Shown here piece by piece: positions 1 to 52,752 of a DNA stretch of 52,752 nt (its first letter is position 1; each line of letters starts with the position of its first letter). The position numbers were made by a program, and so were the translations under genes. The notes under the pieces were generated by a model that saw nothing but the letters and a program-made list of their open reading frames with translations, ran no database searches and was not told the DNA's origin. Origin of the DNA: a bacterium (GTDB lineage: Bacteria > SZUA-182 > DTGQ01); NCBI GenBank assembly GCA_023512255.1, contig JAILZY010000018.1:1-52752 (forward strand), read 5' to 3'.

Positions 1-76
1 ACTATTGTCTTTTACCTCAATACCCTTCCCCTGCAGCTTATCTACTTCTCCTAATTTTAAATATGGGGAACATCTG
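1..76 (+). repeat. Left copy of window-terminal inverted repeat
   Basis: The first 76 bases match the reverse complement of the last 75 bases of the window. The outermost 27 bases are identical and the rest differ at only a few positions, ending with GGGGAACATCTG in both. The repeat lies about 37 bp upstream of the secreted-protein gene at 114. The other copy lies upstream of a secreted-protein gene reading inward from the other end. The simplest reading is a dispersed genomic repeat or shared upstream element at which the assembly broke; the gene content is chromosomal, so true linear-replicon ends are unlikely. Confidence 0.85.
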
Positions 77-113
77 CTAAAACAGGTTATCATTCAACAA
101 GAGGAGATTAACT

Positions 114-740
114 ATGAGTTGGAAAAAAACTGTCAGAAATTATCGATACTTTTTCATGCTTTTGGTAGCTGGTGGCCTTTTTTTGTTGCTGTCGCAAGCT
201 GAGGCTCAAAACTGGAAGGCGCTCCCACCATATAACACCCTTTGGCCCCTGTGGACGGCTGCCCTCTCTCCACGGGATCCAGTGACCGGAGTGCCAACCC
301 CGATTGTTACTAACCTAAAACCCACGACCGTTTTGCCAGCTCAGCCTGGTTTGACCTGGGATCCGAGCTGGGCCTATCCTTTTCTTCTCTACAATACGCC
401 GGTCGGGATGGCCTACTATGATCCTCTGCTCGGGGTAAAACTTTGGCCGCCGGCTTATCTGAAGGATCCTGTTACCGGCTTGCCCAAACCGATTACCCTG
501 GCCGTAGGGTATCAGTATCTGACCCCTACTAGCGCTGCTTGGCTGTCAGCGAATGTTCCGGTGGCTAATCTGACTTATCTGAGCACCTACCCAAGCTTTG
601 CCCTGGCTGCAAACCCGATTACCCTGCCTCCTGCTTTGGCTACGGCCTTGCCAGGGTTAAGTTCTCTGCTGGTTTCCCTGGTTGCTCCAGCCCCCAGCAT
701 AACTACGCTGCTAACCGCCGCATCACTCATCTATCCTTAA
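114..740 (+). CDS. Secreted low-complexity Pro/Leu/Ala-rich protein, unknown function
   Basis: A 208-residue protein that I cannot assign to a family. It starts at an ATG preceded by GAGGAG. Residues 1-32 form a signal peptide: a basic N-terminus (MSWKKTVRNYR), a hydrophobic core and an AEA-type cleavage site. The mature part is rich in Pro, Leu, Ala, Thr, Trp and Tyr, has no cysteine, and contains a near-repeat (DPVTGVPTPI and DPVTGLPKPI). No catalytic motif is visible. It stands alone, flanked by the terminal repeat upstream and terminators downstream. It resembles in general style, not clearly in sequence, the exported low-complexity protein at the other end of the window. A surface or extracellular structural role is inference. 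Confidence 0.75.
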   Translation: MSWKKTVRNYRYFFMLLVAGGLFLLLSQAEAQNWKALPPYNTLWPLWTAALSPRDPVTGVPTPIVTNLKPTTVLPAQPGLTWDPSWAYPFLLYNTPVGMAYYDPLLGVKLWPPAYLKDPVTGLPKPITLAVGYQYLTPTSAAWLSANVPVANLTYLSTYPSFALAANPITLPPALATALPGLSSLLVSLVAPAPSITTLLTAASLIYP

Positions 741-756
741 GGAGGTCCAGAATAAG

Positions 757-790
757 CCCAGTCGGCTAAAAGGAATGCCTGGGGTTTTTT
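757..790 (+). terminator. Weak candidate terminator
   Basis: A short CCCAG/CTGGG stem with a loop of about 17 nt is followed by six T, 17 bp after the stop of the secreted-protein gene. The long loop makes it weaker than the hairpin at 821. Confidence 0.4.
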
Positions 791-820
791 AGACCTTCTT
801 AAAACCTTCCTACCTTTTTT

Positions 821-858
821 ACCCTCTCCTTTTTCCAGAAGGAGAGGGTGTCTTTTTT
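821..858 (+). terminator. Rho-independent terminator
   Basis: A perfect 10-bp stem (ACCCTCTCCT with AGGAGAGGGT, 9-nt loop) is followed by GTCTTTTTT. It ends the transcript of the secreted protein at 114-740 and insulates the PQQ lipoprotein gene that follows. Confidence 0.85.
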
Positions 859-1013
859 GGGTTTGCCTACCCACCTTGTCGCTTTATATCTTTTTGTAGC
901 TCTAAAAATAAAAAAATCCGAATATATATCCACTATTTTACACATTACTTCATTAAGGCTTCCCCTAAAAGATTCTATTAAAATTTTCTATCAAAACTTT
1001 TGGCAAGGAGAGA

Positions 1014-2207
1014 ATGAAGATGCTGATTAAGCCTTACGGTATTTGCTCGAAAATAGCCCTCGGCCTGATTTTGTTGCTCATCCCTATTTTTATCATCTCA
1101 TCCTGCGGCGGCGGAGGAGGGGGAGGCGATGGTAGTAGCAGCAGTAAGAGTCCCTCATCAGCCTATCAGGCTTTTGGATTGGAGAAAAAATGGGATTTCC
1201 CTACGGGGAAAAAGGTCTACTCATCCCCGTCCTCATCTCCCGATGGTGGCACTATCTATGTAGGCAGCAATGATAGATATCTCTATGCCCTTACTGCTGA
1301 TGGGCGCTTGCTTTGGAAATACCAGACCGGCGGAGAGGTTTTCTCATCCCCTGCGGTTGGAGCAGATGGCACCGTTTATGTAGGAAGCTTGGATGAGAAA
1401 CTCTATGCTGTTGATCCAAACGGCAGACTGAAGTGGTCCTATAGCACCAAAGGGATGGTTTTTTCTTCTCCAGCCATTGATGAGAGCTCTGGCACGATTT
1501 ACATTGGCAGCAGCGATGGATATCTCTACGCCCTTGATCTTGACTCGGGCAGAAAGAAATGGGGCGTCTTGCTGGAAGGGACGGTTTCCTCTCCAGCAGT
1601 GGGACCGGATGGTACTATTTTCGTAGGGAGCGGCCAGCTTGAATTGAATACCCCCATACGGTCAGTCGGCAAGCTCTATGCTTTAGATCCTGAAGATGGC
1701 CGCAAGAGATGGACAGGGACAATAGCTGTTTTCTCAAGGCCAGCCGTTGACTCTGGGGGATGGGTCTATGCTGCAAGTACTGATGGCTGCCTTTATGCCC
1801 TGGAGACTGAGGAAGATGGAAGCATGTCGGTGAGGTGGCAGTATCAGACCGGAGGTGCGATTCTCTCCTGCCCGACCCTTGGGCCAGATGGCAACACAGT
1901 TTACGTTGGCAGTGACAGTGGTCGGCTGTATGCTCTGCGTTCCACAGATGGTTGGCTGCGGTGGGCCGCAGCCACAGGTGGCAAAATCCGCTCATCGGCT
2001 ACTGTAGGACCTGGCGGGCTCGTCTATGTTGGCTGCCATGATGGATGTCTCTATGCCTTTGGAGAGCGTGAAGGGAGCTTGAAAGGGGTATTCCCGACTG
2101 TGGGAGGTGAGCCGATCGTTTCCATTCCGCTCATCGGCAGTGATGGGACAATTTATTTTAGCGGGCAGGACTCTAGGGTCTACGCTTTGCTCCAGACTAT
2201 CTCTTAA
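1014..2207 (+). CDS. Eight-bladed PQQ-repeat beta-propeller lipoprotein
   Basis: A 397-residue exported lipoprotein. The hydrophobic signal ends in the lipobox IISSC, followed by a Gly/Ser-rich tether (about residues 30-50). From about residue 55 to the end, eight repeats of the form DGTIYVGSxDxxLYAL each precede a Trp-containing strand, as in BamB-like/PQQ-repeat propellers. No PQQ-dehydrogenase catalytic residues are recognisable, so a binding or scaffolding role is more likely than catalysis. Blade 4 carries an insertion of about 12 residues (around IFVGSGQLELNTPIRSVGK). AAGGAG lies 3 nt before the ATG at 1014 and 9 nt before the ATG at 1020, so the true start may be 1020. It is a paralogue of the larger protein at 2461-5817. 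Family assignment is strong; the ligand is unknown. Confidence 0.88.
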   Translation: MKMLIKPYGICSKIALGLILLLIPIFIISSCGGGGGGGDGSSSSKSPSSAYQAFGLEKKWDFPTGKKVYSSPSSSPDGGTIYVGSNDRYLYALTADGRLLWKYQTGGEVFSSPAVGADGTVYVGSLDEKLYAVDPNGRLKWSYSTKGMVFSSPAIDESSGTIYIGSSDGYLYALDLDSGRKKWGVLLEGTVSSPAVGPDGTIFVGSGQLELNTPIRSVGKLYALDPEDGRKRWTGTIAVFSRPAVDSGGWVYAASTDGCLYALETEEDGSMSVRWQYQTGGAILSCPTLGPDGNTVYVGSDSGRLYALRSTDGWLRWAAATGGKIRSSATVGPGGLVYVGCHDGCLYAFGEREGSLKGVFPTVGGEPIVSIPLIGSDGTIYFSGQDSRVYALLQTIS

Positions 2208-2234
2208 TCTGATTTCACTACTGGACACTTTTAT

Positions 2235-2310
2235 TGTCATTCCCGCGAAAGTGGTAATCCAGGTATGGTTGCAGCAACCCTCTGGATTTCTGACTATGTG
2301 GGGAATGACA
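2235..2310. repeat. REP-like inverted-repeat element with 'CATTCCCGCGAAAG' ends
   Basis: Left arm 2235-2262 (TGTCATTCCCGCGAAAGTGG then TAATCCAG) pairs imperfectly with right arm 2282-2310 (CTGGATTTC... GGGGAATGACA). This matches the well-known short dispersed palindrome of the TGTCATTCCCGCGAAAGCGG type found in many bacterial genomes. The inner copy is degenerate. It lies between the two PQQ lipoprotein genes and could also act as a transcript-end hairpin for the first. Confidence 0.8.
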
Positions 2311-2408
2311 TGAAATGCCTGCACTTAGAAGGCAGATACAAAACCGGAAGATAAAATGTTTCCGGTAGTCAGAATCTGATTAAGCATTTAATAACTAGAG
2401 AATATTGA

Positions 2409-2459
2409 CTAGTTAACATAACGAACCTAGTTAACATAATGAACCTTAACTCCTATAAT
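2409..2459 (+). promoter_or_regulatory. Tandem GTTAAC repeats and a near-consensus sigma70-type promoter
   Basis: An 18-bp unit, CTAGTTAACATAACGAAC, is repeated head-to-tail with one mismatch (2409-2426 and 2427-2444). TTAACA at 2431-2436 in the second unit lies exactly 17 bp from TATAAT at 2454-2459, an almost ideal -35/-10 pair. The repeats could be operators overlapping the promoter. The expected transcription start (about 2465-2467) falls inside the first codons of the next open frame, so either the start codon lies further downstream or the message also comes from upstream. Confidence 0.55.
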
Positions 2460-2460
2460 A

Positions 2461-5400
2461 ATGGGAGGAAAGAGTGTGCGAGCCAGCGATCAAACCCCAA
2501 AAATACTAAGGGATCGAAAGCCTTCTTTACTGGCCCGGATGTTTTTACTTGTAGGGCAATTTCTATCTGGATCACATATCTATACCGATCGGATCTATAC
2601 TGATGATCGGAAGCCTTTTTTATGGGCCCGGAGGTTCTTACTTCTGAGTTTAGTTCTCGCTCTTTGCTCCTGTGGTGGTGGAGGAAGTGGGGGAGGGGAG
2701 AAATTAGTCAAGGTTTGCGGCTTCATTGAGGGAGAGGTCAGGGAGCGGGTAGTGATCAGGGTGAGCGGGATGAGAAATCTTGAAACCCAGAGTGAAACAA
2801 GCGGATTTTACAGCTTTTCCCTTCCCAACGGGACATATACCCTTAGCGCCTCGATGGCCAAATATCTTCCAATACCCCAAAGTCGCCAGCTCATCGTTCG
2901 GGGAAAAGACAGTCTGAACAATAACTTTCTGCTGGTGAAAGATCTTAGGGCCTTGATTCTCTGGGCTGATAGAGCCAAAATCAGGATTTCATCCACACCG
3001 GCCATTGACCACCGCGGGCTGATCTATGTAGGTAGCAGCGACGGCTCCCTGTATGCCTTTTTATCCAATGGCGACTGCCAATGGAGCTATGCTACCCAGG
3101 GAGCCATTCGATCCTCGCCAGCCATTGATCAGCGAGGTACGATTTATGTCGGCAGCGATGATCACTGCCTCTATGCCATCAGCTCTGATGGGAAGCGGCA
3201 ATGGGTTTACCAAACTAGCGCTGAGGTTCAATCCTCTCCGGCCATTGATGACTTTGGCAGGATCTATGTTGGCAGCAATGATGGCCATCTCTATGCTCTT
3301 TCTCCACAGGGGGGGCTACTCTGGTCGTATCAAACCGGTGGGGCGGTTCAATCCTCACCAGCCATTGATGCTCATGGCACTATTTATGTTGGAAGCAGCG
3401 ACGGCTATCTCTATGCCCTCTCTGCCCAGGGGAGCTTGAAATGGAAATTTCCTACTGGCGGAGCCATTATAGCCTCAGCAGCCATTGGTGCTGATAACAC
3501 TATCTATATCGGCAGCTTTGACCATAATTTGTATGCTATCAAGTCCTCTGGAGAGAAGAAATGGGCCTTCACCACCTGTGGCCAGATTCGCTCATCTTGC
3601 GCTTTGGCCGAGGATGGCACTATTTATTTCGGCTCTGATGATCAGTGTCTATACGCCTTGACTTCGGATGGCAAGAAGAAATGGGCCTATCAGGCCACAT
3701 CCTCTATCTCTTCTTCACCAGCCCTTGATCAGGCGCAGATTATTTATTTTAGCACTGATGATGGAACACTTTATGCCCTCACCTCTCAAGGTATGATTTA
3801 TGGGCTTTGGCCAGCAGCCAATGGAGAGAGCCGATCGGGAGAGGAGATCTTTGCCCAGCAAGGAATAGCTTGCTCGCCATCTCTGGCCGCGGCGGGGGCT
3901 GGGGAGATGGAAGGGAGGATTTATGTCAGTGGCCCTGACCATAGCCTCTATGCTCTGGCAAGCCCCTCATCAAAGGGATGGTTATCCTCATCCACCTGGC
4001 CTATGTTTCGCCAGGAAAGCAGACACCGGGGGAGCATTCCCCTTGATCTTCGCTGCTCTTTGTCAGGACGGGTCAGCGGCGTAGTTACAGAGGGAGTAAC
4101 TCTCTCCTTGCAAAGGATTGATGAATACCTTCCAATTACCCTCAAGACAACCTCAGATGGGACATTCCGCTTTATTGATCTTCGACCAGGGATTTATCTC
4201 CTTAAACCGTACAAAGAAGACTACTGTTTTGCTCCTGAAAGTATTGAACTGAGCATTTTCACCCTCCAAAACGAAGGGAATAACTTCGTCAGCTCTCTTC
4301 CGAAAACCTACACCATCTGCGGCCGCATCAGCGGTGATGTGCAGGCTGGGGTAGTTCTTTATCTGGATGGAAATAATAGTCAAGGGAAGAAAGTGAAGGG
4401 AATAACCATCTCAAAGGCTAACGGCGATTTTGAATTTACTGTCTATCGGGGATCATATCAGATTACGCCGGCCTTGGCAGGATACTCCTTTCAGCCTACC
4501 AGCAGACAGATTAAGGTTGAGAGCGCAAGTCACTATGTCGGCAATAATTTTGTGGCTCGTGCTCTTTCACTGCAGGAGCGGTATATGGTCTCAGGAAGCA
4601 TAACTGGTGATACCTTGAGTCAAGTAACTTTGACTCTGTCAGGGGACCTCTCCCAGATAGCGGTTTCCGATACCCAGGGGAGATTCAGCTTCTGGCTGCC
4701 TAACGGCCGCTATACTATTTCACCTTCTAAACCTGGCTACACCTTTTCTCCGCCTCAACGAGAGATCATCGTTCAGGGCAGCGGCAGCTCTGGTAATGAC
4801 TTTTTCGCCGTCTGTATTCTTCCGCCGGTTTCAGGAGAAAAATGGTCGGTCAAGGTTGGTGGTCGTATTTACTCTTCGCTGGCCCTTGGCTCAGATGGCA
4901 CCATCTATGCTGGCAGCTATGATGATGGCAAGATCTATGCCATTAGTCCCAATGGAAGCATCAACTGGACTCTGGCTACTCAGGGGGCTGTCTTTGCCGC
5001 GCCGGTAGTTGATCCAAAAGATGGAACTATCTACATTGGCAGCACTGACCATTACTTATATGCCATTGATCCGGGAGGAAAAATAAAATGGAAAATAGCG
5101 CTAGGGGACAAAATCATGTCTACTGCGGCCCTTGGCTCAGACGGCACTCTCTACGTTGGGTGCAATGATGGCTTTCTCTATGCCTTGAGGAGTGCAGATG
5201 GAGCGAAAAAGTGGGCGAGTCAACTGGAAAATATAGTTTCCTCACCAGCTCTCGGATCAGATGGAGCGATTTACGTAGGAGCGGGAAAATGGGAAGGCGG
5301 TGGGCACCTCTACGCCCTGAGGGTCGCGGATGGAGGGAAAAAGTGGGTGGCTGATATCTATACCCTTTCGCGGCCAGCTATAGGAGCAGATGGAACCCTT

Positions 5401-5817
5401 TATGTGGGAAGCAAGGACAAGAATATTTATGCTCTCTATTCAACTAATGGCGCTCCGAAATGGTACTATCCTACAGGTGGGGAAATCGTTTCCTCGCCAG
5501 TTATTGGCCCTGATGGAACCATTTATGTTGGCAGCGATGACGGCAGGCTGTATGCTCTTACTCCTGAAGGCCGTTGCCACTGGTCAGCGATCACCGAGGC
5601 TGAGGTCCGCTCATCGGCTGCCGTTGGCCCTGACGGCACTGTCTATATTGGGAGCCACGATTATTATCTATATGCCTTCGATCCAGTCAGTGGAGAGCAA
5701 AAGTGGAGATTCCTTACCGAGGGGGGGAAAATCACAGCTATACCAGTCATAGGGAAGGATGGCACGATCTATATTGGAAGTCAAAATGGTCGAATCTATG
5801 CTCTTGGTGGGCAATGA
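2461..5817 (+). CDS. Large lipoprotein: two eight-bladed PQQ propellers and four carboxypeptidase-regulatory-like modules
   Basis: A 1118-residue exported lipoprotein (lipobox LALCSC, then a Gly-rich tether). In order: one CarboxypepD-regulatory-like beta-sandwich (about 82-160), eight PQQ-type blades (about 165-515), three more such modules (about 530-613, 617-700, 708-785), then eight more blades (about 793-1118). The blade signature is DGTIYVGSxDxxLYAL. The fourth blade of the second propeller has an insertion (AGKWEGGGH), like blade 4 of the protein at 1014-2207, so the two are paralogous. No enzyme motif is seen; it is probably an outer-membrane or surface scaffold. The start is uncertain: GGAGGA at 2464-2469 precedes an in-frame GTG at 2476 by 6 nt, while the ATG at 2461 has no ribosome-binding site. 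The region encoding the signal sequence looks duplicated (RKPSLLARMFLL, then RKPFLWARRFLL). Confidence 0.88.
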   Translation: MGGKSVRASDQTPKILRDRKPSLLARMFLLVGQFLSGSHIYTDRIYTDDRKPFLWARRFLLLSLVLALCSCGGGGSGGGEKLVKVCGFIEGEVRERVVIRVSGMRNLETQSETSGFYSFSLPNGTYTLSASMAKYLPIPQSRQLIVRGKDSLNNNFLLVKDLRALILWADRAKIRISSTPAIDHRGLIYVGSSDGSLYAFLSNGDCQWSYATQGAIRSSPAIDQRGTIYVGSDDHCLYAISSDGKRQWVYQTSAEVQSSPAIDDFGRIYVGSNDGHLYALSPQGGLLWSYQTGGAVQSSPAIDAHGTIYVGSSDGYLYALSAQGSLKWKFPTGGAIIASAAIGADNTIYIGSFDHNLYAIKSSGEKKWAFTTCGQIRSSCALAEDGTIYFGSDDQCLYALTSDGKKKWAYQATSSISSSPALDQAQIIYFSTDDGTLYALTSQGMIYGLWPAANGESRSGEEIFAQQGIACSPSLAAAGAGEMEGRIYVSGPDHSLYALASPSSKGWLSSSTWPMFRQESRHRGSIPLDLRCSLSGRVSGVVTEGVTLSLQRIDEYLPITLKTTSDGTFRFIDLRPGIYLLKPYKEDYCFAPESIELSIFTLQNEGNNFVSSLPKTYTICGRISGDVQAGVVLYLDGNNSQGKKVKGITISKANGDFEFTVYRGSYQITPALAGYSFQPTSRQIKVESASHYVGNNFVARALSLQERYMVSGSITGDTLSQVTLTLSGDLSQIAVSDTQGRFSFWLPNGRYTISPSKPGYTFSPPQREIIVQGSGSSGNDFFAVCILPPVSGEKWSVKVGGRIYSSLALGSDGTIYAGSYDDGKIYAISPNGSINWTLATQGAVFAAPVVDPKDGTIYIGSTDHYLYAIDPGGKIKWKIALGDKIMSTAALGSDGTLYVGCNDGFLYALRSADGAKKWASQLENIVSSPALGSDGAIYVGAGKWEGGGHLYALRVADGGKKWVADIYTLSRPAIGADGTLYVGSKDKNIYALYSTNGAPKWYYPTGGEIVSSPVIGPDGTIYVGSDDGRLYALTPEGRCHWSAITEAEVRSSAAVGPDGTVYIGSHDYYLYAFDPVSGEQKWRFLTEGGKITAIPVIGKDGTIYIGSQNGRIYALGGQ

Positions 5818-5959
5818 GGTGGGGGGATGTTTTTTTTCGATTTTGTTCTTTTTTTGAGTAATGAATAGCTTTCATCCTCGTCTATTAGAGCAGATGAGTG
5901 AGAAAGAAATGAAATAAAAAAACTAAGGCTCTCCTCCTACCCCTAGTTTATATATATAC

Positions 5960-5995
5960 AAAATACCCCTCGAAAGAGGGGTATTTTATTTTTGC
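5960..5995. terminator. Strong bidirectional terminator
   Basis: A perfect 12-bp stem (AAAATACCCCTC with GAGGGGTATTTT) is closed by a GAAA tetraloop and followed by a T-rich run. A-rich sequence on the other flank lets it work on both strands. It separates the PQQ lipoprotein gene from the convergent minus-strand gene that ends at 6052. Confidence 0.9.
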
Positions 5996-6051
5996 AGGAT
6001 ATTTTTTGTGTGCGGACAACTTGCATAACTCGCAAAATTGTAACTCCTTCT

Positions 6052-6378
6052 TTAATGCAGAGTCTTTTTCTCTGGAATGTGAATATTTAACAGGGGATTT
6101 TCCGATCGAAGATTGAGGGTGCGGCGGCTTTGATCTTCAATTTTCCGTATGGTATCTTGTCTGGCCTCCTTGGGTAGGCTGGCCAGATCGGTATAGATCT
6201 GCTGCAGTATAGAGTTTGAGTATTCCAGGGTTTGGGCGGCAAAATTCAGGGCAATTTTTAGCTCCTCAAGAGCCTCGCGGGTTTTTCCCTCCCCTCGCAG
6301 CGAATTGAACCTCTCCAGATGAAGTTGCAGCTTTTCCTTACTTTTGTTCAGCTTGTTTGAGAGCTCTTCCTTATTCAT
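6052..6378 (-). CDS. Small charged alpha-helical (coiled-coil) protein, unknown
   Basis: A 108-residue soluble protein with no signal peptide, cysteine or membrane segment. It is dominated by Lys, Glu, Leu and Gln with heptad-like spacing (MNKEELSNKLNKSKEKL at the start, then ALEELKIALNFAAQTLEYS), so it is predicted to be almost wholly helical, perhaps a helical hairpin. I do not recognise the family. It lies 81 bp downstream of the Tyr-rich secreted protein gene on the same strand and could be co-transcribed with it. It ends near the strong terminator at 5960. A role as a partner or chaperone of the secreted protein is only a guess from position. Confidence 0.65.
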   Translation of the reverse strand: MNKEELSNKLNKSKEKLQLHLERFNSLRGEGKTREALEELKIALNFAAQTLEYSNSILQQIYTDLASLPKEARQDTIRKIEDQSRRTLNLRSENPLLNIHIPEKKTLH

Positions 6379-6459
6379 GATTATCCTCGAAGTAGTTTAT
6401 TCATTTTTCTTTCGGACGATTTTCAATTTTTCAGCCCGCTTCTTGTTATCAGCAACTTA

Positions 6460-7521
6460 TTAGTAGAGTGATCTTACCAGATTGAGGGTCCCTGATTCCA
6501 GCTCAAGACTGCTGTTGTTAGTAACCCGGTAGTTACCATTCAGCACGGTTCCATTGATATTTCCAACAATAGTCAGGTTGTAGATATCTATGCCTCCATT
6601 AATGGTTGCCCAAAGCTGCAATGTGGTCCCACTAATGCTCCCATTGACCGTAGCGCTCAACTTTGGTTGATTATTCTGGGAGGTAAGGCTGATCGTGCCG
6701 CTTAGCGTGGTCCCATTTTGGGTAAGGGTAAGGGAAGCGCTTCCCTGATTGGCGTTACTTACCCATGAGCCTACCCAATTACCCGCCACAGTCGTCGTAT
6801 AGGTGGGTGTGGTCGGATAGGTCGGATAGCTTGGATAGGTAGGATAGGTCGGGGTTGTCGGGTAGGTAGGATAAGTCAGATAGGTCGGGTAGGTCGGATA
6901 GGTCGGATAGGTTGGGGTTGTCGGGTAGGTAGGATATGTTGGGTACACAGCCGCGGGGTAGGGCAGATAGGAGTTTTGGGCTGGCTGATAATAGGCTCCT
7001 ACCCTATTTAGATAAGGATATGTGCCCGGATAGACGCTGATGGGAAGATATGATGATCCGCTGCTGTAGGAGTCAGAAGGAGTGGCGATGACAATGATAT
7101 TATATCCTCCCGAACTGCCGTATGTTGTAGGCAAGGTGTAAGCTAAGCTACCATATCCCGGAACAGTAGTATAGGTGGGAGCAACATAGGCCGAATAAGG
7201 ATAGGTGGCCCCATAGACCGGAGCGGCTGCGGCGCCGTAGAGTGAAGCCGCGGTTGTAGCCTGAGCATAGGGGTCAGTATAGCCGGTTAGGGGGGAGTAG
7301 GCCAAAGGAGTAGTGTAAGGGCTGTAGGTTGTATAGGGATAGCTAGCGGTGATTGTAGCCGGATAGCTTGTGCCTGGATAGGTTGTTGGATAGGTGGTAT
7401 AAGTGTACGGATAGGAAGAGAGTGATTGACATAAGCCGCTCGATACGGCCAGAAGTAGAGACACTAAGGCATAAGCGGTTGAAAGTGCTAGCAGCCAACC
7501 TAGGGAATTGAACTTCTTCAT
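6460..7521 (-). CDS. Secreted Tyr/Pro/Thr-repeat protein with C-terminal beta-rich GxWxGxW module
   Basis: About 353 residues from the ATG at 7521, which has AAGGAGAT upstream; an in-frame ATG at 7545 lacks one. An N-terminal signal peptide with cleavage near SGLCQS is followed by about 210 residues of low-complexity Tyr, Pro, Thr, Ser and Ala, including short tandem YPTYPTTPT units (coded around 6800-6950). The last 107 residues are different: a Ser/Thr/Asn/Gly-rich, strand-forming module starting GNWVGSW with regular LTLTQNGTTLSG-type strands. A related module, starting GTWQGTW, ends the Gly-Tyr repeat protein at 24223. The protein has no enzymatic motif. It is probably an extracellular matrix, adhesin-like or surface-layer component (inference). 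Confidence 0.8.
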   Translation of the reverse strand: MKKFNSLGWLLALSTAYALVSLLLAVSSGLCQSLSSYPYTYTTYPTTYPGTSYPATITASYPYTTYSPYTTPLAYSPLTGYTDPYAQATTAASLYGAAAAPVYGATYPYSAYVAPTYTTVPGYGSLAYTLPTTYGSSGGYNIIVIATPSDSYSSGSSYLPISVYPGTYPYLNRVGAYYQPAQNSYLPYPAAVYPTYPTYPTTPTYPTYPTYPTYLTYPTYPTTPTYPTYPSYPTYPTTPTYTTTVAGNWVGSWVSNANQGSASLTLTQNGTTLSGTISLTSQNNQPKLSATVNGSISGTTLQLWATINGGIDIYNLTIVGNINGTVLNGNYRVTNNSSLELESGTLNLVRSLY

Positions 7522-7561
7522 CTTGATCTCCTTAATTATTTCCATAGCCGCGCGTACATAC

Positions 7562-7599
7562 TCACCGGATTATGACACCACATAATCACCGTATTATGA
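7562..7599 (-). promoter_or_regulatory. Direct-repeat operator candidate upstream of the Tyr-rich protein gene
   Basis: TCACCGGATTATGA (7562-7575) and TCACCGTATTATGA (7586-7599) are 14-bp direct repeats with one mismatch, spaced 24 bp apart, that is about two helical turns. They lie 41-78 bp upstream of the gene start at 7521, where a regulator or promoter element is expected. The bound factor is unknown. Confidence 0.45.
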
Positions 7600-7804
7600 T
7601 GAGATATTGTAGTAATACGCTTTGTAGAAAAGAGCAACTTTTATGCCGAGTTTATTATTTTAGTTAAAAATAATTTTTAAATTTAAAAGAGGGTATATAA
7701 ATAAATTTCAAACCTTATCCAATGAGAAGAGACAGAAAATAGAACAGCAGCGCTGATGAAAGAGAGAGAATAATTCTCAGATGAGGATAGAGCTTTCAGA
7801 GAGA

Positions 7805-7860
7805 GAATAGCTATAGTCCGAGAGAATAACATAGAATAGCTATCGAAAGAATAGCTATTC
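7805..7860. repeat. GAATAGCTAT repeat cluster
   Basis: GAATAGCTAT occurs at 7805-7814, 7834-7843 and 7849-7858. The last copy extends into the perfect 12-bp palindrome GAATAGCTATTC. Degenerate AGAGAGAATA units surround them. The cluster lies in the 383-bp gap (7522-7904) between the end of the DnaJ-HtrA frame and the Tyr-rich protein gene. I see no gene in that gap, and no clear terminator. Confidence 0.55.
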
Positions 7861-7904
7861 GAAGGGAAAGAATAGAATCTATATCGCGCTCTCCGGCTTT
7901 TAAA

Positions 7905-10409
7905 TCAGAAGCTTATCGTAACTGGATAGATATAAGGGCCTCTTTGGATCAGAAGGAGCAGATTATCCTGATCAGCGTTAGCGATGATGGCCTCTTGGAA
8001 ATCTTTTAGGTTATAGATTTCTTTATCATTGATCTGGCGGATGATATCTCCCTTTTTGACTCCTATTTTGTCAAGGGGGCTTCTGTCCCTGACCGAGATT
8101 ACCATAACGCCGCTATTTTGCTCACCCATTCCTCTGAATAACGAAGCTTGAATATTTTTTACTTTCACCCCGAGCAGGTCAGCAGCAATTTTCTCTGCCG
8201 CCTCGGGGGTCAGTCGGGCAGGGTTAAGAGTTACGGACAGGGGCTTTCCTTCCCTTAGAATCGAAATTTTCATCGTACTGTCGGCAGTGAATCCGGCCAC
8301 AGCCGAGGAATAGGCTTCTTGGGAGGGAATCTGCTGATCATTGATTTTTTGGATGATATCTCCCCTCTGCAATCCTGCCCTCTCAGCCGGGCTGCCGTCA
8401 ATTATTCGGGTGATGATCACCCCTGCCTGGTAGCCAAGGTTGAAATAGCCAGCCAGGTCCCTGGTAAGATTTTGAACACGAATACCCAGCCAGATCTTGC
8501 GGACCTTGCCATAGGTAATTAGATCAGCCACGATCCTTTTGGCCCGGTCAATGGGAATGGCAAAGCCTATCCCCTCGGCTTTTTGGTAAATAGCCGTATT
8601 GATGCCGATTAATTCACCGGCGATATTAAGCAGCGGGCCTCCGCTGTTTCCTGGGTTGATCGAGGCATCTGTCTGAATAAAGCCTTGGTAGGTGAGGTCT
8701 TCGTTTATCTTCACCGTCCGATTGACCGCACTGATTACTCCAGTAGTTACAGTGTGGGAGAGGCCGAAAGGATTGCCGATAGCCACCACGGTTTCCCCGA
8801 CCATCAGATCATCGGAGTGCCCCATAGTGATATAGGGCAGGTTTCCGTTTGATTCTATTTTCACCACAGCTAGATCCGAGCGGGGATCAGCGCCGATCAG
8901 CTTGCCCTCAAATTCGCGGTTATCGGCTAGGGTGATGGTGATTTTGGATGCTTTGAGAATAACGTGCTCATTGGTCAGAATATAGCCTTTGGGATCAATG
9001 ATCACCCCTGAGCCCAGGCTTTGCTGTTTGTAGCTCCTAGAGGGGAAGGTATCGAAGAAGTTATCGAAAAAGTTATCAAAAAAGGGGTTGCCAAAAGGGT
9101 TTACTCTCTCCCGGACAATCCGTTCGGTACTGATATTGACTACCGCTGGGCTCACCTTTTCGACCACTTTGACTACGGACGTCTTGCGCTCCTCGCGACC
9201 GGAAGCATTGGCCGCCGTGCTGGCTACAGCCAGGCCTAGGAGCAGACAGAGTAATACTATCCCCAGGAGGCGAAAAAAGCCTCTTTTGTGGTGTTTTTCA
9301 CGATGGCTTTTTTCATGGTCTTCCTCTTTTGGCTCATTCTTCTCCTTTGCTTCTGCCGCGGCAAACTCCCTCAGCAGCTCCTCCTGCCGTGGGGTAAGGC
9401 TGGTTGGCACCTTGACTTTGAGCTTTACCAGTTGATCGCCCTTCCCCTTGCCGTAGACATTGGGAAAGCCAGCCTTGGGGATCCGCATTACCGTATCGCT
9501 TTGTGTTCCGCGTGGGATGGTAAGCTTGTGCGGCCCATATAGTGTAGGGACCTCAATCTCCGCTCCTAGGGCAGCCTGAGCAAAGGATATAGGAATTGTG
9601 CACAGGACATCGTCGCCCTGGCGAGAGAAAAAATCATCCTCTTTTACCCGAATGGAGATATAGAGATCACCGGGAGGTCCTCCCCGCTCTCCAAGAGCTC
9701 CTTCGCCGAGGAGTCGGAGCTGGGAGCCATTGTCAACCCCAGCCGGAATTTTGACATGTAGTTTTCTCTGTCGCAATATTTTACCTACTGCCCGGCACTC
9801 AGGGCAGGGAGATTCGATTACCTGGCCTGCGCCTCGACATTTGGGACAGGTAGTAGTAATGCTTAAAAAACCCTGAACGCGCTGAATTTGACCTCGTCCA
9901 CCGCAGACCCGGCAAACCTTGGGTGAAGTGCCTGGTCTTGTCCCATTCCCCTGGCAGGTTGGGCAGGGCTCATATCTTTCCACTTCAATGTCGGTTTCCA
10001 ATCCGAAGGCTGCCTCACGGAAGGAAATCGATATCTCGTGGGCAAGGTCAGCGCCCCTGGTTGGACGCTGTCGAGCAGCTCTTGAGGTTCTGAACCCAAA
10101 GAAATCTCCGAAAATATCAGAAAAACTGCTGAACAGATCACTGCCGAATATATCGTCAAAGTTGAAGCCGGTAAAGCCCGAATTCTGAAGCCCGGCATGA
10201 CCAAATTGGTCGTAGAGGCTTCTTTTCTGGGGATCGCTTAAAACCTGGTAGGCTTCAGAAGCCTCTTTGAATTTTTCCTCAGCCTCCGGGTTGCCTGGGT
10301 TGCGGTCAGGATGATATTGCAGCGCTTTTTTTCGATAGGCTTTCTTTATTTCTTCCTCAGTAGCGTTCCGTGGAACTTCCAAGATTTCATAGTAATCCTT
10401 TTTGATCAT
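7905..10409 (-). CDS. DnaJ co-chaperone fused in frame to membrane-anchored HtrA/DegP protease (possible frameshift-joined pair)
   Basis: One open frame of 834 residues from the ATG at 10409, where the J-domain begins ([16 protein letters not shown]); in-frame upstream starts are less likely. Residues 1 to about 355 are a full type I DnaJ: J-domain with HPD, Gly/Phe-rich region, four CxxCxGxG-type zinc motifs ([24 protein letters not shown] and the variant CPECRAVG) and both C-terminal substrate domains. A charged linker and one hydrophobic segment (about 380-400) follow. Then comes a trypsin-like HtrA with a complete triad (His482 in NEHV, Asp512 in RSDLAVV, Ser589 in GNSGGP) and two PDZ domains (about 630-720 and 740-834). 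If real, DnaJ would be cytoplasmic and the protease periplasmic. However, a Shine-Dalgarno and ATG for a separate htrA lie at the junction; a single extra A there would split the frame into two normal genes. Both enzyme parts are certain; the fusion is not. Confidence 0.85.
9290..9330 (-). other. Fusion joint: internal SD, ATG and A6 run between dnaJ and htrA parts
   Basis: Read on the minus strand, AGAGG is followed 6 nt later by an ATG at 9316-9314 and then by six A (9313-9308). In the current sequence that ATG is one frame off htrA and stops after 19 codons. With seven A the DnaJ frame would end a few codons later at TGA (EDHEKKPS-stop), and the ATG would open htrA as [19 protein letters not shown], a standard signal-anchor start. 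This is seen directly in the sequence. Whether it reflects a sequencing error, a fixed mutation or programmed slippage cannot be told from it. Confidence 0.75.
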
Positions 10410-10671
10410 AGCTCGCTCTACCTCTTTATCCACCATACCCTTCACCTGAGCTCTATCTCCTGTGTCCTCTACTATGCATGGTGTTATTAGCCTTTTTCAA
10501 AAATAAAAAGATTGACTATCTCAACCTTTTGATTAATAATTATATTTCATGATGAGACAGTTTATTTTTATTGATTCATCATTTTACAACCAAACAGATT
10601 CCCTTGTCAACAAGAGGATAACCTCCCTTTGTCTAAACCGGGGCCTTTGACATCATATTCTGGTACGAATT

Positions 10672-10694
10672 TTGCATAATAATTTGCATAATAA
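10672..10694. repeat. Short tandem TTGCATAATAA in the dnaJ/wza divergent region
   Basis: TTGCATAATAA occurs twice with a 12-bp period (10672-10682 and 10684-10694), about 110 bp upstream of the Wza-like gene. A consensus -35 (TTGACA, 10647-10652) lies nearby but has no well-spaced -10, so I do not call a promoter. The rest of 10410-10804 is AT-rich, and I see no gene in it. Confidence 0.4.
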
Positions 10695-10804
10695 TTAGGT
10701 ATGCATATATCCTCACTGTCAGCCCTCTGCCCGCCTCCTGTATGAACCTTGCGGGTAGCGGGAAATGAGGGAAGATAAGGCATTTTTGAGGAGATCCCAA
10801 GAAG

Positions 10805-11575
10805 ATGACCATAACCGAGAATCATGACCAGTTAGTGACATTTTGGCTTTTGTCCTTTAGGTGGTTGATAATTCTGGGTCTCATCTTGTTGGTGCTAGGG
10901 TTTGGCCTGTTGTTGGGATGCAGCCCTGCCTATGTCTACGACGATATTGGTGAGATGCAGCTTATGAGCTCGAATTACCAGGGGGAGCCGCTTGAAGCCG
11001 AATATCTTCTTCAGAGTGGGGATGAGCTTGAAATTACCTTCTATTATCATCCAGATTTCAATACCCGTACCGTTATTCGACCCGATGGGCTGATCTGTCT
11101 GCAACTCATTGGAGAGGTTAAGGCCGGAGGCCTGCCTCCCTCAAAGGTTCAGCAGGTTATTCGGGAGAAGTATGCCAAAATCCTTCGGGATCCGGAAGTT
11201 ACGGTGGCGGTTAAGAATTTCTCCCAGCAGGTTTACGTCGGCGGAGAGGTGCTCCAGCCGCAAATGGTTAATCTTGGCAGCGGCAAGACAGCGCTTCAGG
11301 CCATCTTTGCGGCTGGCGGATTTAAGGATACTGCGGAAATGCGCAGTGTTATTATCTTGCGAAATATTGGAAAGCCGAACTTTCGAGCCATCAAGGTTGA
11401 TCTCATGAAACTGTTCTTGAGCAAGCGATTGGTGAAAAATGATCTTCAGCTTCAGCCTAACGACGTAGTCTATGTACCCAAGACCCTGATCAGTAAAGTT
11501 GATCAGTTTGTTGATCAATACATGAATAAAATTGTTCCTAATGAGGTTTTTACTGATCTTATCAAGGGAAAGTAA
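10805..11575 (+). CDS. Wza-like polysaccharide export lipoprotein (Poly_export/SLBB)
   Basis: A 256-residue outer-membrane polysaccharide export protein. A long hydrophobic signal ends in the lipobox LLLGC (about residue 38). The Poly_export domain follows (about 60-140: YLLQSGDELEI, VIRPDGLICLQLIGEVKAGG, LRDPEVTVAV), then one SLBB domain (about 145-230: VYVGGEVLQPQ, TALQAIFAAGGF, LQPNDVVYVPK). It is shorter than E. coli Wza and has one SLBB domain, so it is nearer the short OPX proteins of exosortase/EPS-type loci. GAGGAG lies 14-19 nt before the start. It heads a tight operon with the GumC-like and kinase-like genes (38 and 10 bp gaps). Assignment is strong; the exported polymer is unknown. 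Confidence 0.9.
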   Translation: MTITENHDQLVTFWLLSFRWLIILGLILLVLGFGLLLGCSPAYVYDDIGEMQLMSSNYQGEPLEAEYLLQSGDELEITFYYHPDFNTRTVIRPDGLICLQLIGEVKAGGLPPSKVQQVIREKYAKILRDPEVTVAVKNFSQQVYVGGEVLQPQMVNLGSGKTALQAIFAAGGFKDTAEMRSVIILRNIGKPNFRAIKVDLMKLFLSKRLVKNDLQLQPNDVVYVPKTLISKVDQFVDQYMNKIVPNEVFTDLIKGK

Positions 11576-11613
11576 CAGGCTTTGGCGGATGTACTGAAGA
11601 GGGAGAAGCAAGG

Positions 11614-13182
11614 ATGGATGAGTATAGAATACTCAATAGGTCAGCGCGGGATATAGTGGCGATTTTCTTCAAGTACAAATGGAAAATGTTGCTGACCTTC
11701 ATGCTGGTCACTTCCTTGTCTATTTTCATTATCCTGATTCAGAAGCCGGTCTATGAAAGTCAGGCTAAAATTTTGGTTAAGGAGGGACGAGAAAACGCAA
11801 CTCCCACCACCTCGTTCATGACTTTGCCTGAGCGGATAATTGATATTACCCGAATGGAGGATATTAATTCTGAGATCGAGATTCTCCGAAGCAGAATACT
11901 GGCCGAGAAGGTGGTGGCCAAATTAGGAGTTGATCTTAAAAAGTCCTCGGATAAAACAGGGCGCAGAGAAGCTGCCTCCCACTCTACCGTAAGTCAGCAT
12001 CTGACCAAAATCTTCAACGAATTAAAAAGTCTTCTAGCCCAATTCCTCCCCTTTACCCTTTCGCCCCGAGGGCACCTGTCATCATTTGAGCAGGCGGTGC
12101 TTCGGATTCAAAAGAACCTAGATGTTGAGCTTATCCAGAATTCTAACGTGATTAGGGTGAGCTTTTCTGATCCTGAACCTACGATAGCGGCTGATGTTAT
12201 CAATACCCTGCTGGATTTTTACCTCGATCAGCATCTTCTGGCATATAAAACTCAAGGGGCTTATCAGTTTTTTTATGATCAGGCGGTTAACTTCAAGCAG
12301 AAGATGGAAGCTTCGGAACAGAAGCTGGAGGAGTTCAAAAAACGCTATTCCTTGGCTGAGCTGAGTTTGCAGCGGGATATACTCATTAAGCAGGAGGGTG
12401 AGTATGAAAACAGCCTGCGAGCTACCGAGAGCGCCATTTCTGGGCTCAAGAAGCAGATGCAGCAGCAGAAAGAGCAGTTAGCTAATCAGAAGGAGAGAAT
12501 TCTGCTGACCGAAATTTCCCGAAGAGACCCTTTGAGAGATCAATTAAGCTCTCAACTTTCTACTCTTAAGCTTCGCGAGCAGCAGCTTTTGAACACCTTT
12601 GCTGATGCCAATCAGCGCAAGATCGCTGACCTGCGGAAAGAGATTCAGGAGGTGGAATGCCAATTGAGTGAGCTAGATGAGCCAGTGCAATTTGAGACCC
12701 AGGTCGGCCTAAACAGCATTTATCTTAAACTGACCGAAGCGATCTTGCAAAATCAGGCTGAGCTGGAAGCCCTTGAGGCTAAGAGGCAGAGTCTGGCCCA
12801 GAACCTAGCTTTATGCAGGCAGAAGCTGGCCGATATAAACATGAGAGAAATGGAGCTCAATCAATTGCAGCGCCAGCTTAGGATCGACGAGGAAAACTAC
12901 CAACTTTACCGAAAAAAAATGGAAGAAAACCGTATTTCTGAGGCTATGGATGCGGCTCGTTTTGCCAACATCAGTATCATTGAGCCGGCTCTAGTTCCCC
13001 TGCTGCCCAAGAAAACCATGAAATGGCTTAGAATCTTTGTGGCTTTCATACTTGGGATAACGGCAAGTTTTGGGGTAGCCTTGTTATCAGAACTGCTTGA
13101 TCATACGGTAGAGACGCCAGATGAGCTTGAGGCCTCTGTGGATTTGCCGGTTTTGGGCTCCATTCCTGAGATGAAAGAGTAA
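11614..13182 (+). CDS. GumC/Wzz-type polysaccharide chain-length/co-polymerase protein
   Basis: A 522-residue inner-membrane PCP-2-type protein without its own kinase domain. The N-terminal Wzz region has a membrane segment at about 22-42 (WKMLLTFMLVTSLSIFIILI) followed by the usual YESQAKILVK strand. A long coiled coil rich in Gln, Glu and Lys occupies about 220-440, and a GNVR-like stretch precedes the second membrane segment (about 470-490, WLRIFVAFILGITASFGVAL). The tail (ETPDELEASVDLPVLGSIP) is the usual link to the partner tyrosine kinase, here encoded 10 bp downstream. It should control polymer length together with that protein and the Wza-like exporter. Confidence 0.92.
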   Translation: MDEYRILNRSARDIVAIFFKYKWKMLLTFMLVTSLSIFIILIQKPVYESQAKILVKEGRENATPTTSFMTLPERIIDITRMEDINSEIEILRSRILAEKVVAKLGVDLKKSSDKTGRREAASHSTVSQHLTKIFNELKSLLAQFLPFTLSPRGHLSSFEQAVLRIQKNLDVELIQNSNVIRVSFSDPEPTIAADVINTLLDFYLDQHLLAYKTQGAYQFFYDQAVNFKQKMEASEQKLEEFKKRYSLAELSLQRDILIKQEGEYENSLRATESAISGLKKQMQQQKEQLANQKERILLTEISRRDPLRDQLSSQLSTLKLREQQLLNTFADANQRKIADLRKEIQEVECQLSELDEPVQFETQVGLNSIYLKLTEAILQNQAELEALEAKRQSLAQNLALCRQKLADINMREMELNQLQRQLRIDEENYQLYRKKMEENRISEAMDAARFANISIIEPALVPLLPKKTMKWLRIFVAFILGITASFGVALLSELLDHTVETPDELEASVDLPVLGSIPEMKE

Positions 13183-13192
13183 GAAGTGTATC

Positions 13193-15310
13193 ATGTACAC
13201 TACATTTTACGGCCTTTCTGGCCCGCCCTTTAAAAATACTCCTGATCCTGATTTTTTCTTCAGGAGCGCCGGACATCAGCGGGCACTACTCTTTTTGCTC
13301 TATGCCATCAGGGAAAAAAAAGGGCTAATCACGGTTTGCGGTCAGGCAGGCACTGGTAAAACAGCTCTTCTCCAGGTCATCGAGAGGGAGATCGGGCAGT
13401 CGGTTAAGATGATCTTTTTCCTCGATGCCGGATCAATGGGTAGCAGTGTGTCGCTCTCTGGATACCTGCTGGAAAAGCTTGGAATTTCAGCTACAGGGCT
13501 ATCGAGAGATAATTTTGGGCTCCTTCGGGATGGCCTCTTGCAGCAGATTCAGCAGGGGATATCAGTGGTCTTGGTGGTAGATGAGGCGCAAAACTTGGAC
13601 TGGCGACAACTTGAGCAGATCAGGCTTTTGCTTAATTTGGAGACATCTGACTGCAAACTTCTGTCAATCATCTTAGTAGGGCAGCCAGAGCTACAGAATA
13701 AATTGAATCAGCCTACCTTTCAGCAGCTTAAGCAGCGGATCGATCTGAGTTGCCAGATCGACCCCCTAACTGAGATGGAAAGCTATCACTATATCGAATT
13801 TCGGCTAAAGCGGGCAGGCCGCGATCGGCAGGATATCTTTACCCCTGAGGCACTCCAGACGATCTACCTCCGTACTCAGGGAATCCCGCGTTTGATCAAC
13901 AATATTTGCGACAAAGCCCTGCTCCTTGGATTTAGTCGCCAGCAGCAGTATATTGATCGGACGACCATTCAGGAGCTCTCCCTGCTCTTTGAAAACCAGC
14001 GGGGAAATCCTCCGCCATCTTCTTCCCGAACATCTTTCTTTCAGCAAGGCTGGAGTCAATTGCCCGGCAGCGGCTCGCTTCGAGCAGCAGATGAAGTAGC
14101 TGATCATCGGTTTCAGATTAGAGATTTTAGGTATCAGATGATTGACTCAGGCAAAAGGATGTATTCCTGGAGGACACCACCGGCAGCGCTCTGGGAGGAG
14201 GAAGAAGCCCGCAGATTTATCCAGGAGGGTTTGCGGGCAATTTTGGGACAGTATGGGAGGCAGCAGCAGCATGGTGGCAGAGAGGCTGAGGATCATACCA
14301 GCGGAAGGCGAGGAGCTATCGGAGAAAGACCTCCCCAAATACCTGAGGATAGTAGAGGAAGAGCAGCCTGCCAGCAGAAAGCTTCCCCTGCTGCCAGCAG
14401 TCAGAGTGGGCAAGCCATTGGGAAGATTGAGGGTAAGCCCCCCTTGGAAAGTGCTCAGTCAACAGAGAATCCTGACCGAAGAGAGGCAGCAAGACCAAAG
14501 CCTCTTTCTTCGGAGTATATAAAACGGTTTGAGTCGATGAGCCTTGCCTCCTCAGGCAAGAAGCAGAGGGGAGGGTGGCTTGTAGGGTGGTTTAAAGAGC
14601 GGCTGCATTCCCTTCACCGGCTCATAATCCGCCGCCGAGGCCATCCTCTGCCTAGTAGGCTGGATGAGCAAAGCTATTGTCTGCCGTCAAAAGTTATCGA
14701 AGAGTATCAGAAAATCAAGAATAACCTCTACCAGGCCAATCCGACAAGCCGCCTCCAGGCTTTGATGTTTGCCAGTGCCAACTCTGGTGAAGGAGCTTCC
14801 ACCGTAGCCGCAAACTTTGCCACAACCTGCGCTTTGACCGAAGAGGCCAAGGTGCTGCTGGTAGATGCCAATTTTCGGGCTCCCAAGCTTCACAGCCTCT
14901 TTGGTCTCCCAAGGTCAGAAGGGCTGGGAGAGGTGCTTAGAGAAAAGGTTGGCTGGCGGGATGTAGTGCGAGCTTGCAAGATTCCTAATCTTTCGATCAT
15001 CACCGCTGGAGAGCCAGCGATTAATCCGCTCTACTTGCTAAGATCCGCTACCCTTGAGCGAACGATTCAAGAGTTTAGAGAGCAGTTCGACTATGTGCTG
15101 TTCGACACCTGCGCCATTTACCTCTACGCGGATCCGATCCTGCTGGGAGCATATCTTGATGGGCTTATTCTGGTAGTTCAGGCAGGCAAAACACGGCTTG
15201 AGACTATCCGAAAAACCAGGGAGATGCTGACCGGATCAGTGCCGATTATGGGTGTAGTGCTGAACCGGAGAAACTACTATATTCCGCAGGCCCTGTACCG
15301 AAGGCTGTGA
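13193..15310 (+). CDS. ExeA-type AAA ATPase fused to a BY-kinase-like (CpsD/Wzc) domain with degenerate P-loop
   Basis: A 705-residue two-part protein. Residues 1 to about 270 are an ExeA/GspA-type AAA ATPase, as found beside exosortase/EPS loci: start YGLSGPPFKNTPDPDFFF, Walker A GQAGTGKTA (about 49-57), Walker B VVLVVDEAQN, sensor-like GQPEL. About 270-490 is a Gln/Ser/Pro/Arg-rich linker. About 495-705 is the cytoplasmic domain of bacterial tyrosine kinases, with Walker A' (VLLVDANFRAPK) and Walker B (YVLFDTC). Its P-loop reads SGEGASTVA instead of GEGKST: the conserved lysine is Ala. The C-terminal tyrosine tail is short (NYYIPQALYRRL). These two families are normally separate genes. Kinase activity is doubtful; a regulator of chain length is a safer call. 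No exosortase gene is present in the window. Confidence 0.85.
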   Translation: MYTTFYGLSGPPFKNTPDPDFFFRSAGHQRALLFLLYAIREKKGLITVCGQAGTGKTALLQVIEREIGQSVKMIFFLDAGSMGSSVSLSGYLLEKLGISATGLSRDNFGLLRDGLLQQIQQGISVVLVVDEAQNLDWRQLEQIRLLLNLETSDCKLLSIILVGQPELQNKLNQPTFQQLKQRIDLSCQIDPLTEMESYHYIEFRLKRAGRDRQDIFTPEALQTIYLRTQGIPRLINNICDKALLLGFSRQQQYIDRTTIQELSLLFENQRGNPPPSSSRTSFFQQGWSQLPGSGSLRAADEVADHRFQIRDFRYQMIDSGKRMYSWRTPPAALWEEEEARRFIQEGLRAILGQYGRQQQHGGREAEDHTSGRRGAIGERPPQIPEDSRGRAACQQKASPAASSQSGQAIGKIEGKPPLESAQSTENPDRREAARPKPLSSEYIKRFESMSLASSGKKQRGGWLVGWFKERLHSLHRLIIRRRGHPLPSRLDEQSYCLPSKVIEEYQKIKNNLYQANPTSRLQALMFASANSGEGASTVAANFATTCALTEEAKVLLVDANFRAPKLHSLFGLPRSEGLGEVLREKVGWRDVVRACKIPNLSIITAGEPAINPLYLLRSATLERTIQEFREQFDYVLFDTCAIYLYADPILLGAYLDGLILVVQAGKTRLETIRKTREMLTGSVPIMGVVLNRRNYYIPQALYRRL

Positions 15311-15323
15311 GAGTGAGAGCCTT

Positions 15324-16076
15324 ATGGTTTTAGGGATTGTGAATCGAAAGCCATTGAATCGAGAGCCTATGAATCATCATCTCATCTCAATCTATGAATT
15401 TCTTCTCAAAGAGTATGGACCGCAAGGCTGGTGGCCGCTGCTTGGCTGTAGTGGCCGCAAAGCAACCCCAAAGGGATGGGTGGTGGGCTACCATCCGGGA
15501 GATTATGAGCTTCCTAGGACCCGCAGCCAGGTCTTTGAGGTCTGCCTTGGGGCGATTCTTACCCAGAATACTGGCTGGCCGCAGGTAGAGATGGCCCTCC
15601 GGCGCCTTCAGGCAAGTGGCTGCCTTGATGCGGAGCGAATTTGGCAGATGGAGATCGAGGATTTGAAAGAGGCTATCAGACCGTGTGGATATTTTAACCA
15701 GAAAGCCAAAAAGGTTAAAATCTTCACCGAGTATTTTCTCGACCTTGACCGGAATCGGCCTCCAGCCAGGGAAGAGCTCCTATCCCTCTGGGGCATTGGC
15801 CCGGAAACTGCCGATTCAATGCTTCTTTATGCCTTTCGGGTGCCAACCTTTGTCATTGATGCCTATACCAGAAGGATTTTGACTAGCCTAGGGATAGCGG
15901 ATGAGAAAAGCAGCTACCACGATCTTAAGACCCTGTTCGAGCAAAGCCTTCCCAGAGATTTCATCCTTTATCAGGAATATCATGCTTTGCTGGTTGAGCA
16001 TGCCAAAAGGTTTTATCAGAAAAAATCAGAATCAGACTCTCGGCTTCCCTGCCCCCTGGCTAGGCTGCTGTCTTAG
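15324..16076 (+). CDS. MagIII-like HhH-GPD DNA glycosylase (EndoIII superfamily, no Fe-S cluster)
   Basis: A 250-residue base-excision repair glycosylase. The helix-hairpin-helix is LWGIGPETADSML and the catalytic Asp is in FVIDAYTRRIL. The residue matching the EndoIII AP-lyase lysine is Glu (GPETA), which implies a monofunctional glycosylase. The C-terminal Cys ligands of EndoIII are missing: only one Cys remains (LPCPLA). Both traits fit the Helicobacter MagIII/3-methyladenine glycosylase subgroup. It follows the EPS kinase gene by 13 bp and may ride on that operon with no functional link. The start could be the ATG at 15369; a tandem 15-bp duplication (GAATCGAAAGCCATT type) makes up the N-terminal extension. 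Confidence 0.85.
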   Translation: MVLGIVNRKPLNREPMNHHLISIYEFLLKEYGPQGWWPLLGCSGRKATPKGWVVGYHPGDYELPRTRSQVFEVCLGAILTQNTGWPQVEMALRRLQASGCLDAERIWQMEIEDLKEAIRPCGYFNQKAKKVKIFTEYFLDLDRNRPPAREELLSLWGIGPETADSMLLYAFRVPTFVIDAYTRRILTSLGIADEKSSYHDLKTLFEQSLPRDFILYQEYHALLVEHAKRFYQKKSESDSRLPCPLARLLS

Positions 16077-16100
16077 CGCATAGCGCCGCAGGCTTGGTTT

Positions 16101-18392
16101 CTACCTCCCCATGCTGCCAGAGCGCTGCATCTCGATAGTTTTTTCGGTTCTCTCAAGGAGCTGCCGTCCCAAGGCATTTTGGGGGTCGATGGCCAGAACT
16201 TTTTTGAATTCTTCAAGTGCCTTGGGAAAATCTCCCTTGTTTTGCGCATAGATGATGCCAAGATTAAGGTGTGGGTCTGCCCATTTGGGGTCTTTGGCTG
16301 CGGCTTTTTGGAAGGAGTCAATGGCCTGATCGAAAGAATTCTGAAAGGCATAAGCCATGCCTAGGCCATGATAAGCCCGGCTATAGTTTGGTGATATCTC
16401 AATCAGCTTGCGGAAATAGTCTGCGGCTTCAGAAGCCTTGCGCTCTTCCAGGTAGATACTGGCGAGGTTATATAGGGCCGATGGGTCTTTTGGATTGGCC
16501 TTGAGCACTGTTTGACAAAGACTTATAGCCTTGTCTACCTCTTTCAGGTTATAGTAGACAGAGACTAGGTGATTTTGGGCCAGGCTGTAGCCTGGGTCAA
16601 GCTCAAGACACTTCTCCAGGTTGGCTTTGGCTTCGGTCCAGTTTCCCTTGCCAATATAGTAAATTCCAAGGTTGAGATAAACCTCCCTGCTTTTGGGATT
16701 CAGCCTCAGGGCCCTCTCCAGAGCAGATTTTGCCTCCTCGGCTTGACCAGCGCTAAGAGAGAGGGTCGCCAACTGAACCAGATTGTCAAGATGATCCGGC
16801 CCAAGGGCCACTGCCTGTCGGTAAGACTCTATAGCTTTATCGCTCTTTCCCATGGCTTGATAGACAGCTCCCAAGCAGGTGAAGGCATCAATATTTTGGG
16901 GATCCTCTTTTATAACCTTTTCAAATTCCTTAATGGCCTCGGCATACTTTTGTTGACTCAGGTAGTTTGCTCCCTGATTAAAATATTTTAGCAGACCGAT
17001 TTTGCGCTTGGGATCAGGATAGGTCGAAGATTTATTCTTTGCCGGGTCACTGGTAAAGACATAGCCAAGGCTCCTTAATTTCTCCCTGGAGGCGGCATCA
17101 AGAGTGAGCGGTTTGGCTGCTGTCTGCTGGCCCGAGGCCGCGGCAAGCTGCTTTTTTAGAGCTAGAAACTCTTTTTCGTACTGCTCGGCCAGTTTTTTCT
17201 CCTTTTGGATCAGGTTCTTTGCCTCAGCCGGATCGTTAGCCAGGTTGTAGAGCTCACTTTCCGGCGCTCTGATGTATTTCCACTGGGCCGTGCGAAGTCC
17301 CTCCAGCGGACTCCAGCCGTAGGTAAACCTGGGATAGTCGGTTTCGCAGTAGAGCACAAGGTTCAAATCCTTCTTCTGGCCGCTCAAAAGGGGAAGAAGA
17401 CTTACTCCCTGCATCCCCTGGGGCGCCTTCTGTCCCAGAATATCAAGCAGGGTAGGAGCAATATCAATCAGGCGGACCAGAGAGCTGATTCTGGTGTTTT
17501 TCAGCACCCTGGGAGGATAGCGGAAGATCAGGGGGACGTGGAGGGTAGCCTCATAGAGGAAGATGCCGTGGGTATCCTCTCCATGATCTCCTAGTGCCTC
17601 GCCATGATCTCCTGATAAGACAATCAGGGTTTGATCGTAAATACCTTGCTCTTTTAATTTGTTGATCAGCACCTTGATCCAGGAATCGGTATAGGCGATC
17701 TCTCCATCGTAGGGGCTGTGAGCGTAGACATCCTTAAATGGTTGTGGAGGATCGTAGGCTGTGTGAGGATCGTAATAATGTACCCACAGGAAGAAGGGAA
17801 CCTCTTTTTTGCGGCTGCCTAACCATTGAACAGCTGCCCGGGTGACGGTTTCGGCCCGACGCTCCTTCTGGAGCATAGCTGCCGACACACCGCTGGTCAG
17901 ATCATCGTTATAAATGTTAAATCCCTGATCCAGACCAAAGCGGGAATCAAGGACATAGGCAGAAACAAAGGCTGCGGTCTCATATCCCTGCTGTTTTAGA
18001 AGCTCAGCCAGGGTAAGGGCAGCTTCAGACAAGGCAAAGGTTCCATTACTGCGAAGGCCATGAGTGATCGGGTAGGTGCCAGTAAAGATCGAGGCGTGCG
18101 CGGGCAGAGTGGTTGGGGTTGGAGTAAATGCCCACTCAAACAATACTCCCTCACTGGCTAGAGCATCTATCTGAGGAGTCTTAATTCGCTTATAGCCGTA
18201 GCAGCCAAGCCGATCAGCCCGCAGGGTATCGACGGTTATGACCATGAGGTTTGGAGGTGATTTTTTGTTCTGTGGTGTGCTCAGGGAAGATGAGGGAAAA
18301 AGGAAAAGTAGAAGACATAGGCTCAAAAAAATCTTTTCGATACCAACTGGGGACTTGTTCATTGCTAGACCTCTCTGTTTTAAAAATTTCAT
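16101..18392 (-). CDS. Sulfatase-fold (alkaline phosphatase superfamily) protein with C-terminal TPR array
   Basis: About 764 residues. The ATG at 18392 has AGAGGT upstream; the ATG at 18362 is also possible. A signal peptide or anchor is followed by a sulfatase-like domain (about 45-400): VDTLRADRLGCYGY, the nucleophile region TTLPAHASIFTG, LSGDHGEALGDHGE and its metal ligands, and an LYNLANDPAE end. In classic sulfatases the nucleophile motif is C/S-x-P-S-R; here it is T-L-P-A-H. Formylglycine formation is therefore impossible and Thr would act, as in phosphotransferase-type relatives. The last ~310 residues are about eight TPRs (YAEAIKEFEKVI type). This architecture recurs in Gram-negative bacteria with unknown substrate. 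It is convergent with the glycosylase gene (24 bp apart). Confidence 0.85.
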   Translation of the reverse strand: MKFLKQRGLAMNKSPVGIEKIFLSLCLLLFLFPSSSLSTPQNKKSPPNLMVITVDTLRADRLGCYGYKRIKTPQIDALASEGVLFEWAFTPTPTTLPAHASIFTGTYPITHGLRSNGTFALSEAALTLAELLKQQGYETAAFVSAYVLDSRFGLDQGFNIYNDDLTSGVSAAMLQKERRAETVTRAAVQWLGSRKKEVPFFLWVHYYDPHTAYDPPQPFKDVYAHSPYDGEIAYTDSWIKVLINKLKEQGIYDQTLIVLSGDHGEALGDHGEDTHGIFLYEATLHVPLIFRYPPRVLKNTRISSLVRLIDIAPTLLDILGQKAPQGMQGVSLLPLLSGQKKDLNLVLYCETDYPRFTYGWSPLEGLRTAQWKYIRAPESELYNLANDPAEAKNLIQKEKKLAEQYEKEFLALKKQLAAASGQQTAAKPLTLDAASREKLRSLGYVFTSDPAKNKSSTYPDPKRKIGLLKYFNQGANYLSQQKYAEAIKEFEKVIKEDPQNIDAFTCLGAVYQAMGKSDKAIESYRQAVALGPDHLDNLVQLATLSLSAGQAEEAKSALERALRLNPKSREVYLNLGIYYIGKGNWTEAKANLEKCLELDPGYSLAQNHLVSVYYNLKEVDKAISLCQTVLKANPKDPSALYNLASIYLEERKASEAADYFRKLIEISPNYSRAYHGLGMAYAFQNSFDQAIDSFQKAAAKDPKWADPHLNLGIIYAQNKGDFPKALEEFKKVLAIDPQNALGRQLLERTEKTIEMQRSGSMGR

Positions 18393-18445
18393 TATCTGAC
18401 CTCTTATTTGGTTAAAATATATCAACATCTCGATAGAGAGTCAAT

Positions 18446-18570
18446 AAGGGGAAAACCCTTTTGAAAAAGGGTTTTCCCCTTATACCCCTTCCCTAAAACT
18501 TTAACTATTGTTATTAAAGTTTTAGGAGGATGGTTTGGAAGGAACCCTTTTTCAAAAGGGTTCCTTCCAA
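18446..18570. repeat. Three consecutive perfect hairpins (BIME/REP-like cluster)
   Basis: Hairpin 1, 18446-18481: 16-bp perfect stem (AAGGGGAAAACCCTTT), 4-nt loop. Hairpin 2, 18493-18525: 12-bp perfect stem (CTAAAACTTTAA), 9-nt loop, with extended imperfect complementarity outside. Hairpin 3, 18535-18570: 17-bp perfect stem (TTGGAAGGAACCCTTTT), 2-nt loop. Hairpins 1 and 3 share the CCCTTTT/AAAAGGG core. The cluster occupies most of the divergent gap between the sulfatase-TPR and hybrid kinase genes, upstream of both, so it is not a simple terminator for either. It probably belongs to a dispersed repeat class. Confidence 0.85.
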
Positions 18571-18582
18571 TAATAATATAAA

Positions 18583-18611
18583 TTGCTATTAATAACAGTA
18601 TGTTATATAAT
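18583..18611 (+). promoter_or_regulatory. Sigma70-type promoter of the hybrid histidine kinase gene
   Basis: TTGCTA (18583-18588) and a perfect TATAAT (18606-18611) are separated by 17 bp, 39 bp before the ATG at 18651. Spacing and the -10 are ideal; the -35 matches four of six consensus positions. Confidence 0.65.
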
Positions 18612-18650
18612 GAGTTAGATTAGATTCAACCTTAAGAGAGGCGAGCCTCA

Positions 18651-21302
18651 ATGTTTTCCTATTTCAAGAAGCTATCTCTGGTGGATCGTCTAATGCTTTT
18701 TATAAGTCGCAGGTATAAAGAATCTGTGCAAATCAATGAGCAGCTTCTGAAGCAGATCCGCGAGCTTGCCGAGCGGCACAGAAAGCTAAATTGTCTTTGC
18801 AGGATATCTGAATTTATTGATAAGCGGTCTGATCTTCCCCTAGATGAGCTCTTGCAGGGCATTGTTGATTGTATTCCTTCAGCCTATCAGGATCAAGAGA
18901 TTGTAGGGGTAAGAATTATTCTTCAGGATAGAGTCCTGGCCACTGATAATTTCAGAGAGACTGCCTGGAGGCAAACCTCCGACATTATGGTCTCTGGCCA
19001 GATTGCTGGCACCTTGGAGGTTTGCTATCTGAAAGAGGTGCCAGAAGATGCCGAGAGCCCTGTCCTTAAAGAGGAAAAAGATCTGATCAAGGCTATTAGT
19101 GAGCGCATAGGGAGGCTCATTGAGCAAAAAATAGCCGAGCAAGAACGCCGACATCTTTCCAAGCAGCTCGATATTGAGATTGCCAAGCTTGAAGCGGTGC
19201 TGCGGCAGATGCCCGAAGCAATTATCATTGCCAAAGCACCGTCGGGAGAAATTATCTTTGCCAATGAGCAGGCCGCCCAAATGGTGAGGCTTAACGGCCC
19301 GGTGCTTTCTGCTGCTCAAGAGGAGGCAAAATATGGCTTAGGATTCCACCCCGATGGCCAACCTTATCAAGGCGAAGAGTGGCCGCTGATGCGCTCTATC
19401 CATCATGGTGAGATCGTTACTGATGAGGAAATCCACTTTATCTTAGGGGATGGTCGCAAGGTGATAGCCACTGCCTGCTCTTCTCCGATCCGTGACCGCG
19501 CAGGAGTGATCATTGCTGGAATTGGCATTTTCTCTGACATTACTGAACGGAAAAAGTATGAAGAGGAGTTAAGAAACTACCGCTCCCACCTTGAGGAAGT
19601 AGTGGAGGAGAGAACCCACGAGCTTGTAGCTGCAACGAATCAGCTGCAGAGTGTGATTAGTGAGTACAAACACACCCAAGAGGCGCTAGAGCGGGCTCTA
19701 AATCAGAACAGACTTATCCTTGATTCTGTAGGGGAGGGGATTTGCGGCCTGGATTTGGAGGGCAGAACCACATTTGTCAATCCAGCATTCATAGCCGCAA
19801 CCGGCTATCAGGCTGAAGAGATTATCGGCCTTCATCAACACGAAATTTTACATCATTCTAAAGCGGACGGAAAGTTTTATCCTCCTGAGGAGTGTCCAAT
19901 ATATCTTACTATTCGAGACGGGCGGCCGCGGCATACCTCCGATGAGGTCTTTTGGAGAAAAGATGGCTCGAGTTTTCCGGTTGAGTATGTAAGCACGCCG
20001 ATTCGAGAAAAGGGAAAGGTTGTTGGCTCGGTTGTGGTTTTTAAAGATATTACCGATCGTAAGCAGGCAGAAGAGGAGAAAGCCAAAATCCAGGCTCAGC
20101 TTCTCCAGTCTCAAAAGATGGAAGCTATTGGCCTCCTGGCCGCGGGTGTAGCTCATGATTTCAATAACCTGCTGACCACGATTATTGGCTACACTGGGAT
20201 GGCCATCATGAAAGCTAAAAGAGCCGATTTGCCCCTGGCCCGTGATCTAGATCAGGTGCGGCAGGCTGCTGAGCGGGCGGCTAACCTTACCCGGCAACTG
20301 CTTCTTTTTAGCCGCAAGCAGCCGATGGAGCCTGCCGCTATCGACCTCAATAGGACAGTTGATAACCTGCTTAAAATGCTCCATCGTCTCATTGGTGAAG
20401 ATGTTCTTATTCGTACCGAGCTTGAGAATGATCTTTGGCCGATTTGGGCTGATGAGGGAAATATCGAGCAGGTGATCATGAATCTGGCAGTCAATGCTCG
20501 GGATGCCATGCCTCGAGGAGGCCAGCTCACCATCAAAACCGAGAATATAACTTTAGATGAAGATTTCGCGGCCCAGGTGCCGGAAGCACGAGCAGGCCGC
20601 TTTGTCCGCCTGTCGATTGCAGACACGGGAGTGGGGATGGACAAAAAGACTATGGGTCGAATCTTTGAGCCTTTCTTCACCACTAAAGGCATGGGAAGAG
20701 GAACAGGGCTGGGATTGGCTGTTGTCTATGGAATCATCAAACAGCATCAGGGATGGATCAATGTCTCAAGTGAGCCAGGGGAGGGGTCTGTATTTACTAT
20801 CTATCTGCCAGCCTCTACCCCTGAGGGAGAAAAAGATAGACAAGCCGCGGCAGATCATACCAAACTATCCTTAGCGGAGCTTAAGGGAAGAGGGGAGCGA
20901 ATACTGGTTGTGGAAGATGAAGAAGAGGTGCGAAGAATAGCCGCTAGAGTGCTTCAGGAAAATGGTTATCTGGTGTGTGAGGCTGCTAGTGCCCAGCAGG
21001 CGGTCGATGCTTTTGAGCGGACCGGTGGAGAATTCGACCTAGTCTTAAGTGATGTAGTATTGCCTGATCAGACTGGCCCTGAATTAATCAGCCAGCTTCT
21101 CGTCCATTACCCAAGGGTAAAGGTATTGCTGATAAGTGGCTATGCAGACCAAAAATTACAATGGCCGCAGATCCAAAAGCAAGGGTTTAGATTTCTTCAA
21201 AAACCTTTTGCTCTGCCTCATCTGCTGCGGACGGTCAGGGAGGTTTTGGAGCCAAAAGATTTTCACATCAAAAGTAACAAAGACTCTAATCAAAAGGAAT
21301 GA
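18651..21302 (+). CDS. Hybrid sensor histidine kinase (GAF-like, two PAS, HisKA, HATPase, REC)
   Basis: An 883-residue soluble hybrid kinase with no membrane segment, so it probably senses a cytoplasmic cue. Order: N-terminal coiled coil, GAF-like region (about 45-150), PAS/PAC 1 (about 190-305, ending SDITERKK), coiled coil, PAS/PAC 2 (about 345-470, ending KDITDRKQ), HisKA with phospho-acceptor His502 (AAGVAHDFNNLL), HATPase_c (N-box NARDAMP, G1 DTGVGMD, G2 GTGLGLAVV) and a C-terminal receiver with Asp801 (LSDVVLPD) and the conserved Lys in LQKPF. The HDFNN kinase type commonly ends in a receiver. No output regulator is encoded nearby. It has its own promoter and is convergent with the next kinase (38 bp apart). 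Confidence 0.95.
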   Translation: MFSYFKKLSLVDRLMLFISRRYKESVQINEQLLKQIRELAERHRKLNCLCRISEFIDKRSDLPLDELLQGIVDCIPSAYQDQEIVGVRIILQDRVLATDNFRETAWRQTSDIMVSGQIAGTLEVCYLKEVPEDAESPVLKEEKDLIKAISERIGRLIEQKIAEQERRHLSKQLDIEIAKLEAVLRQMPEAIIIAKAPSGEIIFANEQAAQMVRLNGPVLSAAQEEAKYGLGFHPDGQPYQGEEWPLMRSIHHGEIVTDEEIHFILGDGRKVIATACSSPIRDRAGVIIAGIGIFSDITERKKYEEELRNYRSHLEEVVEERTHELVAATNQLQSVISEYKHTQEALERALNQNRLILDSVGEGICGLDLEGRTTFVNPAFIAATGYQAEEIIGLHQHEILHHSKADGKFYPPEECPIYLTIRDGRPRHTSDEVFWRKDGSSFPVEYVSTPIREKGKVVGSVVVFKDITDRKQAEEEKAKIQAQLLQSQKMEAIGLLAAGVAHDFNNLLTTIIGYTGMAIMKAKRADLPLARDLDQVRQAAERAANLTRQLLLFSRKQPMEPAAIDLNRTVDNLLKMLHRLIGEDVLIRTELENDLWPIWADEGNIEQVIMNLAVNARDAMPRGGQLTIKTENITLDEDFAAQVPEARAGRFVRLSIADTGVGMDKKTMGRIFEPFFTTKGMGRGTGLGLAVVYGIIKQHQGWINVSSEPGEGSVFTIYLPASTPEGEKDRQAAADHTKLSLAELKGRGERILVVEDEEEVRRIAARVLQENGYLVCEAASAQQAVDAFERTGGEFDLVLSDVVLPDQTGPELISQLLVHYPRVKVLLISGYADQKLQWPQIQKQGFRFLQKPFALPHLLRTVREVLEPKDFHIKSNKDSNQKE

Positions 21303-21339
21303 AGACCCGCTGCCTTAAGGCGCAAGTACTATCCAAGCG

Positions 21340-23673
21340 CTACCCTTTATTATCCTGTTTAGCTTGCTTGGTGGCCGGGAGGGTAAAGAAGAAGGTTGCT
21401 CCCTTCCCTTTGGCCGAATCAACCCAAACCTTACCGCCATGATTTTCGATGATCTTTTTGACAATAGCCAAGCCAACGCCAGTTCCTTCCACCTGTTTTA
21501 ATTCTTTCAGCCGTTGAAATATCTTAAAGATCTTCTCGTGATATTCTTTGTCAATCCCGATCCCATTATCTTTAACAAAAAATTCATACTCTTCCCCAAG
21601 CTTTTGGCAGCCAATCTCGATCATGGGCAGATCATTTTTCGGATCCATAAACTTTATGGAGTTTGAAATAAGATTGGTGAAAACTTGCAGTATCCGGGCT
21701 GGATCGCAGAAAAGGGTTGGAAACTCACCGCTAATTGTCAGATGGATATTTTTCTCATCTATTTTAGGTTTCAATTCATCGACCGCTCGCTGGACGATCT
21801 GAGAAATCGGATAGTTCTGATAATCTCCCTCAGTGGTTCCGATTTTGGAGAATTCCAAAATATCCACGATAAGCTTTTCCATATTCTCCGCATTCTTCTT
21901 GATCCGTTCAAGATAGTAGATCACATCCTCGCCGAATTCATTTCTATGATCGTGCAGTAAAATAGACGTAAAGTCCTGCAAGATGTAGAGTGGAGACTTA
22001 AGATCATGAGATACAATAGAAACAAAGTTTTGCAATTCCTCATTTTTCTCCGCCAGAGCCCTATTTTTGACTTCTAACTCCTGCTGAAGTTTTTTCTCTT
22101 CAGTGACATCTTCTCCCACATTTATGATGCCCACTACATTGCCCGCCTGATCAGTCATCGGTGTACTGTGCCATGATATTATCCTGCTGGTGCCATCACG
22201 GGTTACAATCGGGCACTCGTATGAAGATTGGGCCCGGCTGCTGAGCGACTCGCTTAACTGCTTAGCATACTCTTCTCTCCCCTCCACCGGGGTCATTAAT
22301 TGAAGCCAGCTTTTGCCGAGGATACAACTTTTGTCATACCCAGTTATTTCTTCACATTTTTTGTTTGAAAGGATAACCTCACCCTCACGGTTTAAAACGA
22401 CGATCAAGACATTGGCCGTTTCGATCAATTGCTTCTCGAATTCCTTCTGCTTGTTCAGCTCGGACTGTGAGGCCTCAAGCTTTTCACTGACCTGCTCCAG
22501 TTCCTCAAACGATTCCCGAAATTCATCATGGATGGATTCTAGCTCCTTATATCGGCGTTTAAGATTTTCATTTTTTTCGTGGAGTTGTTTTTGCATCCGG
22601 TTGAAGATTTCAGCCAGGTGAGCAATCTCATCCTTTGAGTCCACATGAATCATGGGCGCAGACTCTTCTCCGCTCAAGCTCTTTTGGGCCTGTTTGGTAA
22701 TGGTGTCGATTGATCGGGTAAACCGAACAATGCAACAGCTCAGAATAATTCCTGCCAGTAGAATCAGGCCAGCCAGAGATAAAAAGAGAATTTGTTGAAT
22801 GTGGCGATAAGAGGCTAGGGCAGACTCCGTTGATTCTTCAACCACTATTCCCCAGTTTATTTTCCGAACTGCGGTGGCGACACCGATGACTTGAGTATTC
22901 TTATTTCCGATATAGATGGTGGGGGTCCGAAATTTACTTTCAGTGTCAGATATAAATTCTCTAACTTTTTTGATATGACTGAAATCAATAGCTGTCGATA
23001 CCGGTCCGATATCAGAATGGACAATTAATTTACCATTTTTATCAATTAGATAGACTGTTATCTCAGGTCTCAATTTAAGAGCCGAAATCTTTGACCACAG
23101 CCCGTAAAGGGATACCCCAGCTTTGATAATTCCGCTGACCTTATGGTCGGCAAAATTTTGGATAGGAATCGATATGTCAACCATCGGCACCACCTGATAG
23201 GATGGATACACCGGGCTGACGAACAGATTTCCTTGCTGCATGGCGACTCTGTTCTGATCGACCTGACCGGGGGGTAATTGGCCAGAGACAGAGTCGGCGC
23301 TCTGTCGAGTCGCAACTAGACATTCCTTGCCGGAGTTGTCAAGTAGAGTCAGCTTGAGGACGTCAGGCATTTTTTGTAAGTAGCGGTTCATCATCTCCTG
23401 TTGGGCTGCCAAATCTCCCCCACCTTCTCCTAAACTGCTGGCTAGGGAATTTAGCTCAGTCATGATTGCCGACAGAAAGCTTTCCGCATCCTCTTGAAGA
23501 CCAGCTGCCAATTGTATATTTTTATTCCCTATCTGTTGAATGAGCTGAGCTTTGAAGGAAAAAGCGCAAATTAGACCAAAGAGGGTAAGAGAGACAATCA
23601 GAACGGCAGAGAGAGAGACGATAAGTTTATTTTTAATCTTATCCCACCAAGGGATGGTTGGGGAGTGCTTCAT
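21340..23673 (-). CDS. Membrane sensor histidine kinase (extracytoplasmic Cache-like sensor, HAMP, PAS, HisKA, HATPase)
   Basis: About 777 residues from the ATG at 23673; an in-frame TTG at 23709 is the alternative, and neither has a good ribosome-binding site. Membrane segment 1 (about 16-40, LIVSLSAVLIVSLTLFGLI) is followed by a periplasmic double-Cache-like domain of about 255 residues (VDISIPIQN, ITVYLIDKNGKLIVHSD, WGIVVEES). Membrane segment 2 (about 297-320), HAMP and coiled coil, then PAS/PAC (about 420-530) come next. HisKA has His556 (IVSHDLKSPL), followed by HATPase_c (N-box NSIKFMD, DNGIGID, GTGVGLAIVKKII). It ends without a receiver and has no adjacent response regulator, so its partner lies elsewhere. 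The Cache sensor suggests a small-molecule ligand. Confidence 0.93.
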   Translation of the reverse strand: MKHSPTIPWWDKIKNKLIVSLSAVLIVSLTLFGLICAFSFKAQLIQQIGNKNIQLAAGLQEDAESFLSAIMTELNSLASSLGEGGGDLAAQQEMMNRYLQKMPDVLKLTLLDNSGKECLVATRQSADSVSGQLPPGQVDQNRVAMQQGNLFVSPVYPSYQVVPMVDISIPIQNFADHKVSGIIKAGVSLYGLWSKISALKLRPEITVYLIDKNGKLIVHSDIGPVSTAIDFSHIKKVREFISDTESKFRTPTIYIGNKNTQVIGVATAVRKINWGIVVEESTESALASYRHIQQILFLSLAGLILLAGIILSCCIVRFTRSIDTITKQAQKSLSGEESAPMIHVDSKDEIAHLAEIFNRMQKQLHEKNENLKRRYKELESIHDEFRESFEELEQVSEKLEASQSELNKQKEFEKQLIETANVLIVVLNREGEVILSNKKCEEITGYDKSCILGKSWLQLMTPVEGREEYAKQLSESLSSRAQSSYECPIVTRDGTSRIISWHSTPMTDQAGNVVGIINVGEDVTEEKKLQQELEVKNRALAEKNEELQNFVSIVSHDLKSPLYILQDFTSILLHDHRNEFGEDVIYYLERIKKNAENMEKLIVDILEFSKIGTTEGDYQNYPISQIVQRAVDELKPKIDEKNIHLTISGEFPTLFCDPARILQVFTNLISNSIKFMDPKNDLPMIEIGCQKLGEEYEFFVKDNGIGIDKEYHEKIFKIFQRLKELKQVEGTGVGLAIVKKIIENHGGKVWVDSAKGKGATFFFTLPATKQAKQDNKG

Positions 23674-23878
23674 CGAGAAGTTTTTAGCTTTACAGCTAGA
23701 TGAAAACAAGCCTGAAAATTTTTCGTGTCCGAAACTTCAAGAGACATTCTCAAGTATTTGCTCAGGTAAGGTTTTTCAATCATGAAATTACAGTAAGTTC
23801 AAGAAAAAGTGCACCTTAAGGTGAAAAACTAATTAGTTAGAATATATCATACTATCATGGGTTAATCAACCTCTTCCC

Positions 23879-24151
23879 ATGGTAAATTTGATACAGAGCG
23901 CTCTTATTTTATGACAGACTCAAAATACTTCTCCCTCTTCTCTGGCTCCTTTTTACTCTACATTCACTGGCGTTCTGGAATATCAGGTCTCCGCCGCTAA
24001 AGCTGGTATCGGAATTGCTAGCCTAGAGCAATGTATAGTAAAAGCAGTTGTGGATAAAGGTAATCCAGAAAAGATCCTATTTACTATTGCGGAGGTGAGG
24101 AAGGAGGAGCGCGCAAAAACCATCCAGATGAGAAATTTTTCAGGAGATTGA
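23879..24151 (+). pseudogene. Possible broken small ORF interrupted by UGA
   Basis: From the ATG at 23879 the frame runs 11 codons (MVNLIQSALIL) to a TGA at 23912-23914, then stays open for 78 more codons to a stop at 24149-24151. The second part has a protein-like composition (LEYQVSAAKAGIGIASLEQ, then ILFTIAEVRKEERAKTIQ). No Shine-Dalgarno precedes the ATG, and no ATG follows the TGA until near the end. It could be a decayed gene, a read-through ORF or chance. Nothing supports selenocysteine insertion. Otherwise the gap 23674-24222 shows no gene; its right part must hold the promoter of the Gly-Tyr repeat protein. Confidence 0.25.
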
Positions 24152-24222
24152 GTTATTTTTAGGATTTTTCTGAATGGCTAGGAGAGATGACTAGGAGATG
24201 AGAGATTGAGGAGATATGCGCC

Positions 24223-24951
24223 ATGAATTATTCTGCCAAAGGTAAATTGCTCATCATTTCTGTTCTTTTCTTGTTAGTTTCTGCAATCACCCCCCAGGGG
24301 ATCGCCCAGGCATACTATAGCTATGGAGTGCCCGGCCTCGGTTTATACGGCCTCTATGGCGGGTTGTATGGATATGGCCTCTATGGCGGCCTGTACGGTC
24401 TTTATGGCGGCCTCTATGGCCTATACGGTGGGTTGTATGGTGGCTTGTATGGATACGGCCTCTATGGTGGCTTGTATGGTCTTTATGGTGGTCTCTATGG
24501 TCTTTATGGCGGCCTGTATGGCCTATACGCCGGGCTGTATGGCCTTGGTGGATTATATGGTCTTGGCCTACGATACGGTCTAGCCGAGCAGGCCGGAACA
24601 TGGCAGGGAACCTGGTCCACTACGACGACTAAGGGCGTAGTTTATGCCACCGGACCAATAACCTTAAATCTGGTTATCGATCCGCTAGTGCCAGGAGTTG
24701 TGACCGGTTATGTGCAGCTTGTGGGTAACCCTGTTCTTTCTGCATTGGTAGATGTTACCGGAGAAATACTCAATAACCAGATCATTCTCTCTGGCAGCGG
24801 TATCGGGATAGGTGCTCAACCTATTCAGCTTGATTTGGTCTGCACCCTGACCTCGACTACCGAGATGACAGGTACCTATACGCAGATCAACAGTAGCTCC
24901 ATTGTCGGTACAGGCTCCTTTGCCGCTACCTTGACAACACCCGTGATTTAA
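24223..24951 (+). CDS. Secreted Gly-Leu-Tyr repeat protein with C-terminal beta-rich GxWxGxW module
   Basis: A 242-residue exported protein; GAGGAG lies 10 nt before the ATG. A signal peptide (about 1-30, cleavage near GIAQA) leads into about 85 residues built almost only from Gly, Leu and Tyr in units such as GLYGLYGG and GLYGYGLYGG, coded by imperfect DNA repeats at about 24335-24565. The remaining ~118 residues are a Thr/Val/Ile-rich beta module opening GTWQGTW and ending in a TGTYTQINSSS-type strand pair, related to the C-terminus of the protein at 6460-7521. GLY/GYG repeats are known from plant, insect and worm structural proteins, where they make adhesive or self-assembling material. 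A similar material role here is inference. A terminator follows directly. Confidence 0.85.
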   Translation: MNYSAKGKLLIISVLFLLVSAITPQGIAQAYYSYGVPGLGLYGLYGGLYGYGLYGGLYGLYGGLYGLYGGLYGGLYGYGLYGGLYGLYGGLYGLYGGLYGLYAGLYGLGGLYGLGLRYGLAEQAGTWQGTWSTTTTKGVVYATGPITLNLVIDPLVPGVVTGYVQLVGNPVLSALVDVTGEILNNQIILSGSGIGIGAQPIQLDLVCTLTSTTEMTGTYTQINSSSIVGTGSFAATLTTPVI

Positions 24952-24970
24952 TACTATTGCTTCAGCTCCC

Positions 24971-25014
24971 CTCTTCCCCTATCCTAAAGTTAAGGGGAGG
25001 AGGGGAAGTTTTTT
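24971..25014 (+). terminator. Rho-independent terminator after the Gly-Tyr repeat gene
   Basis: CTTCCCCT (24973-24980) pairs with AGGGGAAG (25001-25008), with additional CCCT/AGGG pairing possible, and is followed directly by six T, about 20 bp after the stop codon. Confidence 0.75.
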
Positions 25015-25023
25015 ATATCCCTG

Positions 25024-25078
25024 GTAGTATTATATTTTTGTAGTATTATATTTTTTATGTCCCTGGCAGTATTATAAT
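25024..25078. repeat. AT-rich AGTATTATA repeats
   Basis: AGTATTATA occurs three times between about 25026 and 25078, twice after CCCTGGTAG or CCCTGGCAG, a decayed tandem repeat between the terminator and the convergent phospholipase-like gene. No function is evident. Confidence 0.5.
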
Positions 25079-25097
25079 GTGGTCAGATGCTGGTGAA

Positions 25098-26051
25098 TCA
25101 CCACAACCGATGGCGATAAGATATGCCATGAGCTTCTAGCTGCTGGTCAACAAAACTGATTGTGGCTGAGATTTCCTGATCGAAATCCTCGGCGCAGATA
25201 GCTATCGATTTTTCGAGAGCAAATTTCATGACTGCCTTAAGGTCAGCCCCTTCAGGGAGAGCGATTCCATAAGCTGTCAAAAACTCCCCAGCTTGTTTGG
25301 CCATATACTGAGCGATCAGATCAAGGGCTAAGTTTTCGGTCTGATTGAGTGCCAGCCCATAGAGAATAATGCTGTTTCGGAATTTTTCCTCAGCATGGAA
25401 GATGCTCATCACTGCCTCAGGATAACTTCCAAAGTAGGCAGCAAAATCCTGAGCATAGGCTCTGACAAGCAGCAGAGGAAAATCAGAGCTTCTTTCTTTA
25501 GCTGCAAAGATTATCTTTCTGCCGACAAAAGGATCCTTTCGCCTGATCAGAAGATCTATCCCTCCCTCGACACTATAGTGGGCGAATTCCAAAGTTATCT
25601 CATTTGGCAGATTCAGGGCCTGATAGGCCGGCTCCTGAGCCAAGACCTCCCCTAGCAGACGCGCCTTGCTAATTACATACCCTTCGTCTTTCCCACTAGT
25701 TAGACTTTGACAGTGGGCGGTAAAATCGGCACCCCATAATTCATTGTGACTGATAAAGCCAAAGGCCAGCGCTTTTTCCGTTTGTCGTTTGGCCTCAGTC
25801 CACACTTTCATGAACTCGGAGTGAACGGCGCGAGCAGGGCCCTGATCCCAATAGAGCGCATTAAAAATATCCATGCTGATCCCGCCATAGATCTCGTTGA
25901 TATTCACTAGCCCATATCTTTTGCCAAGATCATGGTCAATAAAGGCATGGGTGGCTGTCCCCCAGGGGAAGGCCGATGAAGAAAAAAGAGTTAGGACTAA
26001 AAAAGACGTTCCCAGTGATAATTGCAGCAGAAAGATGAGTAGCCTTTTCAT
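25098..26051 (-). CDS. Exported zinc-dependent phospholipase C-like protein
   Basis: About 317 residues from the ATG at 26051, which has GAGG about 8 nt upstream; an in-frame TTG at 26138 would add an unlikely 29 residues. The signal peptide (MKRLLIFLLQLSLGTSFLVL) has its cleavage site just before the mature start FPWGTATHAFIDHDL. That Trp-Gly-xxx-His opening, the following DIFNALYW and VHSEF, and LAFGFISHNELWGADFTAH fit the zinc-dependent phospholipase C family, whose mature N-terminal Trp and His/Asp ligands bind zinc. The family contains many environmental members of unknown substrate, so lipid cleavage is a family-level inference. It is probably periplasmic or secreted and is transcribed alone. 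Confidence 0.75.
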   Translation of the reverse strand: MKRLLIFLLQLSLGTSFLVLTLFSSSAFPWGTATHAFIDHDLGKRYGLVNINEIYGGISMDIFNALYWDQGPARAVHSEFMKVWTEAKRQTEKALAFGFISHNELWGADFTAHCQSLTSGKDEGYVISKARLLGEVLAQEPAYQALNLPNEITLEFAHYSVEGGIDLLIRRKDPFVGRKIIFAAKERSSDFPLLLVRAYAQDFAAYFGSYPEAVMSIFHAEEKFRNSIILYGLALNQTENLALDLIAQYMAKQAGEFLTAYGIALPEGADLKAVMKFALEKSIAICAEDFDQEISATISFVDQQLEAHGISYRHRLW

Positions 26052-26249
26052 GGTTTTTTCCTCGTGGTTATAAAAAATGGTTATTAAAACGGCTTTGAGG
26101 CTAACTGACTTATTGAATCTTATCGGCTGAGTAGACAAAATTCTATATTTGGTCGAATTATTATTCTGATCAGCCTGACACCGACGCCTGGCTGATTATG
26201 GATGAGGTGAGATAACTACTATATTCGAGTAATTCGAGGAGAATAAATT

Positions 26250-26507
26250 ATGGCTGATAGAGATAGAAAAGTAGCAGAAAATGTGGATGGCCCCTATTAT
26301 GTGGATGAAAGCTGCATCCAGTGCGGGAATTGTGCTGAGGTTGCACCGGAGAATTTTACCCAGGGAGAGGAATTCTACTATGTCTATAAACAGCCCGAAA
26401 ATGACGAGGAGCTCGAAAACTGCCAACAAGCACTTGAGGAATGTCCGGTAGATGCCATTGGAGATGATGGGGAAGAGCTGGAAGAAGAAGAGGAGGAAGA
26501 GGAGTAG
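26250..26507 (+). CDS. Single-cluster [4Fe-4S] ferredoxin with poly-Glu tail
   Basis: An 85-residue ferredoxin with GAGGAG before the ATG. Cluster ligands are CIQCGNC (about residues 22-28) and the Cys of EECPVDAI (about 64); an extra Cys (ENCQQAL) may pair as in monocluster ferredoxins of Desulfovibrio type. The last 15 residues are nearly all Glu, making it extremely acidic. A low-potential electron carrier is expected. A PNPOx-fold gene follows 15 bp downstream, so the two are probably co-transcribed and may work together. No dedicated reductase is visible in the window. Confidence 0.92.
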   Translation: MADRDRKVAENVDGPYYVDESCIQCGNCAEVAPENFTQGEEFYYVYKQPENDEELENCQQALEECPVDAIGDDGEELEEEEEEEE

Positions 26508-26522
26508 TATTGTCGGCCACAA

Positions 26523-26963
26523 ATGAGGGAAGAGGATTTGAACCAATCACTAGATGAGGTAAAAAAATTTTTCCAGGACCACCAAACTTTTCTGCTTATT
26601 GGCACTGCTGACCGGAACGGATTACCTCACTTGGCTATGGAGATGGAAGTCCAATGGATCAAAGAGAGAACAATTCGATTTGAGAGCTGGTTTTGCCTAG
26701 CCACTATCCGAAATCTGAGTGAAAATCCCAGGGTAGCCGTAGCCGTCATTGACCAAAAGACCCATAAAGGGTATCAGCTGCTTGGCCAGATCGAATCCAT
26801 CCATGAGACTGCAATTCTCGATGGTTATGTCGCCGGGGAAATACCCGGCGAGCAAATTTTCCCTGCGCAGGCTTATCGGATTGATATAGCCATTGATAGG
26901 GTTTTACACTTTTCACCCGGGCCATGCTCTGCCCCCCTTGGCCATGACGACTTAAGCCCTTGA
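26523..26963 (+). CDS. Pyridoxamine 5'-phosphate oxidase-like (split beta-barrel flavin-binding) protein
   Basis: A 146-residue protein. The opening strand FLLIGTADRNGLPHLAMEMEV, then TIRFESWFCLATIRNLSENPRVAVAVID and YQLLGQIESI, is the usual pattern of the PNPOx-like split-barrel family, which binds FMN, F420 or heme. Which cofactor is used cannot be decided from the sequence. The start at 26523 lacks a clear ribosome-binding site and probably depends on coupling to the ferredoxin gene just upstream. Ferredoxin plus flavin-barrel neighbours suggest a small redox pair (inference). Confidence 0.8.
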   Translation: MREEDLNQSLDEVKKFFQDHQTFLLIGTADRNGLPHLAMEMEVQWIKERTIRFESWFCLATIRNLSENPRVAVAVIDQKTHKGYQLLGQIESIHETAILDGYVAGEIPGEQIFPAQAYRIDIAIDRVLHFSPGPCSAPLGHDDLSP

Positions 26964-26987
26964 TAGTCAATGGCTATGAAAATCTTC

Positions 26988-27269
26988 TTATGCTTTTTTG
27001 ACTAGCCGCAAATTGCAGGCAGCCCACACCGCCCCTTTTTTAGGTGAAAGCTCTCTGTTTGGTTTCATCAAGTTTATTGGCAAAAGCTCTCTGTCTGATT
27101 TTATAAAGCTTATCGAAGGCTTGCGATCTTTTTGAAAAATTTCATTAGCATCACTGGCATAGATAACAATAAAGAGGGTGATCATGGCTACGGCAAAAAA
27201 GGTAAGACTAAAAATTATGAAGGTAAAAATAAGCTTTTTGTCTGAGGTATTCGGTGATAATAGATGCAT
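26988..27269 (-). CDS. Small single-pass membrane protein, unknown
   Basis: A 93-residue orphan with AGGGGT upstream of the ATG. One membrane segment (about 13-36, LIFTFIIFSLTFFAVAMITLF) is followed by a basic tail with an internal duplication (KSDRELLPINL, KPNRELSPKKG), coded by a 36-bp tandem repeat at about 27047-27118. It is the second of two small minus-strand orphans and convergent with the PNPOx-like gene. I do not recognise it. Confidence 0.5.
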   Translation of the reverse strand: MHLLSPNTSDKKLIFTFIIFSLTFFAVAMITLFIVIYASDANEIFQKDRKPSISFIKSDRELLPINLMKPNRELSPKKGAVWAACNLRLVKKA

Positions 27270-27374
27270 ATTTTACCCCTAAGTTTTTAAAAAATTAAAA
27301 AGTTAATAGATTTCAACATGAAAGTTAACAATTGGAAAAGCAACTCGAATGTAAAAGTCGAATGTAGTTATAGT

Positions 27375-27689
27375 TCAGGATAAGATAATCGTGGTTGAGA
27401 GGAAGAAAGGAAAATAAATCCGGTCAGGAGAGTCGAAGTTTTTAAGATTCAGACTATAGGACGCTTCATACTTTAGCCTTTTCATGAACTGCACTATAGC
27501 TGGGGCTTGATGCCCTATCAATTTGCTGCTTAGTATTTCGAGCCCGCTTTTCCTTAACGTCAGGTTGAAATCCAAAGCCTCGTCAGGGAAAAGATGCTGG
27601 CAGTTCACATAATTGGCCATGCTAATAGCAGAGAAGAGAAGCACGGCCAAAAGCAACAAAAAAACTGCGGCTGAGGTTACATTTCGCAT
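27375..27689 (-). CDS. Small exported protein, unknown
   Basis: A 104-residue orphan. A strong hydrophobic N-terminus (VFLLLLAVLLFSAISMA) looks like a signal peptide or anchor, followed by about 80 residues without known motif (LTLRKSGLEILSSKLIG, YSLNLKNF). No good ribosome-binding site precedes the ATG, so confidence is limited. It is probably the first gene of a pair with the membrane orphan at 26988. The gap 27690-28099 to the next gene holds one inverted-repeat element and nothing else I can name. Confidence 0.45.
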   Translation of the reverse strand: MRNVTSAAVFLLLLAVLLFSAISMANYVNCQHLFPDEALDFNLTLRKSGLEILSSKLIGHQAPAIVQFMKRLKYEASYSLNLKNFDSPDRIYFPFFLSTTIILS

Positions 27690-27820
27690 ATTAGATACTG
27701 AAATAATATCTTTTACTGAAATAATACTTTTTCGAAACTGCTTAAAATTTCTGTTTCTTACAACAGATCAAGGTTTGCCTAGATAGCTAATGGTTTTAAT
27801 TGGTTGAGTTTATTAAATTA

Positions 27821-27931
27821 TTAATGATTATCTCACTAACCAAGTGCACAATTTAGGCGGACACAAGGGCTGCCCCTACAATTGATTGTTTAATTGGATC
27901 TTGTTTCGCACTTGGCGAGAAAATCATTTAA
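27821..27931. repeat. Inverted-repeat (MITE-like) element, copy D
   Basis: The left end AATGATTATCTCACTAACC followed by AAGTGC matches the reverse complement of the right end (AAATGATTTTCTCGCCAAGTGCG in effect). The interior has GGCGGACACAAGGGCTGCCC then CTACAATTGATTG. The ends relate it to the copies at 35371, 40248, 48861 and 51452; the interior is closest to the 51452 copy, but with its GC-rich core in the opposite orientation. Confidence 0.7.
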
Positions 27932-28099
27932 ACTTCAGACTATAAATTTAAGCAAATTTGATGCCGTGGGTAGAGTTAGCTACAAGTGGCTAAAATTCAA
28001 GGGCTTAAGCGGACAAGCTCCCCTCACAAGATAATTTTTTATGAAAAAAGATGCATATATATGCAGCAAAATACAAATAAATAGCCGCCTTGCTCCCTG

Positions 28100-28939
28100 C
28101 TATTCCAGAAAGGTAATTGTTCCGGTATCACCGACCTTCACCTGCAAGAGTTCAGCCGCACTGGCCTGGTGGGCAAAGAGCTCAAGATGGCCACTGCTTC
28201 CAAAAATAGCGCCGACCAGACAGCCTGGCTGCTCCCGCAGGGCAGCATAATGTGGCTTTAGACAATCGATAACCTGGGAGGCGATTTCCAGGATAAACCG
28301 CTCTCCGCTGCCCGCCGAAAGCTGCTGGGAGAAAAACTCCTGCCCGATACTGGTAATCAGATTGCCAAAGGCATCACGGTGAATGATCTGAAATTCATAA
28401 ATTCGGCCAGCCAGGTGTCGGGGCTTTGGAACCTCAAGTTGCAGATAATCACTGATCCTGGGGCCAAAAAGATGGGGCGCAAGGCCGGTGGAAAGCCAAG
28501 CCGCAACCGGAGCAAAAATATCCCGGCCATGAAAGGTTTGACTGATGGGTAGACGAAAATACTGCTGCTCGGTCAGGTGAAATACCTGAAGGTCAGCCTG
28601 CTCCTCCTGATACGGGTATGATAAAATCCCATTATCCGGAGCGACAAAGAAATAGCGGCCTGCTTTAGCCAGAATGGGCCTCCTCTGGCTGCCGACGCCA
28701 GGGTCAACCACCGCCACATGGATGGTTCCTGCTGGAAAGTGCCGATAGGAGCTGCCGAGTAGAAAAGATGCCTCAAGAATATTATAGGCCGGCACCTGAT
28801 GGCAGAGGTCCACAATCTGCACCCTGGGATTGATGCCTAGAATGATCCCCTTCATGATGCCGACAAAGGGGTCGCGGTCGGTAAAGTCTGTGGTCAGGGT
28901 GATAATTGGGATAGTGCACCTTGTGGAAGTGTCTGACAA
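28100..28939 (-). CDS. SAM hydrolase / SAM-dependent halogenase family protein (DUF62)
   Basis: A 279-residue protein starting at TTG (28939) after a GGTGAG-type site. Family motifs are ITLTTDFTDRDPFVG (N-terminal Asp), VAVVDPGVGS, FVAPDNGILS, FHGRDIFAPVAA and the C-terminal RDAFGNLITSI. These belong to the S-adenosyl-L-methionine hydroxide adenosyltransferase family, which cleaves SAM to adenosine and methionine; the fluorinase and chlorinase are specialised members. The lack of biosynthetic neighbours favours the hydrolase. It starts 26 bp after the nitrilase-family gene and is the last gene of the secA run. The physiological role is unclear across the family. Confidence 0.9.
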   Translation of the reverse strand: MSDTSTRCTIPIITLTTDFTDRDPFVGIMKGIILGINPRVQIVDLCHQVPAYNILEASFLLGSSYRHFPAGTIHVAVVDPGVGSQRRPILAKAGRYFFVAPDNGILSYPYQEEQADLQVFHLTEQQYFRLPISQTFHGRDIFAPVAAWLSTGLAPHLFGPRISDYLQLEVPKPRHLAGRIYEFQIIHRDAFGNLITSIGQEFFSQQLSAGSGERFILEIASQVIDCLKPHYAALREQPGCLVGAIFGSSGHLELFAHQASAAELLQVKVGDTGTITFLE

Positions 28940-28964
28940 GAGCTCTCACCCCTTTGGGAAACTT

Positions 28965-29786
28965 TCATGCCTTTGGTTGAGTAATTTCGGCATAAATTTC
29001 TGGTCGGCGGGTCTTTAGAAAAGACCACCCTCGCCTAGTATCCTCAATCAGACTAAGATCAATCTCAGCCATGATGATGCCGTCATGATGGCTGCTTGGT
29101 TTCATCATCTGATTTCCATCAGGATCGATGCAAAAGGTGCGGCCATAGAAGCTTTGCTCTCCTTCTTGCCCCACCCGGTTAACCCGGAAGCAGAAGACAC
29201 CGTTAGCAATGGCGTTGGCCGAGATCATTTTCTCCCACTTTTGAAAGGAGGCAAAGGCACAGGCCGTAGGGCAAAAGATGATCTGGGCCCCTTTTAGGGC
29301 CAGAATCCTGGACCCTTCGGGGAAGAAGTTATCCCAGCACATCTGGATACCAATCGTGGCCAGTTGGGTCCGAAATACCGGAAACCCCAGATTACCTGGG
29401 GAAAAATAATAGGTTTCCTCCCACAAGGGGATTTGTGGAAGGTGATTTTTGCGATATACTCCCAGAAGAACGCCGTTTTGATCGATCACCGCGCAGCTAT
29501 TGTAGTAGGTATTATTTTCCTTTTCAAAAATCGGGGCGATGATAACCATTTGAAGCTCTTTAGCTTTACGTTTCAAGGTCTTAATCAGAGGCCCATGAAT
29601 TTCTTCAGCCAGATGAAAACTTTCCGGGCTTTTTTTTTGGGGAAACCAATGAGTATGGAATAACTCCTGAAAACAGGCCATCACCGCTCCACCCTCAGCG
29701 GCCATATCCAGCATAGACAGAGCCTTCTGAAGGTTTTGCTCCGTATCAGGATGGCACTTCATCTGAATTCCGGCAACTTTTATCAA
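28965..29786 (-). CDS. Nitrilase-superfamily carbon-nitrogen hydrolase (N-carbamoylputrescine amidase-like)
   Basis: A 273-residue C-N hydrolase starting at TTG (29786) after AAGGAGAG. The Glu-Lys-Cys triad is visible: Glu in CFQELFHTHW, Lys in VYRKNHLP, Cys in IQMCWDNFFPE. The MCWDNFFPE form and overall length are like the beta-ureidopropionase/N-carbamoylputrescine amidase branch, suggesting cleavage of an N-carbamoyl group, but no polyamine or pyrimidine genes are near. It follows secA by 33 bp and precedes the SAM hydrolase gene, probably in one transcript. Confidence 0.9.
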   Translation of the reverse strand: MIKVAGIQMKCHPDTEQNLQKALSMLDMAAEGGAVMACFQELFHTHWFPQKKSPESFHLAEEIHGPLIKTLKRKAKELQMVIIAPIFEKENNTYYNSCAVIDQNGVLLGVYRKNHLPQIPLWEETYYFSPGNLGFPVFRTQLATIGIQMCWDNFFPEGSRILALKGAQIIFCPTACAFASFQKWEKMISANAIANGVFCFRVNRVGQEGEQSFYGRTFCIDPDGNQMMKPSSHHDGIIMAEIDLSLIEDTRRGWSFLKTRRPEIYAEITQPKA

Positions 29787-29819
29787 TGATACTCTCTCCT
29801 TAAAAAACCAGTAGACTAT

Positions 29820-32495
29820 TTACTGCCCACAGCATTTTTTATATTTTTTCCCGCTCCCGCAAATGCAGGGATCATTTCGCCCTATCTTGGGCTGCTTTCT
29901 CTGGACTGGCATCTGCTTTTCACTGCCTGCGGCCCGGGCTGCCATATCAAGCTCACGCTGTACTTTCATTCTCCTGCGCCGCTCTCGCTCCTCTTCCTCA
30001 CGAACTTCCTGAAATCTGAACAGATGCTCAACCGTCTGTTCCTTGATCCGCTTAATCAGGTCGTTGAACAGCCGAAAGCCTTCTTTTTTATACTCAATCA
30101 GAGGATCCCTCTGGCCATACCCCCGCATGCCGATCCCCTCTTTGATGTGATCCATTTCCAGGAGGTGATCCTTCCATTGCAGATCGATCGACTGGAGCAT
30201 GATGATTTTTTCGACGTGGCGCATCATGGGGCTGGTGACGATTTTCTCTTTATTTTCATAATTGGTTAAAATCGCCTCAAGGAGTTGATCATATAATTTG
30301 GCCTGCGAGATATCTCCTGGCAGGTTGCTAAAATCATACCTTAGGCAAAACTGCTTAGCCAGAGCGTTGCTCAGTCCCTTGAGGTCCCAGGTATCGGGCC
30401 GGCTGTTGCGAGAGGTGTAGGCAGAGAGGCAGTCTTCCAGGCAATCTTCGATCATCTGATAAATAAGAGGCTTCAGGTCATCCTTCTCCAGCACTTGCCG
30501 CCGCTGCTGGTAGATGACCTCCCTTTGCTTATTCATCACGTCGTCATATTCCAGAAGATGCTTTCTGGCTTCGTAGTTTTTAGCTTCTACCTTCCGCTGG
30601 GCATTTTCAATCGCCTTACTGATCATGTTATGCTCAATTGGCTGGCCATCATCAATGCCCAGCTTGTTCATAACCTTGCTGATCATTTCTCCGCCAAAGA
30701 TGCGCAGCAGGTCATCTTCTAGTGATAGATAAAATCGGGAAGAGCCTGGATCGCCCTGCCGACCTGCTCGTCCGCGCAGCTGATTGTCGATCCGGCGGCT
30801 CTCGTGTCGCTCCGTACCCAGGATGTGCAGCCCGCCAAGTTCAGCCACTCCCTCGCCCAGCACGATGTCTGTCCCGCGGCCAGCCATGTTAGTGGAGATG
30901 GTTACCGCTCCCCTCTGACCTGCCTGAGCGACAATTTCCGCTTCCCTCTCATGGTGTTTGGCATTTAAGACATTGTGGGGAATGCCTTTTTTCTTGAGCA
31001 GCTCATGGAGATGCTCGGATTTTTCAATAGCAATGGTTCCCACCAGAACGGGGCGTCCAATTTTATGCAATTCTTCGATTTCTCGAATGACGGCATTGAA
31101 TTTTTCCCGCTCGGTCTTATAGATGACATCAGGGTAATTGGTTCTGCGCAAGGGTTTATTAGTAGGGATAACGATAACATCCAGATTGTAAATTTTGCGA
31201 AATTCAACCGCTTCGGTGTCAGCCGAGCCGGTCATGCCAGCCAGTTTTTCATAGAGGCGGAAATAATTTTGAAAGGTAATAGTGGCCAGAGTCTGGTTTT
31301 CCTGAGCCACAGTAACCCCTTCCTTAGCCTCAAGGGCCTGGTGCAGGCCATCACTGTAGCGTCTGCCAGGCATGAGCCGTCCGGTGAACTCATCGACGAT
31401 AATCACTTCCCCCTCTGGGGTAACCACGTAGTCCACATCTTTTTTAAACAGCTTGTGAGCCCGCAGTGCCTGCTCGAGATGATGAATAGTATCAAGATGC
31501 TTGGCCGAGATCTGGCCATCCTCCTGCTCATAAAGGTCGGGAATTCCCAGCAGCTCTTGTGCCTTTAGAATTCCCTCTTCGGTTAAGGTGACGGTTCTCT
31601 TCTCCTCGTCAATCTCATAGTCCTTATCTTGCTTTAGCCGAGGGATGATTTGATTAACTCTGATATATTCATCCGTGGTTCCCTCGCTTGGGCCTGAGAT
31701 AATCAGGGGCGTGCGGGCCTCATCAATCAGGATACTGTCAACCTCATCAACGATGGCAAAGTAATGTCCCCTCTGGACATAGTCGGAGAGGGAAAATTTC
31801 ATATTATCCCGCAGATAATCAAATCCAAATTCATTATTGGTCCCGTAGGTGATATCGCATTGGTAGGCCTTCTGACGCTCCCGGTCATTAAGGTCATGAA
31901 CAATTAGCCCCACGCTCAAGCCCAGGAATTGATATATCCCTCCCATCCATTCACTATCACGGCGGGCCAGATAATCATTAACGGTTACGATATGGACCCC
32001 CTCGCCGGTGATGGCATTCAGGCAGGCCGGAAGAGTGGCCACCAGGGTCTTCCCTTCGCCGGTAGCCATTTCAGCGATGTTTCCCTCATGGAGGACAATT
32101 CCTCCCATGAGCTGAACATCGAAATGCCGCATATTAAGAACCCGTTTGGCGGCCTCGCGGGTTACGGCGAAGGATTCGCAAAGGAGCTCATCCAGAATCT
32201 GTCTTCTCATTCTGGCTATAGCCTTATGAATTCTTTCAGATTCTACCTTGTCTTTCAGATCAAGAGGGTTTAGTTGAGCTATGCGCTGATCATCAATCCC
32301 TTCCGCAGCCTTCATCTGCTGCATCTTCTCTTGATATATTTGCTTGAACTTATCGGTTTTGGCTCTAAGCTCAGCATCGGTCAGGCGGCTCATCTGGGGC
32401 TCGAGGGCGTTGATCCGCTCTACAAATGTAGACAGCCGCTTTAGTTCTCGTTGATTTTTGCTCCCGATAATCTTAGTCAATAAACTTTGAAGCAT
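29820..32495 (-). CDS. secA: SecA preprotein translocase ATPase
   Basis: An 891-residue motor ATPase of the Sec export pathway, full length. Visible: Walker [31 protein letters not shown] (motif II), the preprotein cross-linking domain, [33 protein letters not shown] (motif VI), the helical scaffold, and a C-terminal zinc-binding SEC-C tail ([14 protein letters not shown]) for SecB or ribosome contact. It is essential in bacteria. An M23 peptidase gene lies upstream and amidase genes downstream on the same strand. Confidence 0.98.
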
Positions 32496-32544
32496 AATAC
32501 GTAGTCCTTATTTTTCCAGCCTAATTTTTATTTCCCGTCTAAAG

Positions 32545-32639
32545 GTTTATCTCCCGTGTAAAGGGCCTTGACTGACCAATATAATTATATGGCCGGCGGA
32601 GGCCCCAACACCCTAGTTTATCTCCCGTGTGAAGGGCCT
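32545..32639. repeat. Direct repeats TTTATCTCCCGTGTAAAGG in the secA upstream gap
   Basis: GTTTATCTCCCGTGTAAAGG plus GCCT (32545-32568) is repeated with one change at 32616-32639, and a degenerate third copy lies at 32527-32545. They sit in the 295-bp gap upstream of secA, where a promoter or leader is expected. The secA leader in other bacteria can carry SecM-type control, but I see no such ORF here. Confidence 0.6.
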
Positions 32640-32790
32640 CTCAGCGCCCTATTTTTGTTCTTGTTATTGCCAGGTTGTCAGATTTGCACGTTGGGAGGAG
32701 AATCCCTTGCCGTTTTTTAAACTTTGCGGGAGACACACAAAGTGCAGCTTCTGCCTCTAAGAATATAAAAAATCTTAACTATCTAAGAAC

Positions 32791-33756
32791 CTAAAAAATT
32801 TTAGCTAAAAGGTACTTTCTAGGATTGAGGCAGCGGCCATCCTTCCTGATTTCATAATGCAAGTGAGGGGCAGTGCTCCTTCCCGTGTTGCCAACATAAC
32901 CTATAAGCTGGCCGCATTCAACTCTATCGCCTGATTTTACAACATTTATCGAATTATGTCCATAGAGAGTAGAGAATCCAAAGGGATGCTGAATAATAAT
33001 CAGATTGCCATATTCTCCCCGACGACCGCTGAAGGTTACAATTCCCGCACTGACAGCATAAATCGGCGTTCCGATTCGGGCGGCGATATCAATCCCCTTA
33101 TGGAAGGCTATTCTGCCAGTAAATGGAGAGGTTCGATAACCGAAGGGTGAGCTGATCCAACCTATGGTAGGCCACGGAGAAGGCTGAAAGGTTGGCTGTT
33201 CCTTTCCTTTTTGACTTCGGATCGCATTAAGAAGCTCCTCCTGACTGCATGATTCTCCCCGGCTCCACTTGCTATATTCCTGAGCAAGCAGCGACATATC
33301 AATCTCTTCAAGATCGTCATCCGGCTTAGGTAGACGAAACGAATCAATGAACACTGAGCCTAATTCAATGGACGATTCCGCCGGGTCGTAGTCCAAATTC
33401 CAGAACATAACCTGGCGGGAAGAGGTGTTCCACTCCCCACTTAATGATCCCTGGTTGAGGCTGAAGTGAAGGGTTGTGTGCGGCGGCTGTCCTTCTGAGT
33501 CCGCACCTTCTGAGTCTGCACCTTGCGCCGGAAAATCAGACGATCTCGGCAGCAGGCTATGTTCATCTGTGAGAAGCTGGTTAGGAGTCAATGGTTCAAG
33601 AGTATTAATATTTGCCTCGGCTAGGGTCGGGGCCTCACATAGGGGAATTTTGTTAATGAAATCAAGGGAGAAGCAAAGGCCAAAGATTGGAACTAGGAAA
33701 AAAGTGGTCAAAATTGTTCTGACATTTTTTTTCAGTATCTTAATCTGCACTCTCAA
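32791..33756 (-). CDS. Exported M23 (LytM-type) metallopeptidase
   Basis: A 321-residue protein starting at TTG (33756) after GGGGGTG. A signal anchor (about 13-33) is followed by about 150 residues without domain assignment and a C-terminal M23 peptidase domain (about 205-315). Zinc-site motifs are intact: HKGIDIA (first His and Asp), then HLHYEIR near the C-terminus, with the SPFGYRTSPFTG entry strand. An active peptidoglycan endopeptidase is therefore likely. Proximity to secA is common in Gram-negative genomes. The gap upstream (33757-34202) is AT-rich with no gene seen. Confidence 0.92.
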   Translation of the reverse strand: MRVQIKILKKNVRTILTTFFLVPIFGLCFSLDFINKIPLCEAPTLAEANINTLEPLTPNQLLTDEHSLLPRSSDFPAQGADSEGADSEGQPPHTTLHFSLNQGSLSGEWNTSSRQVMFWNLDYDPAESSIELGSVFIDSFRLPKPDDDLEEIDMSLLAQEYSKWSRGESCSQEELLNAIRSQKGKEQPTFQPSPWPTIGWISSPFGYRTSPFTGRIAFHKGIDIAARIGTPIYAVSAGIVTFSGRRGEYGNLIIIQHPFGFSTLYGHNSINVVKSGDRVECGQLIGYVGNTGRSTAPHLHYEIRKDGRCLNPRKYLLAKIF

Positions 33757-33777
33757 CTTTCACCCCCCTAACTTAGC

Positions 33778-33845
33778 ACCTATCCAGAAAATTCTGAAAA
33801 TCTGCGAGAGAATGGTTACTATGGGGACACCTTTCGGATAGGTTT
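33778..33845. repeat. Long-range inverted repeat upstream of the M23 gene
   Basis: ACCTATCCAGAAA (33778-33790) is inverted at 33831-33843 (TTTCGGATAGGT) with one mismatch and about 40 bp between. It may be a hairpin or protein-binding site in the M23 upstream region. Confidence 0.4.
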
Positions 33846-34202
33846 ATAAAATAAATGGCCTGAAGTTAACTCGATCGTATCAGAACTATATCCCTCTTCT
33901 CCAAAATGACCATCTCCTTGATTCGATGACCTAGGCGGTAAAATGCCGGCACTTTTTACTTATTATGAATGCTTATGAAATTTATTCAAATTTGACCGCA
34001 GGCTCTTTGAACAATAAATCGGCTGAAATGAAAAATATCCTCTTCTCTTATTCATCGGTAATACTGAAATAATTATCGGCAGTAAATAAAATTTAATCTT
34101 AATAAAACAAAACTGAATCTTACTCTAACTGAATCTTACTCTTCAAGAGGTTTGCATGATAGAACATTTGGCAGGATTTTTCAAGGAAATCTTTCTTGCC
34201 TA

Positions 34203-35219
34203 TCAGGCCAAAAGCAGGGTAGAAAGCTTATCGGCAAGTTTTTTTCCTACTACCGGAATGGAAAAATGCTCTTCAACCTTACGCCGGGCATTGAGCCCCA
34301 TCTTTTTTCTCAACTCGATATCGGTAATCAGGGTATTGAGGGCCTGAAAGAATTCATCCATTGATGAAACCACAAATCCCTCACGGCCATGCTCAACAAG
34401 ATAGCGATTAGTTCCAACATCAGAGCAGACAGCAGGGACAGCAGCAGCCATATATTGCAGAGCCTTATAGCCGCATTTGCCTTCTGTCCACTTGTTGTCG
34501 GGCAAGGGCATCACCCCGATGTCGAACTGAGCTATCTCCTGATCCTGAGTTTCCAGTCTCCAAGGAATGTGCCTGACCTTAACCCCTGGGATTTCAACTC
34601 CGGCATCACAGACAACGTTGACCTGGATCTCGTAGACCTTAGACAGAGTCTGAAATACCGAAGATAACATTGCTAGGTGGTGCAGATTTCCTCTTCCCCC
34701 TACCCAGCCAATGATCACTTTGTCCTGAGCAGTGCTTTCTTTCTCTTGACAGCTCTGGTAGCATTTGCGTGCTATGTTGCGGGTTTCTACTGCCGAGGGA
34801 ATTACGGTTACGCTTGGGTTGAACTGAGCGGCATAGTCAGCCAGAATCTGGTTTCCAGCAACCACAAGATCAGCGATTTTGACAAGATATTGAAATTTCA
34901 AGCTTCTTGCTCTGCTGTAGGTTTGCTTGTGTCGGTCATCTCGATAATAGATAGCATCGTCAAAATCAAAGACCAGCCTTCTAGCATACCTTCTAAAAAA
35001 TTTGGCCTCAAGCTGCGTAGGCAGCTTTTTTTGCAGGTAAACAATATCAAAGTACCTCATCTGCCGAAAAGTTTTGATCTTGTCAGCAATTGTTTTCGGA
35101 TAGCGGACAGCAGACGGCTCAAACCCCTGCTGGCGTAGTTCGGCCAGGAGATTGAAAACCCTGATCCGGCTGCTCGGAAGTCTCTCATCCTGATAGATAA
35201 ACAAAATCTTGCCGCTCAT
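34203..35219 (-). CDS. Glycosyltransferase family 4-like protein
   Basis: A 338-residue GT-B enzyme. The N-terminal domain opens KILFIYQDERLPSSRIRVFN. A FDFDDAIYYRDDRHK segment typical of a GT4 subgroup follows. The C-terminal donor domain has IIGWVGGRGNLHH, IGVMPLPDNKWTEGKCGYKALQYMAAAVPAVCSDVGTN, where the Glu/Lys area binds the nucleotide-sugar, and a final VEEHFSI helix. Sugar and acceptor are unknown. It is the last of three minus-strand glycosyltransferase genes of the glycan island and is separated from the next by an inverted-repeat element. Confidence 0.88.
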   Translation of the reverse strand: MSGKILFIYQDERLPSSRIRVFNLLAELRQQGFEPSAVRYPKTIADKIKTFRQMRYFDIVYLQKKLPTQLEAKFFRRYARRLVFDFDDAIYYRDDRHKQTYSRARSLKFQYLVKIADLVVAGNQILADYAAQFNPSVTVIPSAVETRNIARKCYQSCQEKESTAQDKVIIGWVGGRGNLHHLAMLSSVFQTLSKVYEIQVNVVCDAGVEIPGVKVRHIPWRLETQDQEIAQFDIGVMPLPDNKWTEGKCGYKALQYMAAAVPAVCSDVGTNRYLVEHGREGFVVSSMDEFFQALNTLITDIELRKKMGLNARRKVEEHFSIPVVGKKLADKLSTLLLA

Positions 35220-35370
35220 GTTATTTTTTGTCTCTATATCCGCCTCTTGTGAGGCCTTATCTTATGAGGCCTTACCTTATCTATATTCAGTGCGAACCTT
35301 AAAGCTGCCCCATCAGAGGCGGCCAGAGGGATCGCTTTATTTTTCTGGCCTTTTTAGTGGTTCTTTCGCT

Positions 35371-35488
35371 GTGGTTCTTTCGCTAAGTGCGTAACACAAG
35401 TGCGCAGTGGATCAATTACACTATCAATTGTAGCTCGCGGACCTTGTGTCGCCGCAGCTTGCGCACTTTATTATCGAAAAGACCATTT
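35371..35488. repeat. Inverted-repeat (MITE-like) element, copy A
   Basis: About 118 bp with ends TGGTTCTTTCGCTAAGTGCG and CGCACTTTATTATCGAAAAG (then ACCA) in inverted orientation. The left end is preceded by an extra direct copy of GTGGTTCTTTCGCT (35357-35370). It is about 85-90% like copies at 40248 (reverse orientation) and 48861 by eye. It has no coding capacity. Its right end abuts the TAA stop of the GT2 gene at 35487. Confidence 0.85.
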
Positions 35489-36452
35489 AGGCCCCTAAGA
35501 ATAATTTTTTTCTCAAAAAATTGCCCTCTGGCCTCAACTTCCCCGCTTTTCCCCTGATCCCATGCAATACCCCAAGAGCCATAGCATAGAGTTTGAGCAT
35601 CTTTTGGTCTTCAAAAAGAAGTATTCGTAAGATGTCCTTGCGGCTCTTTTTGAGTACCCGCACTGTGCCTCGGACCTTACCATACTGCTGCCGGGCCAAG
35701 ATCAGGCGGTTGCGGGTCAGGTAATACCGTCTGAGCGGAGTATGATGAGTTGTCTCCAGAGTCTGCCAGAGGAACTTGTGGGTTTTTCTCATCCCTACCG
35801 GATGAATCATGCCAAGATGAAGAGAGAGCAATATTCTGTAGCCGCATTGGCGAAGTCTCAGACAGTATTCATGGTCAACCTGATCAATAAACAGCTCATC
35901 ACGGAAAGGGCCTACTCTGTCAAAAGCCGCTATTGACAATAAGCTGCCAGAGGTAATCAGGGTCTTTTCCTCTATCCACGCCCCAGTAGCCAAAGGACAA
36001 GGGACCTTTTGGTATATATACCCATTATTCGGGTCCTGATAGTTTGTTCCTATCATCCCCACCTCTTCCCGAAATGGACAATCCTGATAAGCTACAGCCA
36101 GATTCTCCACCATATTCTCTAGCAGGAGGCTATCCTGATCAAGAGTCAAAGCCCAAAGGAAGCCTTGACCCTTAGCCCAGCTCACACCCTGATTTAGCGC
36201 CGTAGCAAGACCAAGATTGTCAGGGTTTAGGATTAGGTGAGCGTTCAGGGAAGAAGAGAGGTTACGCAACATAGCCTGTGCCGAATCAGAGGAATGATTA
36301 TCAACGATTACCAGACGGCTAGCCTGTCTTGCTGCCTTTGCTGCCCGCTCAGGGAAACCGGCATCAGGGTGGTAGGTAACGATGATGGTACAAATGTTTT
36401 CTTTCCTTGGTCCTGAGCCTGATAGAGGTTTATTCATTATAACTTCTCGCAT
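35487..36452 (-). CDS. Rhamnosyltransferase-like GT2 glycosyltransferase
   Basis: A 321-residue GT-A enzyme: TIIVTYHPD opening, VIVDNHSSD, NPDNLGLATALNQG, ALTLDQDS (the DxD-type metal site), FIDQVDHEYCLRLRQCG and a C-terminal helical tail. This pattern is that of the rhamnosyltransferase-like GT2 subgroup active in O-antigen and surface-glycan assembly. Alternative start: ATG at 36437. The stop codon touches the end of the inverted-repeat element, so the insertion may have shaped the C-terminus. It lies 32 bp downstream of the GT4 gene at 36485. Confidence 0.88.
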   Translation of the reverse strand: MREVIMNKPLSGSGPRKENICTIIVTYHPDAGFPERAAKAARQASRLVIVDNHSSDSAQAMLRNLSSSLNAHLILNPDNLGLATALNQGVSWAKGQGFLWALTLDQDSLLLENMVENLAVAYQDCPFREEVGMIGTNYQDPNNGYIYQKVPCPLATGAWIEEKTLITSGSLLSIAAFDRVGPFRDELFIDQVDHEYCLRLRQCGYRILLSLHLGMIHPVGMRKTHKFLWQTLETTHHTPLRRYYLTRNRLILARQQYGKVRGTVRVLKKSRKDILRILLFEDQKMLKLYAMALGVLHGIRGKAGKLRPEGNFLRKKLFLGA

Positions 36453-36484
36453 TATAACCTTGTTGTTGGCTATACCCTCATCAT

Positions 36485-37654
36485 TTAGGCAATCTGCGCT
36501 AATACATCGGCGACGATTTGCTGGAGATTGACAGTAAAATCAAGGTAGCGGACGCTGTCTCGGATTCTTTGCTGTTGAGAGGGAGAATCTGAGACCGTGC
36601 CTATAAGCTGAACAAAGTCTTCCATTCCCCTTCTCAGGGAATCGACTTGGAGCGGACATGCCAAAATAATACCGGTACTGCCTGGCTGAATAACCTCAGC
36701 GCATCCGTTACGGTCAGTGGTTAATACGGGAACACCAGCCGCTAGAGCCTCAAGACAAGCATTACTGAAGGGATCATATTTGGTCGGCAGGATAAATCCA
36801 TCAGCCAAGGCTAGATATCGAAAAGCCCCTGCTTGGGGCCCAAAAAAGTGAATCCGCTCAAAAAGCCCAAGCCTTGAAGCCAGTTTTTGATAAGGTCTAA
36901 AGCACCCCTTGCCGATGACCAGCAGGTGAAATTCGGCTGGCAGGTACTGCATTCCCAAAATTGCATATTGCAGCCCCTTTCGCTCAAAGCCAGAGCCAGT
37001 AAATAGTAGAAATCGGCAGTCTGCTGAAAGCTTGTGTCTCTCAAGAAGCTGTTTTCGGATCGCCTCTTTCTGATTGAGCAGATTCCCAAATGAGCCCCAC
37101 TCTACGCCGTTATGCACCACCTTGATTTTCTGCGGCAAAATACGGTATAGGGTAGTTATTTCCCGCTTGATCATTTCCGAGTTACAGTATAGCCTCTTGA
37201 GCCCAGGGCTTTCGATAGCTTTTTTTTCATAGTGCAATTTTAGCCGATGAAAAAGGCTAAGAGGACTAAGAAGCCGAGCGAAAATTCCCCGGCCCTCATC
37301 CCGATATTTTAGAAAAATTCGGTGAGTTCCGCCTCCAGCCCGCATGTGGGTTTGTCCGGGCGTGTAATCAATGCCAAATACAGCCTCGTATGAATGAAGC
37401 TTTAGATGGCGGCTTATAGCTCGCTGGAAAGAGATGAGCCGGCCTGCTCTTCCCAAGGTCTTATGTCCGATCGGGATTATTGTAAGCTGGGCATACCCGT
37501 GTCTGCCCGCAAGGTCAGGCCACTTCTGCCCTGGTAGCGTCAGGAGACAGACCTCACAGCCTGCTTCAAGGAAGGCCTCGATCAGCCGAACCGAGAACTT
37601 CTCAGCCCCCCCATATTGGGTATAAGTAGCCTTGATGAAAGCGATATTTTTCAT
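36485..37654 (-). CDS. WaaG-like family 4 glycosyltransferase
   Basis: A 389-residue GT-B enzyme. N-terminal KATYTQYGGAEKFSVRLIEA is the glycine-rich acceptor-side loop. FLLFTGSGFERKGLQYAI and HLLVIGKG follow, then FILPTKYDPFSNACLEALAAGVPVLTTDRNGCAEVI, the EX7E donor site. LPS-core heptosyl or glucosyl transferases of the WaaG (RfaG) type look like this, including the ARGGTHR-like segment here read as MRAGGGTHR. The donor sugar is not fixed. It is the first gene of the minus-strand glycan operon, divergent from the GT2 gene at 37951. Confidence 0.9.
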   Translation of the reverse strand: MKNIAFIKATYTQYGGAEKFSVRLIEAFLEAGCEVCLLTLPGQKWPDLAGRHGYAQLTIIPIGHKTLGRAGRLISFQRAISRHLKLHSYEAVFGIDYTPGQTHMRAGGGTHRIFLKYRDEGRGIFARLLSPLSLFHRLKLHYEKKAIESPGLKRLYCNSEMIKREITTLYRILPQKIKVVHNGVEWGSFGNLLNQKEAIRKQLLERHKLSADCRFLLFTGSGFERKGLQYAILGMQYLPAEFHLLVIGKGCFRPYQKLASRLGLFERIHFFGPQAGAFRYLALADGFILPTKYDPFSNACLEALAAGVPVLTTDRNGCAEVIQPGSTGIILACPLQVDSLRRGMEDFVQLIGTVSDSPSQQQRIRDSVRYLDFTVNLQQIVADVLAQIA

Positions 37655-37843
37655 GATTGGTGTTTTTCATCATTGATTTTTTTATGATTGATGATGCTAC
37701 TTCTGACTCCTGATGATTATATTGGGATTTGATTCCATGATGCAAGAAAAATCGCTTCGTGCCAAGACTCAACTAGGGCTCAAGCTCGAATTCTCGGCTA
37801 AAGATAACTGTTCATATGAGAGTTATTGAAATTAAAATATTTC

Positions 37844-37871
37844 TTGCACACTTTAGCGCTCATGCTATAGA
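37844..37871 (+). promoter_or_regulatory. Candidate sigma70-type promoter of the plus-strand glycan operon
   Basis: TTGCAC (37844-37849) and TATAGA (37866-37871) are 16 bp apart, 80 bp before the GT2 start at 37951, in the divergent gap between the two glycan operons. No other feature is evident in 37655-37950. Confidence 0.5.
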
Positions 37872-37950
37872 ATAGAGATTCAGTAAGTAAAAATATCTTG
37901 ATCTTGTTATCCAGGCCATAGTCCGGATAATAAATATCTGTGTAGGTGAG

Positions 37951-39651
37951 ATGCCGAAGATAAAAGATTTTCCAGCAGTAGCAGCCAATTTTACCAAAGA
38001 TCTTATTAGGGGGGATTTTCGCTCCATTAGGGAAAATTTTTCCGGCTACTTACTGTATAAGTTAAATAAAAAATTAAAGGATGACAGCAGCCTCAGATAT
38101 CCAATATGGAGATATATCCATGCTCGAAAGTATCATCAGCTCATGAATCAGTCCTCGATGATCAGCCACTCAAAGATCAGATTCATCATTATCTATTTTT
38201 CCGATGGGAAAATAAGTAACTCAGCTGGCCGCAGGATATCGAATCTTTTGAAAAATCAAAGCCATAAAAACTATTGTCTCATCCTGGCTGGGGCCGATCA
38301 TAATATTGAACACCTTACCCGCCAACTTGAGCATGAATATACCGAAGGACGGTCTGATGAGCACTTAGTCTATCTGTGCTTCGTTGAGCATAAAGATCTG
38401 ATCGCCCGACATGCTTTAAACAGTGTTGCCAAGGCGATTCAGGAGGATAGCGCCCTAGAACTCATATACAGTGATGAAGATATCATCAATAAGTACGGCC
38501 TGCGGGTTGATCCCTATTTCAAGCCGCAGTATGCTCCCTTACTCCTTTTGAGTCATAATTACCTGAGCGCTTTTCTCTGCCTCAAGTTAACCGATGAGAT
38601 CGTCCGAGAGATTAAGAGTTGGGAGAAAATAAATCAAGCCTCTATCTACAGGTTGGTATTAAAACTTACCAGAGGCAGGATAAGATCGACGAGAATTGCC
38701 GACGTATTATATCATCGGCATTGGCAAAATGCCATTAGGCAGGAAACTGAGTCAACTCAGGATCTAGTTCAGAATGAGGTCCTGGCTAGAGGGCTTAAGG
38801 CAAGAGTTTTCAGCTATAACCCTGCTGGATTTAATGTCTTGAAATTTTCCCCTGAGGGAAATCCTAGGGTATCAATCATTATCCCCTTTAAAGATAAGGT
38901 TTCGCTGTTAGATATCTGCCTTAAAAGCATTGAGATAAGGTCGACCTATGATAATTATGAGATAATTCTAATTGATAATAGGAGTACGGAGCAAGAAACC
39001 TTTGAGTACCTGAAAAACACAAAACATCGGGTAATTAAGGCGGATATAGAGTTTAACTATTCGAAATTAAACAATATCGGCTGCCAAGCAGCCGAGGGAG
39101 AATACCTCCTCTTTTTGAACAACGATACGGAAATCATCACTCCTGACTGGATAGAGAGTATGCTTGGTTTGGCTCAACTACCTGAAGTAGGAGCAGTTGG
39201 GGCCAAACTTTTATTTCCTGACAACACCATTCAACATGTCGGTGTGGTTTTGGGCACTCGGCACATCAATCGATGCCTTGGGGCGGATGAAGGGGGTTAT
39301 AAACATTATAATAATCTGGTCAGGGAATATGGCTGTGTTACGGGCGCCTGCTTAATGGTCTCAAAGAATAAGTATCGCCAGGTAGGGGGATTTACCGAAT
39401 GCCTGGCTGTGGAAGGTAATGATGTCGATTTCTGTTTCAAACTGTTAAGGGCTGGCTATTATAATGTCTATAACCCTCACTCTGTTCTCTACCATTATGA
39501 ATCGGCCTCAAGAAAAGGAAAGTTTAGAACAACGGTTCAGCAAGAGAGGCTGTACATGCAACAGAATTGGAAGGAGTTTATGGTCAATGACCAATTTTAT
39601 AGCCCGAATTTTTCTCCGACACGACATGATTACTGTATCAGAATAGGTTAA
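37951..39651 (+). CDS. Large GT2 glycosyltransferase with N-terminal degenerate GT-like region
   Basis: A 566-residue protein. The C-terminal half is an active-looking GT2 domain (about 305-540): RVSIIIPFKDK, EIILIDNRST, EYLLFLNNDTEI (metal site), NDVDFCFKLLRAGY. The N-terminal ~290 residues contain ELIYSDEDIINKYGLRVDPYFKPQY, a conserved block of large O-antigen GT2 enzymes. The protein probably elongates or decorates a surface polysaccharide. Base composition is AT-richer than the flanking housekeeping genes by eye, as usual in O-antigen islands. It is followed by a methyltransferase gene (38 bp). Confidence 0.88.
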   Translation: MPKIKDFPAVAANFTKDLIRGDFRSIRENFSGYLLYKLNKKLKDDSSLRYPIWRYIHARKYHQLMNQSSMISHSKIRFIIIYFSDGKISNSAGRRISNLLKNQSHKNYCLILAGADHNIEHLTRQLEHEYTEGRSDEHLVYLCFVEHKDLIARHALNSVAKAIQEDSALELIYSDEDIINKYGLRVDPYFKPQYAPLLLLSHNYLSAFLCLKLTDEIVREIKSWEKINQASIYRLVLKLTRGRIRSTRIADVLYHRHWQNAIRQETESTQDLVQNEVLARGLKARVFSYNPAGFNVLKFSPEGNPRVSIIIPFKDKVSLLDICLKSIEIRSTYDNYEIILIDNRSTEQETFEYLKNTKHRVIKADIEFNYSKLNNIGCQAAEGEYLLFLNNDTEIITPDWIESMLGLAQLPEVGAVGAKLLFPDNTIQHVGVVLGTRHINRCLGADEGGYKHYNNLVREYGCVTGACLMVSKNKYRQVGGFTECLAVEGNDVDFCFKLLRAGYYNVYNPHSVLYHYESASRKGKFRTTVQQERLYMQQNWKEFMVNDQFYSPNFSPTRHDYCIRIG

Positions 39652-39689
39652 CTATAGGAATATGTAGTTATTTTGGACTTCAATACTAT

Positions 39690-40220
39690 ATGCTTATGCT
39701 TCATATTGGATGCGGCGATGTTTATTTTGACCACTGGATAAATATCGATCTTGAGTCAGAGAAAGCGGACCTTCACCATGATCTTAGGCATCCCTTGCCA
39801 TTTGAGGATAATTCGGTTGATTTTATTTACAATGAGCATTTTATTGAACACCTGACCTTACAGGAAGGCTTAGCCGCGATGGCTGATTTCTACAGAGTCT
39901 TAAAGAAGGGAGGAGTAGTTAGGATAGCTACTCCTGATCTTGATTACTTGATCTTTCGGTATATTTTTTTCTGGAAGCATCAAGAATGGATAAAAAAGTA
40001 TGGATACCGGCGGCTGAAGACAAGGGCTGAGATGCTCAATCTCTGTTTTAGAGAATGGGGGCACCAATATCTTTACAATCAGCAGGAGCTGAAGCGTCGC
40101 CTTAAGGAGGCAGGTTTTCATAAAATTTACTCTCAAAAGTTTCAAAAAAGTAAGTATCCAGAGCTCAGAAATAGAGAAACAAGGAAAGATTCAAAGTTAA
40201 TTTTAGAGGCGGTTAAATAG
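39690..40220 (+). CDS. SAM-dependent class I methyltransferase
   Basis: A 176-residue Rossmann methyltransferase: motif I LHIGCGDVYFDHWINID, acidic end of strand 2, HPLPFEDNSVDFIYNEHFIEHL and VLKKGGVVRIATPDL. This type is frequent in glycan clusters, where it may methylate a sugar or processing intermediate. The start is a pair of in-frame ATGs (39690 and 39696) without a clear ribosome-binding site. The inverted-repeat element B follows 27 bp after the stop. Confidence 0.85.
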   Translation: MLMLHIGCGDVYFDHWINIDLESEKADLHHDLRHPLPFEDNSVDFIYNEHFIEHLTLQEGLAAMADFYRVLKKGGVVRIATPDLDYLIFRYIFFWKHQEWIKKYGYRRLKTRAEMLNLCFREWGHQYLYNQQELKRRLKEAGFHKIYSQKFQKSKYPELRNRETRKDSKLILEAVK

Positions 40221-40247
40221 CCCTCATATTTTCGATTAATGGAGGCT

Positions 40248-40370
40248 AAGCGGTCTTTTCGCCAACAAAGTGCGTAAGCTGCGGCGGCACAAGGTCCGCG
40301 AGCTATAATTAATAGCGTAATTGATCCGCTGTGCATTTGTGTTACGCATTTAGTGAGGAAACCACTAAGC
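40248..40370. repeat. Inverted-repeat (MITE-like) element, copy B
   Basis: Ends are AAGCGGTCTTTTCGCCAAC and AGTGAGGAAACCACTAAGC, the reverse orientation of copies A and C. CTAAGC occurs on both sides (40246-40251 and 40365-40370), a possible target duplication or part of the ends. It lies between the methyltransferase and acyltransferase genes and has no coding capacity. Confidence 0.85.
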
Positions 40371-40430
40371 TTCCTCTTGAATCGAGATCGAGGATGGGGA
40401 ATCATTTAAATTTGGAAATCAGGAACCATT

Positions 40431-40979
40431 ATGGACAAATATAATATTCCTGGCGTGAGAACCTTTGAATTTACAAAAATCATTGGGCTAGAAAATATTG
40501 AGTTTGGCCGAAACGTCCTGATCGATGATTTTGTTCTGATTTATGCCAAGAATAAGATAAAGATAGGGAACTATGTTCATATAGCTTGCTTCACCTCCAT
40601 AACTGGAGGTGAAAAGTTTGAAATGGGTGATTTTTCTGGAATATCGCAGGGGTGCAGAATCCTAACCGGTACAGAAGATTTTAAATTCTGGGGATTTGGC
40701 AATCCAACCATAGATGAGCGATATAGAAACACGGAACGAGCACCTATTTGCCTAGGCAGATTTTGCCTGATAGGGGCTAACAGTGTCATCTTGCCTGGAG
40801 TAACGATTGGCGAAGGGGCTACGGTGGGAGCTTGCTCTGTGGTATCCAAGAACCTAGATCCTTGGGGAATTTATGTGGGAAACAGGAAGGTTGGAGAAAG
40901 GGATAGAGAGGGTGTGCTAAAAACCTACGAGCGTTTTCTCCACGAGCTAGAATCAGGGGCTGATGATAAAAGAGCATAA
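40431..40979 (+). CDS. Left-handed beta-helix (hexapeptide) acyltransferase
   Basis: A 182-residue protein with hexapeptide repeats: IEFGRNVLIDDFVLI, IGNYVHIACFTSITGG, ICLGRFCLIGANSVILPGVTIGEGATVGACSVVSKNL. These trimeric enzymes use acetyl-CoA to acylate a hydroxyl or amino group. Its stop overlaps the start of the PLP aminotransferase gene by 17 bp. Such aminotransferase/acetyltransferase pairs typically make N-acetylated amino sugars (FdtB/FdtC- or QdtB/QdtC-like logic), which is the likeliest role. The exact sugar is unknown. Confidence 0.88.
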   Translation: MDKYNIPGVRTFEFTKIIGLENIEFGRNVLIDDFVLIYAKNKIKIGNYVHIACFTSITGGEKFEMGDFSGISQGCRILTGTEDFKFWGFGNPTIDERYRNTERAPICLGRFCLIGANSVILPGVTIGEGATVGACSVVSKNLDPWGIYVGNRKVGERDREGVLKTYERFLHELESGADDKRA

Positions 40980-42108
40980 ACCATTTGCACAGCCAATTTA
41001 TGTAACTCGCCCGATTTTGCCTAACTTGGAAGAGCTGACTGAAAAGCTAAAAGAGGTCTGGGAGTCAAAGTGGCTTACCAATAACGGCCCTCAGCATCAA
41101 CTTCTTGAGGAGAAACTCCGGCAGCTACTCAAGGTCCCCTATCTTTCCTTGTTCAATAATGGGACGATAGCACTCATCACGGCCTGTCAAAGCCTTCGGC
41201 TTTCTGGTGATGTAATTACCACTCCCTTTACCTTTCCGGCTACTCCTCACGTACTGAGCTGGAATAATATAAAGCCAATTTTCTGCGACATCGATCCAAA
41301 CACCATGAATATCGATGCCAATAAGATTGAGTCAATGATTACTCCTCAAACCACAGGCATTCTGGCGGTCCACGTTTTCGGTACCCCTTGCGATGTTATT
41401 AAAATACAGGAAGTAGCTGACCGCTACGGCCTGAAAATTATTTATGATGCCGCCCATGCTTTCGGCGTTGAGATTAGGGGAGAAGGGATTGGGAATTTTG
41501 GGGATATCTCGATGATGAGTTTTCATGCCACCAAACTCTTCCATACAGCAGAAGGAGGGGCTTTAACCTTTCAAGATAAGAATCTAAAGCTTAGGATCGA
41601 TCTGCTAAAAAACTTTGGTATCAAGAATGAAGATGAAGTGGTCATGCCCGGCATCAATGGCAAAATGAATGAGCTGCAGGCCATACTTGGGCTGATAAAT
41701 CTTAACTATTTCGAGCAAGAGAGAGAAAAGAGGAAGCTTTTGACTGAAACCTACCGCCAATGCTTACGGGATGTCGAAGGAGTTAGTTTCCTTGATGATA
41801 GTCCAGAAGTAAAAAGCAGCTACCAGTATTTTGTAATTCGTATCCATGAAAAAGCCTTTGGGAGAAGTAGAAATGAGGTATACAGCGAATTTAAACGCTA
41901 CAATATCTTTACTCGTAAATACTTCTATCCCCTATGCAGTGACTATACCTGCTATCGGCATCTGCCCTCCTCTTCGCCGACAAATCTGCCCGTAGCTCAG
42001 GAGGTTGTTCAGCAGGTTTTATCACTTCCTCTTTATGGTGAGCTTTCGGTTAGCGATGTAGAAAAGATTTGTGATATTTTAAAGAGTTTCAGAAGGAAAT
42101 CACATTAA
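40963..42108 (+). CDS. DegT/DnrJ/EryC1 PLP-dependent sugar aminotransferase
   Basis: A 381-residue aminotransferase of the sugar-nucleotide class: LSLFNNGTIAL, TTPFTFPAT, DAAHAFG, and the PLP lysine region SFHATKLFHTAEGG (Lys in HATK). GINGKMNELQAILGL is the conserved family segment. It should aminate a 3-keto- or 4-keto-deoxysugar nucleotide. It is translationally coupled to the acyltransferase just upstream. The ketosugar-forming genes (RmlA/RmlB type) are not in the window and must lie elsewhere. Confidence 0.93.
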   Translation: MIKEHKPFAQPIYVTRPILPNLEELTEKLKEVWESKWLTNNGPQHQLLEEKLRQLLKVPYLSLFNNGTIALITACQSLRLSGDVITTPFTFPATPHVLSWNNIKPIFCDIDPNTMNIDANKIESMITPQTTGILAVHVFGTPCDVIKIQEVADRYGLKIIYDAAHAFGVEIRGEGIGNFGDISMMSFHATKLFHTAEGGALTFQDKNLKLRIDLLKNFGIKNEDEVVMPGINGKMNELQAILGLINLNYFEQEREKRKLLTETYRQCLRDVEGVSFLDDSPEVKSSYQYFVIRIHEKAFGRSRNEVYSEFKRYNIFTRKYFYPLCSDYTCYRHLPSSSPTNLPVAQEVVQQVLSLPLYGELSVSDVEKICDILKSFRRKSH

Positions 42109-42150
42109 TCAAGGGTAAAGCAAAGTCTTGCGCCCGAAGGGTTGCGGAAG

Positions 42151-43263
42151 ATGCCAAGAGTGAGTGTTGTTATGGCCTCATACAATCATGAAAAATATGT
42201 TGCTGAGGCTATCCAAAGTGCCCTGGACCAGACATATCAGGACATTGAAATCATTATCACTGATGACGGCTCTACCGATGGGACTGTAAGTCAGATAAAA
42301 AAATTTCGTGATCCTCGGATTAGCCTGTTTTGTTTTGAAAAAAATCAAGGGGCGTGTGTTGCTATCCGCACAAGCCTTGAGAAAGCTCGCGGTGAATATA
42401 TTGCTCTTTTGAATTCTGATGACGTATTTTACCCCGACAAGCTTGAGAAGCAGGTAAGCTTTCTAAATGATCATTCTGATATTGCCGCGGTTTTCAGCCA
42501 CGCACAAATTATTGATGAACAAGGCAATGACTTTGTCGATGTAAATCACTTTTATTATAGCATTTTTCAACAGGCGAATAGAACACGTTTTGAATGGCTT
42601 AATCACTTTTTCTATCATCGAAACTGCCTCTGCCATCCCAGTGTCCTGATTCGTAGAAAATGTTATGAAACAATAGGTTATTATGACGAGCGCTATGCTC
42701 AGCTGCCTGATTTCGATTTCTGGATTCGGCTCTGTATGCACTATGAAATCCATGTGCTTCAAGAAAAACTTATAAAATTCAGAATCAGGACAGATGAGGC
42801 AAATGCCAGTGGGAACAGACCCGAAGTCAGAATCCGGGATAGGTGGGAATTTGGCCAGATTCTCAAAAACTACCTGAGAATCAAGACCTGTGAAGATTTG
42901 CTGAAAATCTTCCCAGAGGCGGCAGAATATCAGAAAATTGACGAGAATTTAATTCCATTTTATGTAGCCATGATTGCCTTGAAGGTAAACTCCCCCATTT
43001 ATCAGCTCTTTGCAGTTAATACCCTCCATGAGCTGCTAGGCAATCGAAAAATCGCTGAAAAGCTTGAAACCAGGTACAATTTCAGATACATTGACCTAAT
43101 CAGGTTGACGGGAAGATACGATTTCTTTAATTTGGAGAGAGGCGAGATTGAAAAAAGCAAAGAGGAAAGGGAGAGAGAAAGGCTAGTGAAAAATAAGGGA
43201 ATATTCAAGACTATCTTCAAATCTCTCAATTTTCACCGGAAGAATACAAAATCCAGGGGTTGA
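42151..43263 (+). CDS. GT2 glycosyltransferase
   Basis: About 370 residues from the ATG at 42151; an in-frame TTG at 42142 is less likely. GT-A features are VSVVMASYNHEKYVAEAI, IIITDDGSTDGT, YIALLNSDDVFYPDKLEKQ (metal site), CHPSVLIRRKCYE and LPDFDFWIRL. It is the last plus-strand gene of the glycan island; a Lys/Glu/Arg-rich tail follows the catalytic domain. The 193-bp gap to the convergent LtaS-like gene shows no gene. Confidence 0.9.
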   Translation: MPRVSVVMASYNHEKYVAEAIQSALDQTYQDIEIIITDDGSTDGTVSQIKKFRDPRISLFCFEKNQGACVAIRTSLEKARGEYIALLNSDDVFYPDKLEKQVSFLNDHSDIAAVFSHAQIIDEQGNDFVDVNHFYYSIFQQANRTRFEWLNHFFYHRNCLCHPSVLIRRKCYETIGYYDERYAQLPDFDFWIRLCMHYEIHVLQEKLIKFRIRTDEANASGNRPEVRIRDRWEFGQILKNYLRIKTCEDLLKIFPEAAEYQKIDENLIPFYVAMIALKVNSPIYQLFAVNTLHELLGNRKIAEKLETRYNFRYIDLIRLTGRYDFFNLERGEIEKSKEERERERLVKNKGIFKTIFKSLNFHRKNTKSRG

Positions 43264-43456
43264 ATCTCTTTATTGTTATTTTTTATTCGCTCTTATTTAT
43301 TAGCTACCATTGAGAGACATAACCCTAATAAGAGCTAAGCCCATTCGAGGGTTTATGGTGTCTGATATATAAGGCTAGCAGCTGGCGGCAAATTCCTCAT
43401 ACAACCTAACAGGTAGTTGCTTTCTCCCCGATAGTTGCTTTCTTTCCCTGGCGTGG

Positions 43457-45565
43457 CTACCGGCTCAAAAGTTTTGAAAATGTGTCAATCCCATTCTCCT
43501 TTCCCCCGTGCACAGCCACCAGCTCAGGGTTCCAGCACCGGCGCTGGCTGAAGATATACCATCCTGCCTGAGCCATGATCTTAACCTTGCGCTCCATGCG
43601 GCTTACAACCTCAGGAAATTCAGCCGCCCGGTCTTTGTCTGGCTCATCCTCCACAAGATATAGGGAGGGTGGCCCACCTAGCCGGACCACTAGATAATAG
43701 CCATCCTGCACCAAGCCTAGTTTCTCATCATTAGCAGTAAGCATAGCGTACCCCTCATCCTCAGGGAGGCTGAGGAGGTCTCTCCCCCAGCAGTGATGGA
43801 CAAGCGGCTGGCGCAAGATGCCAATCAGAGTTGGCAAGATATCGATTTGGCTAGCAATGGTATGAATTCGCCGCCTGCTGCTGTCGCCAAGAATCTTTGG
43901 CCCATAGAAGAGGCAGGGTATATGGAACTGATTGAGGCTAAGATCGGTTCGATAGTCAAGATTTTTCCCATGATCGGCTACAATCACGAAGAGGGTATGG
44001 TCAAAATAGGGCTGTTTTCTGGCCTCCTCGAAAAAGCGGCCAAGGGCATAGTCTGAATATTTAAAAGAATTGAGAAATCTGCTTTGCACATGCTGCTGGG
44101 GATAGTAGGCATAGGGGGTGGGGATTCGATAGGGCTCGTGGTTGCTCACGGTCAACACCACGCCGACAAAGGGCTGAGGCAAGCGGGAAAATTCTTGGTT
44201 GGCCCGGTGGAAAACCTCCTCATCCGAGATTCCCCACTCGGTCTGAAAAGCCTCTTTTGGGAAATCTTCTTGGCCGACGAAGCGGTCAAATCCGTGGCGG
44301 CGGAAAAAACCCTCCATATTGTCAAAATTTAAATCCCCGCCGTAGATAAAGCAATTATGATAGCCGAGCGGTTTTAAGACACTGGCCAGGGTAAGCATCG
44401 GCTGCTGACTTTCCACCTTTTGCATCATCGAAAGACCAATCAGGCCAGGGTATGAGCACAAGATAGCAGTCAGGCCCCGATTGGTGCGACACCCATTGGC
44501 ATAGAAGCGATCAAAGAGAATCCCTTCTTGGGCCAGCCGATCGAATTGTGGGCTAGCCTGATATGCTCCTCCTAAGACTCCAATAAACTCAGCGGTAAAG
44601 CTTTCCATGATAATAATGACTACATTAGGTCGTTCAGGAGCGGAAGTAGCAGTAGTGGAAGCTGATGGAAAGTCCCGCCGCCGGACCAGTGGGTAGTCTG
44701 CCGAAAGAAAGGTTTCTGCAGGATGGGCCACTAAGAGCTGAACCGTGCGCACAGCCTCATCGGGCGTAGTAACACTTAGCTTTTTGGCCACTGAGCGGCT
44801 ATCCTCGATCATCTCTTGGTAGATGGACCGGCCCAGGGTAAAGATGCCGTTTAAAGCCAACTGGTTTGGAAAATTATGCTGGCTAAAATAGGCATATCCC
44901 CAGTTTATCGGCGAAGAGCTTACGGTGCCTCGCGCCCCAAAAACTAAGAGGCCAAGACCGCTCAGGAGCAAAAGAGCCCGCTGCCAGATGGGTCGGCAGC
45001 TTGATCGGCCAAGGTGCACTTGCCCAATCCAGAAAACTATCCCGATGAACAGCGCAGACACTACGGCCCATAATATGAGGTAGGGAATTACCGGATACTC
45101 TTGCCATATAGTCCGAAGAGCTGGGCCCATGGTTTCAAGGTACTGAACAGCCAAAAGGTTTAGCCGGGCATTGTAAGCGCCGAAAAATTCAAGATCAATC
45201 GTGGATAATAAGAAGAAAAATCCAAACACCGCACCTAGGATCATGAGAAAAGCAGCCCGGATTTTATGGCTTTTAGATAGAGGAAGAAACGAGGCAGGGA
45301 GAAAGAGGAGGATCAGAATATAGGAAACAATCACCATATCGAACCGCAGCCCCACCAGGAAGGCTCGCCCAATCTCTCCGGCAGGAATATCCGCAGCCAG
45401 CTTCAGATAGCGGAACAAGAGAAAGAGGCGAAACAGCCCAAAGAAGATCAGGCTAACCCCAAAGACCAGGCTGAAAAAAAGAAGCAGTCGGAATTCTTCG
45501 GCTAGCTTGCCGCTACCTGGCTTGACTTTCCTGGATAGCAAACTGTGTCTGATACAGGTGAGCAT
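43457..45565 (-). CDS. LtaS-like membrane sulfatase-fold transferase
   Basis: About 702 residues. The start is uncertain: an ATG at 45565 gives a 53-bp overlap with msbA, and an ATG at 45613 a longer one. Five N-terminal membrane helices (about 20-230) are followed by an extracytoplasmic sulfatase-fold domain: NVVIIIMESFTAEF (first metal Glu), the nucleophile region GCRTNRGLTAIL with a Thr, VSNHEPY and VADHGKNLDY (metal Asp/His). This is the lipoteichoic-acid-synthase-like family, whose Gram-negative members transfer phosphoglycerol or phosphoethanolamine to glycans or lipid A. Its place just after hldE and msbA favours an LPS or glucan modification role. Confidence 0.88.
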   Translation of the reverse strand: MLTCIRHSLLSRKVKPGSGKLAEEFRLLLFFSLVFGVSLIFFGLFRLFLLFRYLKLAADIPAGEIGRAFLVGLRFDMVIVSYILILLFLPASFLPLSKSHKIRAAFLMILGAVFGFFFLLSTIDLEFFGAYNARLNLLAVQYLETMGPALRTIWQEYPVIPYLILWAVVSALFIGIVFWIGQVHLGRSSCRPIWQRALLLLSGLGLLVFGARGTVSSSPINWGYAYFSQHNFPNQLALNGIFTLGRSIYQEMIEDSRSVAKKLSVTTPDEAVRTVQLLVAHPAETFLSADYPLVRRRDFPSASTTATSAPERPNVVIIIMESFTAEFIGVLGGAYQASPQFDRLAQEGILFDRFYANGCRTNRGLTAILCSYPGLIGLSMMQKVESQQPMLTLASVLKPLGYHNCFIYGGDLNFDNMEGFFRRHGFDRFVGQEDFPKEAFQTEWGISDEEVFHRANQEFSRLPQPFVGVVLTVSNHEPYRIPTPYAYYPQQHVQSRFLNSFKYSDYALGRFFEEARKQPYFDHTLFVIVADHGKNLDYRTDLSLNQFHIPCLFYGPKILGDSSRRRIHTIASQIDILPTLIGILRQPLVHHCWGRDLLSLPEDEGYAMLTANDEKLGLVQDGYYLVVRLGGPPSLYLVEDEPDKDRAAEFPEVVSRMERKVKIMAQAGWYIFSQRRCWNPELVAVHGGKENGIDTFSKLLSR

Positions 45566-47243
45566 AGATACCATTTTTAGCCAGCAAAGCGGCATGGTCT
45601 CCGATTTCCTCAATTTTCCCCTGATTCAGAACTACGATCCTGTGCGCCCCGCGCACCGTAGACAGCCGATGGGCGATAATAAAGGTGGTCCGGTCTTTCA
45701 TCAGATTCTCCAGGGCCTTTTGGACCAAGGCCTCAGATTTTGAGTCTAGCGATGAGGTAGCTTCATCAAGGATCAGAATGGCGGGATTTTTCAAAATCGC
45801 CCTGGCAATGGCCAGCCGCTGCTTCTGACCGCCCGAAAGTTTCACTCCCCGCTCGCCTACCCGAGTCTCATAACCTTGCGGCATCTGGCAGATAAAATCA
45901 TGAGCCAGGGCGGCCCGGGCTGCCGCGATTACTTCACTGTCGGTTGCCTCTGGCTTTCCATAGAGTATATTATTTTTTACCGTATCGTTAAATAAAATCG
46001 TCTCCTGGGTAACAATGCCTATCTGCTGCCTCAGCGAGCGCAAGGTCGCGGCTCGGATATCCAGACCATCGATGAGAATGCTTCCTGAGCTAACCTCGTA
46101 GAAGCGAGGAAGCAGGCTGACTAGCGTAGTCTTGCCTGCACCGCTACTGCCGACAATGGCTACAATCTCACCTCGAGAGACCGAAAGATTGATATTTCTA
46201 AGTACAGGCTGTTTTTCATACTGAAAACATACATCTCGATACTCGATACTCTGGCTAAAAGGGGGGATATCCACCGCGTTATCGGCTTCTCGCACACTCG
46301 GCTGAGCATCCAGAAATTCAAAAATTCGCTCCGAGGCGGCAATCCCATGCTGAATATCGTTATTCACCTGGGTCAGCTTTTTGATCGGGCTATACATCAT
46401 TAGCAGGGCAGCCATAAAGGAGAAAAAGTTACCTGGCGTGGATTTTCCGGCAATAACCTGCGCGCCGCCGAACCAGACAATAAAGGCAATGCCAAAAGAT
46501 CCCAGCAGCTCCATCAGCGGGCTAGAGAGTATGGCTACCCGTCCGGCACGCATCTGCTCGTTAAAGAATCGCCGGTTTTCCTGTTGGTAGCGCTCAATCT
46601 CCCGCTTCTCCATATGAAAGGCTTTGACAATCAAGGCTCCAGATAGGGTCTCATGCAGGATGACATTCAGATCAGCCACCTTTTGCTGAACCTTGCTACT
46701 GATACGACGCAGCTTTAATCCCATTTTGGCGATCAGGAGAGCCACAAAAGGCAGCACCAGTATGGCCATAATGGCCCACAGCCAATTGCAATAAAACATA
46801 ACTGACAGATAGCCGATTATATCCAGCGGCTCCCGCAAAAGATCTGCCAGTGAATGGGTGATGGCTCGCTGAACCAGCCCGACGTCATTATTGATTCGGG
46901 CCATGATCAGGCCGGTAGAGCGCTTGGTAAAAAAATCCATAGACAGAGAATGGATATGAGCAAAGAGCTCATTGCGCAAACTCATCACTACCCGCTCCCC
47001 AATGTACATCATCAGATATCCCTGTATATAGCTGAAGGCACCTTTTAGAAAGTAGAGAAGCAAGATGGCCAGCGGCAGTAGCTTGAGCATGATCCAGCGC
47101 TTATTGATAAAGATATCATCCAGCACTGGCTTGACCATATAGGCAATTAAGGAATTGAGAGCTGCAGTCAGGACCATGCACAGGATGGCTATGGCCATTT
47201 TTTTCCAGTAAGGATGCACAAACCTGAGAAGACGCTTATACAT
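45513..47243 (-). CDS. msbA: MsbA-type lipid A/LPS flippase ABC transporter
   Basis: A 576-residue half-transporter from the ATG at 47243; a GTG at 47249 is in frame. Six membrane helices (about 1-310) include the MARINNDVGLVQRAITHSL segment. The ATPase has Walker A VGSSGAGKTTLVSLL, the Q-loop QQIGIVTQE, signature LSGGQKQRLAIARA, Walker B AILILDEATSSLD and the switch IIAHRLSTV. MsbA flips lipid A-core across the inner membrane. The start overlaps the hldE stop by a few bases and the end overlaps the LtaS-like gene, so the three are translationally coupled. The LPS context supports MsbA over other half-transporters. Confidence 0.88.
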   Translation of the reverse strand: MYKRLLRFVHPYWKKMAIAILCMVLTAALNSLIAYMVKPVLDDIFINKRWIMLKLLPLAILLLYFLKGAFSYIQGYLMMYIGERVVMSLRNELFAHIHSLSMDFFTKRSTGLIMARINNDVGLVQRAITHSLADLLREPLDIIGYLSVMFYCNWLWAIMAILVLPFVALLIAKMGLKLRRISSKVQQKVADLNVILHETLSGALIVKAFHMEKREIERYQQENRRFFNEQMRAGRVAILSSPLMELLGSFGIAFIVWFGGAQVIAGKSTPGNFFSFMAALLMMYSPIKKLTQVNNDIQHGIAASERIFEFLDAQPSVREADNAVDIPPFSQSIEYRDVCFQYEKQPVLRNINLSVSRGEIVAIVGSSGAGKTTLVSLLPRFYEVSSGSILIDGLDIRAATLRSLRQQIGIVTQETILFNDTVKNNILYGKPEATDSEVIAAARAALAHDFICQMPQGYETRVGERGVKLSGGQKQRLAIARAILKNPAILILDEATSSLDSKSEALVQKALENLMKDRTTFIIAHRLSTVRGAHRIVVLNQGKIEEIGDHAALLAKNGIYAHLYQTQFAIQESQAR

Positions 47244-48780
47244 TTCCACGGGCCGTCACCTTATCCTTATCATGTTCCTGCTTTTGATCTATCCCCCTTT
47301 TTTGCTCTTGCGGCTGGTGGTGGCTTAAGATTTTGGCAATTATGCTGCTGGTAGAGATGTTCTGCTCAAGGTCCACCAGTTTGACTACCCCCCCATAGCG
47401 CTCGACGATCTCCCAGCCCACAACCTCGCTCTTGCGGTAGTCGGCCCCCTTGACCAAGACATCCGGCTTCAAGGCAGCAATGAGCTTGTGCGGGGTGTCC
47501 TCCTGAAAAATAACCACATAGTCTACGCAAGTTAAAGCCGAAAGCAGCCTGGCCCGCTCCTCTTGGCCCATGCAGGGGCGATTTGGGCCTTTGAGCCGCC
47601 GAATCGAATGATCATCATTGACAGCCACAATCAACACATCTCCAAAACTTCGAGCCTCATGGAGCAGCTTGATATGTCCGACATGCAAAAGATCGAAACA
47701 GCCGTTCGTAAACACAATCCGCTGTCCCTTCAGTCTGCAGCGGCAAACAATCTCGGTCAACTCGGCCAGTGTCCTAATTTTCTGATCGGCCTCATTCTGA
47801 GTGCCTGCACAGGCAGCCAGAATCTCAGCCCCGGTTACAGTAGCCGTGCCTACCTTGCCGACCACAACTCCTGCGGCCAGGTTAGCCAGCTCTGCGGCCT
47901 CATCTAGCTCAAGCCCGGCCAAATAGCCCAAAGTCAAGGCAGCAAGGGCCGTATCTCCAGCTCCTGAAACATCAAAGACCTCTCTGGCCCGGGTGGGTAA
48001 GGTCATCGGCTCATGCCCCCGGCGGATTAGAGAGATACCGTCCTTCCCTCTGGTTATAACCACTCCCTCAAGCTCAAGCTCTCGCAGGAGCTTTTCTCCG
48101 GCCGTGCGGACATCTTCCTCACTGCGGATAAGCATTCCCGCTGCCTGGCCAGCCTCCTTCTGATTAGGGGTGATATAATGGGCCTTGTGGTATTTTTGAT
48201 ATGATATACCTTTAGGATCAACAAATACCGGCTTGCCCTGATCCCGGCCTAGGTTAATAATCGTGCGAAGTAGCTGGTCGGTTAAGACCCCTTTCTGATA
48301 ATCGGACAAAATGATAGCCGCACTTTCCGAAAGATGCTCTCTGACATAGTCTACGATTTTTTCTTCCCATAAAGGGCTGATAGGACAACGAACCTCCCGG
48401 TCGATGCGCAGAACCTGCTGGCTGGCTGCCAGAATCCGGGTTTTTCTGGTGGTCGGACGGCTAGGATCTTGAAAAATACCCTCAGTGGGTACTCCCCAGC
48501 GGGCAAATTCTGAAAGCAGAGCCTCAGCCCCGGCGTCCTGCCCAATAACCGTGCCTATTCGGACCTGGCCACCTAGGCTGATAATATTGGCTACCACATT
48601 AGCGGCCCCTCCCAGGGTTACAAACTCCCGCTGAACATCCACTACCTGCACCGGCGCCTCAGGAGAGATTCGCTCCACCTCGCCCCATAAGTATTCATCG
48701 AGCATGACATCACCTACCACCAGAACTATCTGCTGGCTGATGCGAGAGAGAGTTTCATTTAGTCTTTGGCGGGTCAACAT
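47236..48780 (-). CDS. hldE: Bifunctional heptose-7-phosphate kinase / heptose-1-phosphate adenylyltransferase
   Basis: A 514-residue two-domain enzyme for ADP-heptose, the LPS inner-core sugar. Residues 1-330 are a PfkB kinase (VVGDVMLDEYLWGEV, TLGGAANVVANI, catalytic loop DVSGAGDTALAAL). About 355-480 is the cytidylyltransferase-like domain (FTNGCFDLLHVGHIKLLHEA, VAVNDDHSIRRLKGPNRP). Full length, and the first gene of the hldE-msbA-LtaS-like operon. It shows the organism makes heptose-containing LPS. The other heptose genes (gmhA, gmhB, hldD) are not in the window. Confidence 0.95.
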   Translation of the reverse strand: MLTRQRLNETLSRISQQIVLVVGDVMLDEYLWGEVERISPEAPVQVVDVQREFVTLGGAANVVANIISLGGQVRIGTVIGQDAGAEALLSEFARWGVPTEGIFQDPSRPTTRKTRILAASQQVLRIDREVRCPISPLWEEKIVDYVREHLSESAAIILSDYQKGVLTDQLLRTIINLGRDQGKPVFVDPKGISYQKYHKAHYITPNQKEAGQAAGMLIRSEEDVRTAGEKLLRELELEGVVITRGKDGISLIRRGHEPMTLPTRAREVFDVSGAGDTALAALTLGYLAGLELDEAAELANLAAGVVVGKVGTATVTGAEILAACAGTQNEADQKIRTLAELTEIVCRCRLKGQRIVFTNGCFDLLHVGHIKLLHEARSFGDVLIVAVNDDHSIRRLKGPNRPCMGQEERARLLSALTCVDYVVIFQEDTPHKLIAALKPDVLVKGADYRKSEVVGWEIVERYGGVVKLVDLEQNISTSSIIAKILSHHQPQEQKRGIDQKQEHDKDKVTARGNV

Positions 48781-48860
48781 GTTGGAGGATGCCCTTTATA
48801 CTTGGAGGCTACCTTATATTTATTTATGCCATATTACTTTATTTATACCATACTACTTAT

Positions 48861-48974
48861 TGGTTCTTTAGCTAAGTGCGTAACACAAGTGCGCAGCAGA
48901 TCCAATTATCCAATCAATTGTAAGTGCGGACCTTGTGCCGCCGCAGCTTGCGCACTTTGTTAGCGAACAGACCA
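48861..48974. repeat. Inverted-repeat (MITE-like) element, copy C
   Basis: Ends TGGTTCTTTAGCTAAGTGCG and CGCACTTTGTTAGCGAACAG (then ACCA), in the same orientation as copy A. TTATACCATACTAC flanks it on both sides (48844-48857 and 48976-48989), which could be a target duplication, although more copies of that 14-mer lie to the left. It sits between the hldE promoter side and the hisC-like gene. Confidence 0.85.
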
Positions 48975-49054
48975 CTTATACCATACTACCGTAAAAAAAC
49001 TTACAAATATCCATGTATTGTGTATTTGTATTGTGTATTATGTCTACGGATTAT

Positions 49055-50170
49055 TTAAGAACAAGAGGTTAGAACCTTTTCCATAGCCTGAATTAGCTTC
49101 CGGTTCTCTTCTTCCAGCCCGATGGTGATTCGAACCGCATTCGGCAGGCCATATTCCTTGACCGTGCGAACGATTACTCCTTCGGCCAGCATCCGGTCAC
49201 TGAAAGGTTTTGCATCCTGGCCTACATCTACTAGGATAAAATTGGCCACCGAAGGAACATAAGATACCTTCAGACGGTCAAATTCACGGCACAGGTACTG
49301 ATAGCCAGCCCGGTTTACCTCTTTGCTTCGGCGCAAGTGCTCATCATCCTCCAAAGCCGCCTCAGCCGCGACCTGCGCCAGGGAATTAACGTTAAAGGGC
49401 TGGCGGACCCGGTTCATCAGGGAAATTAACTCACTGGAGCCGATTCCATACCCGATGCGCAATCCAGCCAGACCGTAGATTTTGGAAAAGGTTCGGACGA
49501 TCAGAACCGGCTGATCGGGATGAGCCCGTAGGTAAGCAATAGAGTCGGGGAAGGCGGCATCATCGTCCACATACTCGATATAAGCTTCATCGATCACACA
49601 AATAGCTGATTTTGGTACCTGCTGTAAAAACCAACTCATCTCCTCTGCCCCTACCATTGTGCCCGTAGGGTTATTGGGATTAGCGATGAAGATAAGTTTA
49701 GTTTTTGGGGTTATAGCCTTGGCCATGCTTCTAAGGTCATGGGTATGCTCTTTTAGCGGCACTAGGATATTTTCCCCATCAGCGGCCTGAACCAGGAGGC
49801 TGTAGATAATGAAGGCCGGGCGGCCACTGATAGCCTCTTGGCCGGGAGCGAGAAAGGTGCGGACCACCAGCTCTAAGATTTCGTTGGTGCCATTGCCTAG
49901 AATAATCTGATCGGGGGAAACCCCAAGTTTTGCGGCCAGTGCTTGCTTGAGATAAAATCCGCTTCCGTCAGGATAGCGATGGAGGTCGAAGATGGCCTTC
50001 TGTATGGCCTGAATAGCCCTAGGGGAAGGACCGCAGGGGTTTTCATTAGAGGCCAGCTTAATCACTTCAGTAAGCCCTAATTCTCGTTGCACTTCGGAAA
50101 TGGGTTTTCCGGGTAAATATGGGTGAAGCTGAAGAATATGTTTTTGAGCTAGATCTTTCATTTTATTCAT
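49055..50170 (-). CDS. hisC: Histidinol-phosphate/aromatic aminotransferase (HisC family)
   Basis: A 371-residue class I/II PLP aminotransferase: SNENPCGPSPRA, ELVVRTFLAPG, FIANPNNPTGTM, VIDEAYIEYV, VRTFSKIYGLAGLRIGYG (PLP Lys in SK) and VRITIGLEEEN. It has the HisC family length. No his operon is visible, and the gene follows pheA, so it may work as the phenylpyruvate/aromatic aminotransferase as well as, or instead of, in histidine synthesis. A hairpin terminator or attenuator lies between the two genes. Confidence 0.9.
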   Translation of the reverse strand: MNKMKDLAQKHILQLHPYLPGKPISEVQRELGLTEVIKLASNENPCGPSPRAIQAIQKAIFDLHRYPDGSGFYLKQALAAKLGVSPDQIILGNGTNEILELVVRTFLAPGQEAISGRPAFIIYSLLVQAADGENILVPLKEHTHDLRSMAKAITPKTKLIFIANPNNPTGTMVGAEEMSWFLQQVPKSAICVIDEAYIEYVDDDAAFPDSIAYLRAHPDQPVLIVRTFSKIYGLAGLRIGYGIGSSELISLMNRVRQPFNVNSLAQVAAEAALEDDEHLRRSKEVNRAGYQYLCREFDRLKVSYVPSVANFILVDVGQDAKPFSDRMLAEGVIVRTVKEYGLPNAVRITIGLEEENRKLIQAMEKVLTSCS

Positions 50171-50211
50171 CCTTATAAATCGACAGCAGCCCCAAAAGGA
50201 GCCACAGATAA

Positions 50212-50249
50212 GGAAAAACCCTCACAGAGAGGCGGCCAGCTATGAGGGT
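50212..50249 (-). terminator. Terminator or attenuator between pheA and the hisC-like gene
   Basis: On the minus strand ACCCTCA pairs with TGAGGGT across an 18-nt loop, and the second arm runs straight into TTTTT. It lies in the 127-bp gap after pheA, so the two genes are either separate transcripts or joined by partial read-through. Confidence 0.6.
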
Positions 50250-50297
50250 AGCGTTGATATTTTTTACGATATTGATATTTTTCTCCCTTTTTGTGCC

Positions 50298-51374
50298 TTA
50301 TCCTGCATTAAGTTTGCTTTTTGGATATGATCCCAGAATCTTAAAAAAGTCACAGTGAGCCTGCAAGTCATCGAGCAGCTTAACTACCCGCTCATCCTGA
50401 ACATGGCCATCAAAGTCAACTAAGAATACCGACTCCCAGGGGCGGTTAGGAATGGGCCGGGATTCTATACGGCGGAGGTTTATCTGATGATGAACAAAGG
50501 GCTGGAGGAGTAAAGAGAGTGCGCCGATCTGATCTTTCATGGAAAACAGGATCGAAGTCTGATCATCTCCGGTTGGTTGGCTCATCCCCTTCCATAAGAC
50601 CAGAAAACGGGCAAAATTATGGGTATTATCTTCAATCCGTTTGCATACCGTGTGCAGTTGGTATAGTCCACGGATGGTTTCTTCGGCAATGAGGGCTGCG
50701 GTATCATCATTATGGACCAGCTCAACAGCCCGAAAAGTGCTAGGAACCTCGATGATTGCCTTTCCAGCCATATTCTCGCGAAGCCATTGGCTACACTGAG
50801 CAATCGACTGGGGATGAGCATAGACTTTTTCGATTTTCTCAAGTTCGGTATGCCGGGCAAGTAGGTCATGCCGGATATTGAGAATAATCTCAGTGCAGGT
50901 TTTCAGTTCCGAATCAATGAAAAGATCAAGGGTATGACTGGCCACCCCTTCGGTGGAATTCTCTAGGGGAACAACTCCGTAATCAGCTTGGTCCCTCTCC
51001 ACCGCGGAAAATACCCGACTGAGACTGCTCATCGGAGTCAAGGAGGCCGAAAGACCAAATTTTTTCAAGGCTGCAATATGGGTAAAGGTAGCCTCAGGGC
51101 CAAGATAGGCGACTCTCATTGGCTTTTCCAGGGAGAGCGAGGCTGAGATAATCTCACGGAATACGGATCTTACCGAAGATGCAGGAAAAGGGCCTTTATT
51201 CATCTTTTGCAGCCTGGTCAAAATTTGCTCTTCCCGACTGGGATCATAGTAAGCCCGACTGCTTTTGGCCTTGGACCTGCCAATTTCTTTGACCACTTCA
51301 GCCCGGGCATTTAATAGGTCCAGGATCTGATTGTCAATTTCATCGATTTTTTTTCTCAAACTCTCTAAATTCAC
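50298..51374 (-). CDS. pheA: Chorismate mutase-prephenate dehydratase (P-protein)
   Basis: A 358-residue bifunctional enzyme of phenylalanine synthesis, starting at GTG (51374). Residues 1-85 are an AroQ chorismate mutase (LRKKIDEIDNQILDLLNARAEV). About 92-270 is prephenate dehydratase (VAYLGPEATFTHIAAL, VPLENSTEGVA, and the TRF-type motif in DNTHNFARF). The C-terminal ACT domain has GALS and ESRP, the usual phenylalanine-binding motifs, so feedback inhibition is expected. Full length. Confidence 0.95.
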   Translation of the reverse strand: MNLESLRKKIDEIDNQILDLLNARAEVVKEIGRSKAKSSRAYYDPSREEQILTRLQKMNKGPFPASSVRSVFREIISASLSLEKPMRVAYLGPEATFTHIAALKKFGLSASLTPMSSLSRVFSAVERDQADYGVVPLENSTEGVASHTLDLFIDSELKTCTEIILNIRHDLLARHTELEKIEKVYAHPQSIAQCSQWLRENMAGKAIIEVPSTFRAVELVHNDDTAALIAEETIRGLYQLHTVCKRIEDNTHNFARFLVLWKGMSQPTGDDQTSILFSMKDQIGALSLLLQPFVHHQINLRRIESRPIPNRPWESVFLVDFDGHVQDERVVKLLDDLQAHCDFFKILGSYPKSKLNAG

Positions 51375-51451
51375 CGTTATTATTCTCCAATCGAGCGATA
51401 TTTTTTTCTTTAGGCTACTCTCATGCTTTATTCTTATTTCCTGGCATAGAA

Positions 51452-51576
51452 TTCAATGCTCCTCTTGCTAAAAAGTGCGCAATTTTGGGCAGCCCCCCTT
51501 GTGTCCGCCCCTACGATTGTGATTGGATAATCGGATCTGCTCTCGCACCTAGCAAAAGAACCATTTTAAGGTTAAA
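51452..51576. repeat. Inverted-repeat (MITE-like) element, copy E
   Basis: Ends CTCTTGCTAAAAAGTGCG and CGCACCTAGCAAAAGAACCA are inverted. The interior GGGCAGCCCCCCTTGTGTCC then GCCCCTACGATTG resembles copy D, but its GC-rich core is inverted relative to D. It lies in the 398-bp gap 51375-51772, where I see no gene. Confidence 0.75.
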
Positions 51577-51772
51577 ATGCTAATTAACCCTAGGATTAGG
51601 GTGGATTGAATTTACAGGAATTTGGGTCGATTGTCAAGAACAAGAAAACAATCCAGCATCTCAAGAGATAAGGCGCAGAATTCACCTCTTCAGATGGCGG
51701 CTATTTCTTAGGTTGCGGAATGATTGCCTTATTTAGTTTAATCTTTATTCTTTTCTCTTCATCCCTTATGCG

Positions 51773-52315
51773 CTAGACAGCGGGAGCCAATCCAGCCGCT
51801 AGGCCAGGAGCGATTGCTGTTGTGGTGCCAATGAGAGGAGAAACAGGAAAAACGGCGGTTATGGCTGCTGTTTGAGTCTGAGTATAAGGGCTTGTCGGGA
51901 TAGTAAGAAGTGATGGAAGAATGAATGTATAGGATGTAGTTGAAGTCGAGGTAGCGTTTAATGAGGTTGTTGTCGCGGGTATTGTCGAAGTAACCTGGAT
52001 AGCCGAGAGGGTGGGAACGGAAAAGATCGTGATCGTAGCCGCAGCTAATCTTTGTACAGGGCTTGGAATACTGATTTGCGGCCTCAGCATGAGGGGCAAG
52101 GGAAGCTGGATAGAAGGCGCCACGGCAGGAACTATTTGAAAGGGTAGGAGCGGTGGATAAAGGATAGGAGCTCCATACCCCAGTGCGAGCCGTAAAGGTG
52201 GAGAAAGCAGGGGTAATACCCAATAACTTGAAAATGGGATTACTTGAGCTGTTGCAGTTTTAAAAAAAACCAGTATGCTGATCAGGATAACCGAAAATAA
52301 AGAAAATTTCCTCAT
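51773..52315 (-). CDS. Secreted low-complexity Pro/Leu/Thr/Ala-rich protein, unknown
   Basis: A 180-residue exported protein with GGAGG before the ATG. Signal peptide about 1-23 (MRKFSLFSVILISILVFF, cleavage after ATA). The mature part begins QVIPFSSYWVLPLLSPPLRL, then is rich in Pro, Leu, Ile, Thr, Ser and Ala, has no Cys, His, Asp or Glu to speak of, and ends APGLAAGLAPAV. I recognise no family. It mirrors, in composition, size and position next to the terminal repeat, the protein at 114-740. A hydrophobic surface or structural protein is a guess from composition. Confidence 0.72.
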   Translation of the reverse strand: MRKFSLFSVILISILVFFKTATAQVIPFSSYWVLPLLSPPLRLALGYGAPILYPPLLPFQIVPAVAPSIQLPLPLMLRPQISIPSPVQRLAAATITIFSVPTLSAIQVTSTIPATTTSLNATSTSTTSYTFILPSLLTIPTSPYTQTQTAAITAVFPVSPLIGTTTAIAPGLAAGLAPAV

Positions 52316-52480
52316 TGTTTGGTTCCTCCCAAATGGTGATTAAGTTACAATGCTGACTGCACTGAAAAGCTGATTTTCTATTCAATATTCAATAGCTAAA
52401 GCTATACAAAGCTATGCTCTTGGTATTTTTTAAAATGCTTAACATATTGAAACTCTGTCCTAACCCTAATAATGTAGGCT

Positions 52481-52518
52481 AAGGTACAAGATAAGGTACA
52501 AGATATATCGACGATATA
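52481..52518. promoter_or_regulatory. Tandem 12-mer and short palindrome upstream of the last gene
   Basis: AAGGTACAAGAT is repeated exactly (52481-52492 and 52493-52504), followed by TATATCG-A-CGATATA (52504-52518), a 7-bp inverted repeat. They lie 166-203 bp upstream of the secreted-protein gene start at 52315 and could bind a regulator. The rest of 52316-52677 is AT-rich with no gene seen. Confidence 0.4.
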
Positions 52519-52677
52519 TACTTGAATTATATGCTTGAAAAATTCGATACACGTTCGGGAGGAAGAGATAATCAATAACGTTCAAGATCAAGAATGCCAC
52601 AAAATATATATATTTCAAGATACACTGAAAGCGGATTAAAAATCAATAGATAAGTGTCAACAACAGATGTTCCCCAT

Positions 52678-52752
52678 CAGATGTTCCCCATGTTTAAATT
52701 AGGAGGAGGAGATAAGCCGCAGGGTAAGGGTATTGAGGTAAAAGACAATAGT
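52678..52752 (-). repeat. Right copy of window-terminal inverted repeat
   Basis: The reverse complement matches positions 1-76 with only a few differences. On the inner side CAGATGTTCCCCAT is duplicated in tandem (52664-52677 and 52678-52691), which the left copy lacks. See the left copy for interpretation. Confidence 0.85.

Follow-up and report, generated by a model that had tools for sequence, protein, structure and literature searches.

One protein of 705 amino acid residues, encoded at positions 13193 to 15310 (+) of the window (the whole 52,752-nucleotide stretch of DNA that was analysed), joins an ExeA-type ATPase to a putative BY pseudokinase. We consider it probable, at about 75%, that this fusion serves a bipartite PCP-2 co-polymerase as its cytoplasmic subunit, combining an EcpK/HfsB-like BY pseudokinase scaffold with a fused ExeA module. 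PCP-2 octamers pass through a cycle under the tyrosine phosphorylation of a BY-kinase (PMC12004946 and references therein), and the work on EcpK raised the question of how co-polymerases of the pseudokinase type cycle without it. The fusion names a candidate partner for such a cycle, the ExeA-type ATPase.

The gene is a single open frame with an ATG start and no internal stop, and both of its halves were matched by profiles, which bears out the sequence-only reading of an ExeA-type ATPase joined to a BY-kinase-like domain. Residues 1 to 262 (13193–13978, +) form the ExeA-type AAA domain, with a match to AAA_22 (6.6e-22) and one of 224.3 bits to TIGR03015 (XrtA-associated ATPase, ExeA-like), under the cut-off of 324.5. 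Its Walker A motif GQAGTGKT (residues 50–57, 13340–13363, +) and Walker B motif VLVVDEAQ (residues 126–133, 13568–13591, +) were placed by alignment, and GTGKT, DEAQ and LKQR are all intact both in the genome of the window (G000) and in a genome of the same genus (G001). A Gln/Pro/charged linker follows at residues 266 to 497 (13988–14683, +); it is variable: G001 shares 45% of its residues, and a metagenome bin of the same family (G003, locus L043) shares 18%.

Residues 498 to 705 (14684–15307, +) form the pseudokinase domain, which scored 114.0 bits against TIGR01007 (tyrosine autokinase; residues 503–694), over the cut-off of 108.05, and 119.6 bits against TIGR03018 (residues 499–694), under the cut-off of 230.65. 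Among solved structures it matched Staphylococcus aureus CapAB (4jmp, E 2.4e-24) and also Wzc. The best Foldseek matches of a two-sequence model of this half were CapAB, Wzc and VpsO at TMq 0.65–0.72; the model is of low confidence (pLDDT 51, pTM 0.57) and was used for fold support only. A single-sequence AlphaFold2 model of the full fusion was too poor to be of use (pLDDT 36).

The fusion is neither a chance event nor an artefact, because the fusion, the lysine loss described below and the operon all recur in two independent assemblies, G001 (70% identity) and G003 (42%). All three genomes are multi-contig drafts, so two genes might in principle have been misjoined, or a degenerating remnant might be at hand. 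Such an origin is extremely improbable given that the fusion stands without stops in three assemblies of two genera, with a pseudokinase half that is 60–80% conserved at a dN/dS of about 0.1. Between G000 and G001 the NG86 dN/dS is about 0.085 for the ExeA half, about 0.10 for the pseudokinase half and about 0.36 for the linker; both halves are thus under purifying selection, and the linker much less so. In the open-licence literature we found no description of a fusion of ExeA and a BY-kinase.

The P-loop of the C-terminal half reads SGEGAST (14783–14803, +) over the canonical PGAGKST in the alignment with CapAB. The catalytic lysine is replaced by A535 (codon 14795–14797), by T in G001 and by A in G003, so the lysine is missing just where the sequence-only reading had missed it. 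That reading also held that Walker A' and Walker B are kept, which is true in part. In Walker A' (LLVDANFR, 14855–14878, +) the first aspartate, D558, is present and the second has become N560, giving VDANFR against VDxDxR; in Walker B (VLFDTCA, 15095–15115, +) D638 is kept and DxPP is lost to DTCA. In true BY-kinases the arginines of the EX2RX2R motif serve ring assembly. In the window protein this motif reads E503..Q506..K509.

The protein stops as soon as the last strand is complete, its end reading NYYIPQALYRRL. What had been described as a short tyrosine tail is no tyrosine tail at all: there is no flexible tail with a tyrosine cluster, and the terminal segment NRRNYYIPQALYRRL (15263–15307, +) instead carries a conserved, family-specific IPxxxYxxL motif, helical in the low-confidence model (helix 210–215). 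The C-terminal half thus has the features of a BY pseudokinase, a BY-kinase fold that has neither the catalytic residues nor the tyrosine tail. It most likely cannot phosphorylate tyrosine and, given the lost kinase residues, is probably a scaffold rather than an enzyme.

The same losses define a wider family. The kinase domains of the three fusions, and after them a profile built from 11 lysine-less members, served to search for it in about 416 distinct genomes of roughly 98,000 (panels of 290 and 386 genomes that overlap heavily). Lysine-less members were found in 20 of 20 genomes of the phylum group f74 (one truncated before the P-loop), in all 7 genomes of f104, in 7 of the 8 genomes contributed by f219, f140 and f261, which together are one phylum group, and also in f92 and f60. 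In place of the lysine stands A, T, C or V. Among 90 distinct rows, 37 lysine-less and 53 lysine-bearing, an [IV]PxxxY end is present in every lysine-less row and in 4 of the lysine-bearing ones, and Asn replaces the second Walker A' aspartate in 35/37 against 4/53. Both EX2RX2R arginines are mostly gone from the lysine-less rows, whereas Arg or Lys is usual at both positions in the lysine-bearing rows. The signature GEG[ATCV][ST], VDANxR and an IPxxxYxxL end therefore separates the family from true kinases. Several lysine-less proteins exceed the "tyrosine autokinase" cut-off, and that name is misleading for them in automatic annotation.

In a tree built from all columns, the lysine-less rows lie on one side of a branch with 99/93 support, and the three fusions form one 100/100 group inside them. 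When the diagnostic segments were removed the clustering stayed (2 changes, where shuffling gave a mean of 29.5). However, one row, apparently that of G280, then fell outside, and a single clade was recovered in 10% of bootstrap trees; a single origin of the family is for this reason likely but not secure. Lysine-bearing kinases that already have an IPxxxY end occur at L107, L111, L115 and L223 (G155, G292, G237 and G215), and may represent a stage between true kinases and the pseudokinase family.

Could the C-terminal half still be a kinase? Its ATP site would have to be rearranged, with another lysine or residues of a partner supplying the charge, and a tyrosine of the short end would be the substrate. 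D558, D638 and the GEGxST frame are retained, Y694, Y695 and Y702 lie close to the end, and Y702 is invariant in the family. PDB entries titled Wzc-K540M MgADP exist, so loss of the lysine need not abolish nucleotide binding; this counts in favour of a kinase. With D558 and D638 in place some nucleotide-dependent switching may remain. Against kinase activity, the lysine and the second Walker A' aspartate are gone together in 35/37 rows, no flexible tail remains to reach a neighbour's site, and the ring arginines have mostly disappeared. We regard a surviving kinase as very unlikely.

The fusion lies third in an export operon, next to a Wzz-type gene. The first gene (10805–11575, +) encodes an OPX/Wza-type polysaccharide export protein (Poly_export 1.4e-20, SLBB_2), whose synteny is kept in G001, in G003 and in the loci of the pseudokinases. 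The second (11614–13182, +) encodes a Wzz/GumC-type PCP-2 of 522 residues (Wzz 2.5e-10, GNVR 1e-6, TIGR03007 141 bits) which has no kinase domain and stops shortly past its last hydrophobic stretch. Its cytoplasmic tail, ...TPDELEASVDLPVLGSIPEMKE, appears to be of the type that docks BY-kinases, judging from CapA and EpsV (PMC12004946). The intergenic gaps are 38 bases (OPX to PCP) and 10 bases (PCP to fusion). The same three genes occur in the same order in G001 and G003. The gene after the fusion encodes an HhH-GPD protein in G000, was not found in the stretch of G001, and is replaced in L043 by a partial frame of no Pfam family; since the downstream gene differs, the conserved unit is the three genes.

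No glycosyltransferase, Wzx or Wzy gene adjoins the operon among the scanned window ORFs, nor was an exosortase seen among them; the glycosyltransferases of the window lie at 34–43 kb, away from the operon. Other frames of the window were noted as well. An 846-residue frame at 7905–10445 (−) combines a full DnaJ (J domain, zinc centre, DnaJ_C) with a complete Do/HtrA protease with two PDZ domains, and G001 has a similar fusion next to its export operon (L044 14606–17107, 834 residues, 1540 bits). A 775-residue frame at 16101–18428 (−) encodes a sulfatase-family enzyme with a C-terminal TPR array. Tandem PQQ/BamB-type beta-propeller proteins are encoded at 1014–2207 and 2461–5817 (+), the second of 1118 residues with carboxypeptidase-regulatory-like repeats.

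Elsewhere the host keeps several lysine-bearing BY-kinases, which favours a scaffold role for the fusion. Five other places in G000 exceed the TIGR01007 cut-off, with the match split into two pieces at two of these. Their kinases have the lysine, and at their C-termini stand tyrosines or tails that contain them. On contig C70 a lysine-bearing kinase is followed by a separate ExeA ATPase, together with Wza- and Wzz-like genes. In two BY-kinases of this genome a DUF4388 domain interrupts the kinase fold, past Walker A' and ahead of Walker B, at C90 (about 28.8–30.0 kb; L011 1408–2700) and at C32 (about 21.3–22.5 kb; L012 583–3246).

The gene order outside the genus and family indicates how the fusion arose. 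In the f74 loci and in G280 the order is Wza-Wzz-ExeA-pseudokinase; ExeA and pseudokinase each have a frame of their own, and the two frames abut or overlap. The fusion is therefore derived, since the ATPase and the pseudokinase stand as separate neighbours in the same order there. A split of the ORF into two genes in relatives, which the sequence-only reading had counted against itself, is thus seen in these distant relatives, but the fusion is still real. In the f104, f140 and f92 loci the order is Wza-Wzz-pseudokinase and ExeA is absent, so ExeA is not an obligatory partner; in G237 and G215 an ExeA gene precedes a lysine-bearing kinase. Recurrence of the order Wza-Wzz-(ExeA)-pseudokinase in distant genomes supports the scaffold, and shows the ExeA-pseudokinase pair encoded together in distant bacteria. 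No fusion beyond those of G000, G001 and G003 was found in the panels of 290 and 386 genomes, though others may exist outside this sample, and a plasmid search gave partial or separate-gene matches only. Two further ideas on origin found no support. Lysine loss is not a consequence of fusion, as unfused lysine-less relatives exist. The ExeA tree, with weak deep branches, does not show the pseudokinase-linked ExeAs to be one co-inherited lineage and sets the fusion ExeAs apart from those of f74.

The sequence-only reading had further placed the intact ATP site in the ExeA half and suggested that ATP-dependent control had moved there from autophosphorylation. The site does look intact in G000 and G001. 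In G003 (contig C466; L043 3049–3873), however, Walker A is kept, DNAH stands for DEAQ (Glu to Asn) and GRPEL for GQPEL, and there is no QR box, so that of the three marks of an ExeA-type ATPase, namely Walker A, the glutamate of Walker B and the QR box, the first alone is left. This suggests a non-hydrolysing ATPase module, in which ATP binding may persist, and hydrolysis by the AAA half thus looks dispensable to the architecture there.

Hydrolysis by the ExeA half could nonetheless drive octamer assembly and disassembly in place of tyrosine phosphorylation, and the intact, purifyingly selected ExeA half of G000 and G001, as well as the ExeA gene found between Wzz and pseudokinase in G280 and in every f74 locus with enough flank, would agree with this. 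We hold such a takeover to be unlikely, if far from negligible. The lysine-less loci of f104, f140 and f92 are without a neighbouring ExeA, ExeA also adjoins lysine-bearing kinases (the C70 pair, G237 and G215), and the G003 ExeA half is degenerate and, at 43.5% identity to that of G000, has diverged further than the pseudokinase half at 60.6%, yet fusion and pseudokinase persist. Between G000 and G001 the pseudokinase halves are 80% identical. Nor does the ExeA tree, with its weak deep branches, show the ExeA partners of pseudokinases to be one clade. For these reasons the proposed shift of control is not supported as an explanation for the lysine loss, which occurs apart from fusion. The stronger form, in which a working AAA motor is hard-wired to the pseudokinase ring and ATP-driven remodelling of the co-polymerase, not tyrosine phosphorylation, sets chain length or export, is rather doubtful. 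If true, it would describe a PCP-2 free of phosphorylation and still ATP-powered.

Under the preferred reading of a pseudokinase scaffold, the pseudokinase half would attach to the Wzz/GumC protein encoded next to it, at that protein's cytoplasmic C-terminal tail, and this binding alone would scaffold assembly and disassembly of the co-polymerase. Being fused, ExeA and pseudokinase would be held at 1:1 at the base of the co-polymerase.

The nearest described systems are those of EcpK and HfsB, compared here by their published descriptions. EcpK of Myxococcus xanthus has neither Walker motifs nor a tyrosine tail; it is required for EPS and binds EpsV, a PCP without a kinase domain. HfsB of Caulobacter crescentus is described as acting like EcpK, and EcpK/HfsB-like BY pseudokinases are proposed as a third PCP-2 subfamily (PMC12004946). 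Like the fusion, the EcpK/EpsV pair has a BY-kinase fold, no catalytic lysine or tyrosine-rich tail, a modelled C-terminal helix and a kinase-less PCP (PMC12004946). Unlike it, EcpK has no ExeA domain, has lost all three Walker motifs where D558 and D638 remain here, and ends in a segment without tyrosines where the fusion ends in IPxxxYxxL with tyrosines. HfsA/HfsB likewise pair a pseudokinase with a kinase-less PCP-2, and no fused ATPase is described for them (PMC12004946).

The XrtA/PEP-CTERM pair TIGR03015 and TIGR03018 supplies the best NCBIfam models of the two halves, and both scores stay under their cut-offs (224.3 against 324.5 and 119.6 against 230.65). The XrtA-type pair on C70 consists of separate genes in the reversed order, kinase then ATPase, and its kinase has the lysine. 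In the ExeA/GspA ATPase family of type II secretion, Walker A and B lie in an AAA core. The N-terminal half shares this core (AAA_22), whereas no peptidoglycan-binding domain was detected in the fusion, and its ATPase is joined to a pseudokinase encoded within an export operon. Wzc and CapAB (PDB 3la6, 4jmp and 3bfv) resemble the C-terminal half in fold and in a role beside a Wzz-type membrane protein; the fusion differs from them in having no lysine, second Walker A' aspartate, EX2RX2R arginines or tyrosine cluster, and in carrying the ExeA module.
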